Part shown: positions 1 through 64,000 of the stretch, piece after piece
Numbering within the stretch: the stretch's first letter is position 1
How the letters are laid out: the number at the start of each line of letters is the position of its first letter
Source: Ignavibacteriota bacterium
Lineage (GTDB): Bacteria; Bacteroidota; Ignavibacteria; UBA10030; SZUA-254
Assembly (NCBI GenBank): GCA_016212665.1
Contig: JACREZ010000034.1
Span: 1-64,000 of the forward strand
Direction of reading: 5' to 3'
DNA length: 64,000 nucleotides
The notes under the pieces: generated by a model
What the model saw: the letters and a program-made list of their open reading frames with translations, nothing else
What the model was told of the DNA's origin: nothing
Databases searched by the model: none
Program-made: the position numbers and the translations under genes

Positions 1-420
<420 letters not shown>

Positions 421-559
421 ATAATTTTTATTGATACACAAGATTCCACCCGTTCCCAAAGAGAACTCATGTTGACAGGCAACTGCATCAACATTTTGGA
501 TTGAATTATTTGATTGTGAAGTTGTCCCGCTTTTCGCGGGCGACTCTTCTAAGATTTTT

Positions 560-675
560 TCTGGCGACTATGCCGCGGGTGAAACACCTCTTCCCATTCC
601 GAACAGAGCAGTTAAGCCCCGCAGGGCCGATGGTACTTTGCTTGTAAGGGCACGGGAGAGTAGGTCGTTGCCAGG
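560..675 (+). rRNA. rrf: 5S ribosomal RNA
   Basis: This ~115-nt gene has the conserved 5S core 'CCCATTCCGAACAGAGCAGTTAAGCCC' (positions 593-619) and 'GGCCGATGGTACT' (625-637). Its ends pair in a terminal helix: CTGGCGAC at 561-568 with GTCGTTGCCAG at 664-674. It lies ~140 nt after the 23S gene and is followed at once by a strong intrinsic terminator. Confidence 0.95.
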
Positions 676-685
676 AATTTAGTTT

Positions 686-722
686 AAACCCCATCTTGTT
701 TTTTTCAGGATGGGGTTTTTTG
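686..722 (+). terminator. rRNA operon terminator
   Basis: A hairpin with stem AACCCCATC/GATGGGGTT is followed by a T run, 12 nt after the 5S gene. It is a typical rho-independent terminator for the rRNA operon. Two related hairpins occur at 832-868 and 9138-9173 with the same flanking wording. Confidence 0.9.
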
Positions 723-831
723 TTGTTGATAAAGATGTAAAGGCAGGTGTACTGGGACTACTGTACATGTAAGGACGCGTAAGTCCCGCCAGGGCGGGAT
801 ACAATCCGGTTGTTACCTTGAATTTAGTTTG

Positions 832-868
832 AAAATCCCATCTCGATTTATTTCAGCATGGGATTTTT
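832..868 (+). terminator. second terminator-like hairpin, diverged copy of the rRNA terminator
   Basis: The hairpin AAAATCCCAT...ATGGGATTTTT is preceded by GAATTTAGTTT, the same 11 bases that separate the 5S gene from its own terminator. Bases upstream (760-825) weakly resemble the 3' part of the 5S gene with an added palindrome (TCCCGCC/GGCGGGA at 783-799). This suggests a decayed duplication of the 5S tail plus terminator. Nothing else was found between 723 and 950. Confidence 0.6.
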
Positions 869-950
869 CAATTACCTTCTACTGCAATTTTGAATTCTAT
901 ACTTTGCTTTACTATTTTGTAAACCGTCAGATAATCATTATTAAAACGTC

Positions 951-3900
951 ATGTTCTATCGGTTAACAGTTCTCCTTTTTTTCTTCTTCACTCTTGCAGC
1001 AACAGTATTGTTTGCCGAACGACTTCCCTTAAGAGTGTACACGACCGCCGATGGATTAGCGCGTGATTTTGTTGTCAAGATGGTTCAGGATTCTCGCGGG
1101 CGTATATGGTTCTGTACTTCGGAGGGACTTTCCCGTTTTGATGGTTATACTTTTTACAATTACACAGGAAGAAATGGTTTTCCCCACCGATTTATTTCCG
1201 ATATGTTAGAAAGCCGTGACGGAAAATACTGGGTTGCAACGGCAGGCGGTTTGTGTGAATTCTTTCCAAAAGGAATTTCCGGGACTGGAGATTCGATTCA
1301 ATTTTTTTCCGTTCATTATCTGAACAAGAACAAACCCGCACTTGGAGTCAATGCGGTTATTGAAGATAACGCAAGAAGAATGTGGTGTGCTACCACAGAC
1401 GGACTTTATCAATATGAACTTCTACGGGGTAATTATGTAGCACAACGGATTGACTTCGGAAATCAAATTCGTTCGGAAAAATCGAACAATGTACTTGCTG
1501 TATTCTTTGATAAGAAGGGAAACCTGTGGGTTGCTACCGAAGATGGATTGTATTGCCGCCAGAGCAACGGACACATCGAACTGTATTCTATGGAAGACGG
1601 GCTTCCTACGAATGGCATCAAAATAATAACACAAGACGACCGAAATAATATTTGGGTCGGAACTCCGGCGGGGGCATGTTATCTGTCGTTCGATAAGAAA
1701 GCGGCCCGGTTTCAGGTGCGGAAAGTATTTACCACGAAAGATGGATTGCAGAATAGCTGGATCAACACGCTCTATTTTTCTAAACGAAATATCTTATTGG
1801 TTGGGACCACGGGCGGGCTCAGTACGATTGAGTACCGGGAAGAGAAACCGATAGTTGTTAAAACATATACTAAAGCAAACGGACTTAGTGATAACGGGGT
1901 CTCGGCAATTACAGAGGACAATGCGGGTAATCTCTGGCTCGGGACGGAAAGTGGCGGCGCGATGAAACTCGCCTTGAATGGATTTACAACATATTATCTT
2001 TCAGACGGGCTTAGTTCTGAACGCATCGGTGCAATCTTTGAAAATCAGTACAAAGAATTATGTGTACTTAGCGGTCTGGCGAGTTATGTCAACAAATTTA
2101 ATGGGATGCAATTCCAGGCAACGAAAATTAATCTGCCGAAAACAATTCAAAACCTTGGATGGGGTTGGTATCAGACACACCTTCAGGATAGAAACGGGGA
2201 ATGGTGGATTCAGACAGCACAGGGTGTAGTTCGATATCCAAAAGTTGAAACGGTAGAACAACTTGCAACTGTAACACCAATCAAAGTGTATACAACGGCA
2301 GATGGTCTGGGAGGGAATGATATATTTCGACTTTACGAGGACAACAAGAGCAACATTTGGATTAGTACTCTTGATAACCTCGCGTGTGTGTTGACGCGAT
2401 GGGAACGAAAGACAGAAACGTTTCATCGGTTTCCCACATACGAGGGTTTCGAATATTCTGCGCCGACAGCGTTTTGCGAAGATAGTTCGGGAAATTTATG
2501 GATTGGTTCATACGGGGGAACATTGGCTCGTGTGAGGAATGATTCGTTTGAATTTTTCCCATCGCATTTCGGCGCGGCCGAAGGGTTGATTCGTGCAATG
2601 TTTCTTGATAGCAAAAATCGTTTGTGGATTGCAAGTTCCCTGGGCGGAGTGAGACGGCTTGATGATGTTACTGCTACCAAGCCTGTGTTTATCAACTATA
2701 CAACCCGCGAAGGTCTAAGTAGTAACGAGGCAAGATGTATTACCGAAGACAGGTGGGGGAGAATTTATATCGGAACAGGTAAGGGTGTAGACCGGCTTAA
2801 TCCCGAAACGGGACAAATAAAACATTACTCCGTTGCAGATGGGCTTGGAAGCAATTCATTAAACATTGCCTTTCGAGACAAGAGCGATGTGTTGTGGTTC
2901 GGAACGCTTCAGGGACTTTCCCGGTTGGAACCGGTTGAAGAGGTCTCGAACAGCGCCCCAACCATTTCAATTGATGGTCTTACTATCGCAGGAGTTCGAC
3001 AAGCCATTTCCGAGTTGGGAGAAAGCGAATTATCCGGATTTGAATTACAATCGGATGAGAATAACATAGCGATTGAATTTTCGAGTATCGGGTTTGGCAT
3101 CGGTGAAATTCTCAAGTATCAGTATAAACTTGATGGCGCTGAAACGGACTGGAGTACTCCAACAACACAACGCGCGGTCAACTTTGCAAGTCTCGCCCCC
3201 GGAGCATATCGCTTTCAGGTACACGCTCTCAATTCCGACGGACTGATGAGCGAGAAACCCGCGTCAATTTCTTTTGTGATTCTTCCTCCGTTCTGGCAGC
3301 GATGGTGGTTTATGATGATTGCGTTGATTGGCGTAGGTTCCGTTTTGTATAGTGTGTATCGAATTCGCGTTCAAAGAATTATCGAGATGGAGAACCTACG
3401 AAGAAGAATTGCTCAGGATTTACATGACGATATTGGCGCTGACCTTACACAGATTGCAATCTTTTCTGAAGTCATTAAAACGCGGATACATGATGCTGAA
3501 ATAGAGTCAATGCTGGAGAAAATCGGAACGATGGCTCGCCGGGTCATCGGAGGAATGAGCGAACTCGTTTGGTACATTGACCCGCGGCATGACACGGTGA
3601 ACGACCTCATCAACAGGATTGAGGAACTTGTCGGAGGTCTTCTTCAGGGAACGGAGATTCGTTTTTCTGTGGATTGTAATTCGACGTTGAAAGAAATCAA
3701 ACTGACTCCGGAAATCAGGAAGGAATTGTTTCTCATCCTGAAAGAAGCATTGCACAACGCTGTAAAGTATTCTCAGTGTTCAACGATCTCATTTGTACTT
3801 TCTCTTTCAGGCAAGCGACTTGTTATCGAACTGAAAGATAACGGCAAAGGAATTAATGAGACACAAAACCGGAAAGGTCACGGACTTGAAAATATGCGCA

Positions 3901-4022
3901 AGCGTACGTCGGTCATCGGAGGAATATTTGTACTTGATTCGCTTCCTGACAAAGGAACGATGATTCGGCTCGATGTGCCGCTTGTCGTGCGTACGCGAGG
4001 AACTACCCGTTCGGGTAGTTGA
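951..4022 (+). CDS. beta-propeller (Reg_prop) sensor histidine kinase, first copy
   Basis: This membrane sensor kinase probably reads a periplasmic ligand and phosphorylates the regulator encoded just downstream. A signal peptide (about residues 1-22) precedes about 13 Reg_prop repeats of the W(F/V/I)GTxxGLxR(F/L) type to about residue 690. A Y_Y_Y-type domain follows, then one membrane segment at about 779-800, an HisKA_3 dimerisation domain with 'AQDLHDDIG' (phospho-acceptor His825), and a HATPase_c domain with KEALHNAVKYS, DNGKGI and GHGLENM. There is no fused receiver domain, unlike Bacteroides hybrid (HTCS) systems. The stop overlaps a possible TTG start of the regulator, so the two are probably co-transcribed. 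The last codons (TTRSGS) are encoded by a palindrome at 4001-4020. The ligand is unknown, and no SusCD or carbohydrate-enzyme genes are near. Confidence 0.93.
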   Translation: MFYRLTVLLFFFFTLAATVLFAERLPLRVYTTADGLARDFVVKMVQDSRGRIWFCTSEGLSRFDGYTFYNYTGRNGFPHRFISDMLESRDGKYWVATAGGLCEFFPKGISGTGDSIQFFSVHYLNKNKPALGVNAVIEDNARRMWCATTDGLYQYELLRGNYVAQRIDFGNQIRSEKSNNVLAVFFDKKGNLWVATEDGLYCRQSNGHIELYSMEDGLPTNGIKIITQDDRNNIWVGTPAGACYLSFDKKAARFQVRKVFTTKDGLQNSWINTLYFSKRNILLVGTTGGLSTIEYREEKPIVVKTYTKANGLSDNGVSAITEDNAGNLWLGTESGGAMKLALNGFTTYYLSDGLSSERIGAIFENQYKELCVLSGLASYVNKFNGMQFQATKINLPKTIQNLGWGWYQTHLQDRNGEWWIQTAQGVVRYPKVETVEQLATVTPIKVYTTADGLGGNDIFRLYEDNKSNIWISTLDNLACVLTRWERKTETFHRFPTYEGFEYSAPTAFCEDSSGNLWIGSYGGTLARVRNDSFEFFPSHFGAAEGLIRAMFLDSKNRLWIASSLGGVRRLDDVTATKPVFINYTTREGLSSNEARCITEDRWGRIYIGTGKGVDRLNPETGQIKHYSVADGLGSNSLNIAFRDKSDVLWFGTLQGLSRLEPVEEVSNSAPTISIDGLTIAGVRQAISELGESELSGFELQSDENNIAIEFSSIGFGIGEILKYQYKLDGAETDWSTPTTQRAVNFASLAPGAYRFQVHALNSDGLMSEKPASISFVILPPFWQRWWFMMIALIGVGSVLYSVYRIRVQRIIEMENLRRRIAQDLHDDIGADLTQIAIFSEVIKTRIHDAEIESMLEKIGTMARRVIGGMSELVWYIDPRHDTVNDLINRIEELVGGLLQGTEIRFSVDCNSTLKEIKLTPEIRKELFLILKEALHNAVKYSQCSTISFVLSLSGKRLVIELKDNGKGINETQNRKGHGLENMRKRTSVIGGIFVLDSLPDKGTMIRLDVPLVVRTRGTTRSGS
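4001..4020. repeat. palindrome at the 3' end of the kinase gene
   Basis: This is a perfect inverted repeat AACTACCC-gttc-GGGTAGTT lying in the last coding bases before the TGA. It resembles two further CTACC/GGTAG palindromes at 4750-4765 and 4800-4820. It may be a member of the GTAG/CTAC-framed palindromic elements seen elsewhere in the window, or a regulator binding site. Confidence 0.75.
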
Positions 4023-4072
4023 ACAGCGATGTGTTTTTCCATACCTTGTATCATGGTAAGAAAGCCGTTAGA

Positions 4073-4705
4073 ATGATTTTTATTTCTTTAGTTGAAGACG
4101 ATACCGGCGTACGCGAAGGATTAGCCGCGCTCGTGGGAGGAACCGAAGGATTTAAATGCGTTGGAAAATATTCGTCGTGTGAGGATGCCCTTGAAGGAAT
4201 TGAGAGCGACACACCGGATGTGATGCTGATGGATATTGGTTTGCCGGGAATGTCGGGAATTGCCGGTGTTCGATTGGTGAAATCAAAATTTCCCGACATC
4301 AAAGTTCTCATGCTAACGGTGTATGAAAACAACGAGCGCGTGTTTGAAGCAATCTGTGCCGGTGCAGACGGATATTTGTTGAAGACAACGCCGCCCGTTC
4401 AATTACTGCAAGCAATTCGGGAAATTCATAGCGGCGGTGCGGCGATGTCTCCCGCAATTTCAAGAAAAGTGTTGGAGATGTTTCAGCGCTCGCACGGAAA
4501 ATCGAGCGACGAATTCGACCTCTCACAACGTGAATTGGAAATTTTACAGCATCTTGTTCAGGGAAACAGTTACAAAGTCATTGCAGAAGCGTTGTTTGTT
4601 TCTGTCAACACAGTTCATTTTCATATCAAAAATATTTACCGAAAACTCCACGTTACTTCAAAATCGGAAGCGGTTGCTGTAGCACTGCGGCATCGCTTTG
4701 TCTGA
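4073..4705 (+). CDS. NarL/LuxR-family response regulator, partner of the upstream kinase
   Basis: This cytoplasmic DNA-binding regulator is the expected phosphate acceptor of the kinase at 951-4022. It has an N-terminal receiver domain with acidic pair Glu8/Asp9-Asp10, phospho-acceptor Asp54 in 'LMDIGLPGMSG', and the conserved Thr and Lys (LMLTVYEN, YLLKTTPP). The C-terminal LuxR helix-turn-helix is ELEILQHLVQGNSYKVIAEAL...NTVHFHIKNIYRKL. The frame stays open upstream to a TTG at 4019, but receiver homology begins at the ATG at 4073, which is used here. It is a paralogue of the regulator at 14405-15037. Targets are not known; the divergent palindromes at 4750-4820 ahead of the next gene are candidate sites. 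Confidence 0.92.
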   Translation: MIFISLVEDDTGVREGLAALVGGTEGFKCVGKYSSCEDALEGIESDTPDVMLMDIGLPGMSGIAGVRLVKSKFPDIKVLMLTVYENNERVFEAICAGADGYLLKTTPPVQLLQAIREIHSGGAAMSPAISRKVLEMFQRSHGKSSDEFDLSQRELEILQHLVQGNSYKVIAEALFVSVNTVHFHIKNIYRKLHVTSKSEAVAVALRHRFV

Positions 4706-4749
4706 GCGATTCGAATCATTCCGTATTGCGTTCCTCCTTTCAATACAAT

Positions 4750-4820
4750 GGTAGGTCAACCTACCGCTTTATATAATCTTTCAATATTTCATTGAGACGA
4801 ACTACCGAAACGGGTAGGTT
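4750..4820. repeat. two CTACC/GGTAG palindromes upstream of the secreted propeller gene
   Basis: GGTAGGTCAACCTACC at 4750-4765 is a perfect palindrome. AACTACC-gaaacg-GGTAGGTT at 4800-4820 is a near-perfect one. The second ends about 20 bp before a TACATTTG -7 box (4841-4848), where the -33 region would be. They could be operator sites for the neighbouring regulator, since NarL-type proteins bind TACYYMT-like inverted heptamers. They could equally be short members of the palindromic repeat families scattered through the window. Confidence 0.5.
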
Positions 4821-4840
4821 TTTCAATGCTTCATTTTGGG

Positions 4841-4848
4841 TACATTTG
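4841..4848 (+). promoter_or_regulatory. candidate -7 promoter box TACATTTG
   Basis: TACATTTG matches the Bacteroidota -7 consensus TAnnTTTG and lies 68 bp before the start at 4916. There is no clear TTTG at -33; that region is occupied by the palindrome at 4800-4820, which would fit a promoter needing an activator. Confidence 0.45.
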
Positions 4849-4915
4849 TATCGTATAATTCAATCATCGAATTTTTTCGATTGCTCTTTTATCAATAATA
4901 CATAGAAAAGGTTTT

Positions 4916-7900
4916 ATGAAAACCACATTTACAAAATCACCACGATTGTTGGTGTTTGCTCTTCCGGTCATCTTATTTTTTTCGTTCGGCTTGATGCAAA
5001 TACTTTTCGACAGCAACACCCCGGAGAATGTTCAGCCGTCATCTCTCCAAAAGAAAGAAGGATACAACGGTAGAGCCGACGTCTTCAAAAAATATTTTGA
5101 GGACTGGTACGCGCCGTACAAGGAATATGAACCGGGATTGCAAAAGCAAGCCGCTCAACAGATTCAGACGATGCCCACCGAAGACCAACGCATCGGTAAA
5201 AAAGGAAAATCTTCCCGGCTGGCGATGTCTCACTCGCCGTGGGTGCAAAAGGGTCCGTGGGGAGTGCGTAACGAGTATATGGACCCGCCTGTGTATTATT
5301 CCGGAAGAATTACAACGATTGATTATCATCCTTCAACAGGATATTATGTGGGAACGGCAGAAGGCGGACTCTGGGCGCAGGCGGCATTTGTCTTTGTCCC
5401 GTTGACAGAAAAACTTCCGTCGCTTTCCATTGGCGCAGTCGCGGTTGACCCGTCGGATGCTGACAGAATTTATCTCGGCACCGGAGAGTATCAGGGATTC
5501 CCGGGAACCGGTGTGTATCGTTCAACAAATGGTGGTGCGAGCTGGGAACCATTAGTGATTGATAATATGGATGATACGCCGAAACGCGTTTCAAAAATTT
5601 TAGTTGCACCGTGGGACAACAATATTGTATTTGTTGCATGTAACGAAGGATTATATCGAACATCGGACAAAGGCGATACATGGAAACAAGTCGGTTATGC
5701 AAGCATCAGCGACGTAGCAACTAATCCAAGTGGAACATTTATGTTAATGGGCACGCCCGGGGACAGAGTATCAAAATCTACCAACTTTGGTCTGAACTGG
5801 AGCATTGTGACTGACTTGCCTGTTTCGGACGTTCCCATTGGAGAGGAGCCCACTTCTCAGCATGTAGCAGTAGGAAGAATTTCTGTAGCAATTTCGAAAA
5901 GTTCACCTTCAACAGCGTATGTCCAAATCGGGGATAAATTCAGAGATTCGGTTATGGGTGTTTACAAAACCACTAACGCAGGCGGCAATTGGACAAACAT
6001 TACACCACCACCATCAGCGCTGACAAACGGAAAAAAGAATTATCTGGCACAACAACGGTATAATAACGTTGTTGCAATTCACCCGACCAATGCAAATATC
6101 GTTTGGTTAGGCGGTGTATGGCTGTTACGATCTTCGAACGGCGGTTCATCGTGGAATCAGGTTGGCGTAACGAACACCGGGCAGTGGATTGTGCATCCGG
6201 ATAATCATGCTTTGTTCTACAAAGACGCTAACACATTTGTTGTCGGTAATGATGGTGGATTCTTCACAACCTCGGATGAAGGCGTTACATGGAATTCCAA
6301 CGTTAATAGGTTGCTGCCGATTACTCAATTTTATAATGTTGCGATAGAAACATTCGGAGGAAAAGTACGATACGGTGGAGCGCAGGATAACGGTATCATC
6401 GGCAGTAATCCTGATTTTCCCGATGATTGGATTTACCGGAAGCAAGGCGACGGAATTGATGTTGCCTTTAATCCTGCATCCGCTTCGATTATCTATCATG
6501 TTCTGAATTATTCTGATCCTTACTGGCGTGTCCGATCGGATAACCAAGGAACGTCGTGGGCTGGAATCAATTATGGAATAGACACGAATCATCGGAAGCA
6601 GGATTTTTGGGGAACGTACATCGTTCCTTCGAAAACTTCCGGGTCGAAAATTTTTACTAATGCCGGGCATTATATTTATATGAGCACAGACCGGGGAAAT
6701 AACTGGACGATGGTGTTAGGGACAAATTCTTATGGCGTTGCAGGTCACTTTGACGTGAATTACGGGGACAATTTTATTTACGTTCCGAACAAAGGCGCCA
6801 AGTTGGATGGCAGCGCTAACGACCGGCTTTCCGGACTTGCGTACGATTCATCGTCGAAAAAATGGTCGCGTTTAGATATTGGTATCGGTTTGCCGAATTC
6901 GACGATTAAAAAAGTGCGCACATCCATTGAAGTATCGGCAACTGCCTACGTTTTGGCGAATTCCCCCTTCAGGCAGGTCTGGAAGACGACGAACAAAGGT
7001 CAGACGTGGACAGATATCAGCAGTAATTTACCGGATTATCTTCCGGTGAACGACATTCTCGAAGACCCGCTTGATACCGACCATCTCATTGTCGGGACGG
7101 ATAAGGGAGCGTTTGCTTCGGATGATGCGGGCGCAAGTTGGTATCGTTGGAATACGGGGATGCCGGAAGCGGTTCGAATCTTAGATATTGATATATCATA
7201 TCATGACGGAAATTTTTATGTCTTTGCCGGAACGTTCGGACGAAGCACGTTCGAGCGGAAACTCTATGCAACAGAACCGGCTGCATTTATCCCACCTAAA
7301 CGGCTTAATTTTGGAACGGTCAGTCGCGGCGGCAGAACATTTGACACGGTACGGGTGACAAATATCGGCGCGGAAATTTTGGAAATCTCCGGCGTACAGA
7401 TTTCCGATCCGGATATCACCATTAGCCCGCTCTCCGCTTCCATCGCGGCTGGAGAATCACGAGTGTTTACGGTCTACTACAATCCCTCAAGAAAAATTTA
7501 CGGAGCGAGGCAGGGAACAATCGAGTTTCTCCATAACGGCGAGGGAGATTCGCGTATCGAAGTTCAAGCGTATGTCGGGAACAGTGAGAAATTCCGTTCG
7601 TTCATACCTGAAAATCTGACAGCGAAGAAAGCGGAGAAGAGAAAAGAAACGGTTTCGAACTGGGAATTCCATTTTGAAAATAATAACCCGACGCGTAATC
7701 CCGCTCATGCGCTTGTCGTCGAGTTCAAAAATGCGGTAAGTGAACTTGTCAGCAGTTCGCCGTTTGGAAAAACATCTGCCAACAAGGCGAAGAGGATTTG
7801 GACATTTTCAGAAGGCGACATTGCATTCGGGAATTTTGCCGTCATCAAAGGAATAAATCTTGGAACAAAAGGACAAGAAGTGAAACGATGGTGGTGGGTT

Positions 7901-8950
7901 GCCAATCTGGTTGATTGGAATGAAGATGAAGAGAGGATGACGGAAGGCGTGCTTGGAGTTATCAACGGCACGAAGTTTCCGGAGTCTCAGGTGATTGGCG
8001 CGGCAATGCCGAACACTGCCAACCTTCGGGAAGAACTTTTTGTTGAATACCCGTTTTCGAAATCCAACCCGCTCATCATCGGTGTGAAGGATAGTTTCCC
8101 GAAAGAAAAGAGAGTGGCGTGGGTTGCATTTGAAAAACCTGCCGACCTCCTTTCATCGCTCTTACCCGGCACACGCGGGGTACAGCACAACGGTTTGCCA
8201 CGCTGGTTCGATTCGCTGGCGAACGGCAGGGAAATGATTGGCGCGTACAAAAAACTGCCGCCACAGATGCAAAGTAACAAACTCTTTGCGGAACTTGTTG
8301 CATTGAAAATAAATATCATTGCAAGCAAGATGGAAAAAACTCCGCTCGGATTCGGCGAACTGAAATTTCAGGAAGGCGGAAGCAGGTTCGACGGAAAGAC
8401 GGTGGGGGAAATTTCCGCAATGGCAGATACGTTTATGACGTACGGGAACGTCGAGAAAATCGGAAGCGCGGCGGAGTTGTATGGCGTCATCCGGAAGATT
8501 GATTCGGCATTTAGCGGCGCGAACGATACGCTTTCGTTCTACCGGAAACTCCGGTTTACCGGCGTGCGTGAAATAGAGGAAGTTCAGTTCCTTGTTCAGG
8601 ACCCGTCCATCGAGCCGGTTGTTCATACGTCCGGTATTGTCTTTACGGAAGTTCCGGACGAGTTTACGCTTTATCAGAATTATCCGAACCCGTTCAACCC
8701 CACTACAAATTTCGGATTTCGAATTTCGGATTTCGGATTGGTGACGTTGACAGTGTACAATTCGCTCGGACAGGAGATTGCCACAGTATTGAATCGTCAA
8801 GCAATAGAAGCGGGTGAATACGAATTCCTGTTTGAGGCGAGTACCCTTCCGAGCGGTGTTTATTTCTATCGCCTCACGGTGGAATCGGAAGATGAAGAAG
8901 GAGTTGCTCAGACATTCACAGACGCTAAGAAAATGTTGCTCCTTCGTTGA
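4916..8950 (+). CDS. large T9SS-secreted BNR/VPS10-type beta-propeller protein
   Basis: This is a predicted cell-surface or released protein. A hydrophobic export signal (about residues 10-30) precedes a long region of BNR/Asp-box repeats (for example YRSTNGGASWEPL, YRTSDKGDTWKQV, WKTTNKGQTWTDI) to about residue 780, forming one or two sortilin-like propellers. An immunoglobulin-like 'choice-of-anchor' domain (RLNFGTVSRGGRTFDTVRV) follows, then about 330 residues with no recognised domain. The C-terminal T9SS sorting domain (about 1255-1344) contains [13 protein letters not shown], ends KKMLLLR, and would direct export by type IX secretion. The first strand after NPTT (NFGFRISDFGL) is encoded by a low-complexity TTCGGATTTCG word also found in two other sorting domains here. 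It lies directly downstream of a kinase/regulator pair. Its enzymatic activity, if any, is unknown. Confidence 0.9.
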   Translation: MKTTFTKSPRLLVFALPVILFFSFGLMQILFDSNTPENVQPSSLQKKEGYNGRADVFKKYFEDWYAPYKEYEPGLQKQAAQQIQTMPTEDQRIGKKGKSSRLAMSHSPWVQKGPWGVRNEYMDPPVYYSGRITTIDYHPSTGYYVGTAEGGLWAQAAFVFVPLTEKLPSLSIGAVAVDPSDADRIYLGTGEYQGFPGTGVYRSTNGGASWEPLVIDNMDDTPKRVSKILVAPWDNNIVFVACNEGLYRTSDKGDTWKQVGYASISDVATNPSGTFMLMGTPGDRVSKSTNFGLNWSIVTDLPVSDVPIGEEPTSQHVAVGRISVAISKSSPSTAYVQIGDKFRDSVMGVYKTTNAGGNWTNITPPPSALTNGKKNYLAQQRYNNVVAIHPTNANIVWLGGVWLLRSSNGGSSWNQVGVTNTGQWIVHPDNHALFYKDANTFVVGNDGGFFTTSDEGVTWNSNVNRLLPITQFYNVAIETFGGKVRYGGAQDNGIIGSNPDFPDDWIYRKQGDGIDVAFNPASASIIYHVLNYSDPYWRVRSDNQGTSWAGINYGIDTNHRKQDFWGTYIVPSKTSGSKIFTNAGHYIYMSTDRGNNWTMVLGTNSYGVAGHFDVNYGDNFIYVPNKGAKLDGSANDRLSGLAYDSSSKKWSRLDIGIGLPNSTIKKVRTSIEVSATAYVLANSPFRQVWKTTNKGQTWTDISSNLPDYLPVNDILEDPLDTDHLIVGTDKGAFASDDAGASWYRWNTGMPEAVRILDIDISYHDGNFYVFAGTFGRSTFERKLYATEPAAFIPPKRLNFGTVSRGGRTFDTVRVTNIGAEILEISGVQISDPDITISPLSASIAAGESRVFTVYYNPSRKIYGARQGTIEFLHNGEGDSRIEVQAYVGNSEKFRSFIPENLTAKKAEKRKETVSNWEFHFENNNPTRNPAHALVVEFKNAVSELVSSSPFGKTSANKAKRIWTFSEGDIAFGNFAVIKGINLGTKGQEVKRWWWVANLVDWNEDEERMTEGVLGVINGTKFPESQVIGAAMPNTANLREELFVEYPFSKSNPLIIGVKDSFPKEKRVAWVAFEKPADLLSSLLPGTRGVQHNGLPRWFDSLANGREMIGAYKKLPPQMQSNKLFAELVALKINIIASKMEKTPLGFGELKFQEGGSRFDGKTVGEISAMADTFMTYGNVEKIGSAAELYGVIRKIDSAFSGANDTLSFYRKLRFTGVREIEEVQFLVQDPSIEPVVHTSGIVFTEVPDEFTLYQNYPNPFNPTTNFGFRISDFGLVTLTVYNSLGQEIATVLNRQAIEAGEYEFLFEASTLPSGVYFYRLTVESEDEEGVAQTFTDAKKMLLLR

Positions 8951-9048
8951 TTTGTGATTCGTGAATGGTGAGTAGTGGGTTCATAACCATTTTTGTTTAA
9001 CCAATCACTACTTCAGCAAACACCAACTAACGATTCACAACAAAAGAG
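8951..9048. other. non-coding spacer of short word-like repeats
   Basis: The region after the stop consists of short repeated words (GTGATTCGTGAATGG, TGAGTAGTGGG, and later complementary ACCAATCACTACT and CGATTCAC), giving a loose imperfect inverted structure. Similar wording recurs at 33103-33235. No gene is visible here. Confidence 0.5.
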
Positions 9049-9089
9049 AAAGCCCGCCGTTTTGAGAATATCAGAACGGCGGGCTTTTT
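9049..9089 (+). terminator. strong intrinsic terminator
   Basis: A long hairpin AAAGCCCGCCGTT...GAACGGCGGGCTTTTT ends in T5, about 100 bp after the stop at 8950. Confidence 0.9.
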
Positions 9090-9137
9090 GTTCTTGTTAC
9101 GATTTATACGAATGGGTCTTTGCTAAAAATTAGTCTG

Positions 9138-9173
9138 AAACCCTATCTTGATTCTTTCAGGATAGGGTTTTTT
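9138..9173 (+). terminator. terminator hairpin related to the rRNA terminator
   Basis: Stem AAACCCTATC/GATAGGGTTT is followed by T6. Both loop and flanks (ATTAGTCTGAAACCC...TTTCAGGATAGGG) closely match the rRNA terminator at 686-722, so this is a dispersed copy rather than an independent hairpin. Confidence 0.75.
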
Positions 9174-9213
9174 GTTGAATTTAGCAGGCTATTAAAAATA
9201 TTTTTGAAACTAC

Positions 9214-9244
9214 TTGACAATTTCTAAAAAAATTATTAGACTTG
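9214..9244 (+). promoter_or_regulatory. candidate promoter of the YCF48 protein gene
   Basis: TTG at 9214-9216, a 20-nt spacer and TAGACTTG at 9237-9244 fit the Bacteroidota -33/-7 pattern with one mismatch. The start codon follows 45 bp later. Confidence 0.4.
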
Positions 9245-9289
9245 GGCAGTTAATTATTAATTAGATACACAAATTATTGGGGTCTTCTT

Positions 9290-11041
9290 ATGAAACTATC
9301 TACTAAGATAATCATGCTTACGTGCTCTTTATTTGTCACCATCGTTGTTGTTTCAGCACAACCGAAATGGGCTTTACAGGTAAGCGGAACTTCGATGAAA
9401 CTCAATTCGGTTAGTTTCTTTGATACACTTTCCGGAGTTGCAGTTGGTAACAACGGAATTATATTACGTTCGATAAATGGAGGAACAAGATGGACACAGG
9501 TTCCAAGCGGGACGACCTATACTCTTTCTTCCGTTGTATATTCTTCATCTTCAATCGCGATGGCGGCAGATGGTGGAAAATGTTTCGATGCTGGATGCGG
9601 AAATATATATCGAACGACAGATGGTGGCGCATCATGGTTTGAAATGGCAATGCATGGCGCTGATTATCCATCATTGTCGTTTGTTACTTCGCAGAAGGGT
9701 ATCATTGCGGGAGGAGGGTATGACTTTGGAGGTAATCCATATTCCTCAGTTAGCAAGACAACCGATGGAGGTGTATCATGGTTTTCTTATTTTCCGTTAG
9801 TCAACAACCAATGGTTCTATAAAATTATGGACGATATCAACTATGTTGATACAACATTTTGTATTGCCGCCACCGGAGATGGACTAATCTTACGACACGA
9901 CAGGGACACTGTGGTGAATAGTTCAAGAACGAGTTACTGGAGTGTGGTGGACAGCCTGCCGGTAAGTATTCGCCGTATGTTTTTTTTCGATACTTTGTAT
10001 GGAACGGTGGTTGGCACTAATGGTAATATATGGAGAACAACTGATGGCGGAGATACGTGGCAACAGCAAATCAGCAATACTACACAACATTTAAATAGCG
10101 TTTATTTTCTATCAGTGAACGAGGGGTACGTAGCGGGAAATGGCGGAACAATTCTGCACACAACAAACGGCGGTACAACGTGGACTACCGAATTAACCGG
10201 GACAACACAACATCTCAACAAGATACTGTTCACCGATGTACAACATGGATGGGCAGTAGGCGACAATGGAGTGATTCTTAAATACGGTTCGTTCACATCA
10301 TGCAACCTTTCAAGAACAACGGTTGATTTTGGCTCAATCAATAACAAGAGTGAATTTGAAAGCACAATTCAAATCAAAAACAACGGAACATTGCCTCTTG
10401 CCGTTTCTTCCATTGTTTCGGATAATAGTGATTTTACCGCTAATATGAATGACGTAACTGTTTCTGCCGGAGGCACTGCGAACGTGATAATAACATTTCA
10501 TCCCGTGACACCCGGCGAGAAATCCGGAAACATTATTTTTACACACGATGTCTTTCCATTTGCTGATACAGTTTCTGTGCGAGGAACATCGCTTGATTTT
10601 GATACGACATTTGTTGAAGTGAATGAGAAATGGAATCTGATATCCAATCCCCGTCTTGTCTCGGATAATTCAAGAACGGCGTTGTTCCCTTCGGCTCTCA
10701 CCGATGCGTTTCAGTACGAGCAAGGTTCGGGTTATACACAAACGAATACAATACTAAACGGAAGAGGATATTGGCTTAAGTTCAATTCCTCCGCTACAAC
10801 AAAAATAGCAGGTGTTGTTATTACGAGCGATACGATTGATGTGCAAGCAGGATGGAATCTTATCGGGACGATTTCGCATCCGGTGACTGTTCAATCTATT
10901 CTCAACGTCCCCGAAGGAATAGTTACCTCGAAATATTTTGGATTTGAGAATGGTTATGTTGAGGCAACAACTATTCAACCGGGACGCGCATATTGGGTAA
11001 AAGCAAATGCAAATGGGAAATTGGTTCTCACAAATCCCTGA
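9290..11041 (+). CDS. secreted YCF48/BNR-repeat protein with choice-of-anchor domain, no T9SS tail
   Basis: This is a predicted exported protein with signal peptide 1-23 (ends VVVSAQ). A YCF48-like propeller (about 25-335; repeats such as WRTTDGGDTWQQQ and LHTTNGGTTWTTE) is followed by an Ig-like choice-of-anchor domain (about 340-435; TTVDFGSINNKSEFESTI). Next comes a duplicated module of about 135 residues, WNLISNP...GRGYWLKF and GWNLIGT...RAYWVKA. The same module occurs in the proteins at 19523-23515 and 58631-60346, where a T9SS sorting domain follows; here the protein stops right after it (KLVLTNP), so the sorting tail is missing or was lost. The substrate is unknown. Confidence 0.88.
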   Translation: MKLSTKIIMLTCSLFVTIVVVSAQPKWALQVSGTSMKLNSVSFFDTLSGVAVGNNGIILRSINGGTRWTQVPSGTTYTLSSVVYSSSSIAMAADGGKCFDAGCGNIYRTTDGGASWFEMAMHGADYPSLSFVTSQKGIIAGGGYDFGGNPYSSVSKTTDGGVSWFSYFPLVNNQWFYKIMDDINYVDTTFCIAATGDGLILRHDRDTVVNSSRTSYWSVVDSLPVSIRRMFFFDTLYGTVVGTNGNIWRTTDGGDTWQQQISNTTQHLNSVYFLSVNEGYVAGNGGTILHTTNGGTTWTTELTGTTQHLNKILFTDVQHGWAVGDNGVILKYGSFTSCNLSRTTVDFGSINNKSEFESTIQIKNNGTLPLAVSSIVSDNSDFTANMNDVTVSAGGTANVIITFHPVTPGEKSGNIIFTHDVFPFADTVSVRGTSLDFDTTFVEVNEKWNLISNPRLVSDNSRTALFPSALTDAFQYEQGSGYTQTNTILNGRGYWLKFNSSATTKIAGVVITSDTIDVQAGWNLIGTISHPVTVQSILNVPEGIVTSKYFGFENGYVEATTIQPGRAYWVKANANGKLVLTNP

Positions 11042-11065
11042 CAGAACATAACAAGATTATTTCTC

Positions 11066-11102
11066 AGCCCCGTTTTTATCACTAAGAGCGGGGCTTTTTT
11101 GT
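11066..11102 (+). terminator. intrinsic terminator
   Basis: Stem AGCCCCG...CGGGGCT is followed by T6, 25 bp after the stop at 11041. It closes the YCF48-gene transcript and separates it from the next kinase gene. Confidence 0.88.
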
Positions 11103-11137
11103 TTGAGTTTCTCCCCGCAAATCCTTAGTTTCATACC

Positions 11138-14100
11138 GTGCGCAGAAAGCGGAACATAGAATTTCATAACGAGAGAAGACGAATCGGCTCGATTGTCTCT
11201 CTCTTTTTTGTTGCGCTTGTTGCTTCTTTCCTTTTTACAAATCAAGTTTCCGCACAATCAAATTACAAGTTCGACCATCTTGGAATGGAAGACGGGCTTT
11301 CGGAAAGTATTGTCCTCTGTGTTCTTCAGGATAAGGAGGGATTCATGTGGTTCGGGACGGCGGACGGGTTGAACAGGTACGACGGTTACTCGTTCACCGT
11401 GTTCAAAAATACTCCGTCCGATTCGTCGTCGCTGATAAATAATTATGTCACCGCGTTGTTTGAAGACCGCGCGGGGAATCTCTGGGTCAGCACGATTACC
11501 GGACTTGATTGGTTCGACCGGACACACGAACGATTTGTTCATTACAACGGTTCTCTTTCCGAGAACAAGACGAACGTTCCGGTCTCTTCTCCGACCGCCG
11601 TTGTTCAGGATGCCCGGACAAATGAACTGTGGGTGGGAACCGCAAGCGGCGAACTCTATCAATTTCTCGCACGGCAGGAAAACCCTGCATCGCCTCCACG
11701 CATGAAAATTCTGAACCGGTACGTTCATTCTCCGACAGATGCAAACGGACTTCATGGCAGTTATCTCACAAACCTCACATTCGATACCGATGGAAATTTG
11801 TGGATTGGAACGAGAGACGATGGCATCAACATGTTCGACAAACGAACGGGAGCGTTTCGTCATTTCAAACATATTCCGTCTGACCCGCACAGTCTCAGCC
11901 ATAATTTTATTCAAAAAATATTGTGTGATGATGAAGGGAGAATGTGGTTTGGAACGGAAGGGGGCGGAGTCAACCGGTTTGATGCAACGTCAGACCATTT
12001 CGTGCGCTACATGAACAACTCCCGTGATGCACATTCTCTTTCGCACAACGTCGTTCGTCCTGTGTATCAGGATAAGCGCGGAACACTCTGGATTGGAACC
12101 GACGGCGGCGGGTTGAACGTGTATGATAAACAAAACGATTCGTTTGTTCACCTGTTGCATGATAATTTGAACCCGTCGAGTCCGGCATCGAACCGGATTC
12201 TTTCCATCATCGAAGACCGCGCGGGGACGCTCTGGTTCGGGACGTGGGGAAAAGGCGTTGACCGCTTTTCACCATCGAAACAAAAATTCAAACAGACCGA
12301 AACGATGAATCTTGTCATGAGCAAACTCCCGACGAAGTTTATCATTTCCTTGTTTGAAGATAGCCGCGGTCGGTTGTGGTTCGGAACGCATGGCGCCGGC
12401 GTGCTGATGTTCGAGCCGCAAACAAAAACAACGGAACTGTTTACGTATGAGCCGCTCAATAAAAATTCTCTCCCGAACAACACGGCGTGGTCGGTGCGGG
12501 AAGATGGAAACGGCGTCCTCTGGTTCGCGACGGATGATGGAGTCGGTTCGTACAATCCCGACACGAAGCAGTTCGGGAGGATTGGCGTCAATCTTTCTTC
12601 GACATATTCGTTGAGCAGTAAGTACGCAGGAAGCATTTATCCGGAACAGTCGGGCAATATCGTTTGGGTTACAACCGACAAAGCGCTCGAAAAAATTGAC
12701 GTACAGAACGGAACAGTGAAATCATTTCCATACTCGCTTGGTTCGCCGGAATGGGTGAATGGTTTTATCACGGCGGGATACAACGATTCGAATGGCGTAC
12801 TTTGGCTTGGAACGAGTCCGTTGCTCGCGTTCGACACGAAGACCGAGAAATACATCTCACACAAAAAAAATATCGGCAAGCGGCCGGTGAGTTTTATCGC
12901 AGAAGACAGCAAGCAACGGATGTGGCTCGGGACGTTTAACGACGGCGTGTTTCTGTTCCCGAACGATGGAAGCGAGCCGAAACATTTCACCGAGAAGGAG
13001 GGTTTGCCGAATAATGTTTGCTACGGAATGTTGGAAGATGTGGATGGATATTTCTGGCTCAGTACGAACCGGGGAATTTCGCGGCTGAATCTCGCGACGC
13101 TACAGTTCCGCAATTACGATGTGAACGACGGATTGCAAAGCAATGAATTCAACCGGAACGCATTTTTGAAAGGAAAAGACGGACGATTGTACTTCGGAGG
13201 TGTGAACGGGTACAACGAATTTCTTCCGGGGGAAATTAAAGACAATGAATATGTCCCGCCGGTTATCCTTACAGCGTTCAGGAAATTTAATGAACCGGTG
13301 AACTTTGAAACGCCAATTCGATTCATGAAGGAACTGACGTTGAGTTATCAGGAAAACTTTTTTTCGTTTGAATTTGCCGCGCTCGATTTTACCGAGCAAA
13401 GCAAAAACCGCTACAACTATATGCTTGAAGGATTCGATGAGCATTGGGTGGATGCGGGAACGCAACGCATGGCAAATTACACGAACGTTGACCCGGGAGA
13501 ATATGTCTTTCGTGTTCGCGGCTCGAACAACGATGGCGTGTGGAACGAAGAAGGCGCGTCAATACGAATTATTATTCCTCCTCCCTTTTGGAAAACTTCA
13601 TGGTTCATTGGTTTGGTGATTGTGTTGACTGCGGGAGCGTTCGGCGGAACGGTGCGGTTTATCTCGACGCAGAAACTGAAACGGACAATTGCACGGCTCG
13701 AACAAGAGAAAGCAATTCAGGAAGAGAGGCAGAAAACGCGTGAACGGATTGCGCGGGATTTGCACGACGACCTTGCATCAACAGTCGGGAGTGCGGGATT
13801 TTTTATCGAGTCGGTGAAGCGGCAACTACCCGAAGCGCCGCACCAGGCGAAAGAATTTCTCAACCGGACAAGTTCGCTGTTGAACGAAGCCGAGCAGGCA
13901 ATGAGCGATATTGTCTGGAGCGTTTCACCTCAACACGATACATTAGAGAGCTTGATTCTCCGCATCCGATTGCTGACGACGGAACTCTGCAAAGCGAACA
14001 ACATCAAATATGAAATTACGCTCGATGGAAAAAGCATTCAGGTTTCTTTGCCCGATGAAGTACGACGCAATATTTACCTTGTGTTCAAAGAAGCAATCAC

Positions 14101-14371
14101 GAATGCGGTGCGGTATTCGGAAGCAACATTAATTAGGATTCATGGAGTAATGGAGTCTGGAGTGTTGGAGTTGATTGTTGCGGATGATGGAAAAGGTTTT
14201 TCTGAAACTGTTCGCGGTGATGAATCAAACAGAAGAACGATGAGCGGAAACGGATTGAGAAATATGCGGAAACGCTCGGAAGAAATCGGGGCGGAGTTTT
14301 CCATCGTTTCGGAAGAAGGTAAAGGAACGACAGTCCGGCTTGTCACAAGAATAACGCAAACGAGTCATTGA
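11138..14371 (+). CDS. beta-propeller (Reg_prop) sensor histidine kinase, second copy
   Basis: This is a paralogue of the kinase at 951-4022 with the same architecture. The start is a GTG, followed by a signal/anchor (about residues 17-40, ending NQVSAQ). About 14 Reg_prop repeats follow (WFGTADGLNRYDG, WIGTDGGGLNVYD, WFGTHGAGVLMFE and others) to about residue 715, then a Y_Y_Y domain, a membrane segment at about 815-835 and a short coiled coil. HisKA_3 carries 'ARDLHDDLAST' (phospho-acceptor His876), and HATPase_c has KEAITNAVRYS, ADDGKGFSE and GNGLRNMRKR. The partner regulator starts 34 bp downstream. The sensor propellers of the two copies differ clearly in sequence, so their ligands probably differ. 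Confidence 0.93.
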   Translation: MRRKRNIEFHNERRRIGSIVSLFFVALVASFLFTNQVSAQSNYKFDHLGMEDGLSESIVLCVLQDKEGFMWFGTADGLNRYDGYSFTVFKNTPSDSSSLINNYVTALFEDRAGNLWVSTITGLDWFDRTHERFVHYNGSLSENKTNVPVSSPTAVVQDARTNELWVGTASGELYQFLARQENPASPPRMKILNRYVHSPTDANGLHGSYLTNLTFDTDGNLWIGTRDDGINMFDKRTGAFRHFKHIPSDPHSLSHNFIQKILCDDEGRMWFGTEGGGVNRFDATSDHFVRYMNNSRDAHSLSHNVVRPVYQDKRGTLWIGTDGGGLNVYDKQNDSFVHLLHDNLNPSSPASNRILSIIEDRAGTLWFGTWGKGVDRFSPSKQKFKQTETMNLVMSKLPTKFIISLFEDSRGRLWFGTHGAGVLMFEPQTKTTELFTYEPLNKNSLPNNTAWSVREDGNGVLWFATDDGVGSYNPDTKQFGRIGVNLSSTYSLSSKYAGSIYPEQSGNIVWVTTDKALEKIDVQNGTVKSFPYSLGSPEWVNGFITAGYNDSNGVLWLGTSPLLAFDTKTEKYISHKKNIGKRPVSFIAEDSKQRMWLGTFNDGVFLFPNDGSEPKHFTEKEGLPNNVCYGMLEDVDGYFWLSTNRGISRLNLATLQFRNYDVNDGLQSNEFNRNAFLKGKDGRLYFGGVNGYNEFLPGEIKDNEYVPPVILTAFRKFNEPVNFETPIRFMKELTLSYQENFFSFEFAALDFTEQSKNRYNYMLEGFDEHWVDAGTQRMANYTNVDPGEYVFRVRGSNNDGVWNEEGASIRIIIPPPFWKTSWFIGLVIVLTAGAFGGTVRFISTQKLKRTIARLEQEKAIQEERQKTRERIARDLHDDLASTVGSAGFFIESVKRQLPEAPHQAKEFLNRTSSLLNEAEQAMSDIVWSVSPQHDTLESLILRIRLLTTELCKANNIKYEITLDGKSIQVSLPDEVRRNIYLVFKEAITNAVRYSEATLIRIHGVMESGVLELIVADDGKGFSETVRGDESNRRTMSGNGLRNMRKRSEEIGAEFSIVSEEGKGTTVRLVTRITQTSH

Positions 14372-14404
14372 TTGGCGGAGAGAAAATTCACATCTTGAAT
14401 TAAC

Positions 14405-15037
14405 ATGAAGCCGATTTACGTTACCATCATCGAAGACCACGACGATTTCCGGGAAGGACTGAGTCATGTCCTGCAATTCACGGAAGGATTCTCGTGTGTG
14501 AACGCGTTCTATAGTGTCGAAGAGGCGTTGCCGCGACTTCAGGATTCGGATGTGATTTTGCTTGACATTCATCTGCCCGGACGTTCGGGTATCGAGAGTA
14601 TAGCTTCCATCAAACAGAAATTACCTTCAGCAAAAATCATTATGCTTACGGTGTTTGATGATGACGACCATGTGTTCAAAGCAATCATGGCTGGCGCGGA
14701 TGGATATATATTGAAGAAAACGCCGCCGGCGCAAGTTCTTACAGCGATTCAGGATGCGGCGCAAGGCGGAACTCCGATGACTCCTTATGTTGCGAAAAAG
14801 GTGATTGATTTGTTCAGGAAATATGCGCCGACGCCATCAAAGGAACATGATTTATCGGAACGGGAAATGGAAATCCTCGCGCATCTCGTTCAGGGCTTTG
14901 ATACGTTTGAAATTGCTGACAAGCTTTTCATCAGCCGGGAGACGGTACGAAATCATATCAAACATATTTATGAGAAACTTCATGTTCATTCGCGCTCTCA
15001 GGCGGTGGCGAAGGCGTTGAAGGAAGGATGGGTGTGA
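14405..15037 (+). CDS. NarL/LuxR-family response regulator, partner of the second kinase
   Basis: The 210-residue regulator has a receiver domain (Glu10/Asp11, phospho-acceptor Asp54 in LLDIHLPGRSG, Thr in MLTVFDD, Lys in YILKKTPP) and a C-terminal LuxR helix-turn-helix (EREMEILAHLVQGFDTFEIA...ETVRNHIKHIYEKL). It lies in an operon with the kinase ending at 14371. Strong similarity in length and motif order to the regulator at 4073-4705 shows that the kinase/regulator pair is duplicated. The next gene downstream is again a secreted propeller protein. Confidence 0.95.
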   Translation: MKPIYVTIIEDHDDFREGLSHVLQFTEGFSCVNAFYSVEEALPRLQDSDVILLDIHLPGRSGIESIASIKQKLPSAKIIMLTVFDDDDHVFKAIMAGADGYILKKTPPAQVLTAIQDAAQGGTPMTPYVAKKVIDLFRKYAPTPSKEHDLSEREMEILAHLVQGFDTFEIADKLFISRETVRNHIKHIYEKLHVHSRSQAVAKALKEGWV

Positions 15038-15138
15038 CCCGACGGGGTTGCAACAGATAGTTTAGGTTGGGAGTTCAACTCCCTCCAAGTCACAGTAATT
15101 TTTCACTTGAGGCAGTTTTAAAAGTTAGATTTTATTGT
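15038..15138. repeat. spacer with small palindromes
   Basis: Directly after the regulator stop are two short hairpins: ACCC-gacg-GGGT (15037-15048) and GGGAGTT-c-AACTCCC (15069-15083). No poly-T tail follows closely, so they are not convincing terminators. No gene is visible. Confidence 0.5.
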
Positions 15139-15270
15139 AGGGGGCTGTCTTAAAGTGTAATCGCTTTAGATGTCATTCCTGCGAAAGCAGGAATCCATTT
15201 CGCTTTCGGTGATTCTGGATTCCCGTTGGCACGGGAATGACAAGAGCAAAGACTTTTGATACAGCCCCTT
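15139..15270. repeat. MITE-like nested inverted repeat
   Basis: The element is bounded by GGGGCTGT (15141-15148) and its complement ACAGCCCC (15261-15268), with similarity continuing inward (CTTAAAGT/ACTTTTGAT). Inside lie hairpins ATTCCTGC-gaaa-GCAGGAAT and ATTCCCGT-tggc-ACGGGAAT, and the inner block begins GTCATTCC and ends GGAATGAC, so two inverted repeats are nested. It has no coding capacity. The inner GTCATTCC...TGGATTCCCG block resembles a widespread bacterial interspersed repeat type. Confidence 0.7.
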
Positions 15271-15282
15271 CCAAATTAAAAA

Positions 15283-15301
15283 CGCAGACGTAAAGTCTGC
15301 G
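15283..15301. repeat. 19-bp palindrome next to a CTAC box
   Basis: CGCAGAC-gtaaa-GTCTGCG is immediately followed by GCTAC. It has the same 19-bp size and CTAC border as the palindromes at 19562-19616, 23286-23328 and 50164-50182. The rest of the spacer to 15442 shows only the upstream region of the next gene (AGGGAA at 15431-15436 as ribosome binding site). Confidence 0.6.
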
Positions 15302-15442
15302 GCTACATCATAATCAGACTTATGAGACAACCCCAATTCCAATCACAAAAATGACTCAAATGGGTCATTGAATAAACTCACCCCGACAAGTATATTCATA
15401 CAGTACAATTGTTTTTTTATCAACCAATGTTAGGGAATTTTT

Positions 15443-17566
15443 ATGAATAAATTTGCTACAGTTTTTTTCATCGTTCTTTTGAGTTTCAGCAATGTAGTGA
15501 TTGCACAATGGACGCAACTTAGCGCGCCGGAAGGCGGTGCAGTGATGGGATTGTTTGCCGATGGTTCAACGCTCTACGCGGGAACTTCTGCGGCGGGAGT
15601 GTTTCGTTCTACCGATGGCGGTGCGACATGGGAACAGAAAATCAACGGAATGAATTATCAGGCGGTGACTGCGTTTGCAAAAAGCGGAAGCACACTGATT
15701 GCAACGGGAACAGTCAACGTTTATCTTTCAACCGATAACGGTGATACATGGACTGAGGCAACGGGGTTGCCGGGAGGGAACGGCGTAAGTTGTTTAGCGG
15801 TAAGCGGCGCGAATGTTTTTGCAGGAACAAGCGGTAAAGGAGTTTTCGTATCAACCGATAACGGGGCGACATGGTCTGCAGCAAGTACAGGATTACCCGG
15901 AAGCGGTTCGACAACGTATGTTGGAAGTATCCTTGTAAATGGTTCAACGATTCTCACAAGCGCTTCGAACAACAATGTTCAGCAGACGATGTTTCGTTCA
16001 ACAGATAATGGCGCTTCATGGACGGGTGTAAACACCGGCTTACCATTAGACTACTCCACGTATGGCGCGATGTACCTCGACGGCTCAACTATTTATGCGG
16101 GCGGTTCGTATCTTTACAAAACGACAAATAACGGTGACACGTGGACACAGGCGGATAATGGAATTCCGACGTATTCCGGCATTTCGGAAATTCGTGCAAG
16201 CGGCTCGAACCTCTTTGCAACCGCAACTCAATTCGTCTATCGAAGTACAAATGGTGGCGGGGCGTGGACTATTCTCGGCGGCGGGCTTCCTTTGATGGGA
16301 ATATTTTCGCTTGAAGTTTCCGGTTCCGATGTCTATGCGGGAACGGTTGCGGACGGTGTGTATAAATCAACTGACAATGGAAATTCCTGGGCGAGAATGA
16401 ACACCGGCTTGAAGGCACGCGACATGAGCGGGTTTTTGATTGACGGTTCAACACTCTATGCGAACGGGAACAGCATTTTCAAAACAACGGATGATGGAAC
16501 GACATGGGAAAATGTTCGCGGCAATCTCAAAGATTCCTCAAGTCAGCCGACGCTTCTGTATGCAAACGGTTCGTTGCTCTTTGCACGCGATTACCCTGCA
16601 AACGGACTTGAACGCTCGACCGATGGCGGCGCAACGTGGACGCTTGTCGGAAATGGTTTGCCTCAATACGGTTCAATCAATTCAATAATAGATGTTGCCG
16701 GCGGATTGCTTACAACAAAAGACCGCGTGTATAGAAGTACGGATAACGGAGATACTTGGGTGCAGGTTGATACAGCATCGGCAATTATCAACGTCGGGAA
16801 TGTTGTAAAAATCGGAAGCACGGTGTACGCATACGGATTAGGCGTGTTCAAATCAACCGATGACGGTACGACGTGGGCGAAAGCCGATTCTGGTTTACCT
16901 GCGTATTTTCAGGTGAGCGCGGTTGCCGGAACCGGTTCGACGGTGTTTGCTTCGGGAGCGTATTCTAACGGAACGTACAAATCCACCGACGGCGGACAAA
17001 CGTGGGCAATCTGGTCAAGTTTCGTTCACACGCAACTCACCATCTATGGAAATAATATTTTCATGTGCAGGGCGAACAGCGGAATTTACGTTCAGAAGAA
17101 TTTTACCGGCACGATGACAAAGGTTTCCAATAATATGCCGAGCAATACGTACACGTATTCATTTGCAATCCATAATGGAACCATGTATGCCGGAACAAGC
17201 GGCAACGGAGTGTGGAAACATCCGCTTACCGATGTTTTAGCCGTAGAAGAAATTCCTTCTCCGGTTCCGACGGAATTTTCGCTCGAACAAAATTATCCGA
17301 ACCCGTTCAACCCGACGACGAATTTCGAATTTCGGATTGTGGATTTCGGATTGGTGACGTTGAAAGTGTACGATGTTCTTGGGAGAGAAGTGGCAACGCT
17401 CGTGAATGAAAATTTACATCCGGGAACGTTCAATGTTTCGTGGGATGCAACAGGTCATGCGAGCGGTATCTATTATTATAGATTGCAAGTCACGCCGTTG
17501 CGTGATGGCGCCGCAGCGCTTATGGGTGAGTATTCGGTCACAAGGAAATTATTGTTGACAAAGTAG
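15443..17566 (+). CDS. T9SS-secreted BNR-repeat beta-propeller protein
   Basis: The 707-residue predicted surface or secreted protein has a signal peptide 1-22 (VVIAQW) and many closely spaced BNR/Asp-box motifs (FRSTDGGATWEQK, YLSTDNGDTWTEA, YKSTDNGNSWARM and more) from about 25 to 595. A T9SS sorting domain (about 612-707) contains [13 protein letters not shown] and DVLGREVATLVN and ends VTRKLLLTK. As in two other genes here, the strand after NPTT (NFEFRIVDFGL) is encoded by TTTCGGATT words at 17321-17353. It follows the second kinase/regulator pair, mirroring the position of the 4916 gene after the first pair. Its molecular function is unknown. Confidence 0.9.
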   Translation: MNKFATVFFIVLLSFSNVVIAQWTQLSAPEGGAVMGLFADGSTLYAGTSAAGVFRSTDGGATWEQKINGMNYQAVTAFAKSGSTLIATGTVNVYLSTDNGDTWTEATGLPGGNGVSCLAVSGANVFAGTSGKGVFVSTDNGATWSAASTGLPGSGSTTYVGSILVNGSTILTSASNNNVQQTMFRSTDNGASWTGVNTGLPLDYSTYGAMYLDGSTIYAGGSYLYKTTNNGDTWTQADNGIPTYSGISEIRASGSNLFATATQFVYRSTNGGGAWTILGGGLPLMGIFSLEVSGSDVYAGTVADGVYKSTDNGNSWARMNTGLKARDMSGFLIDGSTLYANGNSIFKTTDDGTTWENVRGNLKDSSSQPTLLYANGSLLFARDYPANGLERSTDGGATWTLVGNGLPQYGSINSIIDVAGGLLTTKDRVYRSTDNGDTWVQVDTASAIINVGNVVKIGSTVYAYGLGVFKSTDDGTTWAKADSGLPAYFQVSAVAGTGSTVFASGAYSNGTYKSTDGGQTWAIWSSFVHTQLTIYGNNIFMCRANSGIYVQKNFTGTMTKVSNNMPSNTYTYSFAIHNGTMYAGTSGNGVWKHPLTDVLAVEEIPSPVPTEFSLEQNYPNPFNPTTNFEFRIVDFGLVTLKVYDVLGREVATLVNENLHPGTFNVSWDATGHASGIYYYRLQVTPLRDGAAALMGEYSVTRKLLLTK

Positions 17567-17591
17567 GATTCTCCCTTAATCCACTTTGACT

Positions 17592-17628
17592 AAGCCGATT
17601 TCGAGTTATCGAGGTCGGCTTTTTTTTA
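17592..17628 (+). terminator. intrinsic terminator
   Basis: Hairpin AGCCGA...TCGGCT followed by eight T residues, 25 bp after the stop at 17566. Confidence 0.85.
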
Positions 17629-17867
17629 CCTGAAATTCAGAATTCAACAGCAATTTGTTCTGCCGGAACCCGAAAGAACAATTAAGCATCGTAGAGCATC
17701 TTGTTTATTGGTTGCGACAAGTGAACGTGAACAATTTATCACCCCGACGGAATACATTGTACGGATTCGGCGCGGGGAACGTGGGGATGAGATGATTATG
17801 AGTACTTGGTACTTTGTTTTTATGTTGTTGTTGATTACTTTGCTCAGGAACATTTAAGGAATTAGTG
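17629..17867. other. unassigned spacer before hicB
   Basis: No convincing gene is present. An open frame on the plus strand (about 17650-17840) lacks a good start and resembles non-genic filler. The end carries the words AGTACTTGGTACTTTGTTTTT (17799-17820), nearly repeated at 18488-18511. An AAGGA ribosome binding site at 17856-17860 belongs to hicB. Confidence 0.4.
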
Positions 17868-18110
17868 ATGATAACGCAATATATCCATTCAGCAATGCGT
17901 CGTGCACGATATGAATTGTTGCCGGATGGTTCATACTATGGTGAGATTCCCGGTTTTCAAGGTGTGTATGCAAATGCATCATCGTTGGAAACATGTCGTG
18001 AACAACTTCAGGAAGTGTTAGAGGGATGGATTGTTTTGGGATTACGGCTGGGACATCCGATACCTGAAATCGAAGGGGTCAGCTTACAAGTCGAGCTTGA
18101 AGTAGCGTAA
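17868..18110 (+). CDS. hicB: HicB-family antitoxin
   Basis: The 80-residue protein has the partial RNase-H-like HicB fold: YELLPDGSYYGEIPGFQGVYANASSLETCREQLQEVLEGW. It would neutralise the HicA toxin encoded next, and HicB proteins also usually repress their own promoter. Start choice: a GTG at 17865 directly precedes an ATG at 17868, and the AAGGA box is better spaced for the ATG. The stop TAA shares its last base with the hicA ATG. The order here is antitoxin first, the reverse of the classical hicAB order but common in HicBA loci. Confidence 0.88.
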   Translation: MITQYIHSAMRRARYELLPDGSYYGEIPGFQGVYANASSLETCREQLQEVLEGWIVLGLRLGHPIPEIEGVSLQVELEVA

Positions 18111-18322
18111 TGCCAACATTCGGCCCAGTGAAGAGAAAGCATTTGATTTACTTTCTTCGCGAACTTGGTTTCAGCGGACCGTATGCCGGAGGGAAACATC
18201 AATACATGGTTCGGGGAACTATCAAACTCGCTCTCCCGAACCCTCACGAAGGTGAAATCAGTCGCGATTTACTTGCGCGAATATTACGTCATGCGGGAAT
18301 ATCAAAAGAAGAATGGGAGTGA
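18110..18322 (+). CDS. hicA: HicA-family mRNA interferase toxin
   Basis: The 70-residue protein has the double-stranded-RNA-binding-like HicA fold: basic N-terminus (PVKRKHLIYFLRELGF), the conserved GGKHQYM with the catalytic histidine, and LPNPHEGEISRDLLARILRHAGIS. The family cleaves mRNA and is held inactive by HicB. Start and stop overlap with hicB (TAATG) indicates translational coupling. The length is normal and no damage is visible, so the module is probably functional. Confidence 0.9.
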   Translation: MPTFGPVKRKHLIYFLRELGFSGPYAGGKHQYMVRGTIKLALPNPHEGEISRDLLARILRHAGISKEEWE

Positions 18323-18353
18323 TTGTGAGAATTGTACTACCGAAGGAAATTAG

Positions 18354-18438
18354 TTATACAGAAAATAAATTAACCATTTCACCAATGACCAAGTAACCAA
18401 CACAAATAGGAGGACTCCATGTCCAAACATAATCTTTC
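18354..18438. repeat. 85-bp direct repeat, left copy
   Basis: This copy is nearly identical to 19458-19542. It begins TTATACAGAA, contains TTAACCATTTCACCAATGACC and an AGGAGGACTCC ribosome binding site, and ends in the codons for MSKHNLS. The two copies flank the PIN toxin cassette. See the direct repeat at 19458-19542. Confidence 0.9.
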
Positions 18439-18568
18439 ACGTTCAACATCGCTACTTCTGAATGTCTTCGTACTTTGTACTTCGTACTCTGTACTTGGTA
18501 CTTTGTTTTTTCCTCACATCTCAAATCGCATATCTCAAATCTCAAACGGTAATTTCCTTGCTTTTTGA
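18419..18568 (+). pseudogene. short 5' remnant of a T9SS-type secreted protein gene
   Basis: A 49-codon frame starts with the same ribosome binding site and first seven codons (MSKHNLS) as the large gene at 19523. It then encodes a hydrophobic stretch (SLLLNVFVLCTSYSVLGTLF) and stops. Its later bases (CTCACATCTCAAATCGCATATCTC) also resemble the signal-peptide region of the 19523 gene (CTCACATCACAAATCGCAGAACTC). It therefore looks like a leftover or duplicated 5' end, cut off by the PIN cassette. Part of the frame is built from GTACTTTGTACTTCGTACT words. It is unlikely to make a functional protein, though a small peptide cannot be excluded. Confidence 0.6.
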
Positions 18569-18612
18569 TTGAATGTTCTTTAACTTTTTACAAATTAGAA
18601 ATGGAACTCTCC

Positions 18613-18861
18613 ATGCAAGCATACAAAATTCAACACGTTATCGAAAAAGATGGTGAACTTGTTGTAAAAAACTTACCGTGTAAAAAAGGTCAGACAGTTG
18701 AAATGATTCTCCTTGTCTTGCCGGGAACAAACGGGAAGAAACATCGCATGACAGCCAAAGCGTTACTTCGTTCCGGTCTTGTAGGTCTTTGGTCGGGACG
18801 TGACGATATCAAAGATTCTTCTTCCTATGCGAGAACACTTCGCACAAAAGTACAACGATGA
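18613..18861 (+). CDS. small antitoxin-like protein paired with a PIN toxin
   Basis: The 82-residue protein (MQAYKIQHVIEKDGELVVKNLPCKKGQTVEMI...) has an SpoVT/AbrB- or DUF2281-like N-terminus and a C-terminal segment SGLVGLWSGRDDIKDSSSYARTLR typical of small antitoxins encoded before PIN toxins. Start: GGAAC at 18603-18607 is well spaced for the ATG at 18613, matching the GGA..CTCCATG context of neighbouring genes, so the ATG at 18601 is less likely. Its stop TGA overlaps the toxin start (ATGA). The role is inferred from gene order and size. Confidence 0.7.
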   Translation: MQAYKIQHVIEKDGELVVKNLPCKKGQTVEMILLVLPGTNGKKHRMTAKALLRSGLVGLWSGRDDIKDSSSYARTLRTKVQR

Positions 18862-19316
18862 AATTTTATGCCGACACATCTGCTTGGGGTGGCTATGAAG
18901 ATGAAGAATTTGCAGAATGGACAGTACCATTTTTCGAGCAAGCAAGAGAAGGCAAGTTTATCATCGTTTTGTCGGATGTTACATTGCGAGAACTGGCAGA
19001 TGCGCCTGCAAAAGTACAACGATTACCCGAAACCATACCTTCTGAATTTTTAGAACTGGTAGAAATAGATAATGAACAACTTGACCTTGCACAGAAATAC
19101 ATTATTGAGGGAGCCTTAACAAGCAAGTATGAAGCAGATGCACAACACATAGCGATAGCGACAACACTGAAAGTTGAAAGTTTGATTAGTTGGAACTTCA
19201 AGCACATGGTAAATTTTTTTCGCATCAGACAGTACAACGCCGTAAACTTAAAGTATGGGTATTCAACGATAGATATTCGCACACCAAAGGAAATTATTTA
19301 TGCAGACAAACAATAA
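18858..19316 (+). CDS. PIN-domain toxin-like ribonuclease
   Basis: The 152-residue PIN-domain protein would be a metal-dependent RNase of the VapC type. It has the conserved acidic residues in place: Asp6 in FYADTS, Glu in TLRELAD, Asp in KYEADAQHIAIAT, and the SLISWNFKHMVN motif near the end. It is translationally coupled (ATGA) to the small antitoxin-like gene upstream and overlaps a third small gene by 17 bp. The C-terminal tail (TPKEIIYADK) is typical of this PIN subgroup. RNA target unknown. Confidence 0.87.
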   Translation: MKFYADTSAWGGYEDEEFAEWTVPFFEQAREGKFIIVLSDVTLRELADAPAKVQRLPETIPSEFLELVEIDNEQLDLAQKYIIEGALTSKYEADAQHIAIATTLKVESLISWNFKHMVNFFRIRQYNAVNLKYGYSTIDIRTPKEIIYADKQ

Positions 19317-19470
19317 CACCAAAGAAAAATTCAAAGCGGTAGATTTCATGAGGCGAGTACGTGATGAATTGGGAAAATTATATTTTGCCGATAAAGATAC
19401 ATATTTGGCAGAAGTAAAAAGAGCAATGCAGGAATTTAAGAAGCGACAGAAGATGGTTTATACAGAATAA
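19300..19470 (+). CDS. small protein of the PIN toxin cassette
   Basis: A 56-codon frame starts with ATG inside the end of the PIN gene (17-bp overlap). It encodes MQTNNNTKEKFKAVDFMRRV...RDELGKLYF...AEVKRAMQEFKKRQKMVYTE, a hydrophilic, charged helix-forming protein. Position and overlap suggest it is the third gene of the toxin cassette. Its last codons (VYTE, TAA) lie inside the right 85-bp direct repeat, so that repeat starts within a gene. The function is not recognised. Confidence 0.6.
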   Translation: MQTNNNTKEKFKAVDFMRRVRDELGKLYFADKDTYLAEVKRAMQEFKKRQKMVYTE

Positions 19471-19542
19471 CTAATTAACCATTTCACCAATGACCAATTA
19501 ACCAACACAACAGGAGGACTCCATGTCCAAACATAATCTTTC
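19458..19542. repeat. 85-bp direct repeat, right copy
   Basis: Near-identical to 18354-18438, in the same orientation, separated by about 1.02 kb that holds the antitoxin/PIN/small-gene cassette. It includes the ribosome binding site (CAGGAGGACTCC) and first codons of the 19523 gene. The arrangement fits insertion of the cassette with duplication of the target, or a partial tandem duplication of the gene's 5' end. Confidence 0.9.
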
Positions 19543-22500
19543 GTTTAATAATATCGGTAGAGTCCATTTCGCAAATGGACGACATGTAACACAATATGTC
19601 CGATTGAGAATCGGACTCTACGCAACACGTTTGTTGCTGATTGCTCTCTGTTTTCTTCTCACATCACAAATCGCAGAACTCACGGCGCAGGTGGTGAGTG
19701 TTTCTCCTGAAAAACTAATTCACAAAACAGAAAACCTATTACGATATAACAGTATAACAAAGACGTGGAATGCTTACCCCGAAGTAACAATACGTTCTAT
19801 CCAAGAAGTACCATATGATTCATTAATAGCTGCTGATGCAATCCAACAGAGTGACTATGCACGCTGGACTCTTCAAATCGCAGATAGAGTAGAAAGCGCG
19901 ACAACGAACGATGATACTGCAACGGTGGTCGGTGTGTGTGTGGTTGAGCCCAAAGTAATAGGTTATACAGCAAATGGATTTGTTATGGTATTGTATGACA
20001 CAGCATCTAATGATAATGAGTGGAGAGGGCTTTGGGTGCGATGCAACAGCCCGACAGATACTTTGCAAAATATTCTTGACGGGTTCCTCAATGTACAACG
20101 CGGAGATATTGTTCGTATAACTGGGAGACTATCAGAATTCCCGACAGGTAACATGAACAGCATGACCCAGTTCCAACCTATTCCGGGAATTCCCATTGAA
20201 GTCGTTGGTACAATGAACATACCATCTCCTGTTAACAAAATCGACAGTGTTGAACAATTTTATGCCTGCGCATACAATCCAGTCGGTCCTTATTGTACAA
20301 AATATAGCACTGGCGAACGTTATGAGGGAATGTATGTTGAGTTTCATAACTTAACTGTGATTGGATACAGAAATATAAGCGGGAGGAGTGCAATTGAGAT
20401 GGCTGATGCCGAGGGAAATACAATTGTTATGCACGATGCATCAAAGTGGTTTACCGTTACAGGTGCATGGAGAGACCCCAATTCAACATGGTCGTTACCT
20501 CCGGTATTATCAGTCATTGATAGAATCAGTGGAATCATTCTACAAATTTCCGGTGGGGCGGGAACTTTGGGATATGTTATAGCGCCTATATATCCATGTG
20601 ATGTCGGGCAGTGTAATTCATGGCCTGGGTTGATTACGGGTACGAAATTCTATGATTTGGATGCAGATAGTATAAAAGACCCCGATGAAGTTGGTTTAGC
20701 AAATTGGCGCATTAATATCACTGGAAAAACATCAACCTATACTCTGACAAATTCAAACGGATATTATCAATTTTCAAATCTGGATTCCGGGAATTATACA
20801 GTCAGCGAAACACAGCAATCCGGTTGGTCACAAACGTTTCCACTCAATCAATCTTATTCTCTGTTCCTAGATTACAATGATACTATTAACAATATTGATT
20901 TTGGTAATACTCGCTTAAATTCTATAACGATTAGAAAATTTGAGGATAGAGATGGACTATTTTCAACACGGGGAGACCGAATAAGTTACCCGTGGAGTTT
21001 ACGTCTGTACCGTGATTCCGTATCATCAGAATCTTTAGTAGCATCATCGGATACTTCTGAGAGTATTAGCGTAAATGATTTATCGGCAGGTGTGTATATC
21101 GCGTCAGAGGCAGATAGCTTAGACTGGAAACCTTTAGGGAAAATAAGAAATAGAATTCCAATCGAACAACCGACAACACTAGACACAATACTACTCAGTG
21201 ATGATCAATCAACTGTGGTTGATTTTATCAATGTCCATCCAAGAATTGAAGTCAGGAAATTTTATTATACATATCATATAGACTCCACTACATCTTTGAA
21301 TCCTATACCATGGCATTTGACTCTTTACAAAGGGATGATACATGAGGATTCAATCGTCGCTCAGGTAGTGTCGGCAGAATCATTGGAGGTATTTAATGCT
21401 CCATCCGGATTGTATCTCATCAAAGAGGAAGAAAGAGCCGGTTGGGTTAGCATGGGTAAGACCATAAATGGAGGTCCATTCGAATACACTTCAGGAATTG
21501 ATACGGTGAATTACATCAACGGAGAGATATACAAAATTGGATTCCGGAATTCCAAGTTGGGAAGTATTAGCGGCGTTGTGTTTAATGACCTGAATGGCGA
21601 TGGCATGAAAGATAGTACGGAAACAGGATTATCAAATTGGTTAATTCGATTATCGGGCTCAAAAAATGATTCTACCGTTACCGATGCCAACGGACTATAT
21701 ACTTTTTCAAATCTTGATACCGGAACATACATCGTATATGAAGATATCAAATATCAATGGAAACAAACTCTTCCATCTTCCCCTGGAGTGTATTCAATAA
21801 CAATTTTTAATAGTGGTCAGGATTTCGTTGATATGAATTTTGGGAATCATCGGACTCAGAAAGTTAAACTTTCTTTTACTGTAAGTAACTTCTCTGGAAC
21901 GAGTAATCGTACACTATTTTTTGGCATTCGACAGGGTGCCTCCTACGGAATCTGGGAAGTTTATCCTCAAGCAACAACAATAGATTCAACAGAAGGTGAG
22001 TACGAAGTTCCGCCGCCGCTTTCACAGGCATTCGATGCGCGCTTTGTGGATGCTCGAGGAGGTGAAGAACGCTTCGGTACCGGTTCGTGGATAGACATCA
22101 GAAATTTTGAAGATGCCGCTCAGGTTGATACGTATAAAGTCAGCGTTCATCCGGGAAGTTCGGGTTATCCAATTATTCTGAGATGGTCGGGAGAGCAAAT
22201 TTCAAACGCCTACAAGGGTACTGTGAATTTTCTCGATGCATTCGGCGGGACAACTGACTTGAAATCAACGGATAGTCTTGTCATTACAAACAATCAAATC
22301 AGTTATCTCTTACTTATCACAAAACAACCCGCGCTTCCGTTTGTGTATGGCAAAGGATGGAATCTTGTCTCTGTTCCATATCTGGTTACGGATGGGAGAA
22401 AAAATATTTTATTCCCAAGTGCATCCTCTCATGCGTTTACATTCAGCGCGCTTGGCGGCTATGAAGTTCAAGACACGATGGAAAACGGAAAAGGATATTG

Positions 22501-23515
22501 GTTGAAGTTTCCATCTCTGCAACAGGATGTTTCGATAACAGGTGAGAATAGGTTAAGCGATGTGGTAGAAGTAGAGCAAGATTGGAATCTTGTTGGTTCG
22601 CTCAGCGTCCCGACTATTGCAAATAACGTAACTTCAAATCCTTCTGATATTATTTCATTGCCATTCTTCTCATACAACCGCGGCTACTCCATAGCAGATA
22701 CTTTAGAGCCATACAAAGGCTACTGGATAAAAGCAACAGCAAGCGGTCAGTTGATTATGAACTCAAGTGCGGCGTTTGGGAAACAGTTGTTAGTAAATTC
22801 GGCATTGGAAAATGCGAATAGGATTGTGATTGAGGATGCGAGAGGAAATCGGCAGGTGTTGTATTTCAAGAGTGAACCTTGCGAAGGTTGCAAACCTTCG
22901 CAAGGTTACGAGTTGCCGCCACTACCACCATCGGGAATTTTCGATGCTCGTTTTGCATCAAACAAATTTGTCGAGTTTGGTGAGAATGGGAAGTCAAGAG
23001 AAATTCCAATCCGGATTTCATCGGCAGAATATCCGTTGACGATTTCTTGGGAAGTGAAAGAGCAATTGACGATTGCATCATTGACGATTGCCAACGGCTC
23101 GGGTAGAGACGATTTGAAGATTGACTTAAAGAACAATGGAAGCACGAAAATCTTAAATCCTGAATCTCAAATCAGGTTAAAATTAAGCGTTACTTCTGAA
23201 CTGCCAACAGAATTTTCTCTTGACCAGAACTATCCGAATCCGTTCAATCCGACAACTGTTATTCGGTATCAGTTACCGGATGTAGGACGATTCGCTGAAT
23301 CGTCAGGTAGTCGAGACGGCGTCTCGACCTACAATGTAACATTGAAAGTGTATAACGTGCTTGGTCAGGAAGTTGCAACACTTGTGAATGAAGTTCAGGA
23401 TGCGGGGTTCAAATCGGTGGTGTGGGATGCAGCGAATGTTCCGAGCGGGGTATATTTCTACAAGTTGTCAGTTGGTGCTTTTACCGATATTAAAAAGATG
23501 TTGTTCGTCCGATAA
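19523..23515 (+). CDS. large SdrD-like T9SS-secreted surface protein
   Basis: The 1330-residue predicted surface protein has an unusually long signal region (cleavage likely after ELTAQ, about residue 56). It then has an N-terminal region resembling nucleic-acid-binding OB-type modules (about 60-370, uncertain) and two SdrD B-like domains: [21 protein letters not shown] at about 372 and [20 protein letters not shown] at about 685. Two PPL..FDARF modules flank the WNLVS/GYWLKF-WNLVG/GYWIKA duplicated module (about 950-1090). The T9SS sorting domain at about 1230-1330 has [13 protein letters not shown] and ends KKMLFVR. Three palindromic inserts interrupt the frame without breaking it: in the signal region (19557-19621), at residues 1118-1128 (22875-22907) and in the sorting domain (23281-23333). 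The ribosome binding site AGGAGGA fixes the start. Confidence 0.88.
19557..19621. repeat. three-hairpin palindromic element inside a signal-peptide region
   Basis: Outer arms GTAGAGTCC (19557-19565) and GGACTCTAC (19613-19621) enclose GTCCATTT-cgc-AAATGGAC, GACAT...ATGTC and GTCCGATT-gag-AATCGGAC. Two of the three inner hairpins are perfect 8-3-8 structures. The element is read in frame as about 22 residues ([14 protein letters not shown]...) and lengthens the N-region of the signal peptide of the 19523 gene. Confidence 0.85.
22875..22907. repeat. 33-bp perfect palindrome inside the SdrD-like gene
   Basis: Arms AACCTTGCGAAGGTT and AACCTTCGCAAGGTT (15 bp, perfect complements) are separated by GCA. 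It is translated in frame as part of [14 protein letters not shown], just before a [13 protein letters not shown] motif. The cysteines and glycines it encodes look foreign to the surrounding sequence. Confidence 0.88.
23281..23333. repeat. 53-bp double-hairpin element inside a T9SS sorting domain
   Basis: The framework is TGTAGG...GGTAG...CCTACA with two perfect 8-3-8 hairpins, GACGATTC-gct-GAATCGTC and GTCGAGAC-ggc-GTCTCGAC. In frame it adds about 17 residues ([17 protein letters not shown]) between RYQLPDV and VTLKVYN, which are nearly adjacent in normal sorting domains. A sister element with the same framework but different hairpin arms lies between genes at 50160-50208. Confidence 0.88.
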
Positions 23516-23533
23516 GGACAAAAGTTTTTTCAA

Positions 23534-23568
23534 AAGAGCATCGGCACTTCCCCGATGCTCTTTTTTTT
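23534..23568 (+). terminator. intrinsic terminator
   Basis: Hairpin AGAGCATCGG-cacttcc-CCGATGCTCT followed by T8, 18 bp after the stop at 23515. Confidence 0.92.
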
Positions 23569-23621
23569 AATTTTTGTAATTCACTGTCAACCATCGAAAA
23601 CAAAGCAATTTAGCCACATTC

Positions 23622-23928
23622 TCAGCCCTGCGCGGCGTAGGACATTCTCCCCGCGCCGCGGGAAAAAGCCTGAACTGTACAGGAAGTGTCCCGGACGGTG
23701 CAAGGAGAATCCTGCGCCTTACGGGACGTTTCCTCTACCGTACAGCCTAAGTGATAGTGTCAGAGGGAACTTCCTGCACAACGCAGGGGACAGCCTGCAA
23801 ATCGGCGGGAACTTCCTGTGCGCTGTAGGATATTTCCTTTGCACTACTGCCCTGATGCGAACGGCGCAGGGAAGTTCCTGAGTGTTGCAGGAACATGCCT
23901 GCAAGGTGTAGGAATGTTCCTCCATCGG
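23622..23928. repeat. degenerate ~21-bp tandem repeat array (about 15 units)
   Basis: The region divides cleanly into about 15 units of 20-22 bp with approximate consensus AAnnTTCCTGnnnnnnGnAGG. Unit borders are at about 23642, 23663, 23684, 23706, 23726, 23746, 23767, 23788, 23810, 23830, 23850, 23871, 23892 and 23913. The CCTG and AGG positions are conserved while about six central bases vary. It is GC-richer than its surroundings. Open frames across it are by-products. It starts 54 bp after a terminator and ends about 85 bp before the small gene at 24012. Confidence 0.8.
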
Positions 23929-24011
23929 TAAAAGAATTTTTTGATGAATCTCTGATTTCCTGTACATTGGTACACGATAACGCATTCAAACATAACAAAT
24001 TCATATTGACA

Positions 24012-24209
24012 ATGAATGAACATATTTCAAAAGCACAGAGAGAGGTTTGGGATTGGAAGAACGAACTTCATAATGAAATAAAAGATATGGAACTTGAAAA
24101 GGGGATTGAATACCTCCTGAAGAAAGTTGAACTCGTTGCCCACCAATGTGAACAACAGGGTTTGTTGAAGAGGCGAACATCAGAGCAACAAATAGTTAGG
24201 GTTCACTGA
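24012..24209 (+). pseudogene. small coiled-coil-like protein gene cut at its 3' end by an insertion sequence
   Basis: The frame begins at ATG 24012 (MNEHISKAQREVWDWKNELH...) and encodes a short, charged, helical protein (IKDMELEKGIEYLLKKVEL). The insertion sequence starts at 24198, so the last codons (RVH, TGA) come from its inverted repeat. Removing the element and one target copy restores ...SEQQIVTEP with TAA at 25919-25921, so only three native residues were displaced. The product may therefore still work. The function is not recognised. An upstream ATG at 23895 lies in the tandem array and is not preferred. Confidence 0.65.
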
Positions 24210-25905
24210 AAAAGTCACAAACGATGAAAACGAAGGTTTGAGGTGATGAGGCGGGAGTGTTGCAACCACACCGCGTACACAATCGCCTGTACCACTAAGC
24301 AAAGTGAAACAAAAAATTTGATGAACGTTTGAATGTTCATCACAAAGAAAATAGCAGCTATCCAACTTGCACTCGTATCACTTCGTCGCGCCATGATCTT
24401 ATCTAATCTATAACTCCGTTTTCCCGTTCCAAACTTCCCTTCAATATGATTGCGGAGATTACTTACCGCCTTTGTCACCGCTTGTCCCTCTCCATCGTTT
24501 CTCGGTCGTCCCAACGGTGTTCCTCCATAGATGATGTTGTGTGTTTTCATGTAGGCACGATTCTCTCTCGTCCCATATTTCTTGTCTGCCAACACTACCT
24601 GAGGATAATATCCATATGTCAGTTTGTACTCTTCTATTTGTGCCGGTAAATCTGATGCCTCGTGATACGAATCCCATGCAATGCGATGAATACGACTAAA
24701 TCCATTCATCACACTGCAGGATACTTGCGCACCAAATTCTGTTGGCGCTTTTGCTTTCCCCCGTACAATCGGTCGTACATGCGGCTGTGCGATACTCACG
24801 ATGCGGTCATCGATCCGATGCGTCTTCGTCGTGTACATTTCCTGTTGTTGTCGGTAAAGTTCTTGCACCACCCACAACGTTGTTTGCCCGGCTGAGGAAC
24901 ATGGTTCAGGAACGACATCCAACAACGCATGAATCGTCTTGATGTTTCTCTTCACGTATCCCAATTGTTTCCGTATTGCTTTTCGTATCGTTTTCCCGCT
25001 CCTCTTCTTCATTTTGGCATATTTCAAATAGTCCTTTCTCGCCTTCCTCCGATACGTGCGCGGTTTTGTTGTTCTCCTCTCCACAGGGAGGGAAGCATAC
25101 AACTCATCAATAAGTGCTTCCGTTTTTTCTCGTGCACGGTTCAGCAATTCCATGTCGGTCGGATAGGCTATATCGGCAGGAGCGACGGTAAGATCGGCAA
25201 TCAACAGTCCACGATTCGTCACCGCTTCTTGTCGTACCGCCTCTTCATTCGACGACGATAAACTCGTTGACAATCCCGTTTTCTCTGAGCCACCATCTGC
25301 ACGCGTGGGAGAAGTGGGGAACGACGGTCCATCGGTTCCTTCATCAGATGAGGATTCACGCACTGTTCCGACATCAGTCGAAAACCTCTCGGCAAGGTGA
25401 AGGAGTTCCAGTACCATTGCATCGAACTCGTGTTCGCCGAGGCGTTTGCGTATGGTCACCAACAAGGAGGGATCAAATACCCATTCGTATTGATAGTGAC
25501 GAAGCCCAAGAAAGTATTGTTGATACACATTTTCTTGGATCGAACGAAGAGTGTCTTCATCACTCAATCCTTCTTTATGTTTGATGATGAGCGCTCCGAT
25601 CACGATGCGTGCGTCTGTTGCGGGACGTCCTTGAGTTGCCGACATCGTACGATAGTACACCGCCGCGAGACGATCCCACGGGAGAGCATGTGCGAGTTGT
25701 ATCCAACGGTTTTCCCGGGGAAGGTTCATTTCGAACGGTGTGCGAAATTCTTCAAATGTGAGTTGATGTTGGCTTTGATAACGAATCATTGATATTGCTC
25801 TGCAAGGGTTTTGGTATCTTTTTCCATAATATCGTGCATTTCTCCTTTCCAATACAACTGTAAGTTCTTCATTTATATGGTGTTCATACTTTTTCAGTGA
25901 ACCCT
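24198..25905 (-). mobile_element. complete IS5/IS1182-like insertion sequence
   Basis: A 1708-bp element is bounded by perfect 18-bp inverted repeats: AGGGTTCACTGAAAAAGT at 24198-24215 and its complement ACTTTTTCAGTGAACCCT at 25888-25905. It is flanked by a 4-bp target duplication AGTT (24194-24197 and 25906-25909). It carries one transposase gene on the minus strand. Intact ends, an intact transposase and exact target duplication indicate a recent insertion. Confidence 0.93.
24215..25789 (-). CDS. DDE transposase of the IS5/IS1182 type
   Basis: The 524-residue transposase has an InsH/DUF772-type N-terminal domain (NRWIQLAHALPWDRLAAVYY...GRPATDARIVIGALIIKHKEGLSDEDT...) and a catalytic domain with VLADKKYGTRENRAY (second Asp) and HIEGKFGTGKRSYRLD (final Glu). 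A Ser/Gly-rich linker lies at about residues 155-195. The start is placed at MIRYQSQHQLTFEEF (25789); the frame stays open to 25852 but homology begins here. The stop codon overlaps the inverted repeat by one base. Family assignment (IS5 group versus IS1182) is from motif pattern only. Confidence 0.88.
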   Translation of the reverse strand: MIRYQSQHQLTFEEFRTPFEMNLPRENRWIQLAHALPWDRLAAVYYRTMSATQGRPATDARIVIGALIIKHKEGLSDEDTLRSIQENVYQQYFLGLRHYQYEWVFDPSLLVTIRKRLGEHEFDAMVLELLHLAERFSTDVGTVRESSSDEGTDGPSFPTSPTRADGGSEKTGLSTSLSSSNEEAVRQEAVTNRGLLIADLTVAPADIAYPTDMELLNRAREKTEALIDELYASLPVERRTTKPRTYRRKARKDYLKYAKMKKRSGKTIRKAIRKQLGYVKRNIKTIHALLDVVPEPCSSAGQTTLWVVQELYRQQQEMYTTKTHRIDDRIVSIAQPHVRPIVRGKAKAPTEFGAQVSCSVMNGFSRIHRIAWDSYHEASDLPAQIEEYKLTYGYYPQVVLADKKYGTRENRAYMKTHNIIYGGTPLGRPRNDGEGQAVTKAVSNLRNHIEGKFGTGKRSYRLDKIMARRSDTSASWIAAIFFVMNIQTFIKFFVSLCLVVQAIVYAVWLQHSRLITSNLRFHRL

Positions 25906-25937
25906 AGTTACTGAACCATAATGAGAGCATGTGAATC

Positions 25938-26014
25938 AGATGGAGTCCACCTTCCCCTCGCTTGCAACACAATTTCAACCTGATTGCTCCTGATAGATAA
26001 GGTGGACTCCATCT
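25938..26014. repeat. GTGGACTCCA inverted-repeat pair
   Basis: AGATGGAGTCCACCTT (25938-25953) and its exact complement AAGGTGGACTCCATCT (25999-26014) are separated by 45 bp. The core GGTGGACTCCA also forms the palindrome inside the gene at 34060-34091. The following stretch (26018-26045, CTTGCATCTTGCATCCTGAATCC) is made of short words. No gene is visible between the insertion sequence and 26098. Confidence 0.75.
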
Positions 26015-26097
26015 TATCGCACTTAATCTTGCATCTTGCATCCTGAATCCTTACCTTCTCGCATTACGAATAAGTCTCAAACGTTGAAAGGAACTCC

Positions 26098-26562
26098 ATG
26101 TCCACCTTCTCTCTCACCATCAATAACAAGCAGCAGTCGATTGATGTCGAACCTGATATGCCGTTACTCTGGGTTCTGCGCGATGTTCTTGGAATGACCG
26201 GAACAAAATTCGGATGCGGCAGAGCGTTGTGCGGCTCTTGCACCGTTCATGTTGATGGCGAAGCGACTCGCTCGTGCGTTACGCCGGTTGAGTCGGTCGC
26301 GGGAAAATCTGTTCTCACTATCGAAGGATTATCAGCCGACCGTTCACACCCGCTACAACTTGCATGGATTGCGGAAGAAGTTCCGCAGTGCGGCTACTGC
26401 CAGTCGGGACAAATTATGTCGGCGGCGGCATTGCTCAATCAAAAAACAAATCCGACCGACGAAGATATTGACGCGGCAATGGGAATGAACATCTGCCGGT
26501 GCGGAACATACAACAGGATTCGGAAAGCGATTCATCGTGCGGCAAAAGGAGGTGTTCGATGA
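26098..26562 (+). CDS. [2Fe-2S] subunit of a molybdenum hydroxylase (IorA/XdhC-type small subunit)
   Basis: The 154-residue electron-transfer subunit has a plant-type ferredoxin domain with CGRALCGSC...C (about residues 40-60) and a second [2Fe-2S] domain with CGYCQSGQ and NICRCGTY (about 100-140). This is the classical two-cluster pattern of aldehyde oxidase, xanthine dehydrogenase and isoquinoline 1-oxidoreductase small subunits. The GGAACTCC box precedes the ATG. Its stop overlaps the start of the large subunit (ATGA). No FAD subunit gene is adjacent, which favours the isoquinoline-oxidoreductase/aldehyde-dehydrogenase type that passes electrons to a cytochrome. Confidence 0.93.
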
Positions 26563-28637
26563 GTACAAATACATCTCGAAGAAATTTCCTCAAAGCAATT
26601 TCCACCGTTAGCGGTGGACTTGTCCTTGGCATTGATTTCGGAAGCGGTTTGATTTCGACCGCCTGTGCAAGTCAATCCAATACAACATTTCAACCAAGCG
26701 CATGGCTGAGGATTGATTCGGATGGAACATTCACCATCACCGTGGCAAAATCAGAAATGGGACAGGGAATCCGCACCGCTCTTCCGATGTTAATCGCTGA
26801 AGAATTGGAAGCGGACTGGACAAAAATTCGCATCGAACCTGCGCTTGCGCATCCCGATAAATACGGAAGTCAAAGCACTGGAGGAAGCACAAGCGTACGT
26901 ACGTTGTACTCAACGCTGAGAAAAGCCGGGGCATCTGCGAAGGAAATGTTTGTTTCCGCCGCGGCAAAACAATGGAATGTGAGCGAATCGGATTGTCGTG
27001 CAGAGAACGGCACGGTTGTTCTTACATCAAACGGAAAGAAATTATCCTACGGCGAGTTGGCTTCGTCTGCCGCATCGCTTCCCGTTCCTGACAAACCGAC
27101 TTTGAAAGATTCAAAAGACTTTAAATTTCTTGGCAGGAAAATGCCGCGGCTCGATACGCCTTCCAAAGTTGACGGCTCGGCAATATTCGGGATGGATATT
27201 CAGATTCCGAACATGGTCTATGCGGTAATTGTTCGTCCGCATGTGTTTGGCGCGAAAGTGAAATCGTTCGATGCGACAAAAGCGAAAGCAATCGCCGGAG
27301 TACTTGATGTTGTTCAGACCGATGACCTTCTTGCCGTACTCGCTAACTCAACGTGGTCGGCAATTCAGGGACGCGATGCGCTCTCTGTTTCGTGGGATGA
27401 AGGTGACTACGCAAACGAATCAAGCGAAACAATGTGGAAGATGTTTGAAGCCGCCGCGGGAAAAGAAGGAGACATCGAACGAAACGATGGCGATGCGAAG
27501 AGTGCGTACGAACTTGCGGCGAAGAAAGTCGAAGCGATGTATTACGCTCCGTTTGCCGCGCATGTAACGATGGAGCCGATGAACTGTACCGTTCATTTGC
27601 AGGAGAACTCATGTGAAATCTGGGCGCCGTCGCAAACGCCGCAGGATGCGTTGAGCGAGGCGGCTGATATTCTTGGAATGTCAACGGACGATATTAAATT
27701 CAACATCACATTGCTGGGCGGCGGTTTTGGCCGTCGGCTTGAAACGGATTACGTGGTTGAGGCAGTGAAACTCGCGAAGGCACTCAAGGAGCCGGTGAAA
27801 GTTGTGTGGACGCGTGAGGATGACATGCAACATGATTTCTATCGTCCGGCACAATACAATATCATGCGCGGCGGATTGGATGCGGATGGTTCTCCCACTA
27901 CGTGGCTTCACAGTATTATCGGACATGAAGGAAAAGGATTACTAACTCATGCGTGCAACCCGCCGTACGATTTTCCCAATCTCCGGATTGACGCGCAAGC
28001 ACATTACATCGGTGTTCCGTCGGGAGCGTGGCGCTCTGTCGGCGCATCGCAAAACGGATTTATCATCGAATGTTTTGTGGATGAACTTGCATACGCGGCA
28101 GGAAAAGACCCGGTTGAATTTCGGAAGAATCTTCTTTCAAAATCTCCACGACTGAAAAAAGCGTTGGAACTTGTTGCGGAAAAATCCGGGTGGGGAACTC
28201 CGATGCCGAAAGGAAAAGGACGCGGCGTTGCATGTGTATCAAGTTTCGGAAGTCATGTAGCGCAGGTTGCGGAAGTTTCTGTTGCAGATGACGGAAGCGT
28301 ACGTGTTGAGCGTATGGTGTGTGCTGTTGAGTGTGGTCCGGTTGTGAATCCCGATGGCATTGAAGCACAAATGGAGAGCGCAGTTGCGTTCGGATTATCC
28401 GCGACGCTAAAAGATGAAATCACCATCGAGCGCGGTGGAGTCAAGCAAAGCAACTTCGATGATTACCGGATGCTCATGATTGATGAGATGCCGAAAGTCG
28501 AAACGTACTTCGTGAAGAGCGATGAAGCAATCGGCGGCATCGGTGAACCGGGAGTTCCTCCTGTTGCGCCGGCAGTTTGCAACGCGATATTTGCGGCGAC
28601 AGGGAAACGGGTGAGAAGATTACCTGTGAAAAATTAA
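26559..28637 (+). CDS. molybdopterin-binding subunit of a molybdenum hydroxylase (IorB-like)
   Basis: The 692-residue catalytic subunit would oxidise an aldehyde or N-heterocycle using molybdopterin cytosine dinucleotide. A Tat signal is present ([19 protein letters not shown]), so the mature enzyme is probably periplasmic. The aldehyde-oxidase N-terminal domain ([22 protein letters not shown], about 195-215) is followed by the Mo-binding region with [17 protein letters not shown] and the C-terminal [20 protein letters not shown], whose Glu is the likely catalytic base. The start at 26559 (ATGA overlap) is chosen over 26499 because the Tat signal begins there. The substrate cannot be told from sequence. 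Confidence 0.9.
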
Positions 28638-28718
28638 CCACGGATTACACGGATGAAACGGATTTATCACAGATAATAATCAGTGATAATCATTGGTTTT
28701 TTCTGTGTAAGTTAGTGG
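28638..28718. other. convergent spacer with word repeats
   Basis: The region begins TTAACCACGGATTACACGGATG and ends GTTAGTGGTTATTC, giving a loose TAACCAC/GTGGTTA inverted pair around repeated GATAATAATCAGTGATAAT words. No poly-T hairpin was seen, so termination between these convergent genes is unclear. Confidence 0.4.
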
Positions 28719-29201
28719 TTATTCCTCAGCGCGCATTTCTAACAAAACGATATGATACGCGCGGTAAACATCCAACGCCGCGTACAAGATTCCGATAAAC
28801 ACGACAATCATTCCAAGAATAAATAAGAAGAGGGGAACGAGACGGAAAACCTCGGCTTCGATAACCATGCTCAGTCCGATTGCAACAGAGGAAAGGACGA
28901 ACAGACCGATTGAAGTTTGGAGCGAGAGAATTGCATTGCGAACGATTTTGCTTCGAGCAAACAGTTCTTCGCTCTGTTGGCGGATGCTCATGAACCGGGA
29001 GTTTTCCATATAACTCAATTCCGTCTTTTCAAGAAGTCGCTGGGTGAATCTTCGTTTCTCATCGTTCAGTTGTCTGATGCGGCTGATGATAAGCGAGTAA
29101 CGATTGTTCAATCCTAACAAAAGCAACCCGACAGCGGAAATTCCGAGTGCGGGCGCGAGGATTGCCTGAATGGCTTGGATGGCAGTGATTGTTGTTTCCA
29201 T
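28719..29201 (-). CDS. DUF2721-family membrane protein
   Basis: The 160-residue protein matches the DUF2721 pattern: an N-terminal hydrophobic segment (ILAPALGISAVGLLLLGL), then NRYSLIISRIRQLNDEKR, a helical soluble region, and two C-terminal membrane segments (FVLSSVAIGLSMVI and LFLFILGMIVVFIGILY). The role is unknown for the family. It is encoded in tandem with the SPFH gene, 50 bp downstream of it, and may share its transcript. Confidence 0.8.
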   Translation of the reverse strand: METTITAIQAIQAILAPALGISAVGLLLLGLNNRYSLIISRIRQLNDEKRRFTQRLLEKTELSYMENSRFMSIRQQSEELFARSKIVRNAILSLQTSIGLFVLSSVAIGLSMVIEAEVFRLVPLFLFILGMIVVFIGILYAALDVYRAYHIVLLEMRAEE

Positions 29202-29251
29202 GATAATTCAATTGACGATTGAGTCATTGTTTTCAATCGGAAATGATTCAA

Positions 29252-30139
29252 TTACTTTGTGTCGAGAATAAGCGGCAACCCATCTTTCCCCGCTCCGATG
29301 ACAACCACTTTTGCGTTCGGCGACATTGCAAGTTTTTCTGTTGCCTCGATTCCCTTCCATCGTAGTAATTGGTCGCTGATTCCTTGCACAACGATTTTCT
29401 GGAAGTCTGAAATACCCTGCGCTTCGATGCGTTTGCGGTCGGCTTCCTGTTTTTCTTTCATCAAAATAAATTCCATGCGCTGACTTTCCTGTTCTGCCTG
29501 TAATTTTGATTCGATGGATTGTGAAAGTCCGGGAGGTAATCCGACTTTTCTCAGCGGAACGGATTCAACGGTGATGCCACGCGGTTCTACACTCATTGCA
29601 ATCTCTTTTAGAATAAGTTGAGAAAGGTGTTCGCGTTCTGAAGTGTACAATGCTTTTGCTTCATACCCGGCAGTGACGCCGCGGGTCACAGAACGAAACT
29701 GCGGTTCAAGAAGCACGGCTTCGTAATCTGTACCAACGGTTCGATACACGTGCGCGGCTTTCTCAGGATTTAAATGATACAGCACGCTCACTTCAAGTTG
29801 TACCGTTAATCCCTCTTTCGATGGAACTTCCATTGACTCTTTCAGTTCCTGAGTTTGAATAGACATCTTGATGACGTTAGCCAACGGATTGATGATGTTG
29901 ATTCCTGACTTCAGTGTGTTTTCTGAAACAACGCCGAAGAGATTGACAACGCCGACGTGCCCGGCAGGAACGACAGTAAAGAGTTGTGTCAGTGAAACAA
30001 CTGTGAACAGTGCGGAGACAAATCCGGAAATTAACATCGGAACACGGTACGAGGGATTGTGTTGTTGAACTTTTTTCCGGGAAGCGCTCCAAAGAAAAAA
30101 TGCAACGAGAGTGATGATGAGACTTAAAATAAACAACAT
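29252..30139 (-). CDS. prohibitin/SPFH-domain membrane protein
   Basis: The 295-residue protein has two N-terminal hydrophobic segments (about 1-18 and 33-52) and an SPFH/Band-7 domain starting VVPAGHVGVVNLFGVV (about 60-230). It includes the typical TQELKESMEVPSKEGLTVQLEVSVLYHL and a C-terminal helical part (QAEQESQRMEFILMKEKQEADRKRIEAQG). Such proteins form large membrane-bound rings and often control proteases. The start at 30139 is chosen because the N-terminal membrane anchor begins there; the frame runs to 30196 without support. The gene is divergent from the M14 peptidase gene. Confidence 0.88.
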   Translation of the reverse strand: MLFILSLIITLVAFFLWSASRKKVQQHNPSYRVPMLISGFVSALFTVVSLTQLFTVVPAGHVGVVNLFGVVSENTLKSGINIINPLANVIKMSIQTQELKESMEVPSKEGLTVQLEVSVLYHLNPEKAAHVYRTVGTDYEAVLLEPQFRSVTRGVTAGYEAKALYTSEREHLSQLILKEIAMSVEPRGITVESVPLRKVGLPPGLSQSIESKLQAEQESQRMEFILMKEKQEADRKRIEAQGISDFQKIVVQGISDQLLRWKGIEATEKLAMSPNAKVVVIGAGKDGLPLILDTK

Positions 30140-30273
30140 GGTGGTTCTCCAATTAATGGTTGAGGAATGGTACAATATACAAAATAGCAAGCACATGACT
30201 GAGACTTGGAGAAAGTCCCATACCGTGTTATATTCAATGCGTTTTCTATTAATATTAACTATCGGAACTTCTC

Positions 30274-33066
30274 ATGCGTCCTCACGCTCAACATCTTCGT
30301 TTTCTGTTCGCCTTCTTTTTCTGTTTGATGATTTCATCGAACATTCTCATCGCCCAGGAACATCCCTTACCGTTTTTCCCGAAAACCGCGTACAGCGAGA
30401 AAATAACTTCGCCGGATGAGTTTCTCGGCTTCATGCTTGGCAAGCGACCGGCGCGATACGATGAAGCAGTTCGATATATCCAACTCGTTGTGAGCCAATC
30501 GCCGCGCGTAACAATGTTCGAGATGGGAACAACATACGAGCAACGGAATCAATATTATTGTGTCATCACATCGGAAGAAAATCAAAAAAGAATACAAGAG
30601 ATTCAACAAAACAATTTGAAGTTGGCTGACCCGCGCACCACAAGCGCTGATGAAGCGAAGCGAATCATCGAATCGAATCCTTCGGTGGTGTGGATCGGCT
30701 ACGGAATTCATGGAGACGAACTTTCGAGTGTGGACGCGGCGATGCAAATCGTCTATCATCTCGCGGCGGGAATGGATGAATCGGTGACGAAAGTGTTGAA
30801 CGAACTTGTTATTTGTCTCGACCCGATGGAAAACCCCGACGGGCGTGAGCGTTGGCTTGCACAGATGCAACAATGGGCAGGCGCGATTGAAAACTCAGAC
30901 GCACAAAGCATGGCACATAGCGGCACATGGCCCTGGGGTCGCGGTAATCATTATTTGTTTGATTTAAACCGCGATTGGTTTATGATGGTCAATGTGGAAA
31001 ACCAAAACCGAATCCGTACGCTCTTCAAATGGTTTCCGCAAGTGTTGATTGATTCGCACGAGATGGGTTCGTTCGACACGTATTTATTTTCACCGCCTCG
31101 CGAACCGCTCAACCCGAATGTTCCTGCTCATGTGAAACGATGGTGGAAAACGTTTGCATTAGACCAAGGAAAAGCATTCGACAAATATGGATGGAGTTAT
31201 TACTCGCGTGAGTGGAATGACGAATGGTATCCGGGCTATGGCAGTTCGTACGGATTGTATCTCGATGCGGTGGGAATTTTGTATGAACAAGCTGGAACCG
31301 ACGGTTCGAGCATCAAGCGTCCGGACGGGACAACGCTGACCTATCGCGAAGCGGTACATCATCACGTCGTCAGTTCGTTTGCCAACTTCACCACGACCGC
31401 GAACAACCGGAAGGAACTCTTAAGCGATTATTACACTGCGCGGAAAAAAGGTGTTGAAATCAAAAAAGGAGAAGCGACAACGTACTATCTGCTTTCAGGC
31501 AACAATCCGACAAGAACGGACAAACTTGTCGAACGACTTCTGACACAAAAAATTGAAGTGAAACGTGCGGAAAAGGAATTTCGTGTTTCCGACGCGAAGG
31601 ATTACTGGCAAACCAAACCAGCCGCGAAAACTTTTCCCGAAGGAACATACATCGTTTCGCTCGACCAGCCGAACGGACGGTTGGCAAAAGCCATTCTTGA
31701 ATTTGACCCGCGCTTCTCGAACGAAGTGTTGAGAGACGAACGTAGAGCTTTGGAGAAGGAAAAAGATTCGAAGATGTATGATGTCTCGGCGTGGTCGCTT
31801 CCCATCGCGTACGGAGTTGAAGCCTACTCATCAACAGAGAAAGCGAGCGTTGCATCTTCGATGGTGACAGCAATTTCCAAACCGGAAGGAAGTGTTCACA
31901 ATGCCAAACCCGCGTACGGTTTTTTGTTTGAATATGCAGATGACCGCGCAGTTATTGCATTGGCGAAGTTGTTGGAGAAAAGTTTCAAAGCGCGCTCTGC
32001 CCGCTACGAATTTTCCGTTGAAGGAAAAACCTATCCGCCTTCAACCGTTCTTCTTCGCGTGAACGAAAATCCGACATCGCTCAGCGAAGAGCTTCAAACG
32101 ATTGCAAAAGAATTTGGTGTGAATATCATCGGAGTGAACACGGCGCTCAGCACTAGCGGTCCCGATTTGGGCGGCAACGATTTTATTCCGCTTCAACAGC
32201 CGCGCGTCGCACTCATTGCCGGACCGGAAGTCAGTTCCAACAACTTCGGCGCGCTCTGGCATCTGCTCGATGAACAATTGAGGTTGAGAATTTCAGTCAT
32301 CAACACAGCACAACTCAACTGGGCTGATTTGAAAAAGTACAACGTTGCAATTCTTCCTTCGGGCGATGGTGGTGGGTTGAGCAGAGTTCTCGGCAAAGGC
32401 GCGCTCGGAACGCTTCGTCAATGGGTGGAAGCGGGCGGAACATTGATTGGTATGAGCGGTTCCGCATCATTCCTTGCCGATTCGGCAAACGGAATGAGCA
32501 GTGTGCGAACGCGTCAGCAAGCGTTGAAAGAACTCGACCTCTACGCAAAAGCATTGGACATGGAACAAAAAGCCCTCTCGCCGGTGATTGATAGTCTCAA
32601 CATCTGGGAAGGAAGAACGCAAGTGAAAGATACATCGAAAGCTCCGCCATTGCCGGGCGAAAAAGAATTGGCAATGCTCGAAGAACAGGGACGTTTGTTC
32701 ATGCCGCGCGGCGCAATCCTGCGTGTTGATTTGGACAAGGAACATTGGCTTTCGTATGGTGTCGGCGATAGAGTTCCCTCGTTGGTATTTAACTCGCTCG
32801 CGTTACTCTCGAAAGACCCCGTAGAAACTCCTGCGCGATATTCTTCGTACGAAAATATCCGGCTCTCCGGACTCGCATGGCCCGAAGCGCGAACGCGCTG
32901 GGCGAAAACCGCGTATGCAACCCGTGAAGGAAAAGGGAAAGGACAAATCATTCTCTTTGCCACAGAACCAAACTTCCGCGGCTGTTTCCATGGAACCGAG
33001 CGGATGTTTCTGAACGCGATTCTCCTTGGACCGGGACACGGGGCAGACCATCCTGTGGACTGGTAA
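30274..33066 (+). CDS. secreted M14-family zinc carboxypeptidase
   Basis: The 930-residue exported metallopeptidase has a signal peptide 1-27 (ISSNILIAQ). Its M14 catalytic domain (about 45-370) has zinc ligands His146 and Glu149 in 'GIHGDELSS', the NPDGRERW substrate-binding motif, the third ligand His262 in LIDSHEMGS, and a late Glu in ILYEQAGTDG that fits the catalytic residue. The C-terminal ~500 residues include a glutamine-amidotransferase-like fold (VALIAGPEV...LRISVINTAQL...NVAILPSGDGGG), as in other large M14 proteins of Bacteroidota. It probably degrades peptides in the periplasm or outside the cell. Ribosome binding context GGAACTTCTCATG. Confidence 0.9.
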   Translation: MRPHAQHLRFLFAFFFCLMISSNILIAQEHPLPFFPKTAYSEKITSPDEFLGFMLGKRPARYDEAVRYIQLVVSQSPRVTMFEMGTTYEQRNQYYCVITSEENQKRIQEIQQNNLKLADPRTTSADEAKRIIESNPSVVWIGYGIHGDELSSVDAAMQIVYHLAAGMDESVTKVLNELVICLDPMENPDGRERWLAQMQQWAGAIENSDAQSMAHSGTWPWGRGNHYLFDLNRDWFMMVNVENQNRIRTLFKWFPQVLIDSHEMGSFDTYLFSPPREPLNPNVPAHVKRWWKTFALDQGKAFDKYGWSYYSREWNDEWYPGYGSSYGLYLDAVGILYEQAGTDGSSIKRPDGTTLTYREAVHHHVVSSFANFTTTANNRKELLSDYYTARKKGVEIKKGEATTYYLLSGNNPTRTDKLVERLLTQKIEVKRAEKEFRVSDAKDYWQTKPAAKTFPEGTYIVSLDQPNGRLAKAILEFDPRFSNEVLRDERRALEKEKDSKMYDVSAWSLPIAYGVEAYSSTEKASVASSMVTAISKPEGSVHNAKPAYGFLFEYADDRAVIALAKLLEKSFKARSARYEFSVEGKTYPPSTVLLRVNENPTSLSEELQTIAKEFGVNIIGVNTALSTSGPDLGGNDFIPLQQPRVALIAGPEVSSNNFGALWHLLDEQLRLRISVINTAQLNWADLKKYNVAILPSGDGGGLSRVLGKGALGTLRQWVEAGGTLIGMSGSASFLADSANGMSSVRTRQQALKELDLYAKALDMEQKALSPVIDSLNIWEGRTQVKDTSKAPPLPGEKELAMLEEQGRLFMPRGAILRVDLDKEHWLSYGVGDRVPSLVFNSLALLSKDPVETPARYSSYENIRLSGLAWPEARTRWAKTAYATREGKGKGQIILFATEPNFRGCFHGTERMFLNAILLGPGHGADHPVDW

Positions 33067-33102
33067 ACTTCAATTCAAAATGAAAAATTAAAAAGTAAAA
33101 AA

Positions 33103-33235
33103 GTAGTTGAGTACAAAGAACCAAGTACCAAGAACCAAGTACCAAGAACAGATAACTAATAAGATTAGAACTCACTCACTACTAACTACTCACCACTCAC
33201 AAATCACAAATGACAATTGACCAATGACAAATGAC
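33103..33235. repeat. word-repeat spacer running into a start codon
   Basis: The spacer consists of tandem short words: AAGTACCAAGAACC repeats at 33105-33150, ACTCACTCACTACTAACT and CACCACTCACAAATCAC to 33205, then ACAATTGACCAATGACAAATGACAAG. The last word supplies the start codon and first codons (MTNDKN) of the methyltransferase gene. Similar words occur in signal-peptide regions at 44622-44770 and 54000-54090. Confidence 0.7.
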
Positions 33236-34042
33236 AAGAACGATTATCTTCTCGGCGTAAGCGAAACCGAACTTGAGAGACTTCGATTTCAACATAGCGT
33301 CTGGAAAAAAGTAACGGATGATTTCTTCACACGGCTCAAAGTTGGGAATGGCTGGAAGTGTCTGGATGTCGGTGCGGGACCGGGATTTGTGGCGATGGAT
33401 TTGCGCGAGCGTGTCGGTGAAACAGGAGAAGTGTCGGTTCTGGAACCATCAAAATATTATTTGGATTGGTTCCGGAACGATTCAGCGAAGAGCGGATGGT
33501 CAAACATCAAGTTTATTGAAGGAACCGCGGAACATTCTCAACTTCCTTCTTCTTATTTCGATTTTATCTTTGCGCGATGGGTGATTGGCTTTGTCCCTGA
33601 TGCGGAAAAATTTTTACTGAATTTACTTCGCTCACTCAAACCCGGCGGAATCATCGCCTTACAGGATTATCAGTACGAGGGATTGTCTCTCTATCCGAAT
33701 TCCGGTGCGTTTCAACATGCGGCGGATGCTGTACGCGGATATTGGCGTGCCGGCGGCGGTGACCCGTATGTTGCATCCCGCATTCCTATAATTTTTCGTC
33801 AACAGAACATCAACCTTATTGAATACAAACCCAATTGTCTTGCCGGCGGACCGGAAAGCAATGTGATGGAATGGGCGCACAGATTTTTCTCAACTCATTT
33901 TCAGGCGATGGTTGATAAAGGTGTGATTACCCAAACTGAAGGTGATGCAATGCTGGCAGATTGGCTCGCTCACCGGGAAAATCCGGACACAATGTTTTTC
34001 TCTCCACTTGTTGTTGATATTGCCGGAGTGAAACCGAAATGA
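33224..34042 (+). CDS. class I SAM-dependent methyltransferase
   Basis: The 272-residue cytoplasmic enzyme has SAM-binding motif I LDVGAGPGFVAMDL (about 45-58), motif II-like VSVLEPSKYYLDWF, motif III FDFIFARWVIGFV and LLRSLKPGGIIALQDY. No substrate-specific domain is recognised, so the target (small molecule, lipid or protein) is unknown. The gene overlaps the M61 peptidase gene by 4 bp (ATGA), suggesting an operon. The first six codons derive from a word repeat, so the true start may be less certain; no strong ribosome binding site is visible. Confidence 0.86.
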   Translation: MTNDKNDYLLGVSETELERLRFQHSVWKKVTDDFFTRLKVGNGWKCLDVGAGPGFVAMDLRERVGETGEVSVLEPSKYYLDWFRNDSAKSGWSNIKFIEGTAEHSQLPSSYFDFIFARWVIGFVPDAEKFLLNLLRSLKPGGIIALQDYQYEGLSLYPNSGAFQHAADAVRGYWRAGGGDPYVASRIPIIFRQQNINLIEYKPNCLAGGPESNVMEWAHRFFSTHFQAMVDKGVITQTEGDAMLADWLAHRENPDTMFFSPLVVDIAGVKPK

Positions 34043-35898
34043 AATCTTTCGTTAGTCTCAGGTGGACTCCACCTGCGGGTGGAGTCCACCTTCTCCGAAG
34101 TGTCATTACTCTTTTATTATTCTGTTCACTCATGACCGAAGCCAAACCAACCGAAGTTCACTACACGCTTGGCATGTCCAAGCCGCACACGCATTTCTTT
34201 GAAGTCGAAGTTACGCTCAATAATCTTTCCCTGAGCGATTCACATCTCGATTTCGTTCTTCCCGTCTGGAGACCGGGACGGTACATGGTTCTTGATTTCG
34301 CAGGCGGCGTTCAGGAATTTTCTGCCATCGGCGAGAATAACACGGCGCTTACATGGAAGAAGACCGATAAAACAACGTGGCGCGTAGAAACAAAAGGAAA
34401 CAATCGCGTAACCATTCGTTACAAAGTTTTCGCAAACGAATTCAACCAACGGACACGCGGGCTCAATGACGAACATGGTTTTGTTGACGGAACCGCCGTC
34501 TTCATGTATGTGGAAAAATTTCGTGCGCTCCCCGTTCGGTTGAACGTCATTCCGTTTGCAAACTGGCATGTTATTACTGGACTTGAGTCCGCTGAAGGAA
34601 CAACAAATGAATTCACTGCGCCAAACTACGATGTGTTTGTTGATTGTCCTCTTGAAATAGGAACGCAAAAAGATTTTCCGTTCGAAGTAGAAGGAGTTCC
34701 GCACGTGCTGAGCATTGCAGGCGAAGGGAACTGGAACGCCGACACGCTCATCAAGGACATCACGAAGATTGTGCAAACCACGAAAGCGCTGTGGGGAGAA
34801 TTTCCGTACAAACGGTATGTGTTTCTCGTTCACTGCTCGCCGACTTCGGGCGGTGGAACAGAGCATCTCAATTCGGTCATTATGGGGACGCGCCCGTTCA
34901 TCTTCAACAATCCCGAAACGTATCGCGGGTTTCTCGGCTTGGTGGCGCACGAATATTTCCACACGTGGAACGTGAAGCAACTCCGCCCGAACGGAATGCA
35001 CCCGTATGATTACCTGAAAGAAAACTACACAGACGAACTCTGGATTTCGGAAGGAACAACTTCATACTATGATAATTTGATGCTTGTGCGGGCGGGCTAT
35101 CAAACCACCCAAAAATATTTAGACGACCTTGCGAACGGAATTCAATCCGACCGACAGCGACCGGGAAACAACGTGCAATCTATTGTCGAGTCGAGTTTTG
35201 ATTCGTGGATAAAATTCTGGCGCGGCACTCAACAGTCATTCAACACGGAAACAGATTACTACGGCAAAGGTTCGCTCGTCAGTTTGCTTCTTGATTTGGA
35301 ACTTCGTCAGCGTACATCAAACAACACTTCGCTTGACGATGTGCTGAGGACAATGTACAAACGATTTCCTCTCTCCGGCAATGGTTACACCGTGAAAGAT
35401 TTTCAAACAACAGCAGAAGAATTATCAAACAGCAACTTGAAAGAATTTTTCACTGACTATGTTTTCGGGACAAAACCGCTTCCGTGGGAACAAACTCTTG
35501 CGTACGCCGGACTTGAACTGAAACTGAAAGACACCGTTGCCAAACCGTGGATTGGTTTTTCTCTTTCCGAATCAAACGGAAGAACAACCGTTTCTCAAAT
35601 CTCCGCCGGTTCACCCGCGTACAACGCGGGCGTTGATGTCGGAGACGAACTTGTTGCCATGAATGGATTCCGCATCCGTCCCGCCGACCTTTCGGAGCGA
35701 GTGAAAGATTTTGCAATGGGTGAGAGTGTCACGCTTACCATCATGCGTGGCGATAAATTGAGAACAATTGAAGTGAAGGTAGAAGCGGGACCGTTGTTGA
35801 GTTACCGGTTACAGAAAGTGAAAGAGGCGACGGAGTTGCAGAAGGAGATTTTTGAGAAGTGGCTTGCAACTTCATGGGATGAATCCTCGAAAAAATAG
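34039..35898 (+). CDS. M61-family (glycyl aminopeptidase-like) metallopeptidase with PDZ domain
   Basis: The 619-residue exported peptidase has an N-terminal beta domain (HYTLGMSKPHTHFFEVEVTL, about 36-200), then the catalytic zinc motif HEYFH (His304, Glu305, His308) in 'LVAHEYFHTWNVKQLRP', with Glu338 in WISEGTTSYY as likely third ligand. A C-terminal PDZ domain (about 485-585; VSQISAGSPAYNAGVDVGDEL) follows. The signal peptide (VITLLLFCSLMTEA) is preceded by residues RWTPPAGGVHL encoded by a perfect 14-bp-arm palindrome (34060-34091), which looks inserted. The start overlaps the methyltransferase stop. Confidence 0.9.
   Translation: MKSFVSLRWTPPAGGVHLLRSVITLLLFCSLMTEAKPTEVHYTLGMSKPHTHFFEVEVTLNNLSLSDSHLDFVLPVWRPGRYMVLDFAGGVQEFSAIGENNTALTWKKTDKTTWRVETKGNNRVTIRYKVFANEFNQRTRGLNDEHGFVDGTAVFMYVEKFRALPVRLNVIPFANWHVITGLESAEGTTNEFTAPNYDVFVDCPLEIGTQKDFPFEVEGVPHVLSIAGEGNWNADTLIKDITKIVQTTKALWGEFPYKRYVFLVHCSPTSGGGTEHLNSVIMGTRPFIFNNPETYRGFLGLVAHEYFHTWNVKQLRPNGMHPYDYLKENYTDELWISEGTTSYYDNLMLVRAGYQTTQKYLDDLANGIQSDRQRPGNNVQSIVESSFDSWIKFWRGTQQSFNTETDYYGKGSLVSLLLDLELRQRTSNNTSLDDVLRTMYKRFPLSGNGYTVKDFQTTAEELSNSNLKEFFTDYVFGTKPLPWEQTLAYAGLELKLKDTVAKPWIGFSLSESNGRTTVSQISAGSPAYNAGVDVGDELVAMNGFRIRPADLSERVKDFAMGESVTLTIMRGDKLRTIEVKVEAGPLLSYRLQKVKEATELQKEIFEKWLATSWDESSKK
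34060..34091. repeat. GTGGACTCCAC palindrome inside a signal-peptide region
   Basis: Perfect arms AGGTGGACTCCACC and GGTGGAGTCCACCT are separated by TGCG. It is translated as about 11 residues near the N-terminus of the M61 peptidase. The core matches the intergenic inverted repeat at 25938-26014. Confidence 0.88.
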
Positions 35899-36040
35899 CA
35901 CGAATTGAATTCATCGACTTTACCGAACGGCGAACTGTTATTGTCAATCCAAACTCGGTTTGCTATATTATCGCTCCAATTTTGAAACTCCTTTTGCAGT
36001 CAAATAGTATCCATTCAGAACTGAATTCCCCTCTCTTCCA

Positions 36041-38398
36041 ATGATAGGCACAGTTCTTTCCCACTATAAAATTGTCGAAAAAATCGGACAAGGTGGCATG
36101 GGCGTTATCTACAAAGCGGAAGACCTGAAACTGCAACGCTTTGTCGCGCTGAAAGTCCTCCCTTCGTTGCGCAACATTTCTGAAGAAGACAGACAACGAT
36201 TCTTTCAGGAAGCGCGTGTTACTTCCTCCATGAATCATCCCAATGTCCTCACTGTGCATGAGTTTGAAGAAGACCAAGGTGTGACATTTCTGGTGACGGA
36301 ATTTGTCGAAGGAAAAAGTCTCGAATCAATTTTGCAGGGAGAGAAACTTCCTATTCCCAAAATACTTGATGTCGCGACCGATGCGGCATCGGGAATAACA
36401 GAAGCACACCGGCTTGGAATCGTTCATCGCGACTTGAAGCCGGACAACATCATGATTACGGAACGCGGGCAAGTGAAAGTGATGGATTTCGGTTTAGCGC
36501 GGTTGATTGGTTCATCGCACGTGACAACGCCGGGAAGTATCGTCGGGACGTTTGCGTACATGTCGCCCGAACAAATCGAAGAAAAAGAAGTTGATGCACG
36601 AAGCGATATTTTCGCGTTCGGAATTTTATTGTACCAAATGATTACGGGGCAGTTGCCGTTCGGCGGAAGAACGGTGACAGAAATGCTCAGTTCAATCGTA
36701 CAGAGAAATCCGGAACCGATTTCCAAGTATCGTTCCGATGCGCCGCAGGGATTGGAACAGGTTATCTTCAAAGCGTTAGAGAAACGACCGACCGAGCGGT
36801 ACCAAACAATGGATGAGTTCCGTGCCGACCTTGAACGATTGCGTGTTGACCCTTCGGCGGTGTTTGCATCGAAGAAAAAGAAACGACAAACTCTCAGTCT
36901 TGCGTTCGCCGGTAGCGCGTTGATTCTTCTGGCAATAGTTGGATGGCTGTGGCTTACGAATGAACAAGCCCCCGCATCGAATGAACCGAAATCCATTGCC
37001 GTTCTTCCGTTCGCCAATAATTCTGCCGATGAGTCTATCAACTTTCTCCGCGTCGGATTGGCTGACGATATTATCACGCGCCTCTCGTTCATTCGCTCGT
37101 TGTTGGTAAAACCGACGAGCGCCATTGCACAGTTCGACGGAAAAACTCCGAATGCTGTTGATGCAGGCAATGAACTTGATGCCGACTACGTGCTTGAAGG
37201 AAGATTTCACAAAGAAGGGGAACAATTTTATGCAACTATTCAGTTGGTAGATGTTCACTCCGGCAGTCTTCGCTGGGCGAAGCAAATCACCGTTCCATGG
37301 AAAGAAATGCGAACCGTTCAGGACGCAGTCTCGAATCAGGTGGTGAATGATTTGCAGTTGCAGTTGACCGAAGCCGAACTCAGCAGTGTGCATAAAATCC
37401 GGACGACGAGCGCGGAGGCGTATGAAGATTATTTGCGCGGCATTGCGTTTACCGTTCAGGATTCGCGGGAGAACAATCGCAAAGCGGCGGAGATGTTTGA
37501 GCAGTCAATTTCGCACGACAATAATTTTGCAGAAGCATACGCGGCGCTTGCCTTCGCCTACGTCGAACGGTTCTGGAGCGGTTATTCGCCTGATACAAGT
37601 TGGGTGAATAACGGTGAGGCAATGGCACGCAAAGCTCTTTCACTTGATGACCACTCTGCGGCAAGTCACGGTGCGTTATCGTTCGCATTGCGTGTGAAAG
37701 GAAATTACCGGGAAGCGATGTTGGAGGCAATCCACGCACTGAAAATTGACCCGCACTACAGTTCATCGCTGGAAGATGTGTGTGAGTTCTACCGTCATCG
37801 CGGGGATTTTCAAAAGGCATTTGATTACGCAAACAAAGGAGCGGAGTCAGACCCTTCGTTTAATATTTACCGAGTTCGTGCGCGCATCTACCAGTTTCAG
37901 GGAAACTATCAGGCGAGCATTCCTGAAATCGAAAAAGCAATCGCTTCACGTCCCTCCGATTCATGGTATCGCGGCGGGTTGCTGGCAATGAGTTACATTT
38001 ATCTGTTGGAATTAGAGAAAGCGGAAGAACAAATCCGCATCGCCGACTCCATTGATGCGGATAAACCTGAAACAAGAATTTCCCGTGCGATGCTGTACAC
38101 GATGCGGAAGGATTATATCGCAGCGCGTAGAGAATTAGATGCAGTCTCCGACTTCACATCGCACGATTATGCCCTTGCATATTTTCCCACCGCAATCTAT
38201 GCGATGCAGAACGATACACTCTCAGCGTTGCAATCGCTGGAGAACGCGGTGCAACTTGGTAACAGGTGGTACTCGTGGTACATGAACGATATCTGGTTCT
38301 TCTCGATACGCGAACATCCGAAGTTTGTTGAAATAATGACGACGATGAAAAACGAATTGGATGAGATAGCGGCGGAGTTGCAGAGGAACGGGTTGTAG
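36041..38398 (+). CDS. transmembrane Ser/Thr protein kinase with TPR sensor region
   Basis: The 785-residue kinase is of the PknB type. The catalytic domain (about 9-275) has the Gly-rich loop GQGGMG, Lys38 (VALKVLP), HRDLKPDN with catalytic Asp131, and DFG Asp149. A membrane segment lies at about 284-306 (LAFAGSALILLAIVGWLWL). The outer part begins with a CadC/adenylate-cyclase-like domain (SIAVLPFANNSADESINF...DADYVLEGRFHKEG, about 325-430) and continues with TPR repeats to the end. This layout is common in Bacteroidota and Acidobacteria. Substrates are unknown. A shared terminator separates it from convergent clpC. Confidence 0.92.
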   Translation: MIGTVLSHYKIVEKIGQGGMGVIYKAEDLKLQRFVALKVLPSLRNISEEDRQRFFQEARVTSSMNHPNVLTVHEFEEDQGVTFLVTEFVEGKSLESILQGEKLPIPKILDVATDAASGITEAHRLGIVHRDLKPDNIMITERGQVKVMDFGLARLIGSSHVTTPGSIVGTFAYMSPEQIEEKEVDARSDIFAFGILLYQMITGQLPFGGRTVTEMLSSIVQRNPEPISKYRSDAPQGLEQVIFKALEKRPTERYQTMDEFRADLERLRVDPSAVFASKKKKRQTLSLAFAGSALILLAIVGWLWLTNEQAPASNEPKSIAVLPFANNSADESINFLRVGLADDIITRLSFIRSLLVKPTSAIAQFDGKTPNAVDAGNELDADYVLEGRFHKEGEQFYATIQLVDVHSGSLRWAKQITVPWKEMRTVQDAVSNQVVNDLQLQLTEAELSSVHKIRTTSAEAYEDYLRGIAFTVQDSRENNRKAAEMFEQSISHDNNFAEAYAALAFAYVERFWSGYSPDTSWVNNGEAMARKALSLDDHSAASHGALSFALRVKGNYREAMLEAIHALKIDPHYSSSLEDVCEFYRHRGDFQKAFDYANKGAESDPSFNIYRVRARIYQFQGNYQASIPEIEKAIASRPSDSWYRGGLLAMSYIYLLELEKAEEQIRIADSIDADKPETRISRAMLYTMRKDYIAARRELDAVSDFTSHDYALAYFPTAIYAMQNDTLSALQSLENAVQLGNRWYSWYMNDIWFFSIREHPKFVEIMTTMKNELDEIAAELQRNGL

Positions 38399-38400
38399 AA

Positions 38401-38438
38401 AAAAAACCCTCGTTTGAAAATTCAAACGAGGGTTTACA
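38401..38438. terminator. bidirectional terminator between the kinase gene and clpC
   Basis: Hairpin AACCCTCGTTTGAA/TTCAAACGAGGGTT lies between an A run on the left and T-rich bases on the right. It can terminate both convergent genes. Confidence 0.88.
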
Positions 38439-38452
38439 TTTCATGGGAGATG

Positions 38453-40954
38453 TTATGAAACTTCTTCGCTTTCCGGTTCTTCTGTTTGAACTCCAAGTTT
38501 CTTTTCAGGATTTCCTTCCACGAACCGTAGGTCTTCCGTCTTCTTGTTGAATTTGATTTTGACGATGCTGTGTTCTCCGAATTTATTGCGGAGAATTTCT
38601 TCAGCAATCGGGTCTTCAACAAATTTTTGCAAAGCGCGCTTCAACGGTCTCGCGCCAAACGCGGGGTCAAATCCCTTGCCCACCAAAAATTCACGCGCTT
38701 GCTTCGTCATCTGAATCGTTATTTTCATTTGCGTTAGCCGCTTGGAAATTTCTTTCATCTGGATATCAATGATATCCGATATGTGTTCCCGCGTGAGACT
38801 GTGAAATACAATTGTCTCATCAATACGATTAAGAAATTCCGGGTTAAACACGCGACGAAGTGCGTCTTCGATGGTGGATTTCATCGAAGTGTAATTATCG
38901 GTTGGTGTTTCGACGTTAAAGCCGAACCCACCCCCTTTCGGTTTGATTTCCCGCGCGCCAATGTTTGAAGTCATGATGATAATCGTATTTTTGAAATCAA
39001 CACGGCGACCGAGACTGTCAGTCAGAATTCCGTCATCAAATACCTGCAGTAAAATATTGAAGACATCAGGATGCGCTTTTTCAATTTCATCGAGGAGAAC
39101 AACGGAGTACGGTTTGCGACGAACTTTCTCGGTGAGTTGACCTCCTTCTTCGTAACCGACGTATCCCGGAGGAGCGCCAACAAGCCGAGACACGCTGAAC
39201 TTTTCCATGTACTCGCTCATATCAATTCGTACCAATGCTTCTTCCGAATCAAACAAATACCGTGCGAGCGCTTTTGCAAGTTCCGTTTTTCCCACGCCTG
39301 TAGGTCCCAAAAAAATGAATGAGCCAATTGGTCGTTTCGGGTCTTTCAATCCTGCACGTGTTCTGCGGATTGCTTTGCTAAGTTTGATGAGGGCTTCATC
39401 CTGCCCGACAACCGAGCCTTTGAGCGCAACATCCATCTTCAGTAATTTTTCCGATTCGGATTGTGCGATGCGGTTCATTGGAATTCCGGTAATCATTGAA
39501 ACGACGTCGGCAATCGATTCCTCTGTTACTTCGTAGATGGTTTCCTGCGCGCGCAATTCCCATTCGCGCTTTGCGATTTCGAGGTCGCTGAGGAGTTTCT
39601 TTTCCATGTCGCGAAGCCGGGCTGCTTCTTCAAAGTTCTGGCTTTTGACCACCTGATTTTTTGACTGACGGATTTTCTCCACTTCCCCTTCCAACTCAAG
39701 AATTTCTTTGGGGACGTGAATGTTGGAAAGGTGAATCCGCGAACCTGCCTCATCCATGACGTCAATTGCTTTGTCCGGCAAATAGCGGTCGGTGATGTAG
39801 CGGTCGCTGAGGCGAACTGCAGATTCAATAGCCGCATCCGAATATCGAACGTTATGATGCTCTTCATATTTATGTTTGATGCTGCTGAGAATCTGGATGG
39901 TTTCATCAACGCTTGTCGGTTCAACCATGATTTTCTGGAATCGTCTGTCGAGCGCTCCATCTTTTTCGATGTACTGGCGATACTCATCGAGCGTGGTTGC
40001 GCCGATGCATTGTAAATCGCCCCGCGCCAACGCCGGCTTGAACATATTTGAAGCATCAAGCGAACCTGACGCCCCGCCTGCGCCAACGATGGTGTGTAAC
40101 TCATCAATAAAAAGAATAACATCCTTCGCTTTTTCGAGTTCGTTCATCACCGCTTTCATTCGCTCTTCAAACTGGCCGCGGTATTTTGTTCCGGCAACAA
40201 GCGCGGCAAGGTCGAGTGTAACAACGCGCTTATCATGAAGAACCCTGGAAACTTTTTTCTGAATAATTCTGAGCGCGAGTCCTTCTGCGATTGCTGTTTT
40301 GCCAACTCCCGGCTCGCCAATCAGTACCGGATTGTTTTTCTTTCTCCGGCTCAGAACCTGCGCAACGCGTTCGATTTCCTTTTCGCGTCCGATAACCGGG
40401 TCAAGTTTATCTTCGAGTGCGAGTTTTGTCAGGTCGCGTCCGAAATTATCAAGCACCGGTGTTTTGGATTTTTCGGTGCGACGTTCTGCCTGCGGTTGCG
40501 GCGGAGGAGTGGATGGTTTCCCGCTGATGATGTTATCAAGTTCATTCCGGACAACGTCATAATGAACATTGTACTGGTGAAGAATTTGAGCGGCAATGTT
40601 GTCATCATCCCGCAACAGCGAAAGCAGTAGATGCTCTGTGCCGATGACATCGGACTTATACAATTTCGCTTCGAGATAGGTAATCTTGAGTACCTTCTCG
40701 GCTTGCTTCGTCAGCGGAATGTTGCCGATAGTGAGTGTCCCGCCGGATGTTCGAACGGTATCCTCGACAGCTTTCTTCAATTTATATAAATCAACACCCA
40801 AATTGCGGAGAATCTTGACGGCAATTCCCTCACCTTCACGGATGATGCCGAGAAGCAGGTGTTCTGTTCCGATGTAATCGTGTCCGAGCCGAAGCGCTTC
40901 TTCCCGGCTTAACCGAATGACATCCTGAACTCTGTTGGAAAAATTTCCTTCCAT
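38453..40954 (-). CDS. clpC: ClpC: ATP-dependent Clp protease ATP-binding subunit
   Basis: The 833-residue Hsp100 unfoldase would feed proteins into ClpP. It has two N-terminal Clp repeats (about 3-145), AAA-1 with Walker A GEPGVGKT (213-220), a middle domain with a UVR motif ([21 protein letters not shown]), AAA-2 with Walker A GPTGVGKT (from 550), and a C-terminal D2-small domain ([26 protein letters not shown]). Length and order are those of ClpC rather than ClpB or ClpA. It ends with an acidic tail (EEPESEEVS). No mcsA/mcsB or ctsR genes lie nearby. It stands alone, divergent from the gene at 41173. Confidence 0.97.
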
Positions 40955-41172
40955 AATAAACTCGTTTTGCTGATTTCTTCAATAAACTTTTTATAGTAAC
41001 ACAATTGTTACCACGACGGTTTCAATATAGAGAAATGACCAAGATTTTTCAAAGATGCGAAAGCCGACGAAATCTGTGTGTTCGCTGTGCTTTTGATTCT
41101 TTGGAACTTACCCCGATTTTTTTACATTGATACCGTTTAATTCGCAGTTCAAATTATTTATCAGGAATACCT
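40955..41172. other. divergent intergenic region
   Basis: The 218-bp region between clpC (minus) and the T9SS protein gene (plus) must hold both promoters. No box matching TAnnTTTG with a proper -33 partner was convincing on either strand, and no CIRCE-like inverted repeat was seen. Confidence 0.4.
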
Positions 41173-42615
41173 ATGAATACCTCGTTACACCGTGTGTGGA
41201 GAGTGACGATTTCATGTGTTCTTTTTTCGTTGGCGCTTACAGCCCAACCAAAATATCGCACGTTCACTCAAGAACAGTTGGCTCAGAAAGAAGAACGGAA
41301 CGCGGGCAGGGCAATTGCAAGCCGTGTCAGTTTCGTTGTAAAAAACAGATTTGACACCGTCAAAAATGTTCTTTCGGCATCTGTCTCCTCACCGATTATT
41401 TCACTCTTAGACTCCGGCGGTTTTCCGAATCTCCGGATAGCAAATTTCAATAAAACAATTGTTGCCGAAGGAAAAGAACTTCAACCCGGCGACTCCGTCG
41501 TGTTTCATGCAATCGTCAAGCGAAAAGTCCCCGGCTCGAAAATTACCGGATGGCAGATGCGCACGAAAGATCTTTCGGCAGTCCGAACTCCTAACAGTCC
41601 CGGGGCAGGCGTGACCACCATTACTATTACGCATGGCATCGTCAGCCCTGCAATCCCCGCGAGTGTGGATGAGCAAATCATCGCACAACCGACCGGCGGC
41701 AATGTTCGCGAATATCTTTATCAAAAAGTGGTGAAGCGACCGAAGGGAATTATCCTCGGTGTAGAAAAAGCGGCGAAGCCTGCCGGCTGGGTTCGTTCGT
41801 TCAGCACTAACACGAAAGCATTCCCACATACCGGAACGGCTCGCTGTTTTGATTCTGTGTTAATGTCAACCAAACTGAAACCGTTTGTTGGTGAAGTTCG
41901 AAACGTATCGGTGCGGATGCACAACAATCATCTGCTCGGTTCGTTGCACGCTCTGAAACTTTCTATTCTTGCCAACGACGCAGGAGTTACTGAACCGTTC
42001 GAACCCGATGCAACTCCGCTCGGCTCTCTCCTCTTTTATGATTCTTCAAACGGAAGCAATCCGTTTAACAATCTTACGTTAAGAGAAATTTGCAAACTTG
42101 CCGACACTGCTTTGACATATTGCAGCAGGTTCTCGCCTGATTATTATTCAGCGCTTGACCAAACAATCACAAGCATTGTTGAATTGTTTTCCGGAATCAT
42201 ACAAGTCAATTCTATGCGTCCGATGAAGGTGACAGGAACAAAAACGTTGGAAGAAGTCTCGTTCCTCCATGCTAATCCGTTTGCTACTGTCCGTCAGAAT
42301 GAATCGGATGTGAGCGCAGATAATCTCCCGCTCGAAAACAGGATGTTGTGGAATTATCCGAATCCCTTTAACCCGGTGACTGTCATAAGTTATCAATTAT
42401 CAGTTAAAAGTATGGTAACATTGAAAGTTTTTGATTTACTGGGAAGAGAAGTTGCAACACTTCTTGACCATGCTGAACTTGACGAAGGGGAACAATCCGT
42501 TGAATTTGATGCAGGGAATCTTTCAAGCGGAACATACTACTATCGCCTGACCGCAACAGATGTATCCGACGGAAGTGTATTTACCGACGTAAAGAAGATG
42601 ACACTGATGCGATAA
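41173..42615 (+). CDS. T9SS-secreted protein of unknown function
   Basis: The 480-residue protein has a signal peptide 1-24 (VLFSLALTAQ). A central region (25-385) has no recognised domain; it contains an Ig-like stretch (GDSVVFHAIVKRKVPGSKITGWQM). The T9SS sorting domain (about 390-480) has [24 protein letters not shown] and SGTYYYRL, and ends KKMTLMR. Within the sorting domain the strand VISYQLSVKSM is encoded by the words AAGTTATCAATTATCAGTT at 42387-42405, the same place where other sorting domains here carry word repeats. It is flanked by its own terminator and probably monocistronic. Confidence 0.85.
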   Translation: MNTSLHRVWRVTISCVLFSLALTAQPKYRTFTQEQLAQKEERNAGRAIASRVSFVVKNRFDTVKNVLSASVSSPIISLLDSGGFPNLRIANFNKTIVAEGKELQPGDSVVFHAIVKRKVPGSKITGWQMRTKDLSAVRTPNSPGAGVTTITITHGIVSPAIPASVDEQIIAQPTGGNVREYLYQKVVKRPKGIILGVEKAAKPAGWVRSFSTNTKAFPHTGTARCFDSVLMSTKLKPFVGEVRNVSVRMHNNHLLGSLHALKLSILANDAGVTEPFEPDATPLGSLLFYDSSNGSNPFNNLTLREICKLADTALTYCSRFSPDYYSALDQTITSIVELFSGIIQVNSMRPMKVTGTKTLEEVSFLHANPFATVRQNESDVSADNLPLENRMLWNYPNPFNPVTVISYQLSVKSMVTLKVFDLLGREVATLLDHAELDEGEQSVEFDAGNLSSGTYYYRLTATDVSDGSVFTDVKKMTLMR

Positions 42616-42636
42616 CATCAACAGAGAATTTTTGCC

Positions 42637-42676
42637 AAACCCCGCTTCGGGAAACCGGTGCGGGGTTTTCTTTTTG
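42637..42676 (+). terminator. intrinsic terminator
   Basis: Stem AACCCCGC...GCGGGGTT followed by TTCTTTTT, about 22 bp after the stop at 42615. Confidence 0.85.
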
Positions 42677-42730
42677 GAACAGAACTTCTCGCTTGCGTGT
42701 TGTACAGCATGGAAAACTCCCGATTTTTCT

Positions 42731-42738
42731 TATATTTG
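42731..42738 (+). promoter_or_regulatory. candidate -7 box TATATTTG
   Basis: A perfect TAnnTTTG match lies 16 bp before the ATG at 42754. No TTTG is found at the matching -33 distance, so this is a weak prediction. It would give a very short leader. Confidence 0.4.
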
Positions 42739-42753
42739 AACCCTACAACCATC

Positions 42754-44625
42754 ATGAAAACTGTGTGGATTTACATATTCGGTTTTACATTTCTGTTCTT
42801 TACAGCTCATGCTCAGCAAAAGAATATCGAGGTGAAACTGAAACTTGCTCAGAGTTATGAACGAAGCGGTGATTTCGAAGCCGCCGTCAGACTGTATGAA
42901 GAAGCATACGCGAAGGATTCGACGAACCCCACTCTATTTGAATCGCTCAAGCGTTGTTATCTTCAAACAAAAAAATATCCCGAAGCAATTACCATCATCA
43001 ACCGGCGGTTATATCAAACGCCGAACGACCTTTCGCTCCTGTGTCAACTTGGAACGATTCATGTTCGTAACGCAGAAGATGCAAAGGGCTTTACAGTATG
43101 GGAGCGTGCAATTCTTCTCGACTCAACAAACGAAGTAACCTATTCAATTGTCGCAAACTCGATGATGGAAGTTCGGTTGTTCGAGAAGGCAATCGAAACG
43201 TACAAACGTGGACGCCGTGCCTGCAATAAAGATAAATTATACATCACCGACCTTGCCTACTTGTACGGCAGCACATTAAATTATGCCGATGCGACTTCCG
43301 AGTATCTGAAACTCATTCAGGAAAATCCCGCGCAGTTGGGATTCGTTCAATCGCGCATGGCAAGTTACACCAACCGCGCCGACGGACGGAAAGCCGCAAC
43401 CGAATCTGTTGAACAAATTACAAAAACCGAAACGGAAAATCTTGCCATGTCTCAACTGCTTGCATGGCTCTACATGGAAGGAAAGCAGTACGACAAAGCG
43501 TTCGATGTGTATAAACTTATTGACAAAAAAACGAACGCAGGAGGACGAGAGATTTTCACTTTTGCCGAGCGGGCGTTTCGGGACAAATCATATATGATTG
43601 CTTCGCAGGCATATCAGGAAGTAGTGAGCACGTTTCCAAAATTTCTTATGGTGCCGCAAGCGAAGTTCGGACATGCCCGAACGCTTGAGGAACTCAGTGC
43701 GACGAACGACACGCTTAAACTCTTTGGCAACGTCAGTCCGTTTCAAAGCGAAGAAAAACCGGCAACAGAATCGGAGCCGCAATTTACCGGCGTCGTTTTG
43801 GCGTATAAGCGTATCGTGAGCGAATATCCGAAAACGGAAATTGCCGCTCGCTCACTTCTCCGCGTTGCATCACTTATGTTTGAACGCTTCTTCAATCTTG
43901 ATGAAGCACAATCAACGCTGAATGATTTTTTGAAGAATTACGGTCAGTTCATTCCGCTTGCTGTGGAAGCAAAATTGTTGCTCGGCGATGTAACGCTTGC
44001 TCAGGGAAATCTTGATAAAGCGGAAGAGACGTTGAAATCCATCAGCGATATACGCCCCGTTTCACCTGAGAATAAAGACAAAACCAACTTGCGGCTTGCA
44101 GAAATCGCTTATTTCCGCGGGCAGTTCAAGAGCGCGATAGAACAACTCGGAACTGTTATGAACGATGCGCTGTCGAACACGACGAACGATGCGCTGACGC
44201 TACAGATTTTCATGCAGGAAAATCAGGAAAAGAACTCAGCCGCTCTCCGTGAATTTGCCAAAGCCGATTTTCTGAAACGTCAGCGGAAACTTTCCGAAGC
44301 GCTTGCCATCTACGAGAATATTTTTAAGAGTGATACGGAATCGGAAATGGCGGATGAAGCATTGATGAGCATCGGCGATATGTACGCGCAAATGCGTCGC
44401 TTCCCGGAAGCAGTCGCTTCGTACGAACAACTTGCAACTGACTACGAGGAAAGCATCAACCTCGACAAAGCGACAATGAAAACCGGGCAGATTTACGAAC
44501 TCGGTTTGAAGGATAAAAACAAAGCCATCGAGGCGTATCAAAAATTATTAGAGAAATTTCCCAACTCCATTTTAGTGAGTGAGGCTCGGAAACGGATTCG
44601 GGAATTGAGAGGAGACAATATATGA
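42754..44625 (+). CDS. exported TPR-repeat protein
   Basis: The 623-residue protein has a signal peptide 1-20 (FTFLFFTAHAQ) followed by TPR units throughout: AQSYERSGDFEAAVRLYEEAYAKDSTNPTLFE near the start and DEALMSIGDMYAQMRRFPEAVASYEQLATDY near the end. Such proteins are scaffolds of envelope complexes; no enzymatic motif is visible. The start at 42754 is chosen because the signal peptide begins there; the longer frame from 42658 runs through the terminator. The stop overlaps the next gene (ATGA), so the two are translationally coupled. Confidence 0.85.
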   Translation: MKTVWIYIFGFTFLFFTAHAQQKNIEVKLKLAQSYERSGDFEAAVRLYEEAYAKDSTNPTLFESLKRCYLQTKKYPEAITIINRRLYQTPNDLSLLCQLGTIHVRNAEDAKGFTVWERAILLDSTNEVTYSIVANSMMEVRLFEKAIETYKRGRRACNKDKLYITDLAYLYGSTLNYADATSEYLKLIQENPAQLGFVQSRMASYTNRADGRKAATESVEQITKTETENLAMSQLLAWLYMEGKQYDKAFDVYKLIDKKTNAGGREIFTFAERAFRDKSYMIASQAYQEVVSTFPKFLMVPQAKFGHARTLEELSATNDTLKLFGNVSPFQSEEKPATESEPQFTGVVLAYKRIVSEYPKTEIAARSLLRVASLMFERFFNLDEAQSTLNDFLKNYGQFIPLAVEAKLLLGDVTLAQGNLDKAEETLKSISDIRPVSPENKDKTNLRLAEIAYFRGQFKSAIEQLGTVMNDALSNTTNDALTLQIFMQENQEKNSAALREFAKADFLKRQRKLSEALAIYENIFKSDTESEMADEALMSIGDMYAQMRRFPEAVASYEQLATDYEESINLDKATMKTGQIYELGLKDKNKAIEAYQKLLEKFPNSILVSEARKRIRELRGDNI

Positions 44626-45989
44626 TTTCGCATTGCGGATTGCGGATTGCGGATTTTGCTAACACTGTGATTGGTCATTGGGCATTGGGCATTGGTAAGA
44701 GTACAAGGAGCAAAGCGCTACGAGCAAAGTATATTTTCATTGCTCTCTGCTCACTGCTCACCGCTCTCCCTGTTCAAGCGCAGAAAGTATTGATACCGAT
44801 GGACCTGAAGCAGAGCGAACACCTGAAGGCATACGGCATTGCATATTGGGCATTGACAAAAAATATCGAAGTGGATTGGCTGTTGAATTACCGTGGCGGC
44901 TCATTTATGATTGATGCGCTGGAAATGGTTTCGACGGAGTGTCGCGTTCGGAATGTTTCGTTTGAAGAAATCAGCGGTTCGCAGGCGGCACAAATCTATG
45001 CGGAGATTCAGCAGGAAGATAACAACATGGATGTCGTGCGATTGGAAAAAGCGCCCCGTGTTGCAGTCTATGTTCCACCCGGCTTTGTGCCGTGGGATGA
45101 TGCTGTAACACTCGCGCTTGAATACGCGGAAATTCATTACGATAAAATCTGGGAGGATGAAGTTATGTCCGACAAACTCGCGCAGTATGATTGGCTCCAT
45201 CTTCATCACGAAGATTTCACCGGGCAGTATGGAAAATTCTATGCATCGTTTTCCACTCAACCGTGGTATATCGAACAGCAGATGATGCACGAAAAGAAAG
45301 CGAAGGAACTTGGGTTCAGAAAAGTTGCCGAGATGAAGAAAGCCGTAGCAAGGAAAATCAAGGAATTCGTTGCGGCAGGAGGATTTTTATTTGCCATGTG
45401 TTCGGCTACCGATGCGTTCGACATTGCGCTTGCGGCAGAGAAAACAGATATGTGCGACGTCATGTACGACGGCGACCCGCCCGATTTGAACGCACAAAAG
45501 CGGCTTGATTTTTCCAAGACTCTCGCGTTCGAGAATTTCACCATCGAAATGAATCCGCTCCGCTACGAATATTCAGACATTGACATTCCGCCGAGCGACA
45601 TGGTGGCGATGCTCAATCAGGAAACGGATTACTTTACATTGTTTGATTTCTCTGCAAAGTACGACCCTGTCCCGACGATGCTCACACAGAATCATGCAAA
45701 CATTATTCGCGGGTTTCTCGGACAAACAACAAACTTCAAAAAAAGTCTGATAAAAAAAAACGTGACGACTCTTGCAGAGAAAGAAGGAACGGAAGAAGTT
45801 CGATACATTCATGGCAATTTTGGTCGCGGGACGTACACTTGGTATGGTGGCCATGACCCGGAAGATTATCAGCACGCAGTTGGTGACCCACCAACAGATT
45901 TGAAGTTGCACAAAAATTCTCCCGGCTACCGTTTGATTCTCAACAACGTGTTGTTCCCCGCAGCAAAAAAGAAACAGCAGAAAACGTAA
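44622..45989 (+). CDS. conserved exported protein of unknown function
   Basis: The 455-residue protein has a signal region (residues 1-53) ending LTALPVQAQ, then a conserved body starting KVLIPMDLKQSEHLKAYGIAYW. Notable motifs are YVPPGFVPWDDAVTLALEYA, YDWLHLHHEDFTGQYGKFY, GGFLFAMCSATDAFDIAL and FGRGTYTWYGGHDPEDY, suggesting a glutamine-amidotransferase-like or DUF4159-like fold with a conserved His/Glu/Cys set; this is inference. Related proteins in Bacteroidota are sometimes labelled asparagine synthetase B, but no AsnB domain is visible. The first ~50 codons are made of word repeats (CATTGCGGATTGCGGATTG, TTGGTCATTGGGCATTGGG, CTCTCTGCTCACTGCTCACC). It is coupled to the TPR gene upstream and 6 bp from the phosphoesterase gene downstream. 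Confidence 0.72.
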   Translation: MISHCGLRIADFANTVIGHWALGIGKSTRSKALRAKYIFIALCSLLTALPVQAQKVLIPMDLKQSEHLKAYGIAYWALTKNIEVDWLLNYRGGSFMIDALEMVSTECRVRNVSFEEISGSQAAQIYAEIQQEDNNMDVVRLEKAPRVAVYVPPGFVPWDDAVTLALEYAEIHYDKIWEDEVMSDKLAQYDWLHLHHEDFTGQYGKFYASFSTQPWYIEQQMMHEKKAKELGFRKVAEMKKAVARKIKEFVAAGGFLFAMCSATDAFDIALAAEKTDMCDVMYDGDPPDLNAQKRLDFSKTLAFENFTIEMNPLRYEYSDIDIPPSDMVAMLNQETDYFTLFDFSAKYDPVPTMLTQNHANIIRGFLGQTTNFKKSLIKKNVTTLAEKEGTEEVRYIHGNFGRGTYTWYGGHDPEDYQHAVGDPPTDLKLHKNSPGYRLILNNVLFPAAKKKQQKT

Positions 45990-45995
45990 CACATC

Positions 45996-46697
45996 ATGCG
46001 CATCGCCATCATCTCCGATATTCATTCCAACCTCGAAGCATTGAATGTTGCTCTCAGCGTCATAGCCGCAAAAAACGTGGACGAAATTATTTGTCTCGGA
46101 GATGTTGTTGGCTACGGACCGAATCCGAACGAGTGTCTTGAACTCATTCAGCAACACACCTCACACATACTTCTCGGCAATCATGACGAAGCAGCTGTGA
46201 ACCTTGTAACGGCGGAATATTTCAACCCGTATGCACGCATCGCCGCCGAGTGGACGAACAAAGAACTCTCACAAAAAAACAAGGAAGTGTTGCGCAATCT
46301 GCCGTACACGTTCGAACGTCACGGGTTGTTATTCGTTCATGCATCGCCGTTCCAACCGGAGATGTGGTATTACATCGTCAGTTTTTCAGATGCGCAGAAA
46401 AATTTCCGGTACTTCACTCAGCCGATTTGTTTTGTTGGTCATTCGCATGTACCGATGATTTTTTCGGATGATTTGTGGACGCCGGACGTTCAGCGCGGCG
46501 GGAAATACATCATCAATGTCGGAAGCATCGGACAGCCGCGGGACCACGACCCGCGGCTGAGTTTCGGCATTTTTGATACGGAAACATGGCAATATGAAAA
46601 TTGCCGCCTCGAATACGATATGAAAGAAACTGCTCGGAAAATCCGCATCGCCGGTTTGCCGACGATACTTGCGGACAGGCTGTTTGAGGGGAAGTAA
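45996..46697 (+). CDS. calcineurin-like metallophosphoesterase
   Basis: The 233-residue cytoplasmic enzyme has the full metallophosphatase signature: DIHSN (8-12), GDVVGYGPNP (about 34-43), GNHDEAAV, HASPF and GHSHVP. It resembles YfcE/MJ0936-type phosphodiesterases of the diadenosine-tetraphosphatase-like group. It starts 6 bp after the previous stop, so it is the third gene of a 42754-46697 operon. The natural substrate is not predictable. Confidence 0.92.
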   Translation: MRIAIISDIHSNLEALNVALSVIAAKNVDEIICLGDVVGYGPNPNECLELIQQHTSHILLGNHDEAAVNLVTAEYFNPYARIAAEWTNKELSQKNKEVLRNLPYTFERHGLLFVHASPFQPEMWYYIVSFSDAQKNFRYFTQPICFVGHSHVPMIFSDDLWTPDVQRGGKYIINVGSIGQPRDHDPRLSFGIFDTETWQYENCRLEYDMKETARKIRIAGLPTILADRLFEGK

Positions 46698-46753
46698 CGA
46701 CTTTCTTTTTTGTTACTCCAGAGGCGGCTCATTTCAGCAAGCATGTGCTTGAA

Positions 46754-47395
46754 TTAAAACTTCACCCCAACCCAAAAATCAAAGGCATTGTTACGTACAG
46801 TTAAAAGCGGACTATTATACGAATCTGTAAAATCAGCATTATATCGAATTTCAACCAAGAGTTCAGAAATTAATATTTTGGGGATCTCAACACCACAACC
46901 GAGCGTTCCTCCGAAAACCATTTTTTTGAATTCATCATATACAGGATTAAAAAAATTATCATCGGAATTGTACCCAAGAAAGAAATCTACTCTTGGTCCG
47001 GCAAGAAAAAATGGGGTGAGTGATTTTCCAGAAAAGTAAATCTTTCCTAACAATGGTACCGAGAGATAATCGAGGCGTGAATTAATATCCTTCTCACGAA
47101 GAATTACAGGGTCGTCTTCTGTATTAACAATTTCTTCTACCATCCCTTTTTGTTCATACTCAAGTTGGCTAACCAATGTAAAGGAATGTGTATCAAAAAA
47201 CTCGACATAAGCTCCGATATTAAACCCAGCCCTCCACTTTGTTGAACTACTTGATAAATGAGTGTAGTTAAATGTTTGATTTGCTGATGTTAGAGCCACT
47301 TTGAAGCCATAACTTCAGATGAGGGTTTGAGAATATGTATCTGAAGCGGAACACATAGTGAACGCAATAATGGCGGTAAAGATGAACTTCATCAT
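46754..47395 (-). pseudogene. outer-membrane beta-barrel (porin-family) protein broken by an in-frame TGA
   Basis: The barrel part (46754-47299) encodes YGFKVALTSANQTF...GFNIGAYVEFF...LDYLSVPLLGKIYF...FFLAGPRVDFFLGY, ending NAFDFWVGVKF, typical of small Bacteroidota porin-family proteins. It has no signal peptide by itself. Upstream in the same frame, from ATG 47395, lies a perfect one (MMKFIFTAIIAFTMCSASDTYSQ, then TLI) followed by TGA at 47315-47317 and then SYGFKVALTS. One nonsense codon thus separates the signal from the barrel. An AAAGGA ribosome binding site precedes the signal peptide. It is a recent pseudogene, a read-through case or a sequencing error. Confidence 0.8.
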
Positions 47396-47463
47396 TTTCA
47401 GGTTGTCCTTTATTAATCTTTGCCGCGAGTATAACGAAAATGTTTTCTAATTTCAAGAAAACA

Positions 47464-47504
47464 TAAAAAAACTCCACATGTTTTAGCTACAAGTGGAGTC
47501 CGCT
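47464..47504 (-). terminator. terminator of the Bat operon
   Basis: Read on the minus strand, GGACTCCAC...GTGGAGT followed by T7 lies just after the batE stop at 47525. Confidence 0.75.
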
Positions 47505-47524
47505 TAAAATTACTCAATGGTTGT

Positions 47525-48271
47525 TCAAATACTTTTCAAATCACCCGACGGCATCCACCCAACCTTACCATCGGCGAGTTTAATTTTTTTCCATTCACCG
47601 ACCGAATCAAGCACTTGCGCCTTCACACCTTCGTGAATGACGAACAAGTCCGTGCTTTGCGCATCGGGCGCGCTTTTGATAGAAACAGAAGGGGAGAAAA
47701 CGATGGCAAATTCTTCTGCTTCCAGCGCGTTCCGCTGAATCATTCCGACGAACGAAAGAACGCTCGCAATGAAAAGTACTACGGCAAGAAGCAAACACAT
47801 TCTTCTGAGAATATCAGAGCGAATCAATAAGAGAAGCGAACCGAACAGAACCGCTGCCCACAACAGGAGAATGCCAACCAACGCCCAACCATCCGTCGAA
47901 AGATAGTTGACTGATGCTCGCCACCACTCGATGAGAAACAACTGCGGCACCGGTTCAATTTTATCCACAACATGAAGATTAGCAAGACGAATGTTGTGGT
48001 CGAGTTCTTCATCGTTCGGAGCGAGGCGCTTTGCCCGTTCGTAGTTGAGAATTGCGGCAGGATAATTTTTCTGTTTGAAGTACGAGTTGCCGAGGTTGTA
48101 GTACAACGCCGCATGTTCGTATCCGTTTGCAAGAACCTGTTCGTATGCCTGACTCGCTTTTTCATATTCACCTGAGCGATACAACTGATTTGCTTGCTCG
48201 AACTGTACATCGGCTTCCTGTCCGAAGGAAAACTGAACGAGAAGAATGAAAAGAAAGAGAATTTTTCTCAT
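47525..48271 (-). CDS. batE: BatE-like TPR and SH3-domain membrane protein
   Basis: The 248-residue protein is the last gene of the Bat operon. A signal peptide 1-17 (LLVQFSFGQ) is followed by TPR repeats (about 20-100; ASQAYEQVLANGYEHAALYYNLGNSYF), two membrane segments (about 126-150 and 156-180) and a C-terminal SH3-like domain (VSIKSAPDAQSTDLFVIHEGVKAQVLD...WKKIKLADGKVGWMP). The ATG overlaps the batD stop. Bat proteins form a membrane complex linked to aerotolerance in Bacteroides; the mechanism is not settled. Confidence 0.88.
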   Translation of the reverse strand: MRKILFLFILLVQFSFGQEADVQFEQANQLYRSGEYEKASQAYEQVLANGYEHAALYYNLGNSYFKQKNYPAAILNYERAKRLAPNDEELDHNIRLANLHVVDKIEPVPQLFLIEWWRASVNYLSTDGWALVGILLLWAAVLFGSLLLLIRSDILRRMCLLLAVVLFIASVLSFVGMIQRNALEAEEFAIVFSPSVSIKSAPDAQSTDLFVIHEGVKAQVLDSVGEWKKIKLADGKVGWMPSGDLKSI

Positions 48272-50121
48272 CGCACATGGTCCTCGATGGTGGAGATGAG
48301 AGAAACTGCTTCGTTGTACATCGAATCCAACTGCGTTGAATCGGACGAAGGAGCGAATCGTGCGTATTCACACTGCTCAAATGTCGAAGCGAGTTTCCTG
48401 ATGGATTCGACAGGAACGCCTTTTTGCTCAAGCGAACTCTTCACGGAGTCAATCGTCAGGTCGGATGGAGGAATTCCAAGTTTATCGGAAACATATCCCC
48501 ATAATGCGCGGGCGACTTCGTTGTAAAACTCTTCCTTCTTCTGCGCTGTGAGATGTTTCCTGGCAACCGACAATCGTTGCTGCGCCATCTTCCTTGCTTT
48601 GCGGTTGCGGACGGCAAGAACATCGCTCAACAATCTGTCCCGTTTGCGCATGAACATGACAAATCCGACAAACAGTATAATAGGGCTGAAAGCCAAAGCA
48701 TAAAATAACGGTGAGCCGAACAATCGCTCGCCGCGCCGTTGCAAATTTACTCCACCGCTTTTGATGAAACGAATATCTTCACCGAGCAGTTTCACATCTT
48801 CTTTCGAGATGCCGGAAGCCGGTGCGCTTGCAAGTTCGGTTCCTTTCCCGACTGAGAGAATAAACTCAGGGCTGTTGATGGTAACGTATGATTTTTTGTC
48901 AACATCAAAATACGAGAACGGGAACGAAGCAATTTTCTGTTCGCCAGCGTGGCGGGGAATCAGAAGATACTCGAACGTGCGACTGCCGGCAATAAGATTT
49001 CCCTGCTTCGTGATGTTGTCCGAAATTTTCGGGTCATACTTTTCAAGGTCGGGCGGAATAACAATCGCCGGTTCATCAAGCAGTTTGATGTTGCCGCGTC
49101 CGCTTATCTTCACTTTCAATGTTACCGCTTCATTCGTTTTCGTCTGTTTCTTATCGAGCCATGCTTCCATAGAAAACTTGCCGACCGCTCCGGGAAATCC
49201 GATTGGTAAATTTTCCTGCGGTAATTCCTGAACGGAAATCTTCACCGGGTCGCTGAGAACTTTGTAATTGACATTGCGGACATTTCCGAAAAACGGGTCA
49301 TTAAAAAATTGGTCGAAAATATCATTCGAGCGGCGACGTGATTGTACCTGAACGACACATTCGATTTCCATCGGGTCGAGCGTGAGCGTTCCGCTTCTCT
49401 GTGCAAACAATGCGACTTTCTTCAACACGCCAACGCGGTATTGTTTGCCATTCACTGTTTCATTCGTCAATTGAATCTGTTTCGGCACTTCCAAATCTTC
49501 ACTCCAGAATCCTGTGAGCGCCGGAACTTTATTCAGTTGATAGTTCGCAATGTTCACGCGCGTGTAGATTTTGTAAGTCGCCATGATTTGTTCCCCCTGA
49601 TAGCATTTCGATTTATCCACACTGACGCGGAGGAAAAGATTGTCACCGATTTGTTGTGAGACATCGGCATCGTTCTGCTGTTGTCCGCCGCGGTTCGATT
49701 GACGTTGTTGTTGCGGCGCGCCTTTCGTTACTTCAATTGTGATGGGTTGTGTTTGAAGAGTTTTACCGCTCACTTCAATGGTGGCAGAAGGAATTGTGAA
49801 TTTTCCTTCTGCTCTCGGTTGTAACACATAACCGTACGAAATGGAAACGGATTGTTGTCCGTTAATGAATTGCCAATTCGTAGATTGATTCGGACCGGAG
49901 AGTGTGAGGAAGTCATTAAACGCAGGAGGACGGAAATTCTTGCCGCTTCCTGAACCATTCAACACGAATGTCAGTTCGAACTGTTCGCCCATGGCAACGC
50001 GGTTTCTATCCACCGTTGCTGTAAACTCCTGCGCAAACAACGACGCGGAGATGAATAGGAAAAGAAAAACTCCGAGTGTCAGTCGAAGTTTTGTTACTGA
50101 TGTTATGAAATTCCGAATCAC
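48268..50121 (-). CDS. batD: BatD-like (oxygen tolerance) membrane protein
   Basis: The 617-residue protein has a signal peptide 1-30 (FLFISASLFAQ) and repeated BatD/DUF2381-like beta domains (FTATVDRNRVAMGEQFELTFVLNG; FLRVSVDKSKCYQGEQIMATYKIYTRV; KFSMEAWLDKKQTKTNEAVTLKVKISG). One membrane segment lies near residue 470 (FYALAFSPIILFVGFVMFMRKR), with a cytoplasmic helical tail. It is probably the large periplasmic scaffold of the Bat complex. It is coupled to batE. The 89-bp gap to batC is unusual in this otherwise tight operon and holds the palindromic element at 50160-50208. Confidence 0.9.
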   Translation of the reverse strand: MIRNFITSVTKLRLTLGVFLFLFISASLFAQEFTATVDRNRVAMGEQFELTFVLNGSGSGKNFRPPAFNDFLTLSGPNQSTNWQFINGQQSVSISYGYVLQPRAEGKFTIPSATIEVSGKTLQTQPITIEVTKGAPQQQRQSNRGGQQQNDADVSQQIGDNLFLRVSVDKSKCYQGEQIMATYKIYTRVNIANYQLNKVPALTGFWSEDLEVPKQIQLTNETVNGKQYRVGVLKKVALFAQRSGTLTLDPMEIECVVQVQSRRRSNDIFDQFFNDPFFGNVRNVNYKVLSDPVKISVQELPQENLPIGFPGAVGKFSMEAWLDKKQTKTNEAVTLKVKISGRGNIKLLDEPAIVIPPDLEKYDPKISDNITKQGNLIAGSRTFEYLLIPRHAGEQKIASFPFSYFDVDKKSYVTINSPEFILSVGKGTELASAPASGISKEDVKLLGEDIRFIKSGGVNLQRRGERLFGSPLFYALAFSPIILFVGFVMFMRKRDRLLSDVLAVRNRKARKMAQQRLSVARKHLTAQKKEEFYNEVARALWGYVSDKLGIPPSDLTIDSVKSSLEQKGVPVESIRKLASTFEQCEYARFAPSSDSTQLDSMYNEAVSLISTIEDHVR

Positions 50122-50159
50122 TGTGAATAAAGTACGAATAATCTGTTAGTTAATAAAAA

Positions 50160-50208
50160 TGTAGGGCGAATTTAATTCGCCCATGGTAGAACTGAAGTTC
50201 GACCTACA
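50160..50208. repeat. intergenic double-hairpin element between batC and batD
   Basis: TGTAGG...GGTAG...CGACCTACA framework with hairpins GGGCGAAT-tta-ATTCGCCC and GAACT-ga-AGTTC. Outer boxes and spacing match the in-gene element at 23281-23333, while the hairpin arms differ. It ends three bases before the batC stop codon. Confidence 0.85.
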
Positions 50209-50210
50209 AG

Positions 50211-51029
50211 TCACCAATCCTTCTCCACCTGACCGCGAGCAGGAACTTTCTTTTGTAATTTCTTTTGCACTTTTTTCTCGTCGTTCTTCAGCGCTTCTAA
50301 AATTCTCTCAGCATCTTCTTTCGAGATTTGCTGTTTTTTCTGTTGTGCCTGTTGTTGTTTGGCTTGCTCTTGTTTTTGCTGTTCCTGTTTTTGCTGCTCT
50401 TGCTGTTGCTGCTGTTGCTGCTGCTTCTGTTGGTCTTGTTTTTGTTGGTCCTGATTCTGTTTTTCGTCCTGTTTCTTGTCGTCTTTCTTTTCCTGACGTT
50501 GTTGTTGCTGCTGCTGCTGTTGTTGCTGAAGCATTCGTTTTGCGTACTCGTAGTTGTATTTCGTTTCCGTGTCTTTCGGATTTGCTTTCAATGCTTCTTT
50601 GTACGCCGCAAGACTTTCCTGAAACTTCTGTTCCTTCATCAACGAATTGCCCAAGTTGTGTAACGCCTGCGCTTTGATTTCGTTATCCTTCGCTTTCATT
50701 GCCGACATGCGGTATTGTTCCGCCGCTTCACCGAACCGGTCTTGTTTATACAACGCATCGCCCAGATTGAATGACCCTTCAACAAGGTCTTTGTTTTTCT
50801 CAAGCGATTTCTTGTAACTGACTTCTGCGTCGGAATATTTTTTTTCTTTGTACGCGCTGTTACCGTCGCGGATGTGCGAGCGTTCCGATTGAGCAAACGC
50901 GCTTGAAATCATCAAACAAAATAACAGTAGGACAGGGATTCCTGCCTGTCTCGTTCTATTGTAAAGATTACGGCAGACGGACAGGAATGTCCGTCCCACC
51001 ATCAGTCTTGTTTCATTTCGTTTCATCAT
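50211..51029 (-). CDS. batC: BatC-like TPR protein with glutamine-rich tail
   Basis: The 272-residue protein has a signal region ending LMISSAFAQ (about residue 47), TPR repeats (about 55-165; AYKEKKYSDAEVSYKKSLEKNKDLVEGSFNLGDALY) and a low-complexity Gln/Lys/Glu tail of about 85 residues encoded by CTG/TTG-type triplets (50330-50530). It ends with a short charged helix. The start ATG at 51029 overlaps the batB stop (ATGATGA). The first part of the signal region (VGRTFLSVCRNLYN...) is encoded by a double palindrome at 50930-50997 that looks inserted. Role: periplasmic partner of the Bat VWA proteins. Confidence 0.85.
   Translation of the reverse strand: MMKRNETRLMVGRTFLSVCRNLYNRTRQAGIPVLLLFCLMISSAFAQSERSHIRDGNSAYKEKKYSDAEVSYKKSLEKNKDLVEGSFNLGDALYKQDRFGEAAEQYRMSAMKAKDNEIKAQALHNLGNSLMKEQKFQESLAAYKEALKANPKDTETKYNYEYAKRMLQQQQQQQQQQRQEKKDDKKQDEKQNQDQQKQDQQKQQQQQQQQEQQKQEQQKQEQAKQQQAQQKKQQISKEDAERILEALKNDEKKVQKKLQKKVPARGQVEKDW
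50930..50997. repeat. double palindrome inside the batC signal-peptide region
   Basis: GACAGG-gattcctg-CCTGTC (50931-50950) and GACGGACA-ggaa-TGTCCGTC (50976-50995) flank about 25 bp. It is read on the minus strand as VGRTFLSVCRNL...RQAGIPVLL. A GACAGGAAT-type repeat of this kind is often intergenic in other bacteria. Confidence 0.75.
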
Positions 51030-52096
51030 TTCCACTCCGAGTTTTGTCGTCTGAGGCTGAACGGTTTTGCAAGCAGCGACTTCCATTTTGCAACCAACAC
51101 ATTCTTTCGTTCAGATAAAAAATATTCGAGTATCAATAGAAACGCCGCGACGGCAAGAAAATATTGAAAGCGGTCTTCGTATTCCGTAAAGACTTTTGCG
51201 CCGAACTCTTTTTTCTCCATCGCTTGAATATCTTTCAGCACTTCATCGAGTTCGCTTTGCTGATTGCTTGCTCGAATATATCGTCCCTTTCCTGCATCGG
51301 CGATTTGTTGCAATCCGCTTTCATCAAGTTTCGTCATGACGACGCTTCCTTCCTGGTCTTTTTTAAATCCGACCTGAACATTATCCTGATAAATCGGAAT
51401 CGGCGAGCCTTCGAGCGAACCCATGCCGATGGTATGAACAACCGCGCCTTCTTCTGCCGCATCTTTCGCCGCAGTCAACGCATCGTCTTCATGATTTTCA
51501 CCATCGGTAATAACAATGACTGCCTTGTGCTTTTTCTCTTCTTCGACAAACGATTTCATCGCCATCTTGATTGCCGAACCGATTGCCGTTCCCTGAATCG
51601 GAACAATATCAACATCAATCGTGCTGATGAGAAGCCGCGCCGCGCTGTAATCGGACGTGAGCGGAAGTTGCAGGTAACTATCACCGGCAAACACCACAAT
51701 GCCGATGCGGTCGTTTTCAAACTTATCGAGCATCTGGGAAATTTCCCGCTTCGCACTTTCCAACCTGTTCGGTTTGATATCTTCCGATTTCATGCTGTTG
51801 GAAACATCGAGGCAGATAAAAATATCCACACCTTCACGCTTTACTTCTTCCATCTTAGTCCCGATTTGCGGATTGGCAAGACCGAGAACAAGAAACGTGA
51901 ACGCTCCCGCATGAAGAAAGAACTTCAGGATGGGTTTCTTCTTGCTTGCCTGCGGCATCAACTGTTCGAGCAACGAAAGATTGCCGTAGCGTTTCATCGC
52001 GTTCAACCGCCAGCGACGAGCAAGCCAAAACAGCACGAGCAAGAGCGGTACGAGCGCCAGCGCATACAAATACTCAGGATGTGCGAACCGAATCAT
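51026..52096 (-). CDS. batB: BatB-like von Willebrand factor A membrane protein
   Basis: The 356-residue protein has two N-terminal membrane segments (about 8-25 and 57-77), then a VWA domain with MIDAS DVSNSMKSED (about 97-106), the TDGENHEDD loop and VVHTIGMGS. One C-terminal membrane segment follows (YFLAVAAFLLILEYFLS). BatA and BatB are paralogous VWA proteins that probably pair in the membrane. It overlaps batA (1 bp) and batC. Confidence 0.93.
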   Translation of the reverse strand: MIRFAHPEYLYALALVPLLLVLFWLARRWRLNAMKRYGNLSLLEQLMPQASKKKPILKFFLHAGAFTFLVLGLANPQIGTKMEEVKREGVDIFICLDVSNSMKSEDIKPNRLESAKREISQMLDKFENDRIGIVVFAGDSYLQLPLTSDYSAARLLISTIDVDIVPIQGTAIGSAIKMAMKSFVEEEKKHKAVIVITDGENHEDDALTAAKDAAEEGAVVHTIGMGSLEGSPIPIYQDNVQVGFKKDQEGSVVMTKLDESGLQQIADAGKGRYIRASNQQSELDEVLKDIQAMEKKEFGAKVFTEYEDRFQYFLAVAAFLLILEYFLSERKNVLVAKWKSLLAKPFSLRRQNSEWK

Positions 52097-53088
52097 CAGG
52101 GAATTTTCCTGAAAAGTGTTTGAGCAAAAATCAATTCAAGCAAAAGAAACAGTCCCGCAAACATCGCGGCTGTGTAGAACTCTTCTTTATGTTTTCTGAA
52201 TTGTGTCACTTCGATTTTCGTTTTTTCGAGTTTGTCAATCTCTTCGTAGATGGCTTTCAATTTCCGGTTGTCGGTAGCGCGGAAAAACTTCCCGCCGGTC
52301 ATGTCTGCAATTTTCTGAAGCATCTGTTCATCAATTTCCACCGGAACATTTTGATATTGAATGCCGAACGGCGTTTGCACGGGATACGGCGCCATACCGA
52401 TGGTGCCGACGCCAATCGTATAAACACGAATCCCGAATGATTGCGCGATGCCTGCGGCGGTGAGCGGGTCAATAGAACCGCGGTTGTTGACACCGTCGGT
52501 CAATAAAATAATAACGCGGCTTTTCGCTTTGCTGTCCTTCAAACGGCTTACGGCTGTCGCAAGTCCCATCCCGATTGCCGTTCCATCTTCGATTATTCCG
52601 CTTTTGATTTCTTTCGCGAGATTGATGAGGACGCCATGGTCAATCGTCAGCGGGCATTGCGTGAAACTTTCTCCGGCAAACACTACCATGCCGATGCGGT
52701 CGGTAGGGCGTCCTTCGATAAAATCCTGTGCGATTTTTTTTGCGGCTTCAATTCTGTTCGGACGGAAATCTTCCGCAAGCATACTTCCGGAAATATCGTT
52801 TGCAAGAATGATGTCAATTCCTTCCGTCGAAACCTGCTCGCCTTTTGATGTCGAATACGGACGAGCAAGCGCGACCGTCAAAAAAATCAATGCGACAACG
52901 CGCAGCGTGAACAACAAATGCCGCAGGCGATGCTTCCATGTTTTCGGAACGCGGTGAAATACCTGAACGCTCGAAACCTGCAACTCTACATATTGCTGAC
53001 GATGCCGCTTCCAGTACCAGAAAATCATCAGAGGAACGAACAGGAGGAGAAGAAAATATTCCGGGTTAGCGTAACTCATTCCCATCAT
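52096..53088 (-). CDS. batA: BatA-like von Willebrand factor A membrane protein
   Basis: The 330-residue paralogue of BatB has the N-terminal motif SYANPEYFLLLLFVPLMIFWYW, a second membrane segment (LLFTLRVVALIFLTVALARP), a VWA domain with MIDAS DISGSMLAEDFRPNR (about 92-106), the LLTDGVNNRGSIDP loop and IRVYTIGVGT. A final membrane segment is AAMFAGLFLLLELIFA. The start (ATGATG) overlaps the stop of the upstream gene. Confidence 0.93.
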   Translation of the reverse strand: MMGMSYANPEYFLLLLFVPLMIFWYWKRHRQQYVELQVSSVQVFHRVPKTWKHRLRHLLFTLRVVALIFLTVALARPYSTSKGEQVSTEGIDIILANDISGSMLAEDFRPNRIEAAKKIAQDFIEGRPTDRIGMVVFAGESFTQCPLTIDHGVLINLAKEIKSGIIEDGTAIGMGLATAVSRLKDSKAKSRVIILLTDGVNNRGSIDPLTAAGIAQSFGIRVYTIGVGTIGMAPYPVQTPFGIQYQNVPVEIDEQMLQKIADMTGGKFFRATDNRKLKAIYEEIDKLEKTKIEVTQFRKHKEEFYTAAMFAGLFLLLELIFAQTLFRKIP

Positions 53089-54095
53089 GCGTTCACCTCT
53101 TCGGGTTGAACGGTTTGTTGCACGTGAACATCACGCCATGTCTGCTCGACAAACTTCGTTGCGGTAGTGATGCTCGTTTCGTTGTCTTGTTGTGTCGGCT
53201 GATATTTGGCAAACTTCACGAAGTCAGATTTGACGAGCAATTCCTTCAACGGTTCACGTGTCTGTTTTTCGAGCGATGCAATCACCGGGGAATCCATGAT
53301 TTCATCCGTTACCATTTCCATCGCCATCACGCGGTAGCGGCGTTCAATGTACATCCGAACTATATCCGTAAGTTGCGAATAATGCTCTTTGATTTTTCCC
53401 CGTTGCCAGAGATGTTCGGATTCAAGCGAACGAAGCGCTTCAAGAGCCACTTCGTGCGCGGGTCGAGGCGGCGCCTCGGGAATGATGCTTTCGCCCCGTC
53501 TCCGCTTGTTCCATATATAATAGAAGAGATAACCGAGCCCGCCAAGAACAACCAATCCGATGATGTACGGAAGAAGTTCGGCAAAGGTAATGGACAAACT
53601 AAGCGGCGGTTTGATGTCTTTGATGTCCTGCGTTGTATCAACATCAACCGTGTGGACGAAAATCGGAATGGGTGAAGTTTCGGCGATGCGCTTTGCAGTA
53701 TCGCCCAGCATCGAATACAAAAATTGTAACGGCGGCACAACGACCGTTCCCGAATCAAACGAGGTAATAATGTACTCCGCTTTTTCGAGAACATCGCTTC
53801 CATTCTTTTGCGTTTGCACTTCTCCCCGTTTGATAATTTCAATTCCCTGAAGCGAGTCGGCAATCTGTGGCCAATGGATTGTCGTGTTATCCCGGTGCTG
53901 AACTTCGATATGCAATCCAAGCCAATCGCCAATCATGATGTTGTTGGAATCAACGCGTGCAGTCGCTTTCACCTCCTGCGCTGTGAGAAATGAACTTTGA
54001 GCGGTGAGCAACACCCATAGGAGCAAGTACAAAGTACGAAGTACCAATTGATTAATTCGCAATTGGCAATTCGAAATTCGAAATTCTGTTACCAT
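53085..54095 (-). CDS. BatD/DUF4381-like membrane protein of the Bat operon
   Basis: The 336-residue protein lies between DUF58 and BatA. A signal region (1-40, ending SSFLTAQ) is followed by a periplasmic beta domain (VKATARVDSNNIMIGDWLGLHIEVQH), one membrane segment at about 172-192 (LPYIIGLVVLGGLGYLFYYIW) and a helical cytoplasmic part (ALEALRSLESEHLWQRGKIKEHYSQLTDIVRMYIERRY), typical for this operon position. The signal region (MVTEFRISNCQLRINQLVLRT...) is encoded by words at 54000-54090 such as GAATTTCGAATTTCGAATT and GTACTTCGTACTTTGTACTT. It overlaps the DUF58 gene by 7 bp. Confidence 0.82.
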   Translation of the reverse strand: MVTEFRISNCQLRINQLVLRTLYLLLWVLLTAQSSFLTAQEVKATARVDSNNIMIGDWLGLHIEVQHRDNTTIHWPQIADSLQGIEIIKRGEVQTQKNGSDVLEKAEYIITSFDSGTVVVPPLQFLYSMLGDTAKRIAETSPIPIFVHTVDVDTTQDIKDIKPPLSLSITFAELLPYIIGLVVLGGLGYLFYYIWNKRRRGESIIPEAPPRPAHEVALEALRSLESEHLWQRGKIKEHYSQLTDIVRMYIERRYRVMAMEMVTDEIMDSPVIASLEKQTREPLKELLVKSDFVKFAKYQPTQQDNETSITTATKFVEQTWRDVHVQQTVQPEEVNA

Positions 54096-54964
54096 CTCTT
54101 CTCACGTAGCCTGAAAAAACCAACCAGCGGTTGAATATATGATTGGTCAATTCGAATATCAATATCATCCACACCACTCCGACGGAACAATTTCTTTCGC
54201 GTCTCTTCCTGTTCTTTCCACCAGCGAACATACGCGTTGCGAACGCCGGCATCACCTGAATCAACCCAGAGCGCTTCACCTGTTTCCGCATCAACGACGC
54301 GGATGAAACCACTTTGAGGAAGCTCTGCCTCACGCGGGTCGAATAAACGAACAGCAATTAAATCATGTTTTCGTCCGGCAATTTTCAACGCATCATCAAA
54401 CCCATCGCCGAGAAAATCGGAAATCAAAAATGCAATGCTTCTCTTTTTGATGGCGCTTGTGAGATAGCGAAGACCTTCGGCAATGTTCGTTCCTTTCCGC
54501 TCCGGCTTGAAATCCAACAACTCGCGTACGATACGGAGAATATGTGTGCGTCCTTTTTTCGGCGGGATAAACTTCTCAATTTTATCGCTGAAGAAAATCA
54601 CGCCGACTTTGTCATTGTTCTGAATTGCAGAGAACGAAAGTACGGCGCACAACTCCGCTGCAATGTCTTTCTTCATCTGAGAGACCGTCCCGAACTCGCC
54701 CGACGCGCTGACATCAACGACAAGCATCACCGTCAACTCACGTTCTTCTTCAAACACTTTGATGAACGGATGGTTGAACCGCGCGGAAACATTCCAGTCA
54801 ATCATGCGGATGTCATCGCCGTATTGATACTCGCGCACTTCACTGAACGCCATCCCGCGCCCTTTGAACACGCTATGATACTCACCCGAAAAGATGTGGT
54901 TCACCAATCCTTTCGTGCGTATCTCTATCTTCCTAACCTTCTTTAGTAATTCTTGGCTGTCCAT
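54089..54964 (-). CDS. DUF58 protein of the MoxR/Bat operon
   Basis: The 291-residue cytoplasmic protein shows the DUF58 core YQYGDDIRMIDWNVSARFNHPFIKVFEEERE and the VWA-like VMLVVDVSASGEFG, GVIFFSDKIEKFIPPKKGR and AFLISDFLGDGF. DUF58 proteins regularly accompany MoxR ATPases. There is no N-terminal membrane segment, as in the short DUF58 class. It starts 61 bp after moxR ends. Confidence 0.93.
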   Translation of the reverse strand: MDSQELLKKVRKIEIRTKGLVNHIFSGEYHSVFKGRGMAFSEVREYQYGDDIRMIDWNVSARFNHPFIKVFEEERELTVMLVVDVSASGEFGTVSQMKKDIAAELCAVLSFSAIQNNDKVGVIFFSDKIEKFIPPKKGRTHILRIVRELLDFKPERKGTNIAEGLRYLTSAIKKRSIAFLISDFLGDGFDDALKIAGRKHDLIAVRLFDPREAELPQSGFIRVVDAETGEALWVDSGDAGVRNAYVRWWKEQEETRKKLFRRSGVDDIDIRIDQSYIQPLVGFFRLREKRW

Positions 54965-55025
54965 TACCGTACTGAGTATGTGGTTCTTTGTACCTTAAAT
55001 AATGTCATTGACGGATGACTAACAA

Positions 55026-56012
55026 TTAAGGTACCTCTATAGTATTCAAGATGTCATCAACTATATTCTCCGAAGTAATATTTTCCGCCTCTGCTTCATA
55101 CGTGACTGCGATACGATGACGGAGAACATCATGACAGGTTGCGCGAATGTCTTCGGGGATAACGTACCCGCGACGTTTGATGAATGCAAATGCTTTTGCC
55201 GCAAGCGCGAGACTGATGCTCGCACGCGGTGACGCGCCGTAACTAATCATATTCGTCAGTTTATCGAGCTTGAAATCTTTCGGCTTGCGCGTTGCAAAGA
55301 CGATGTCGAGAATGTATCGCTCGATTTTTTCATCCATATATACTTCCTGAACGGTCGAGCGCGCTTTGATAATTTCCGCCGGTGCGATGACCGATTTTAC
55401 CTGCACCTGAGTTGAGGCAATATTCTGCCGCATGATAAGCCGTTCTTCTTCGCGGTTCGGATAATCTATTTTTATTTTCAACATGAAACGGTCAACCTGT
55501 GCTTCGGGAAGCGGATACGTTCCTTCCTGTTCGATGGGGTTTTGCGTTGCAAGCACGAGGAACGGGTCGTCCAACTTGAACGTAGTGTCACCAATGGTGA
55601 CTTGTCGTTCCTGCATCGCTTCAAGCAATGCACTTTGCACTTTCGCGGGCGCACGGTTGATTTCATCTGCCAAAATAAAATTGGCAAAGATGGGACCTTT
55701 GCGAACAGAGAAATCTCCCGACTTCTGATTGAACACCATTGTTCCGACAACGTCTGCCGGAAGCAAATCGGGCGTGAACTGAATGCGATGGAACTTTGCC
55801 TGAATTGCCGACGAGAGCGTTTTGATGGCGAGCGTTTTTGCAAGTCCAGGCACGCCTTCGAGCAACACATGTCCGTTCGAGAGCAAGCCGATGAGCAACC
55901 GCTCAACCATGTATTTTTGCCCTATGATGACTTTGCCGACTTCCATAAGCAATAAATCAATGAATGCGCTTTCGCGCTGGATGCGTTCGTTGAGTTCTTT
56001 AATGTCTGCCAT
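55026..56012 (-). CDS. MoxR-family AAA+ ATPase
   Basis: The 328-residue chaperone-like ATPase is the first gene of the Bat operon. It has Walker A GVPGLAKT (about 53-60), Walker B ILADEINRAP, the sensor region LVLATQNPIEQEGTYPLPEAQ, and a C-terminal lid with YGASPRASISLALAAKAFAF. MoxR proteins are thought to insert metals or remodel VWA-protein complexes; here BatA and BatB are the natural partners. A matching promoter lies at 56199-56229. Confidence 0.95.
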   Translation of the reverse strand: MADIKELNERIQRESAFIDLLLMEVGKVIIGQKYMVERLLIGLLSNGHVLLEGVPGLAKTLAIKTLSSAIQAKFHRIQFTPDLLPADVVGTMVFNQKSGDFSVRKGPIFANFILADEINRAPAKVQSALLEAMQERQVTIGDTTFKLDDPFLVLATQNPIEQEGTYPLPEAQVDRFMLKIKIDYPNREEERLIMRQNIASTQVQVKSVIAPAEIIKARSTVQEVYMDEKIERYILDIVFATRKPKDFKLDKLTNMISYGASPRASISLALAAKAFAFIKRRGYVIPEDIRATCHDVLRHRIAVTYEAEAENITSENIVDDILNTIEVP

Positions 56013-56198
56013 GTTGTTTGATTAGTTATGATACTTCCATGTTTGTGGTTTACGACTCGTAGAGTCATTTTAACAAGTCCCGTTCTTCTGAGAGTTCCCT
56101 ACAGAAATACGAACTGTCATCCAATGAATTCCGTGTAAAAAGAATAGATGCAGATGACAGTTTACAAAAATTTGCAAGGGGACTTGCTACAAGCGGGA

Positions 56199-56229
56199 CA
56201 AATTTAGCAAAATTGGGGTAAAAATCAAA
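56199..56229 (-). promoter_or_regulatory. promoter of the Bat operon
   Basis: On the minus strand, TTTG (56229-56226), a 19-nt spacer and TAAATTTG (56206-56199) are an exact match to the Bacteroidota TTTG-N19-TAnnTTTG promoter. It would leave a leader of about 185 nt. The 56013-56291 spacer contains no other recognisable feature. Confidence 0.65.
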
Positions 56230-56291
56230 GCCATCAATATGACAACGGGAATTGCAAAATGGTTGACTTTGTAGTAACGAGCTCTGGATAC

Positions 56292-58520
56292 TTATTTCGT
56301 CTTCAGCACAAATGCGCCGTCCCAATCATCAGCAGGCGGCTCGTTGATGTAATGCCGACAACGACCGATGTACATCTTCGATGCGTAATCTTCACCGAGC
56401 AATTTGCGCGCCTGCTCGAACGATTCAATTGCCTTCTCCCATTCGCGGTGTTTGTAGAGTTCGAGACTCCGGTTATACACTTCAAGGAATTGCATTCCTC
56501 GCGGAGGCAACGGGTCTTTCGAGAAACTGAGAAGTTCGTACACTTTCACCGGCTGAGTTTTTCCTTTCACAACGAGCGAATCAAGTTCCCGTACAAGAAC
56601 ATCTGAGGCAACAAGTTGATAGGTTCGTTCAGCAATCATAATGCGCGAGCCGTACTGTTTGTTCGCGCTCTCAAGTCGTGAGGCAAGGTTCACGTTATCG
56701 CCGATGACGGTGTAATCGAATCGCCGCACCCCCCCCATATTTCCGACAATCATATCACCGGTATTAATTCCCGCTCGCGCGCCAAGTTCCGGCTTTCCTT
56801 CTTTTTTCCAACGCCGGTTCATTTCGAAAATCACTTCCTGCATTTCGAGCGCGGCTTTGCACGCGCGCAGTGCGTGGTCGTTCTGTGGAATCGGCGCGCC
56901 CCAAATTGCCATCACCGCATCACCAATGTATTTATCCAACGTCCCGTCATGCTTGAACACGAGCGCAGTCATTTCGCTCAGATATTCATTTAAAAGATGG
57001 ACAAGTTCTTCCGGCGAAAGTTGTTCGGAGATGGATGTGAATCCCGCAATGTCACTGAAGAACACAGTCAGTTCTTTCTTCTCGCCTCCAAGTCGCACAC
57101 GGTCAGGATGTTCAATCAACGAATTCACAACAGCAGGACTTACGTAGCGACTGAACAATCCTTTGATGTACGTCTTCTGTTTTCGCTCACCGAGATAGTT
57201 ATACACTGTCGCGCCGATATAACTGACGACAACGGCAAGCATCGGATTCACCATCGTGAGAACATAGTGTTGTGTATCGAATAAGAACTGAGCAAGCAAA
57301 ACAATTCCGGCAAGAAGAATGATGGTCAACAGTGCACTGAGAATTTCATTCAGTGCATGCCATCGAAAACGAAAAACTTTCAACCATGTTGTAGAATGAA
57401 AAACCAAGAAGGAAAGGAAAGCGATAAGGAGAATATCAAGCCACCAAGGTTCTTTGTGCAACGCTGTCTCATCCAGCACATTTTGAATCGCGTTCGCATG
57501 AATCTCCACTCCGTACATAAGATTATCGCCCGCCTGCCTGCCGAGCGTCATCGGCACAGGAAACAAATCTTTGTCTTCCGGCAAAGTCGAGCCGACGAGA
57601 ACAATCTTTCCGGCAAACGTACCATCGTACAGCAACCCGAAATCCGGGTCATCGAGCGTATTGATTTCTTCTTCTGTTGATAATTCATCCGCGGTGGAAA
57701 ATTCTTGGTCATCGATAACATCCGCATAGTTCACATGCTTGAATGTCCTGTCCGGTCCGTAGTAGTTGATGAGGAACGAAACGTCGTCCGCTTTGGGGAT
57801 GATTTTTTCTGCGTACTGAAATTTATCGGAGAAATTTTCTGCTGTGAAGAAGGGAGGCTTGTTGAATGCTTTATTCAGTGTTGCAAGGGCAAGCGAAGGG
57901 AGTTTCCGTTCCTGCGCCGGGTCGAACGTAAATGGACGGTAACGGCGATAGACTCCATCATCATCGTTCCGCACATACACGATACCGATGGAACTATCAA
58001 CCGGAAAAAAGATATTGCCGTACAGTTCTTCGTTTGTACGCATCGTGAATCCCTGATTTCCGATTTCCGTTTTTCCTCCGAGAGCAACCATTTTTGTTTC
58101 TTTGATTGCACTTCTGAAATCATCATCGTTGGCAACATCCCGTGCGTCCGGTTCGCTCATGAGAATATCGAATCCGACTGCAATTGCGCCTGCGCGTTTC
58201 AGATTTCTCACAAGTCGTGCATGGTATGAACGGGGCCAGGGCCACTGTTCCGGTAATGACTTGAAGGATTCGTTCGAGATTTCAACAATCACTACATCAA
58301 GTGATTCCTGCGGAACCTGAATGGGACCGCGTTGACGGAAACGGAAATCAATGGTCGAAAGTTCGAAGCGCTGGAGAGGAGAAAATTCAAACAGGTGAGT
58401 GAACAGAATAACAAACAATGCAAGACTGAAACTCACCGTGAAGCGTTTCAGGATACTGAGAGTTTCACTACCGGAAATTTGTTCAGAATCTTCTTTTGGT
58501 TTGCCGAAGAATTTGCTCAT
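56292..58520 (-). CDS. CHASE2-domain adenylate/guanylate cyclase
   Basis: The 742-residue membrane cyclase has an N-terminal membrane segment (about 24-45), a periplasmic CHASE2 sensor domain (about 50-355; IDFRFRQRGPIQVPQESLDVVIVEI, WPWPRSYHARLVRNLKRAGA), three membrane segments (about 360-450) and a class III cyclase domain (about 480-660). The cyclase has FFSDIAGFTSISEQL (metal Asp), GDAVMAIWGAP (second metal Asp), a GARAGINTGDMIVGNMGG motif and NLASRLE. A short TPR-like tail follows (SLELYKHREWEKAIESFEQARKLLG). It would convert ATP (or GTP) to the cyclic nucleotide in response to an envelope signal. It stands alone. Confidence 0.93.
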   Translation of the reverse strand: MSKFFGKPKEDSEQISGSETLSILKRFTVSFSLALFVILFTHLFEFSPLQRFELSTIDFRFRQRGPIQVPQESLDVVIVEISNESFKSLPEQWPWPRSYHARLVRNLKRAGAIAVGFDILMSEPDARDVANDDDFRSAIKETKMVALGGKTEIGNQGFTMRTNEELYGNIFFPVDSSIGIVYVRNDDDGVYRRYRPFTFDPAQERKLPSLALATLNKAFNKPPFFTAENFSDKFQYAEKIIPKADDVSFLINYYGPDRTFKHVNYADVIDDQEFSTADELSTEEEINTLDDPDFGLLYDGTFAGKIVLVGSTLPEDKDLFPVPMTLGRQAGDNLMYGVEIHANAIQNVLDETALHKEPWWLDILLIAFLSFLVFHSTTWLKVFRFRWHALNEILSALLTIILLAGIVLLAQFLFDTQHYVLTMVNPMLAVVVSYIGATVYNYLGERKQKTYIKGLFSRYVSPAVVNSLIEHPDRVRLGGEKKELTVFFSDIAGFTSISEQLSPEELVHLLNEYLSEMTALVFKHDGTLDKYIGDAVMAIWGAPIPQNDHALRACKAALEMQEVIFEMNRRWKKEGKPELGARAGINTGDMIVGNMGGVRRFDYTVIGDNVNLASRLESANKQYGSRIMIAERTYQLVASDVLVRELDSLVVKGKTQPVKVYELLSFSKDPLPPRGMQFLEVYNRSLELYKHREWEKAIESFEQARKLLGEDYASKMYIGRCRHYINEPPADDWDGAFVLKTK

Positions 58521-58630
58521 GCATGGTCACAACTGTTCGGTGAGAATATAGTTAATCGGATTGATATCTCATTGCGTTTGACTCCTAAAGAAATCTTCTC
58601 GATTGTTCTCTATCGAATTATTCCCATTGA

Positions 58631-60346
58631 CTACCGCGCCAGCAACAACTTCTTCGTCTCTGTAAATTTCTCCGTTTGCAATTTATAATAGTAAACACCA
58701 CTCGGCTGTCCAGACGCATCCCACGAAACGTTGTATATTCCGGAATGTAAATTCCCATTCACAAGCGTTGCAACTTCTCTCCCAAGAACATCAAATACTT
58801 TCAATGTCACCAATCCGAAATTCACAATCCGAAATCCGAAATTCGTCGTCGGGTTGAATGGGTTCGGATAATTCTGCAACAGTGAGTTGTGGGTTGGTAG
58901 TGGTGAGTTTGTAGAAGAAATTTCCGGTGGAGCCGGAGGCGGTTCATCTGTCGGGACAATACTGATTTTGTTCGATGATGTTGTTGTTGAGTTAAGGAAC
59001 AGTGTTCCGTTTTGATTTGCTTTCACCCAATATGCCTTCGCCGGCTTGATGCTGTCGGCGATCTCATATCCGTTTGAATATCCGAAAAATGAAGAAGTTA
59101 CAAGTCCGGGCGGAACACTTCCGATGGAAGCAACGCTGACCGTATCGGAAATGGAGCCGATGAGATTCCATGCACTCAATACGGGTATCGAATCGCTGTT
59201 CACCATATCTCCCAACACCAACAATGTGTCAGCGAAAGGAAACTTCACCCAATATCCGTATCTGTTCCACAACGAATCACTCATTACATATCCTGCTTGA
59301 TAATAAAACGCTGGAGAATTTGCATCGGGATACAGAAGGGTCTTCACTTTCGTCAAAGGAACACCCGGGAGCGAAACCATATTCCATCCCGCTTGAATGG
59401 TATATAATAGTGCCGCCTTTCCATCATCCACCGCCCGTACCCAGATTCCATCGCTTGTTGTCGCGTAGAGAAATCCGTTTTGTGCATGAACCAGTTGAAC
59501 CGAGATTCCATTCGGTAGTCCGTCGTTGAGCGATTGCCAACTCGCACCGGAATCTTCCGAAACATACACGCTTGCGCCGTCTATGTTTGCAAACAATGTG
59601 CTTCCACTTTCTGCAAAGTTCACAACCTGAGCATTCGCAGGTAATCCGGAAGAACTCAGTTGCCACGTTGTATCGGGCAATGTCTCGCGATAAAGACCAG
59701 AGTCGGTTGCGACAAAAATGGTATTGCCAAACACTCGTGTTGCATAAATATAACCTTGATTCGGAAGTGCGTTTAGTCGTGTCCAAAGATTTCCGTTGTT
59801 GGTAGAACGATAAAGGTCTTCATAATCGGAGAGGAGTAAACCGGAAGAAGAAACGGAAAATGTCAGCGGGTCGGCGTTGAAGAAAATGTTGTCCCATGTA
59901 AATCCGTTGTCGGTCGAGCGAAAGATACCGCAATCATCGAGACACTCGAACAAATCGGCGGCGGCAAAATACGTAGAGCCGTTTCTCCCAAGAGAATAGA
60001 CCGTAAAATATTCAAGCGTTGTCGAATCCCACGTGACTCCGTTATCGAGCGAGCGATAGACTCCCCAGAAATCCGTCCCCGCAACAACATTCTCTCCCGA
60101 ATTCATGAGGGAAATGACAGTCGCGTCATTTGGCAAATCCGTTTCGATGCTTTGCCAACTCATTCCGTAATTCGTCGAACGGTAGAGACTGTCGATTCCA
60201 CCGGCAAACATCGTTTGCCCGTCGCCGGAAATTGCATACAAATACTTTCCGTCCGTTCCGGGAATTTGTATCCACTGTGCTAATGCATCAACCGGAAACA
60301 ACTGACTGAAAAAAACGATAACGCTGAATAGTAACAGACATTTCAT
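58631..60346 (-). CDS. T9SS-secreted BNR-repeat propeller protein
   Basis: The 571-residue surface or secreted protein has a signal peptide 1-24 (FSQLFPVDALAQ) and BNR-type repeats from 25 to about 310 (YRSTNYGMSWQSI, YRSLDNGVTWDST, FRSTDNGFTWDNI, YVSEDSGASWQSL). The duplicated WNMVSLP...RYGYWVKF / WNLIGSI...KAYWVKA module lies at about 325-470, then a Pro-rich linker and a T9SS sorting domain (about 485-571; [13 protein letters not shown]...KKLLLAR). Linker residues SPLPTHNSL and the strand NFGFRIVNFGL are encoded by word repeats (58880-58912 and 58811-58844). The start at 60346 is chosen at the signal peptide; the frame extends to 60451 without support. Confidence 0.88.
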   Translation of the reverse strand: MKCLLLFSVIVFFSQLFPVDALAQWIQIPGTDGKYLYAISGDGQTMFAGGIDSLYRSTNYGMSWQSIETDLPNDATVISLMNSGENVVAGTDFWGVYRSLDNGVTWDSTTLEYFTVYSLGRNGSTYFAAADLFECLDDCGIFRSTDNGFTWDNIFFNADPLTFSVSSSGLLLSDYEDLYRSTNNGNLWTRLNALPNQGYIYATRVFGNTIFVATDSGLYRETLPDTTWQLSSSGLPANAQVVNFAESGSTLFANIDGASVYVSEDSGASWQSLNDGLPNGISVQLVHAQNGFLYATTSDGIWVRAVDDGKAALLYTIQAGWNMVSLPGVPLTKVKTLLYPDANSPAFYYQAGYVMSDSLWNRYGYWVKFPFADTLLVLGDMVNSDSIPVLSAWNLIGSISDTVSVASIGSVPPGLVTSSFFGYSNGYEIADSIKPAKAYWVKANQNGTLFLNSTTTSSNKISIVPTDEPPPAPPEISSTNSPLPTHNSLLQNYPNPFNPTTNFGFRIVNFGLVTLKVFDVLGREVATLVNGNLHSGIYNVSWDASGQPSGVYYYKLQTEKFTETKKLLLAR

Positions 60347-60659
60347 ACATGACCTCAAAAAAACAGAACAAAACAAACAAACGCGTGCGGGCGTATTCTG
60401 TTCACACCGTGAACGGCAGTGATAAGAAACGAAAAAAAATGGGAATTGCAAAAGGAAGGGTCACTAAATGAAATATTGTTCCTCCTCTCCGAAAAACTTC
60501 CGAGCGCATTGCGCCACTCACTTGTACTCCCATTTCCTAAGGTGGCAATTCAAGTGTTCTATCTTCCCGATAATCCGATTCTGAAGGAGAATCTACGTTG
60601 CATGACATCAACATAACAAAACATGAAGACGCCGCGAGAACGTTGTGCAAAAGAAACGG
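60347..60659. other. 313-bp spacer with a doubtful small frame
   Basis: The left part is the A/T-rich upstream region of the 60346 gene. A 65-codon plus-strand frame (60419-60616, with LNEILFLLSEKLPSALRHSL and VAIQVFYLPDNPILKENL) has a helical pattern but no clear ribosome binding site or recognised family. It could be a remnant. No repeat or RNA gene was recognised. Confidence 0.3.
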
Positions 60660-61079
60660 TTAATCATTCAGTGCGCCGTTGGTTATCCATTGCCTGATGG
60701 CATTGATTTTTTCCTGGGACAACGCACTACTGCCTTGCGGCATCAAGTTGCCTTGTGATGAATTGGGATTTGTCAGTTTGATAATCAAAAAACTTGAATC
60801 GGGTTTACCGGGAAGAACGCGCCGAAACGAAGGAGTGTGTGCGCCGTCGTTATTGCTTTGTACGTTCACTAACTGGCTGTACGAATTTCCGTTTTGAAGA
60901 TTCAACCCGCCTGCGCTTCCTCCGTGACAGGAAGACGTTCCGCAACTCTTATCAAAGATTTCAGTCTGAATGCTGGAAAGTTTGGGTTGAATGGTTGCGG
61001 GAGGAGCGGTTGATTCTTCTGAATCATTACAGGAAACGAAAAGAAGGCAGACGAGGAACAGTAGAGTAAAGTATTTCAT
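60660..61079 (-). CDS. lipoprotein with a heme-c-like CxxxxCH motif
   Basis: The 139-residue lipoprotein has a signal with lipobox FVSC (lipidated Cys17), a Thr/Pro-rich linker, then IFDKSCGTSSCHGGSAGGLNLQNGNSYSQLVNV, SFRRVLPGKPDSSFLIIKL, NLMPQGSSALSQEKINAIRQWI. This matches the pattern of small planctomycete-type cytochrome-c-like proteins (motif, GGLNL, GxPxxSxL, MPP/MPQ, IRxWI). The heme motif has four residues between the cysteines instead of two, as is usual in this group. Met in NLMPQG could be the second axial ligand. Electron-transfer role is inferred. Confidence 0.75.
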   Translation of the reverse strand: MKYFTLLFLVCLLFVSCNDSEESTAPPATIQPKLSSIQTEIFDKSCGTSSCHGGSAGGLNLQNGNSYSQLVNVQSNNDGAHTPSFRRVLPGKPDSSFLIIKLTNPNSSQGNLMPQGSSALSQEKINAIRQWITNGALND

Positions 61080-61158
61080 AGATGATTACATAATGATGAA
61101 AAATATATTGAATTCCCTTGCTAACTTCAAATAGCGATTGTATTTTTGTTTCGTTCCC

Positions 61159-61190
61159 TTTGAAAATCAAGATGAATGTTGGTATATTTG
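61159..61190 (+). promoter_or_regulatory. promoter of the beta-barrel protein gene
   Basis: TTTG at 61159-61162, a 20-nt spacer and TATATTTG at 61183-61190 match the Bacteroidota consensus. The start codon lies 79 bp downstream. Confidence 0.6.
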
Positions 61191-61269
61191 CACACTCTTT
61201 TTGAACCAACGTGCTCAGTGATGGATTTGAAACTGATGTTGGTAATATTTTTTCAACTAAGGAATGATT

Positions 61270-61932
61270 ATGAAATTATCGCACATTGTATTCACTCTAT
61301 TCTTCTTGTTTACATCGTTTTCCGTTGCCCAGGAAAGTTCGACCGAACCGATGATGGAGGAATCAGCAATCAAAGGATTTGAGTTTTCCATCGGAGGCGG
61401 AATAGCGTATCCTTATATCCCACAGGAATTCAAAAATCAATCAAAGCAAGGAATTGATATTCATGGCGGACTTGGTGCGATGTTAAAAACCGGAGATGTC
61501 GGGTACAGCGCATTGTATTTGACGCTCGGGTACAACAGTTTCGATGCGAACAATGACGAAATTTTGAAGAGTTACAATAAAAACGCGACAGATTGGATCC
61601 CCGGCGGCGGTTCGGTGAAAATATTTAACGTGCACCTAAACTATAAAGGAACATTTTCAACGGAACGTACCATTGCGCCCTATTTTCTTCTTGGTGTCGG
61701 CTGGAACAGTTTCAAACAAAATGAGATTACGTTGTGGGATATCGTTGCAGATACGGTGATGCCCGTTCCGGAAAATTCGCGAACTGATTTTTCATGGAAC
61801 CTCGGTATCGGTGTTGATGTCCCGCTTGGCGATGTGTTAGCAATCTACGTTGAAGGAAAATATATACTTGCTGTCTCGAACCCGTTGACTCAGCATTTTA
61901 CCACAACCGGTGGAATACGTTACCGATTGTAA
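61270..61932 (+). CDS. outer-membrane beta-barrel protein
   Basis: The 220-residue protein has a signal peptide 1-20 (FFLFTSFSVAQ) followed by alternating hydrophobic strands typical of an 8-stranded barrel: FEFSIGGGIAYPYIPQEF, ALYLTLGYNSFDAN, APYFLLGVGWNSF, SWNLGIGVDVPLGDVLAIYVEGKYILAV, and a C-terminal GGIRYRL ending in an aromatic/Leu strand. The AAGGA ribosome binding site at 61259-61263 is correctly spaced for ATG 61270, not for the overlapping ATG at 61264. Function is unknown; porin-like or structural. Confidence 0.85.
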   Translation: MKLSHIVFTLFFLFTSFSVAQESSTEPMMEESAIKGFEFSIGGGIAYPYIPQEFKNQSKQGIDIHGGLGAMLKTGDVGYSALYLTLGYNSFDANNDEILKSYNKNATDWIPGGGSVKIFNVHLNYKGTFSTERTIAPYFLLGVGWNSFKQNEITLWDIVADTVMPVPENSRTDFSWNLGIGVDVPLGDVLAIYVEGKYILAVSNPLTQHFTTTGGIRYRL

Positions 61933-61955
61933 GGGTTTATTTTTAGGTTGAATTT

Positions 61956-61990
61956 GAAGGCGACGAAGTTCTTGTCGCCTTCTCTGTTTT
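61956..61990 (+). terminator. intrinsic terminator
   Basis: Stem GAAGGCGAC-gaagttctt-GTCGCCTTC followed by TCTGTTTT, just after the barrel gene and directly ahead of the ArsC-like gene. Confidence 0.78.
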
Positions 61991-61996
61991 AGAGCG

Positions 61997-62347
61997 ATGC
62001 CGAAACTTACTGTTTATCAAAAACCAACCTGCACAACGTGCAGAAATGTCATTCATCACCTCAAAGAAAAAGCAATCGAGTTTGAGTCGGTCAATTATTA
62101 TGTGGAATCGTTTACTGTTGAATCATTGAAAGAGATTTGCCATAAGTTACAAGTTTCTCCGCGTGAATTATTGAGAACGAAGGAATCCCTTTACAAAGAA
62201 ATGAGACTTGCCGAACGAACATTCGATGACGACGAACTTCTTTCTTTGATGGTAAAACATCCCGACCTGATTCAACGACCAATTATCGTGAAGGGAAAAA
62301 AGGGGATTCTTGTGCGACCTATCGAAAGATTGAAAGAGATTCTCTAA
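61997..62347 (+). CDS. ArsC/Spx-family thioredoxin-fold reductase
   Basis: The 116-residue protein of the ArsC family has the redox motif KPTCTTCRN (Cys12 and Cys15), YYVESFTVESLKEI, and RPIIVKGKKGILVRP with the conserved cis-Pro and Arg residues. Glutaredoxin-coupled arsenate reductases carry a similar layout, but without arsenic-resistance genes nearby a general YffB-like or Spx-like reductase role is equally possible. It is followed 44 bp later by sixA; the two may be co-transcribed. Confidence 0.88.
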   Translation: MPKLTVYQKPTCTTCRNVIHHLKEKAIEFESVNYYVESFTVESLKEICHKLQVSPRELLRTKESLYKEMRLAERTFDDDELLSLMVKHPDLIQRPIIVKGKKGILVRPIERLKEIL

Positions 62348-62391
62348 CGTTCGTTGTTCAAATTTTGTTGTTCTTTAATCAGGTAAAAAAA

Positions 62392-62871
62392 ATGCACATA
62401 TATTTATTACGCCACTGTGAAGCCGCAGAGTTCGCACCGAACGATTTATTTCGCCCGCTTTCGGAAAAGGGGGAATCGCAGGCGTTGGTCGTCGGAAAGG
62501 CACTTCAAAAGTTAAATGTTCGTCCTGATGTAATCATCTCCAGTCCATATGCAAGAACACGACAAACCTCCGAAATTATTCAGGAAGAACTCCGAATCAA
62601 CGACGTCAGCATTTCAGATTTTCTTGTGCCGGGAAGCGATCCCCGGCAAATGATTCAACAACTCAACGGGCAAAATTTCTCCGCGCCGTTATTAGTCGGA
62701 CATGAACCGCAACTGCGCGCGATGCTTTCCCAACTCATTAGTCATTCAGCAATGACCGATATTCTGTTTACAAAAGGAAGTTTAGGATGTCTTTCTGTTC
62801 CCAAGCCAATTTTTGCCGGAAAGGGGACGCTTCACTGGTTGCTGACAAATGAGCAAATGCAACTGTTTTAA
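62392..62871 (+). CDS. sixA: SixA-type phosphohistidine phosphatase
   Basis: The 159-residue histidine-phosphatase-superfamily protein has catalytic RHCEAAE (His8), SSPYARTRQTSEI (second Arg) and LVGHEPQL (second His), with lengths typical of SixA. SixA removes phosphate from histidine phosphotransfer domains or from PtsN-type proteins. It could in principle act on phosphorelays, but the kinases in this window have no Hpt domain. The start at 62392 matches the family N-terminus (MHIYLLRH); the frame extends 9 codons upstream without support. Confidence 0.9.
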   Translation: MHIYLLRHCEAAEFAPNDLFRPLSEKGESQALVVGKALQKLNVRPDVIISSPYARTRQTSEIIQEELRINDVSISDFLVPGSDPRQMIQQLNGQNFSAPLLVGHEPQLRAMLSQLISHSAMTDILFTKGSLGCLSVPKPIFAGKGTLHWLLTNEQMQLF

Positions 62872-63075
62872 GCAGTTTTGGTGAGGTTGGCATAGAGAAG
62901 GGCGAAAGGGGGAAAATCAAAGAAAAAATCTATTTTTTATTGACTAAACTGCTTGACTGTTTACATTATTCAGATTATATTCTTACTGTTTAAATAACCG
63001 TAAACTCAATTTTTGTCACAAGCCGATGGGAAACCGTCGGTTTACTTTGTTTTATTTTTTTGCATGGGGTTTGTC

Positions 63076-64000
63076 ATGAAACGATTGGTTCAATCTACAT
63101 TTATTTTCTTTGTAATTCTTAGTACTCTCGGAGCGTTCGCATTCGGTCAGAAGTTGGACAGAACGACACAGGAGGTAGGCAATCCGAACGAAGTATTTGC
63201 TGCTCCGACGGTTACGAGTTTCTCGCCATCGAGCGGTTCCGGAGGAACACTTGTTACCGTCAACGGAACAAACCTAACAGGCGCAACAGCCATAGCGGTG
63301 AACGGAGTGAGTGTTTCTTCGTTTACGGTCCTTTCTGCAACGCAGATAACGATGACGCTTTCCGATAACAACACGACAGGAAAAGTCTCTGTAACAACTT
63401 CAGGTGGTACAGGATTGAGTAATTCTGATTTTACGGTCTTCCCGAGAATTGATAGTTTTAGTCCGACGAGCGGACCACGCGGTTCAACAGTTATCATCAC
63501 GGGGGGAAATTTCTCCGGTGTAACCTCGGTAAAGTTTAACGGGACGACGGCAACCTTCACAAGAAATTCTGCAACACAAATTACCGCCACTGTTCCAACC
63601 CGTGCTACGAGCGGAAAAGTTACTCTCGCTACTTCAAGTTCCTCCACACAAAGTTCAAGCGCCTTTACCATTCTCTTCCCGCCGAACATTTCCCGGTTCA
63701 GTCCGACACGCGGAGCCGCAGGTGCTTCTGTAACTATCATAGGTTCAGGTTTTGATATTGCCACAGCGGTTTCGTTCAACGGTGCATCGGCATCGTTTAC
63801 GATTATTTCATCAACACAGATTAATGCAACTGTTCCCGCAAACGCGACAAAAGGAAAAATCAGTGTTACAAACGCGGCAGGAACTGATTTGAGCGGGACG
63901 AGTTTTACGGTATTACCAGGCGTCACAAGTTTCTCTCCCACGAGTGGAGTAGCAGGAGATGTCGTAACGATTACGGGAACAGGATTTACAACTGTCCGTT
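63076..64000 (+). CDS. secreted IPT/TIG-repeat protein (5' part, runs off the window)
   Basis: An open frame from ATG 63076 continues without stop to the window edge (over 308 codons). A signal peptide 1-25 (LSTLGAFAFGQ) is followed by tandem IPT/TIG (immunoglobulin-like, transcription factor) domains of about 83 residues, each beginning like VTSFSPSSGSGGTLVTVNGTNL, IDSFSPTSGPRGSTVIITG, ISRFSPTRGAAGASVTIIG and VTSFSPTSGVAGDVVTITG. At least four units start here. Such proteins are usually long surface adhesins or scaffold proteins and often end with a T9SS sorting domain in this phylum. A long antisense frame opposite it is an artefact of the repeats. Confidence 0.88.
   Translation, partial: MKRLVQSTFIFFVILSTLGAFAFGQKLDRTTQEVGNPNEVFAAPTVTSFSPSSGSGGTLVTVNGTNLTGATAIAVNGVSVSSFTVLSATQITMTLSDNNTTGKVSVTTSGGTGLSNSDFTVFPRIDSFSPTSGPRGSTVIITGGNFSGVTSVKFNGTTATFTRNSATQITATVPTRATSGKVTLATSSSSTQSSSAFTILFPPNISRFSPTRGAAGASVTIIGSGFDIATAVSFNGASASFTIISSTQINATVPANATKGKISVTNAAGTDLSGTSFTVLPGVTSFSPTSGVAGDVVTITGTGFTTVR

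Follow-up and report, generated by a model that had tools for sequence, protein, structure and literature searches.

In parC of the ParMR system, tubC of TubRZ and the iterons of plasmids, tandem and helically phased repeats lie directly upstream of a gene. Heptameric intergenic repeats of the STRR type are known from cyanobacteria, and minisatellites or VNTRs are tandem repeats with a variable number of units. REP/BIME elements, as well as the REPINs associated with RAYT transposases, are described as GTAG- and CGTC-tagged palindromes (PMC3733652). We compared with all these systems a degenerate tandem array hosted in a stretch of 64,000 nucleotides from an Ignavibacteriota bacterium (hereafter, the window), together with similar arrays from the same genome and from other bacteria.

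The class of arrays to which we assign this locus resembles parC, tubC and iterons in having phased tandem repeats upstream of a gene that possibly encodes the binding protein, but the window copy itself has no partner gene. While the neighbor in those systems is a Rep or partition protein, here no ParM, ParA, TubZ or Rep-like gene is present; the linked proteins are instead helical and FN3-like, with no known DNA-binding domain, and many unrelated array sequences coexist within one genome. As with REP, BIME and REPIN elements, the arrays are extragenic palindromes that occur several times per genome and are in some cases linked to a gene family. However, REPs are dispersed copies of one sequence, whereas here the unit sequence is particular to each locus and repeats in strict 21-bp tandem, and the array-linked proteins, unlike RAYTs, are not transposases. 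We rejected membership in the REP group because the other arrays of the same genome have unrelated units. The likeness to STRR heptamers lies in the intergenic tandem arrangement and in the presence of period-7/14 arrays elsewhere in the genome, but the window array carries dyads and shows no 7-bp sub-period by autocorrelation. Minisatellites share tandem repetition with variable unit number; they differ from a class that keeps one period in unrelated sequences and in several phyla, is linked to genes and has double dyads. A CRISPR array was also rejected, since the units are contiguous and degenerate, without spacers, and no cas gene occurs among the flanking open reading frames examined. The preliminary description of the locus had likewise set it apart from CRISPR and from simple slippage repeats, and in both respects it holds.

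We propose, with a probability of about 0.45, that the window array belongs to an undescribed module composed of a 21-bp double-dyad DNA array and an adjoining gene for a protein of ~205-260 amino acids, in which the array would act as a scaffold. No description of such a module was found in the open-access literature covered or in the databases searched.

Architecture of the window array

Autocorrelation of positions 23601-23945 returned an identity of 0.42 at lag 21 as compared to 0.247 (z 7.4, 500 dinucleotide shuffles as null), with further signals at lag 42 (z 6.3) and lag 63 (z 3.0), which rules out chance periodicity. The preliminary description had reported about 15 units with a period close to two helical turns, and had proposed an autocorrelation of this region at 20-22 bp. 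The signal is indeed above that of shuffled sequence, the reported coordinates and consensus (AAnnTTCCTGnnnnnnGnAGG) are correct, and the array is real (Table 1). Tandem Repeats Finder detects only the best 2.6 copies, because adjacent units are only ~42% identical.

Table 1. Coordinates of the array and of its immediate context in the window
Feature	Position	Strand	Remarks
Upstream gene	19523..23515	+	Type IX-secreted protein with Por_Secre_tail C-terminus (open reading frame, Pfam); context, outside the array
Terminator-like element	23532..23572	+	Perfect 13-bp inverted repeat plus T-run, between upstream gene and array
Leader CAAAGCAATTTAGCCACATTCTCAGCCCTG	23601..23638	+	Includes the first, weak unit at 23618
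Whole array	23618-23923		~15 units of 21 bp, apart from two of 20 bp
Array proper	23639..23923	.	14 in-register units, pattern AGGAA-nn-TTCCTG-nnnnnnGC
Unit starts, first half	23618 (weak), 23639, 23660, 23681, 23702, 23723, 23744, 23764
Unit starts, second half	23785, 23806, 23827, 23848, 23868, 23889, 23910
20-bp units of array proper	23744-23763 and 23848-23867		All others 21 bp
Dyad axes of array proper	unit start +5.5 and +16
Small gene	24015..24209	+	64 amino acids, downstream of array; context, outside the array module

The preliminary description had also judged the array to be unlike palindromic repeats. On the contrary, each unit has two axes of palindromic symmetry, separated by 10.5 bp (AGGAA-nn-TTCCT and CCTGC-nnnnn-GCAGG), with a Watson-Crick fraction of 0.53 on the axis versus 0.17-0.31 at every other shift between -10 and +10. 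The homologous arrays of the sister species G002 lie on the same axes (0.52 for the array on contig C145 and 0.46 for that on C499). When all pairs (i,j) were sorted by i+j modulo 42, Watson-Crick matches peaked at two phases exactly 21 apart, and dyad axes therefore recur every 10.5 bp; arrays from external genomes likewise have two axes at this distance. The window array thus combines 21/42 bp as its strongest period with dyads every 10.5 bp.

The arms of the palindromes also covary. After permutation of letters within columns, the dyad phases of the window array rank 1 and 3 of 42, and covariation is detectable in many other arrays. In 43 oriented gene-linked arrays, Watson-Crick covariation reaches z 14.3 at the dyad phase and -1.2 off phase, where the former value carries a small upward bias from choosing the phase by Watson-Crick fraction and comes from units that are related by duplication within each array. 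On average, the chosen phase ranks 4.4 of 21 for covariation, with 11 expected. G-U cells, in gene orientation, are slightly more depleted than A-C cells (ratios 0.94 and 0.97, respectively), and this lack of preference for G-U in covarying arms favors duplex DNA over an RNA helix. Between the window array and its G002 homologue, one-sided pair breaks (62) exceed two-sided compensations (3).

Distribution of the arrays and linkage to protein genes

In ~860 kb of the genome hosting the window, scanned for periods 8-79, the dominant periods are 14 (heptamers), 21 and 42, and about a dozen mostly intergenic loci bear 21/42-bp arrays with unrelated unit sequences. No simple regulator motif common to all of them was seen by eye. 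A genome search of the kind suggested in the preliminary description, run with the array, recovers only the relatives on contigs C16 and C23; the other arrays of the genome have unrelated sequence. In samples of four relatives, 21-bp arrays were few or absent. We also scanned a collection of species genomes for AGGAANNTTCCT at 21-bp spacing and found arrays in Acidobacteriota, Bacteroidota, Planctomycetota, Verrucomicrobiota and Spirochaetota. For GC-rich contigs we discarded a scan that applied a threshold to 21-bp periodicity, as it returned false arrays inside genes. In an array of ~1.9 kb from Spirochaetaceae (L059, 2721-4600), ~90 very different units keep the 21-bp step throughout. By reading, its left units approximate the reverse complement of the right units, with palindromic units toward the center, so that the whole looks like one large inverted repeat.

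Several arrays of the genome hosting the window lie directly upstream of genes for ~205-amino-acid proteins. Array-linked proteins measure ~205-260 amino acids and have a helical or coiled-coil N-terminus, followed in families A and B by an FN3-like C-terminus. Another linked family, PQLLE, corresponds to NCBIfam NF052641, which is a sequence model only: a paper under that name was not found in the literature searched. Pfam and NCBIfam returned for the family proteins weak fn3, PQLLE or nothing, with no known DNA-binding domain; PADLOC and PDB gave no match and PHROGs weak tail-protein matches only. Searches of plasmid and phage collections gave no match to the family-B protein, and no meaningful plasmid, phage or viral-contig homologues of either arrays or proteins were found. 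Profile comparison suggests that A1 and A3, the latter from external genomes, form a single family (probability 97%); for family B, we claim no link to either PQLLE or family A, as the signal is too weak.

Protein search in the genome hosting the window identified three family-A genes, of FN3 type, and nine full-length family-B genes. For nine of these 12 genes the strongest upstream period is 21 or 42 bp, and for two the array is directly downstream; the twelfth (L171), near a contig end, has an upstream array according to a later test. We then fetched family B by protein alone in genomes G002, G009, G021, G030 and G071, where 13 of 14 testable genes have an upstream 21/42-bp array and the fourteenth a downstream one. 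Upstream arrays recur at family-B genes of genomes picked by DNA pattern, in Acidobacteriota, Spartobacteria, Bacteroidota and Planctomycetaceae. The PQLLE family has an upstream 21-bp array at all seven testable genes. In a fourth, unnamed family, 10 of 14 loci have an upstream 21-bp array, the exceptions being loci with top periods of 14/21, 27 and 16 and one wrongly called gene.

Overall, 21 or 42 bp is the strongest upstream period for 43 of 46 genes of families A-C, fetched by protein alone (PQLLE included, the fourth family outside), compared to 8 of 381 background genes (Fisher P 4e-47, which overstates the evidence because related genes are not fully independent). In the three exceptions, the array is downstream. 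The background comes from the genome hosting the window only and may include family genes, which makes that side of the comparison conservative; its commonest strong upstream period is 14. The linkage holds in Bacteroidota, Acidobacteriota, Planctomycetota and Verrucomicrobiota. It is also detectable in the opposite direction: among genomes picked by DNA pattern alone, family B is present in 7 of 11 that bear arrays and in none of four that do not. Most arrays precede the gene and keep one orientation to it, and the distance to the start codon is often 22-200 bp. Three family-B genes (L169, L170 and L203) have a 21-bp array directly downstream, which argues against a purely promoter-like role.

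Our expectation that every external array would adjoin a family gene was wrong. Many arrays found by pattern are solo, and the genomes that host them mostly encode the family elsewhere, with an array of its own. Five arrays of the genome hosting the window (L113, L097, L109, L083 and L105) adjoin other genes. In array-bearing genomes of Spirochaetaceae, including that of L059, and of Verrucomicrobiales, a search for family B gave no match.

Sequence turnover and readings of the array

Three paralogues in genome G021 encode proteins that are 84-87% identical and share 78-79% identity over the proximal 160-208 bp, whereas their arrays have no detectable similarity save short matches near the far end. 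All three arrays retain the 21-bp period. Paralogues of such similarity with unrelated arrays indicate that the geometry is kept and the sequence is not.

From the periodicity, the dyads, the compensatory variation of the arms, the linkage to genes, the homology between the window array and one that is linked to a gene, and the turnover of sequence, all of which are observed, we infer that the arrays may bind protein. The preliminary description had considered a multi-site protein-binding array, and this part of it is plausible. Spaced two helical turns apart, the units would all face the same side of B-DNA, and a dyad would recur every turn. On such a scaffold, dimers, most simply of the neighboring gene product, could assemble side by side and cooperatively, recognizing the geometry and phase of the dyads more than their sequence. 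Reading by geometry would let the unit sequence turn over while the architecture stays, and the likely outcome would be a local nucleoprotein structure with an organizing, tethering or autoregulatory role. What speaks against the scaffold is that the loci of the genome hosting the window differ in unit sequence, a variety that a sequence-specific protein would not allow. Further points against it are that the linked proteins have no known DNA-binding domain, that one-sided pair breaks outnumber compensations between the window array and its homologue, that the window copy has no partner gene and two 20-bp units, and that some arrays are solo, adjoin other genes or occur in genomes with no family-B match. 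In its broadest form, the proposal would describe a system common among bacteria: a dedicated protein assembles on a chromosomal array that it reads by geometry and not by sequence, the sequence being actively renewed and the architecture preserved; we regard this extension as possible but doubtful.

The main and strongest rival to the scaffold is growth of the array as a mutational satellite. Palindromic units would expand and be corrected through slippage and hairpin template switching, and the array would be a functionless hitch-hiker of the gene family, carried along, for instance, within a mobile unit. Alternating half-units, compensatory arms with no preference for G-U and fast turnover are what quasi-palindrome correction and slippage are expected to produce, and both the patchy distribution among relatives and the existence of orphan arrays, the window copy included, fit well. 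Slippage, however, should yield many periods, whereas unrelated sequences from different phyla almost invariably show a step of 21 or 42 bp, nearly every family gene has an array, and the ~1.9-kb Spirochaetaceae array holds its register over very different units. Satellite growth accounts for the palindromes and the turnover but does not explain why the period stays at 21 bp and why nearly all the genes are linked to an array, and we consider it rather unlikely.

The usual position upstream of a gene, in fixed orientation and close to the start codon, would also suit an array transcribed as a gene leader and acting as a chain of hairpins in RNA, and the predicted folds are stable on both strands. 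Yet both strands fold about equally well, as DNA palindromes must, in gene orientation the depletion of G-U equals or exceeds that of A-C, Rfam returned only sub-threshold or unrelated matches, and three arrays are downstream of the gene. The structured non-coding RNA that the preliminary description had offered beside the binding array is thus not borne out, since G-U is not tolerated over A-C and no Rfam family matches, and we hold this reading to be improbable. Quite improbable is also a role as operator or enhancer, in which a general regulator of the host would bind the array and control the downstream gene: the 21-bp spacing fits cooperative binding, and in the G021 paralogues the array precedes the conserved proximal region, but the arrays of the genome hosting the window have no common sequence by eye, which makes one sequence-specific regulator for all of them unlikely, and some arrays are downstream or orphan. 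Finally, 21 is a multiple of 3 and, in many arrays, at least one frame is open, as in a coding or decayed coding heptad repeat of seven codons. The preliminary description had named a decayed coding region as the finding that would overturn its view. Such an origin is exceedingly improbable: 25 other arrays of the class carry no codon-position signature (combined P 0.61), steps of 20 or 41 bp occur in the window and L109 arrays and the 20-bp units break the frame in the window, and the unit of the C32 array has, by reading, stops in all three gene-sense frames.

Several uncharacterized families, spread over at least four phyla, are paired nearly one-to-one with an array of free sequence and fixed geometry. 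Unannotated genes thereby gain a concrete and testable DNA partner, and the linkage raises the possibility that DNA is recognized by geometry. A period of 21/42 bp beside a gene also serves as an operational rule to find further members, as well as orphans like the window array.

The window copy and its surroundings

The closest homologue of the window array is on contig C145 of G002; the alignment, which keeps the register, spans terminator, leader and array and has 68% identity over 392 bp. The terminator-like hairpin is kept upstream of the array of the sister species. The G002 array lies upstream of a family-B gene starting MDYVPKPEQLFHQW, with one in-frame stop (L180, G002:C145:4846-5457). 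The leader CAAAGCAATTTAGCCACATTCTCAGCCCTG is common to two arrays of G002 and to the paralogues on contigs C16 and C23 of the genome hosting the window, both upstream of intact family-B genes. No family-B gene was found adjoining the window array, which we class, by its sequence homology to the gene-linked array of G002, as a putative orphan of the protein-plus-array module.

The orthologous locus of G002, on contig C499, has a shorter array (~10 units, versus ~15 in the window) and no family gene, and is followed by an intact PIN-domain gene. Since both loci lack a family gene, the orphan state of the array at this locus probably dates back to the common ancestor. It either lost its partner gene or never had one. 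Either the window copy is a relic, or it cooperates with a protein from another locus; the genome contains 13 family-B matches, nine of them full length. It may be decaying, because the partner gene is absent and two units measure 20 bp.

Other features of the window deserve mention. Comparison of 23930-24209 with the C499 locus (L006) shows that in the sister species a PIN-domain gene precedes the 64-amino-acid gene and is missing here. With no PIN-domain neighbor, the small gene looks like an orphan antitoxin. An intact-looking transposase with DUF772 and DDE_Tnp_1_2 domains (24215-25852, minus strand) adjoins the array region. Clusters of short degenerate 7-bp (and 14-bp) tandem repeats are present at 18466-18546, 33072-33237, 44624-44766 and 54025-54086, and TGCTG-rich tandem repeats with periods of 6, 15 and 36, probably a coding repeat, at 50328-50461.

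Follow-up and report, generated by a model that had tools for sequence, protein, structure and literature searches.

The gene for an M61 peptidase in this Ignavibacteriota bacterium contains a perfect palindrome close to its start codon, which raises the question of what the palindrome is and how a coding sequence came to carry it. The gene (34039..35898, plus strand) was identified by its Peptidase_M61_N, Peptidase_M61 and PDZ matches and its translation, and is located in the 64,000-nucleotide stretch of DNA that was analysed, referred to here as the window. The palindrome at 34060-34091 lies inside the coding sequence. Its arms, 34060-34073 (AGGTGGACTCCACC) and 34078-34091 (GGTGGAGTCCACCT), are 14 nucleotides each, 100% complementary and separated by a 4-nucleotide loop, TGCG. 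The reading frame from the ATG at 34039 gives MKSFVSLRWTPPAGGVHLLRSVITLLLFCSLMTEAK, in which residues 8-18, RWTPPAGGVHL, are encoded by the palindrome and are N-terminal to the hydrophobic core. Both the arms and the frame agree with the first-pass annotation, which had described a perfect palindrome with 14-bp arms read as these eleven residues ahead of the core. The ATG overlaps the TGA of the preceding gene, and the relatives G001, G002 and G010 have an ATGA in the corresponding position. The sequence between the palindrome and the core contains no in-frame ATG, GTG or TTG, so any product that includes this core must also include the residues of the palindrome, barring a rare start codon. 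The palindrome should thus be translated, provided that the protein is exported.

Neither the element nor its residues are found in other M61 orthologues: comparison of the N-termini, which had been proposed as a check, showed the eleven residues to be absent from all 16 others read. (Locus L116 was replaced in this set by L201, which shows the same gene, and weaker M61 matches were left out.) In the congener G001, the M61 N-terminus is short (MKFTLCVLFIIMLSMQIDAK). That of the present gene has 16 additional codons, and a 32-bp element accounts for only part of this difference. A flush direct repeat, TCTC, is found at the M61 copy. In G002 (L102 / L066), a different and unrelated repeat, GTCATACCTGCGAAAGCAAG...TTGCGTGGGAATGACA, occupies the same N-terminal place and is also open in frame. 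It is a palindrome of the GTCATACCTGCGAAAGC... type, and a similar repeat is found in the window at 15171-15242. The copy in the present genome would lengthen the n-region of the signal peptide, with a probably neutral effect.

The M61 palindrome consists of two inverted 15-bp units (34060-34074 and 34077-34091). The unit, AGRTGGASTCCAYCT, is itself an odd palindrome and is found at 42 places in the 3.9 Mb of the genome with at most one mismatch, compared with one place for the reversed control. These places group into 26 sites, including two single units, L133 and L137, that may be chance. An exact 11-mer search of the genome gave 24 matches, compared with none for its reversed control. In the window, GGTGGACTCCA has eight matches with at most one mismatch where 0.67 are expected, and none of 100 shuffles reached eight. 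Two of the eight, GGAGGACTCCA at 18409 and 19513, lie at neither of the elements in the window. The shuffle and reversed-sequence controls rule out chance or simple composition as the source of the repeat, and the genome-wide 11-mer search rules out copies confined to M61. The proposal of a dispersed repeat family has therefore held: copies were found beyond M61, and no orthologue was found with the same residues and no palindrome.

The units are arranged in two main layouts. In the compact layout, two inverted units are separated by GC or CGC, giving 32 or 33 bp in total. In the wide layout, two inverted units with at most two mismatches each are 62-65 bp apart and oriented with AGATGG on the outside. 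At a few sites the loop is of intermediate length, for a total of 42-53 bp. RNA folding of two compact forms gave -27.9 and -25.9 kcal/mol. No stop codon is present in any of the six frames in the four variants translated.

The window also contains a wide copy, at 25938-26014, with units at 25938-25952 and 26000-26014 and a 47-nucleotide spacer. The first-pass annotation had assigned this pair the same core as the M61 palindrome, and the two units are indeed shared. The inverted pair extends to 19 nucleotides with 95% complementarity (25935-25953/25999-26017). The copy is intergenic, flanked on one side by a DDE transposase gene (DUF772 / DDE_Tnp_1_2; 24215..25852, minus strand) and on the other by a gene for a 2Fe-2S protein (Fer2/Fer2_2; 26098..26562, plus strand). 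We saw no sign that the gene at 24215..25852 belongs to the repeat. In the six stretches compared, synteny did not extend to this copy.

The wide copies measure 77-80 bp in eight copies of this genome and 80-81 bp in genome G016. The spacers of the eight copies look unlike, yet their mean pairwise score is higher than those of all 200 dinucleotide-shuffled sets. The score also exceeds the shuffles among five G016 spacers and between the G016 spacers and those of this genome. The spacers are also more alike than all 300 sets of GC-matched neighboring stretches. (For the spacer test, the three near-identical L068 copies were represented by a single one, and L071 was left out since it covers the same region as L069.) BLAST aligned two pairs of wide copies at 72-73% identity over 86-87 bp including the conserved ends, with E values of 8e-7 and 1e-5, both in reversed orientation; a third pair aligned at 70% over 83 bp, again including the ends, with an E value of 0.2. 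The spacers alone account for 26, 31 and 30 identities of 49 in the three pairs. The shuffle tests rule out unrelated spacers and indicate a distant similarity. With its related spacers and conserved ends, the wide form probably represents an ancient element of the MITE-like kind.

The near-constant length, the conserved ends and the diverged yet related interior are also what a classical MITE of a DDE transposon would show, with the wide copies as the element and its terminal inverted repeats 15-19 bp long. We consider this a real possibility, if one somewhat short of an even chance. It would lead one to expect a target-site duplication, but none is consistent over the 26 sites: flush direct repeats of at least 3 bp are found at two, TCTC at the M61 copy and AAC at one copy in a GH5-like gene. 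It does not account for the compact copies without an interior, which are equally common. A parent transposase gene should be bounded by AGATGGAGTCCACYT / ARGTGGACTCCATCT, and no autonomous transposon with these ends was noticed in the loci read. We prefer a more general description, a REP-like or MITE-like repeat without a tag. The wide copies may represent an old form of about 80 bp in which the ends are conserved and the interior has drifted, and the compact copies may be its two ends brought together, a direction of descent that we infer.

In G016, two different genes for YafQ/HigB-like toxins are interspersed with three wide elements that are about 92% alike (L068, 1349-2970), and several other wide copies of that genome are located near contig ends. 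An integron-like cassette reading of the L068 array was set aside, as attC ends are not visible.

Positions of the copies relative to genes further constrain their interpretation. ORFs of at least 120 codons were called mechanically. By these calls, 19 of the 26 sites fall between genes. At 14 of the 19, the copy begins no more than 25 bp after a stop codon, compared with 23% of 2,500 random intergenic placements in the same loci (binomial tail 5e-6). Without the single unit L133 the figure is 13 of 18. The wide copy in the window is one of the five exceptions. Another wide copy is located upstream of rimP-nusA, where the congener has a different upstream gene, so no clean empty site is readable there. 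In 14 rimP upstream regions (L214-L225, L228-L229), a hairpin is followed by a T-rich run; it has the form AGTCCC..GGGACT in 12 and AGCCCG..CGGGCT in two, and looks like a conserved leader terminator.

Placement at gene 3' ends, a strong hairpin and the T-run behind the C9 copy are what one would see if the copies were merely intrinsic terminators, alike through selection on the hairpin. This is most improbable. Sequence identity beyond that of a stem is kept at unlinked sites, copies are found in-frame inside genes, and most flanks have no long T-tract behind the hairpin. Alternatively, the unit could be the binding site of a regulator or a nucleoid protein, a 15-bp odd palindrome whose pairs, 62-66 bp apart, would form looped or wrapped operators. 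The near-perfect dyad symmetry, ends far better kept than the spacers and the near-constant spacing in the wide copies of this genome and G016 are consistent with it. However, 14 of the 19 intergenic copies are behind genes, others are within coding sequences, the distribution is patchy (11 of 391 genomes) and occupancy differs between congeners. We regard a binding site as very unlikely.

Four copies in this genome are in-frame: one in M61, two in a GH5-like gene and one in HpnE. Three further sites, L132, L137 and L140, were called coding by the mechanical rule, but these calls are doubtful and were excluded. The first-pass annotation had also suggested a preference for signal-peptide regions. 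This was not borne out: among the four in-frame copies, only that in M61 is in such a region, and the intergenic copies are mostly at gene 3' ends. In the HpnE reading frame (TIGR03467), residues 298-306 are SPPAGGLQL. The GH5-like protein (PF00150, 1058 residues) contains GGLHLAGGVHL at 159-169 and DGLHLAGGVHL at 937-947.

The clearest case of insertion is in the GH31 gene of the congener G002. This gene contains a 33-bp stretch of 11 codons, and the same columns are gapped in the 92%-identical gene here and in four further orthologues. A fifth, L209, has three residues in the gap. The eight closest of 12 loci were aligned, and row L205 was unreadable.

The two GH5 sites behave differently. 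Both are common to this genome and G002, are 2.3 kb apart in the gene and are located in stretches that vary among relatives. At the first site, G001 has about the same length; at the second there is a net gain of about 5-6 residues. Neither presents a clean gap, so replacement instead of insertion is possible there. The loop is CGC at both sites here, and TCCCGATATATCGGGA or TCCCGAAATATCGGGA in G002 (palindrome TCCCGA(T/A)ATATCGGGA). A hairpin close to the G002 loops, CCCGATTTATCGGG, occurs by itself at four loci in other genomes (L072, L129, L265 and L279), and the window contains no match to CCCGATNNATCGGG with at most one mismatch. That two sites are altered alike in G002 suggests either that one hairpin was copied onto the other or that one palindrome has entered another. 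A single gene with two such sites does not prove that hairpin copies rewrite one another, and we offer this as a speculative and rather improbable reading. If it is true, intragenic palindromes would swap loops by hairpin-templated conversion, leading to concerted evolution of the translated peptides, and a palindrome of one family could be hosted inside one of another family. The joint loop replacement is the part of the analysis that a specialist might find surprising.

Of the 391 genomes of the class, 11 contain the exact 15-mer, and these belong to several families; the reversed control is found in three genomes with one match each. Single-copy genomes in this count, such as G089, may be chance. 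Viral contigs gave no exact match to one compact and one wide pattern, and phages gave no match. Ten plasmid records were returned, but in none did the match span 80% of the query, and the lowest E value was 0.7. At the sensitivity of these searches, the repeat is on no phage or viral contig and not convincingly on any plasmid. A search of Rfam with six sources returned only 23S and 5S rRNA; the 3' end of the 23S rRNA and the 5S rRNA occupy positions 1-676 of the window. A literature search with sequence strings of the family matched only a vertebrate promoter paper.

The layouts also resemble those of REPs. The repeat could be a REP proper, mobilized as a single-stranded hairpin by a resident RAYT, an HUH Y1 transposase. 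The genome has at least eight Y1_Tnp genes, seven plus one on C21, and the compact and dimer layouts resemble the REP dimers described in PMC3733652. The C21 gene is RAYT-like (NF047646, 61.5 bits, below the cut-off of 80) and ends 21 bp from a wide copy. Since the copies favor gene ends, this proximity may be coincidence. The C21 gene, however, carries its own GTAG palindrome within its ORF. Moreover, only one of 63 Y1 loci, some of which may show the same gene twice, has the unit in its flanks with at most one mismatch, and on one side only. Genome G066 has three exact units and no Y1_Tnp match. At L268, one single unit with two mismatches is found near a Y1 gene. We attempted to name the RAYT from flanking units, but one of 63 loci at this threshold is not enough to name the enzyme. 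The link to a RAYT is weak, and we doubt that the repeat is a REP proper, although less strongly than we doubt a binding site.

The first-pass annotation had considered the palindrome unrelated in sequence to a family framed by GTAG. This holds in part. As a rule the tag is absent: GTAG/CTAC is found at the edge of two of the 26 sites, which also speaks against a REP proper, and a degenerate copy, C18, contains GTAG as well. On the other hand, a GTAG-framed inverted pair at 19557..19621 (GTAGAGTCCATTT...), which we take as that other family, shares the core GAGTCCA with the unit. The shared core may be chance or kinship. Like the M61 copy, the pair precedes a hydrophobic N-terminal stretch of an ORF (19523-19660). 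The GTAG-framed palindromes of this genome, which are found with RAYT genes, differ from the unit in being tagged and located inside RAYT ORFs, where the present unit was not seen.

Several arrangements of palindromes were observed around transposase genes. When 30 loci were scanned by script, 13 of 20 RAYT-like ORFs were found to contain a palindrome at a similar position, GTAG-framed in 11, with a sequence that differs by genome. They include L154 (1776-1803) and loci L155, L160-L163, L166-L168 and L170-L173. In L032 (1143-1936), three copies of TTGCCACTACCTTAAGGTAGTGGCAA surround a Y1 transposase gene, much as in a REPtron. In L031 (1969-2776), the alternating palindromes CCCCACGATTTATCGTGGGG and ACCCCATGCTGAAGCATGGGGT recur about every 344 bp next to a Y1 transposase gene.

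Taken as a whole, the palindrome is most likely one copy of an untagged REP-like or MITE-like repeat of Ignavibacteria. The copies are dispersed. Most of those between genes directly follow a stop codon, some others are in-frame inside genes, and at two genes a copy is present in one close relative and absent from another. The repeat would be a non-autonomous element that some transposase copies or moves in trans. Most surviving copies would then be behind genes, where a strong mRNA hairpin is harmless or protects the 3' end. A copy landing in-frame at a permissive site, such as the n-region of a signal peptide or a variable loop, would be tolerated as about 11 extra residues, because the variants translated carry no stop codon in six frames.

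Such a repeat has much in common with known systems. PMC3733652 describes untagged REP-like families and intragenic REPs, and expects further untagged families. In it, GTAG and CGTC REPs are described as forming dimers whose spacers can vary in sequence while keeping a similar length. These REPs often lie no more than 20 bp from the 3' end of a gene, and some are located in ORFs, including at N-termini. The present repeat is likewise a dispersed and mostly extragenic palindrome of 20-40 bp. It is also found singly or as inverted pairs whose spacers are short or 20-100 bp long, and is close to gene 3' ends with a minority inside ORFs, including an N-terminus. It differs from REPs in having no GTAG tag as a rule, no demonstrated transposase partner and a low copy number: 42 units at 26 sites are few for a REP family, and PMC2817692 gives more than 100 copies per genome for classical REPs. 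MITEs such as Correia/NEMIS and ERIC (PMC2229807, PMC10969869) share with the wide form its terminal inverted repeats and an interior that hardly varies in length; the wide form differs from them in having no target-site duplication and, in the loci read, no parent element.

In-frame fusions of Rickettsia palindromic elements (RPEs) and MITEs, one partly forming a signal peptide, are described in PMC10969869 and PMC2229807. RPEs are also palindromic, open in frame and inserted into unrelated protein genes. By that description they are set apart from the present repeat by their length, about 105-150 bp compared with 32-33 bp here, and by their phylum. PARCELs (PMC2996958) are translated palindromic repeats too, but consist of 25-residue tandem units. 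Translated palindromic repeats are thus already known from other bacteria, and it is this sequence family that is new.

With this family, Ignavibacteria join the bacteria that have tiny palindromic repeats in-frame within apparently working genes. In the GH31 gene, two close species differ cleanly by 11 codons, and at the M61 N-terminus two of the three genus members compared carry repeats that are unrelated to each other. Tolerated, translated mobile palindromes thereby become testable outside Rickettsia.
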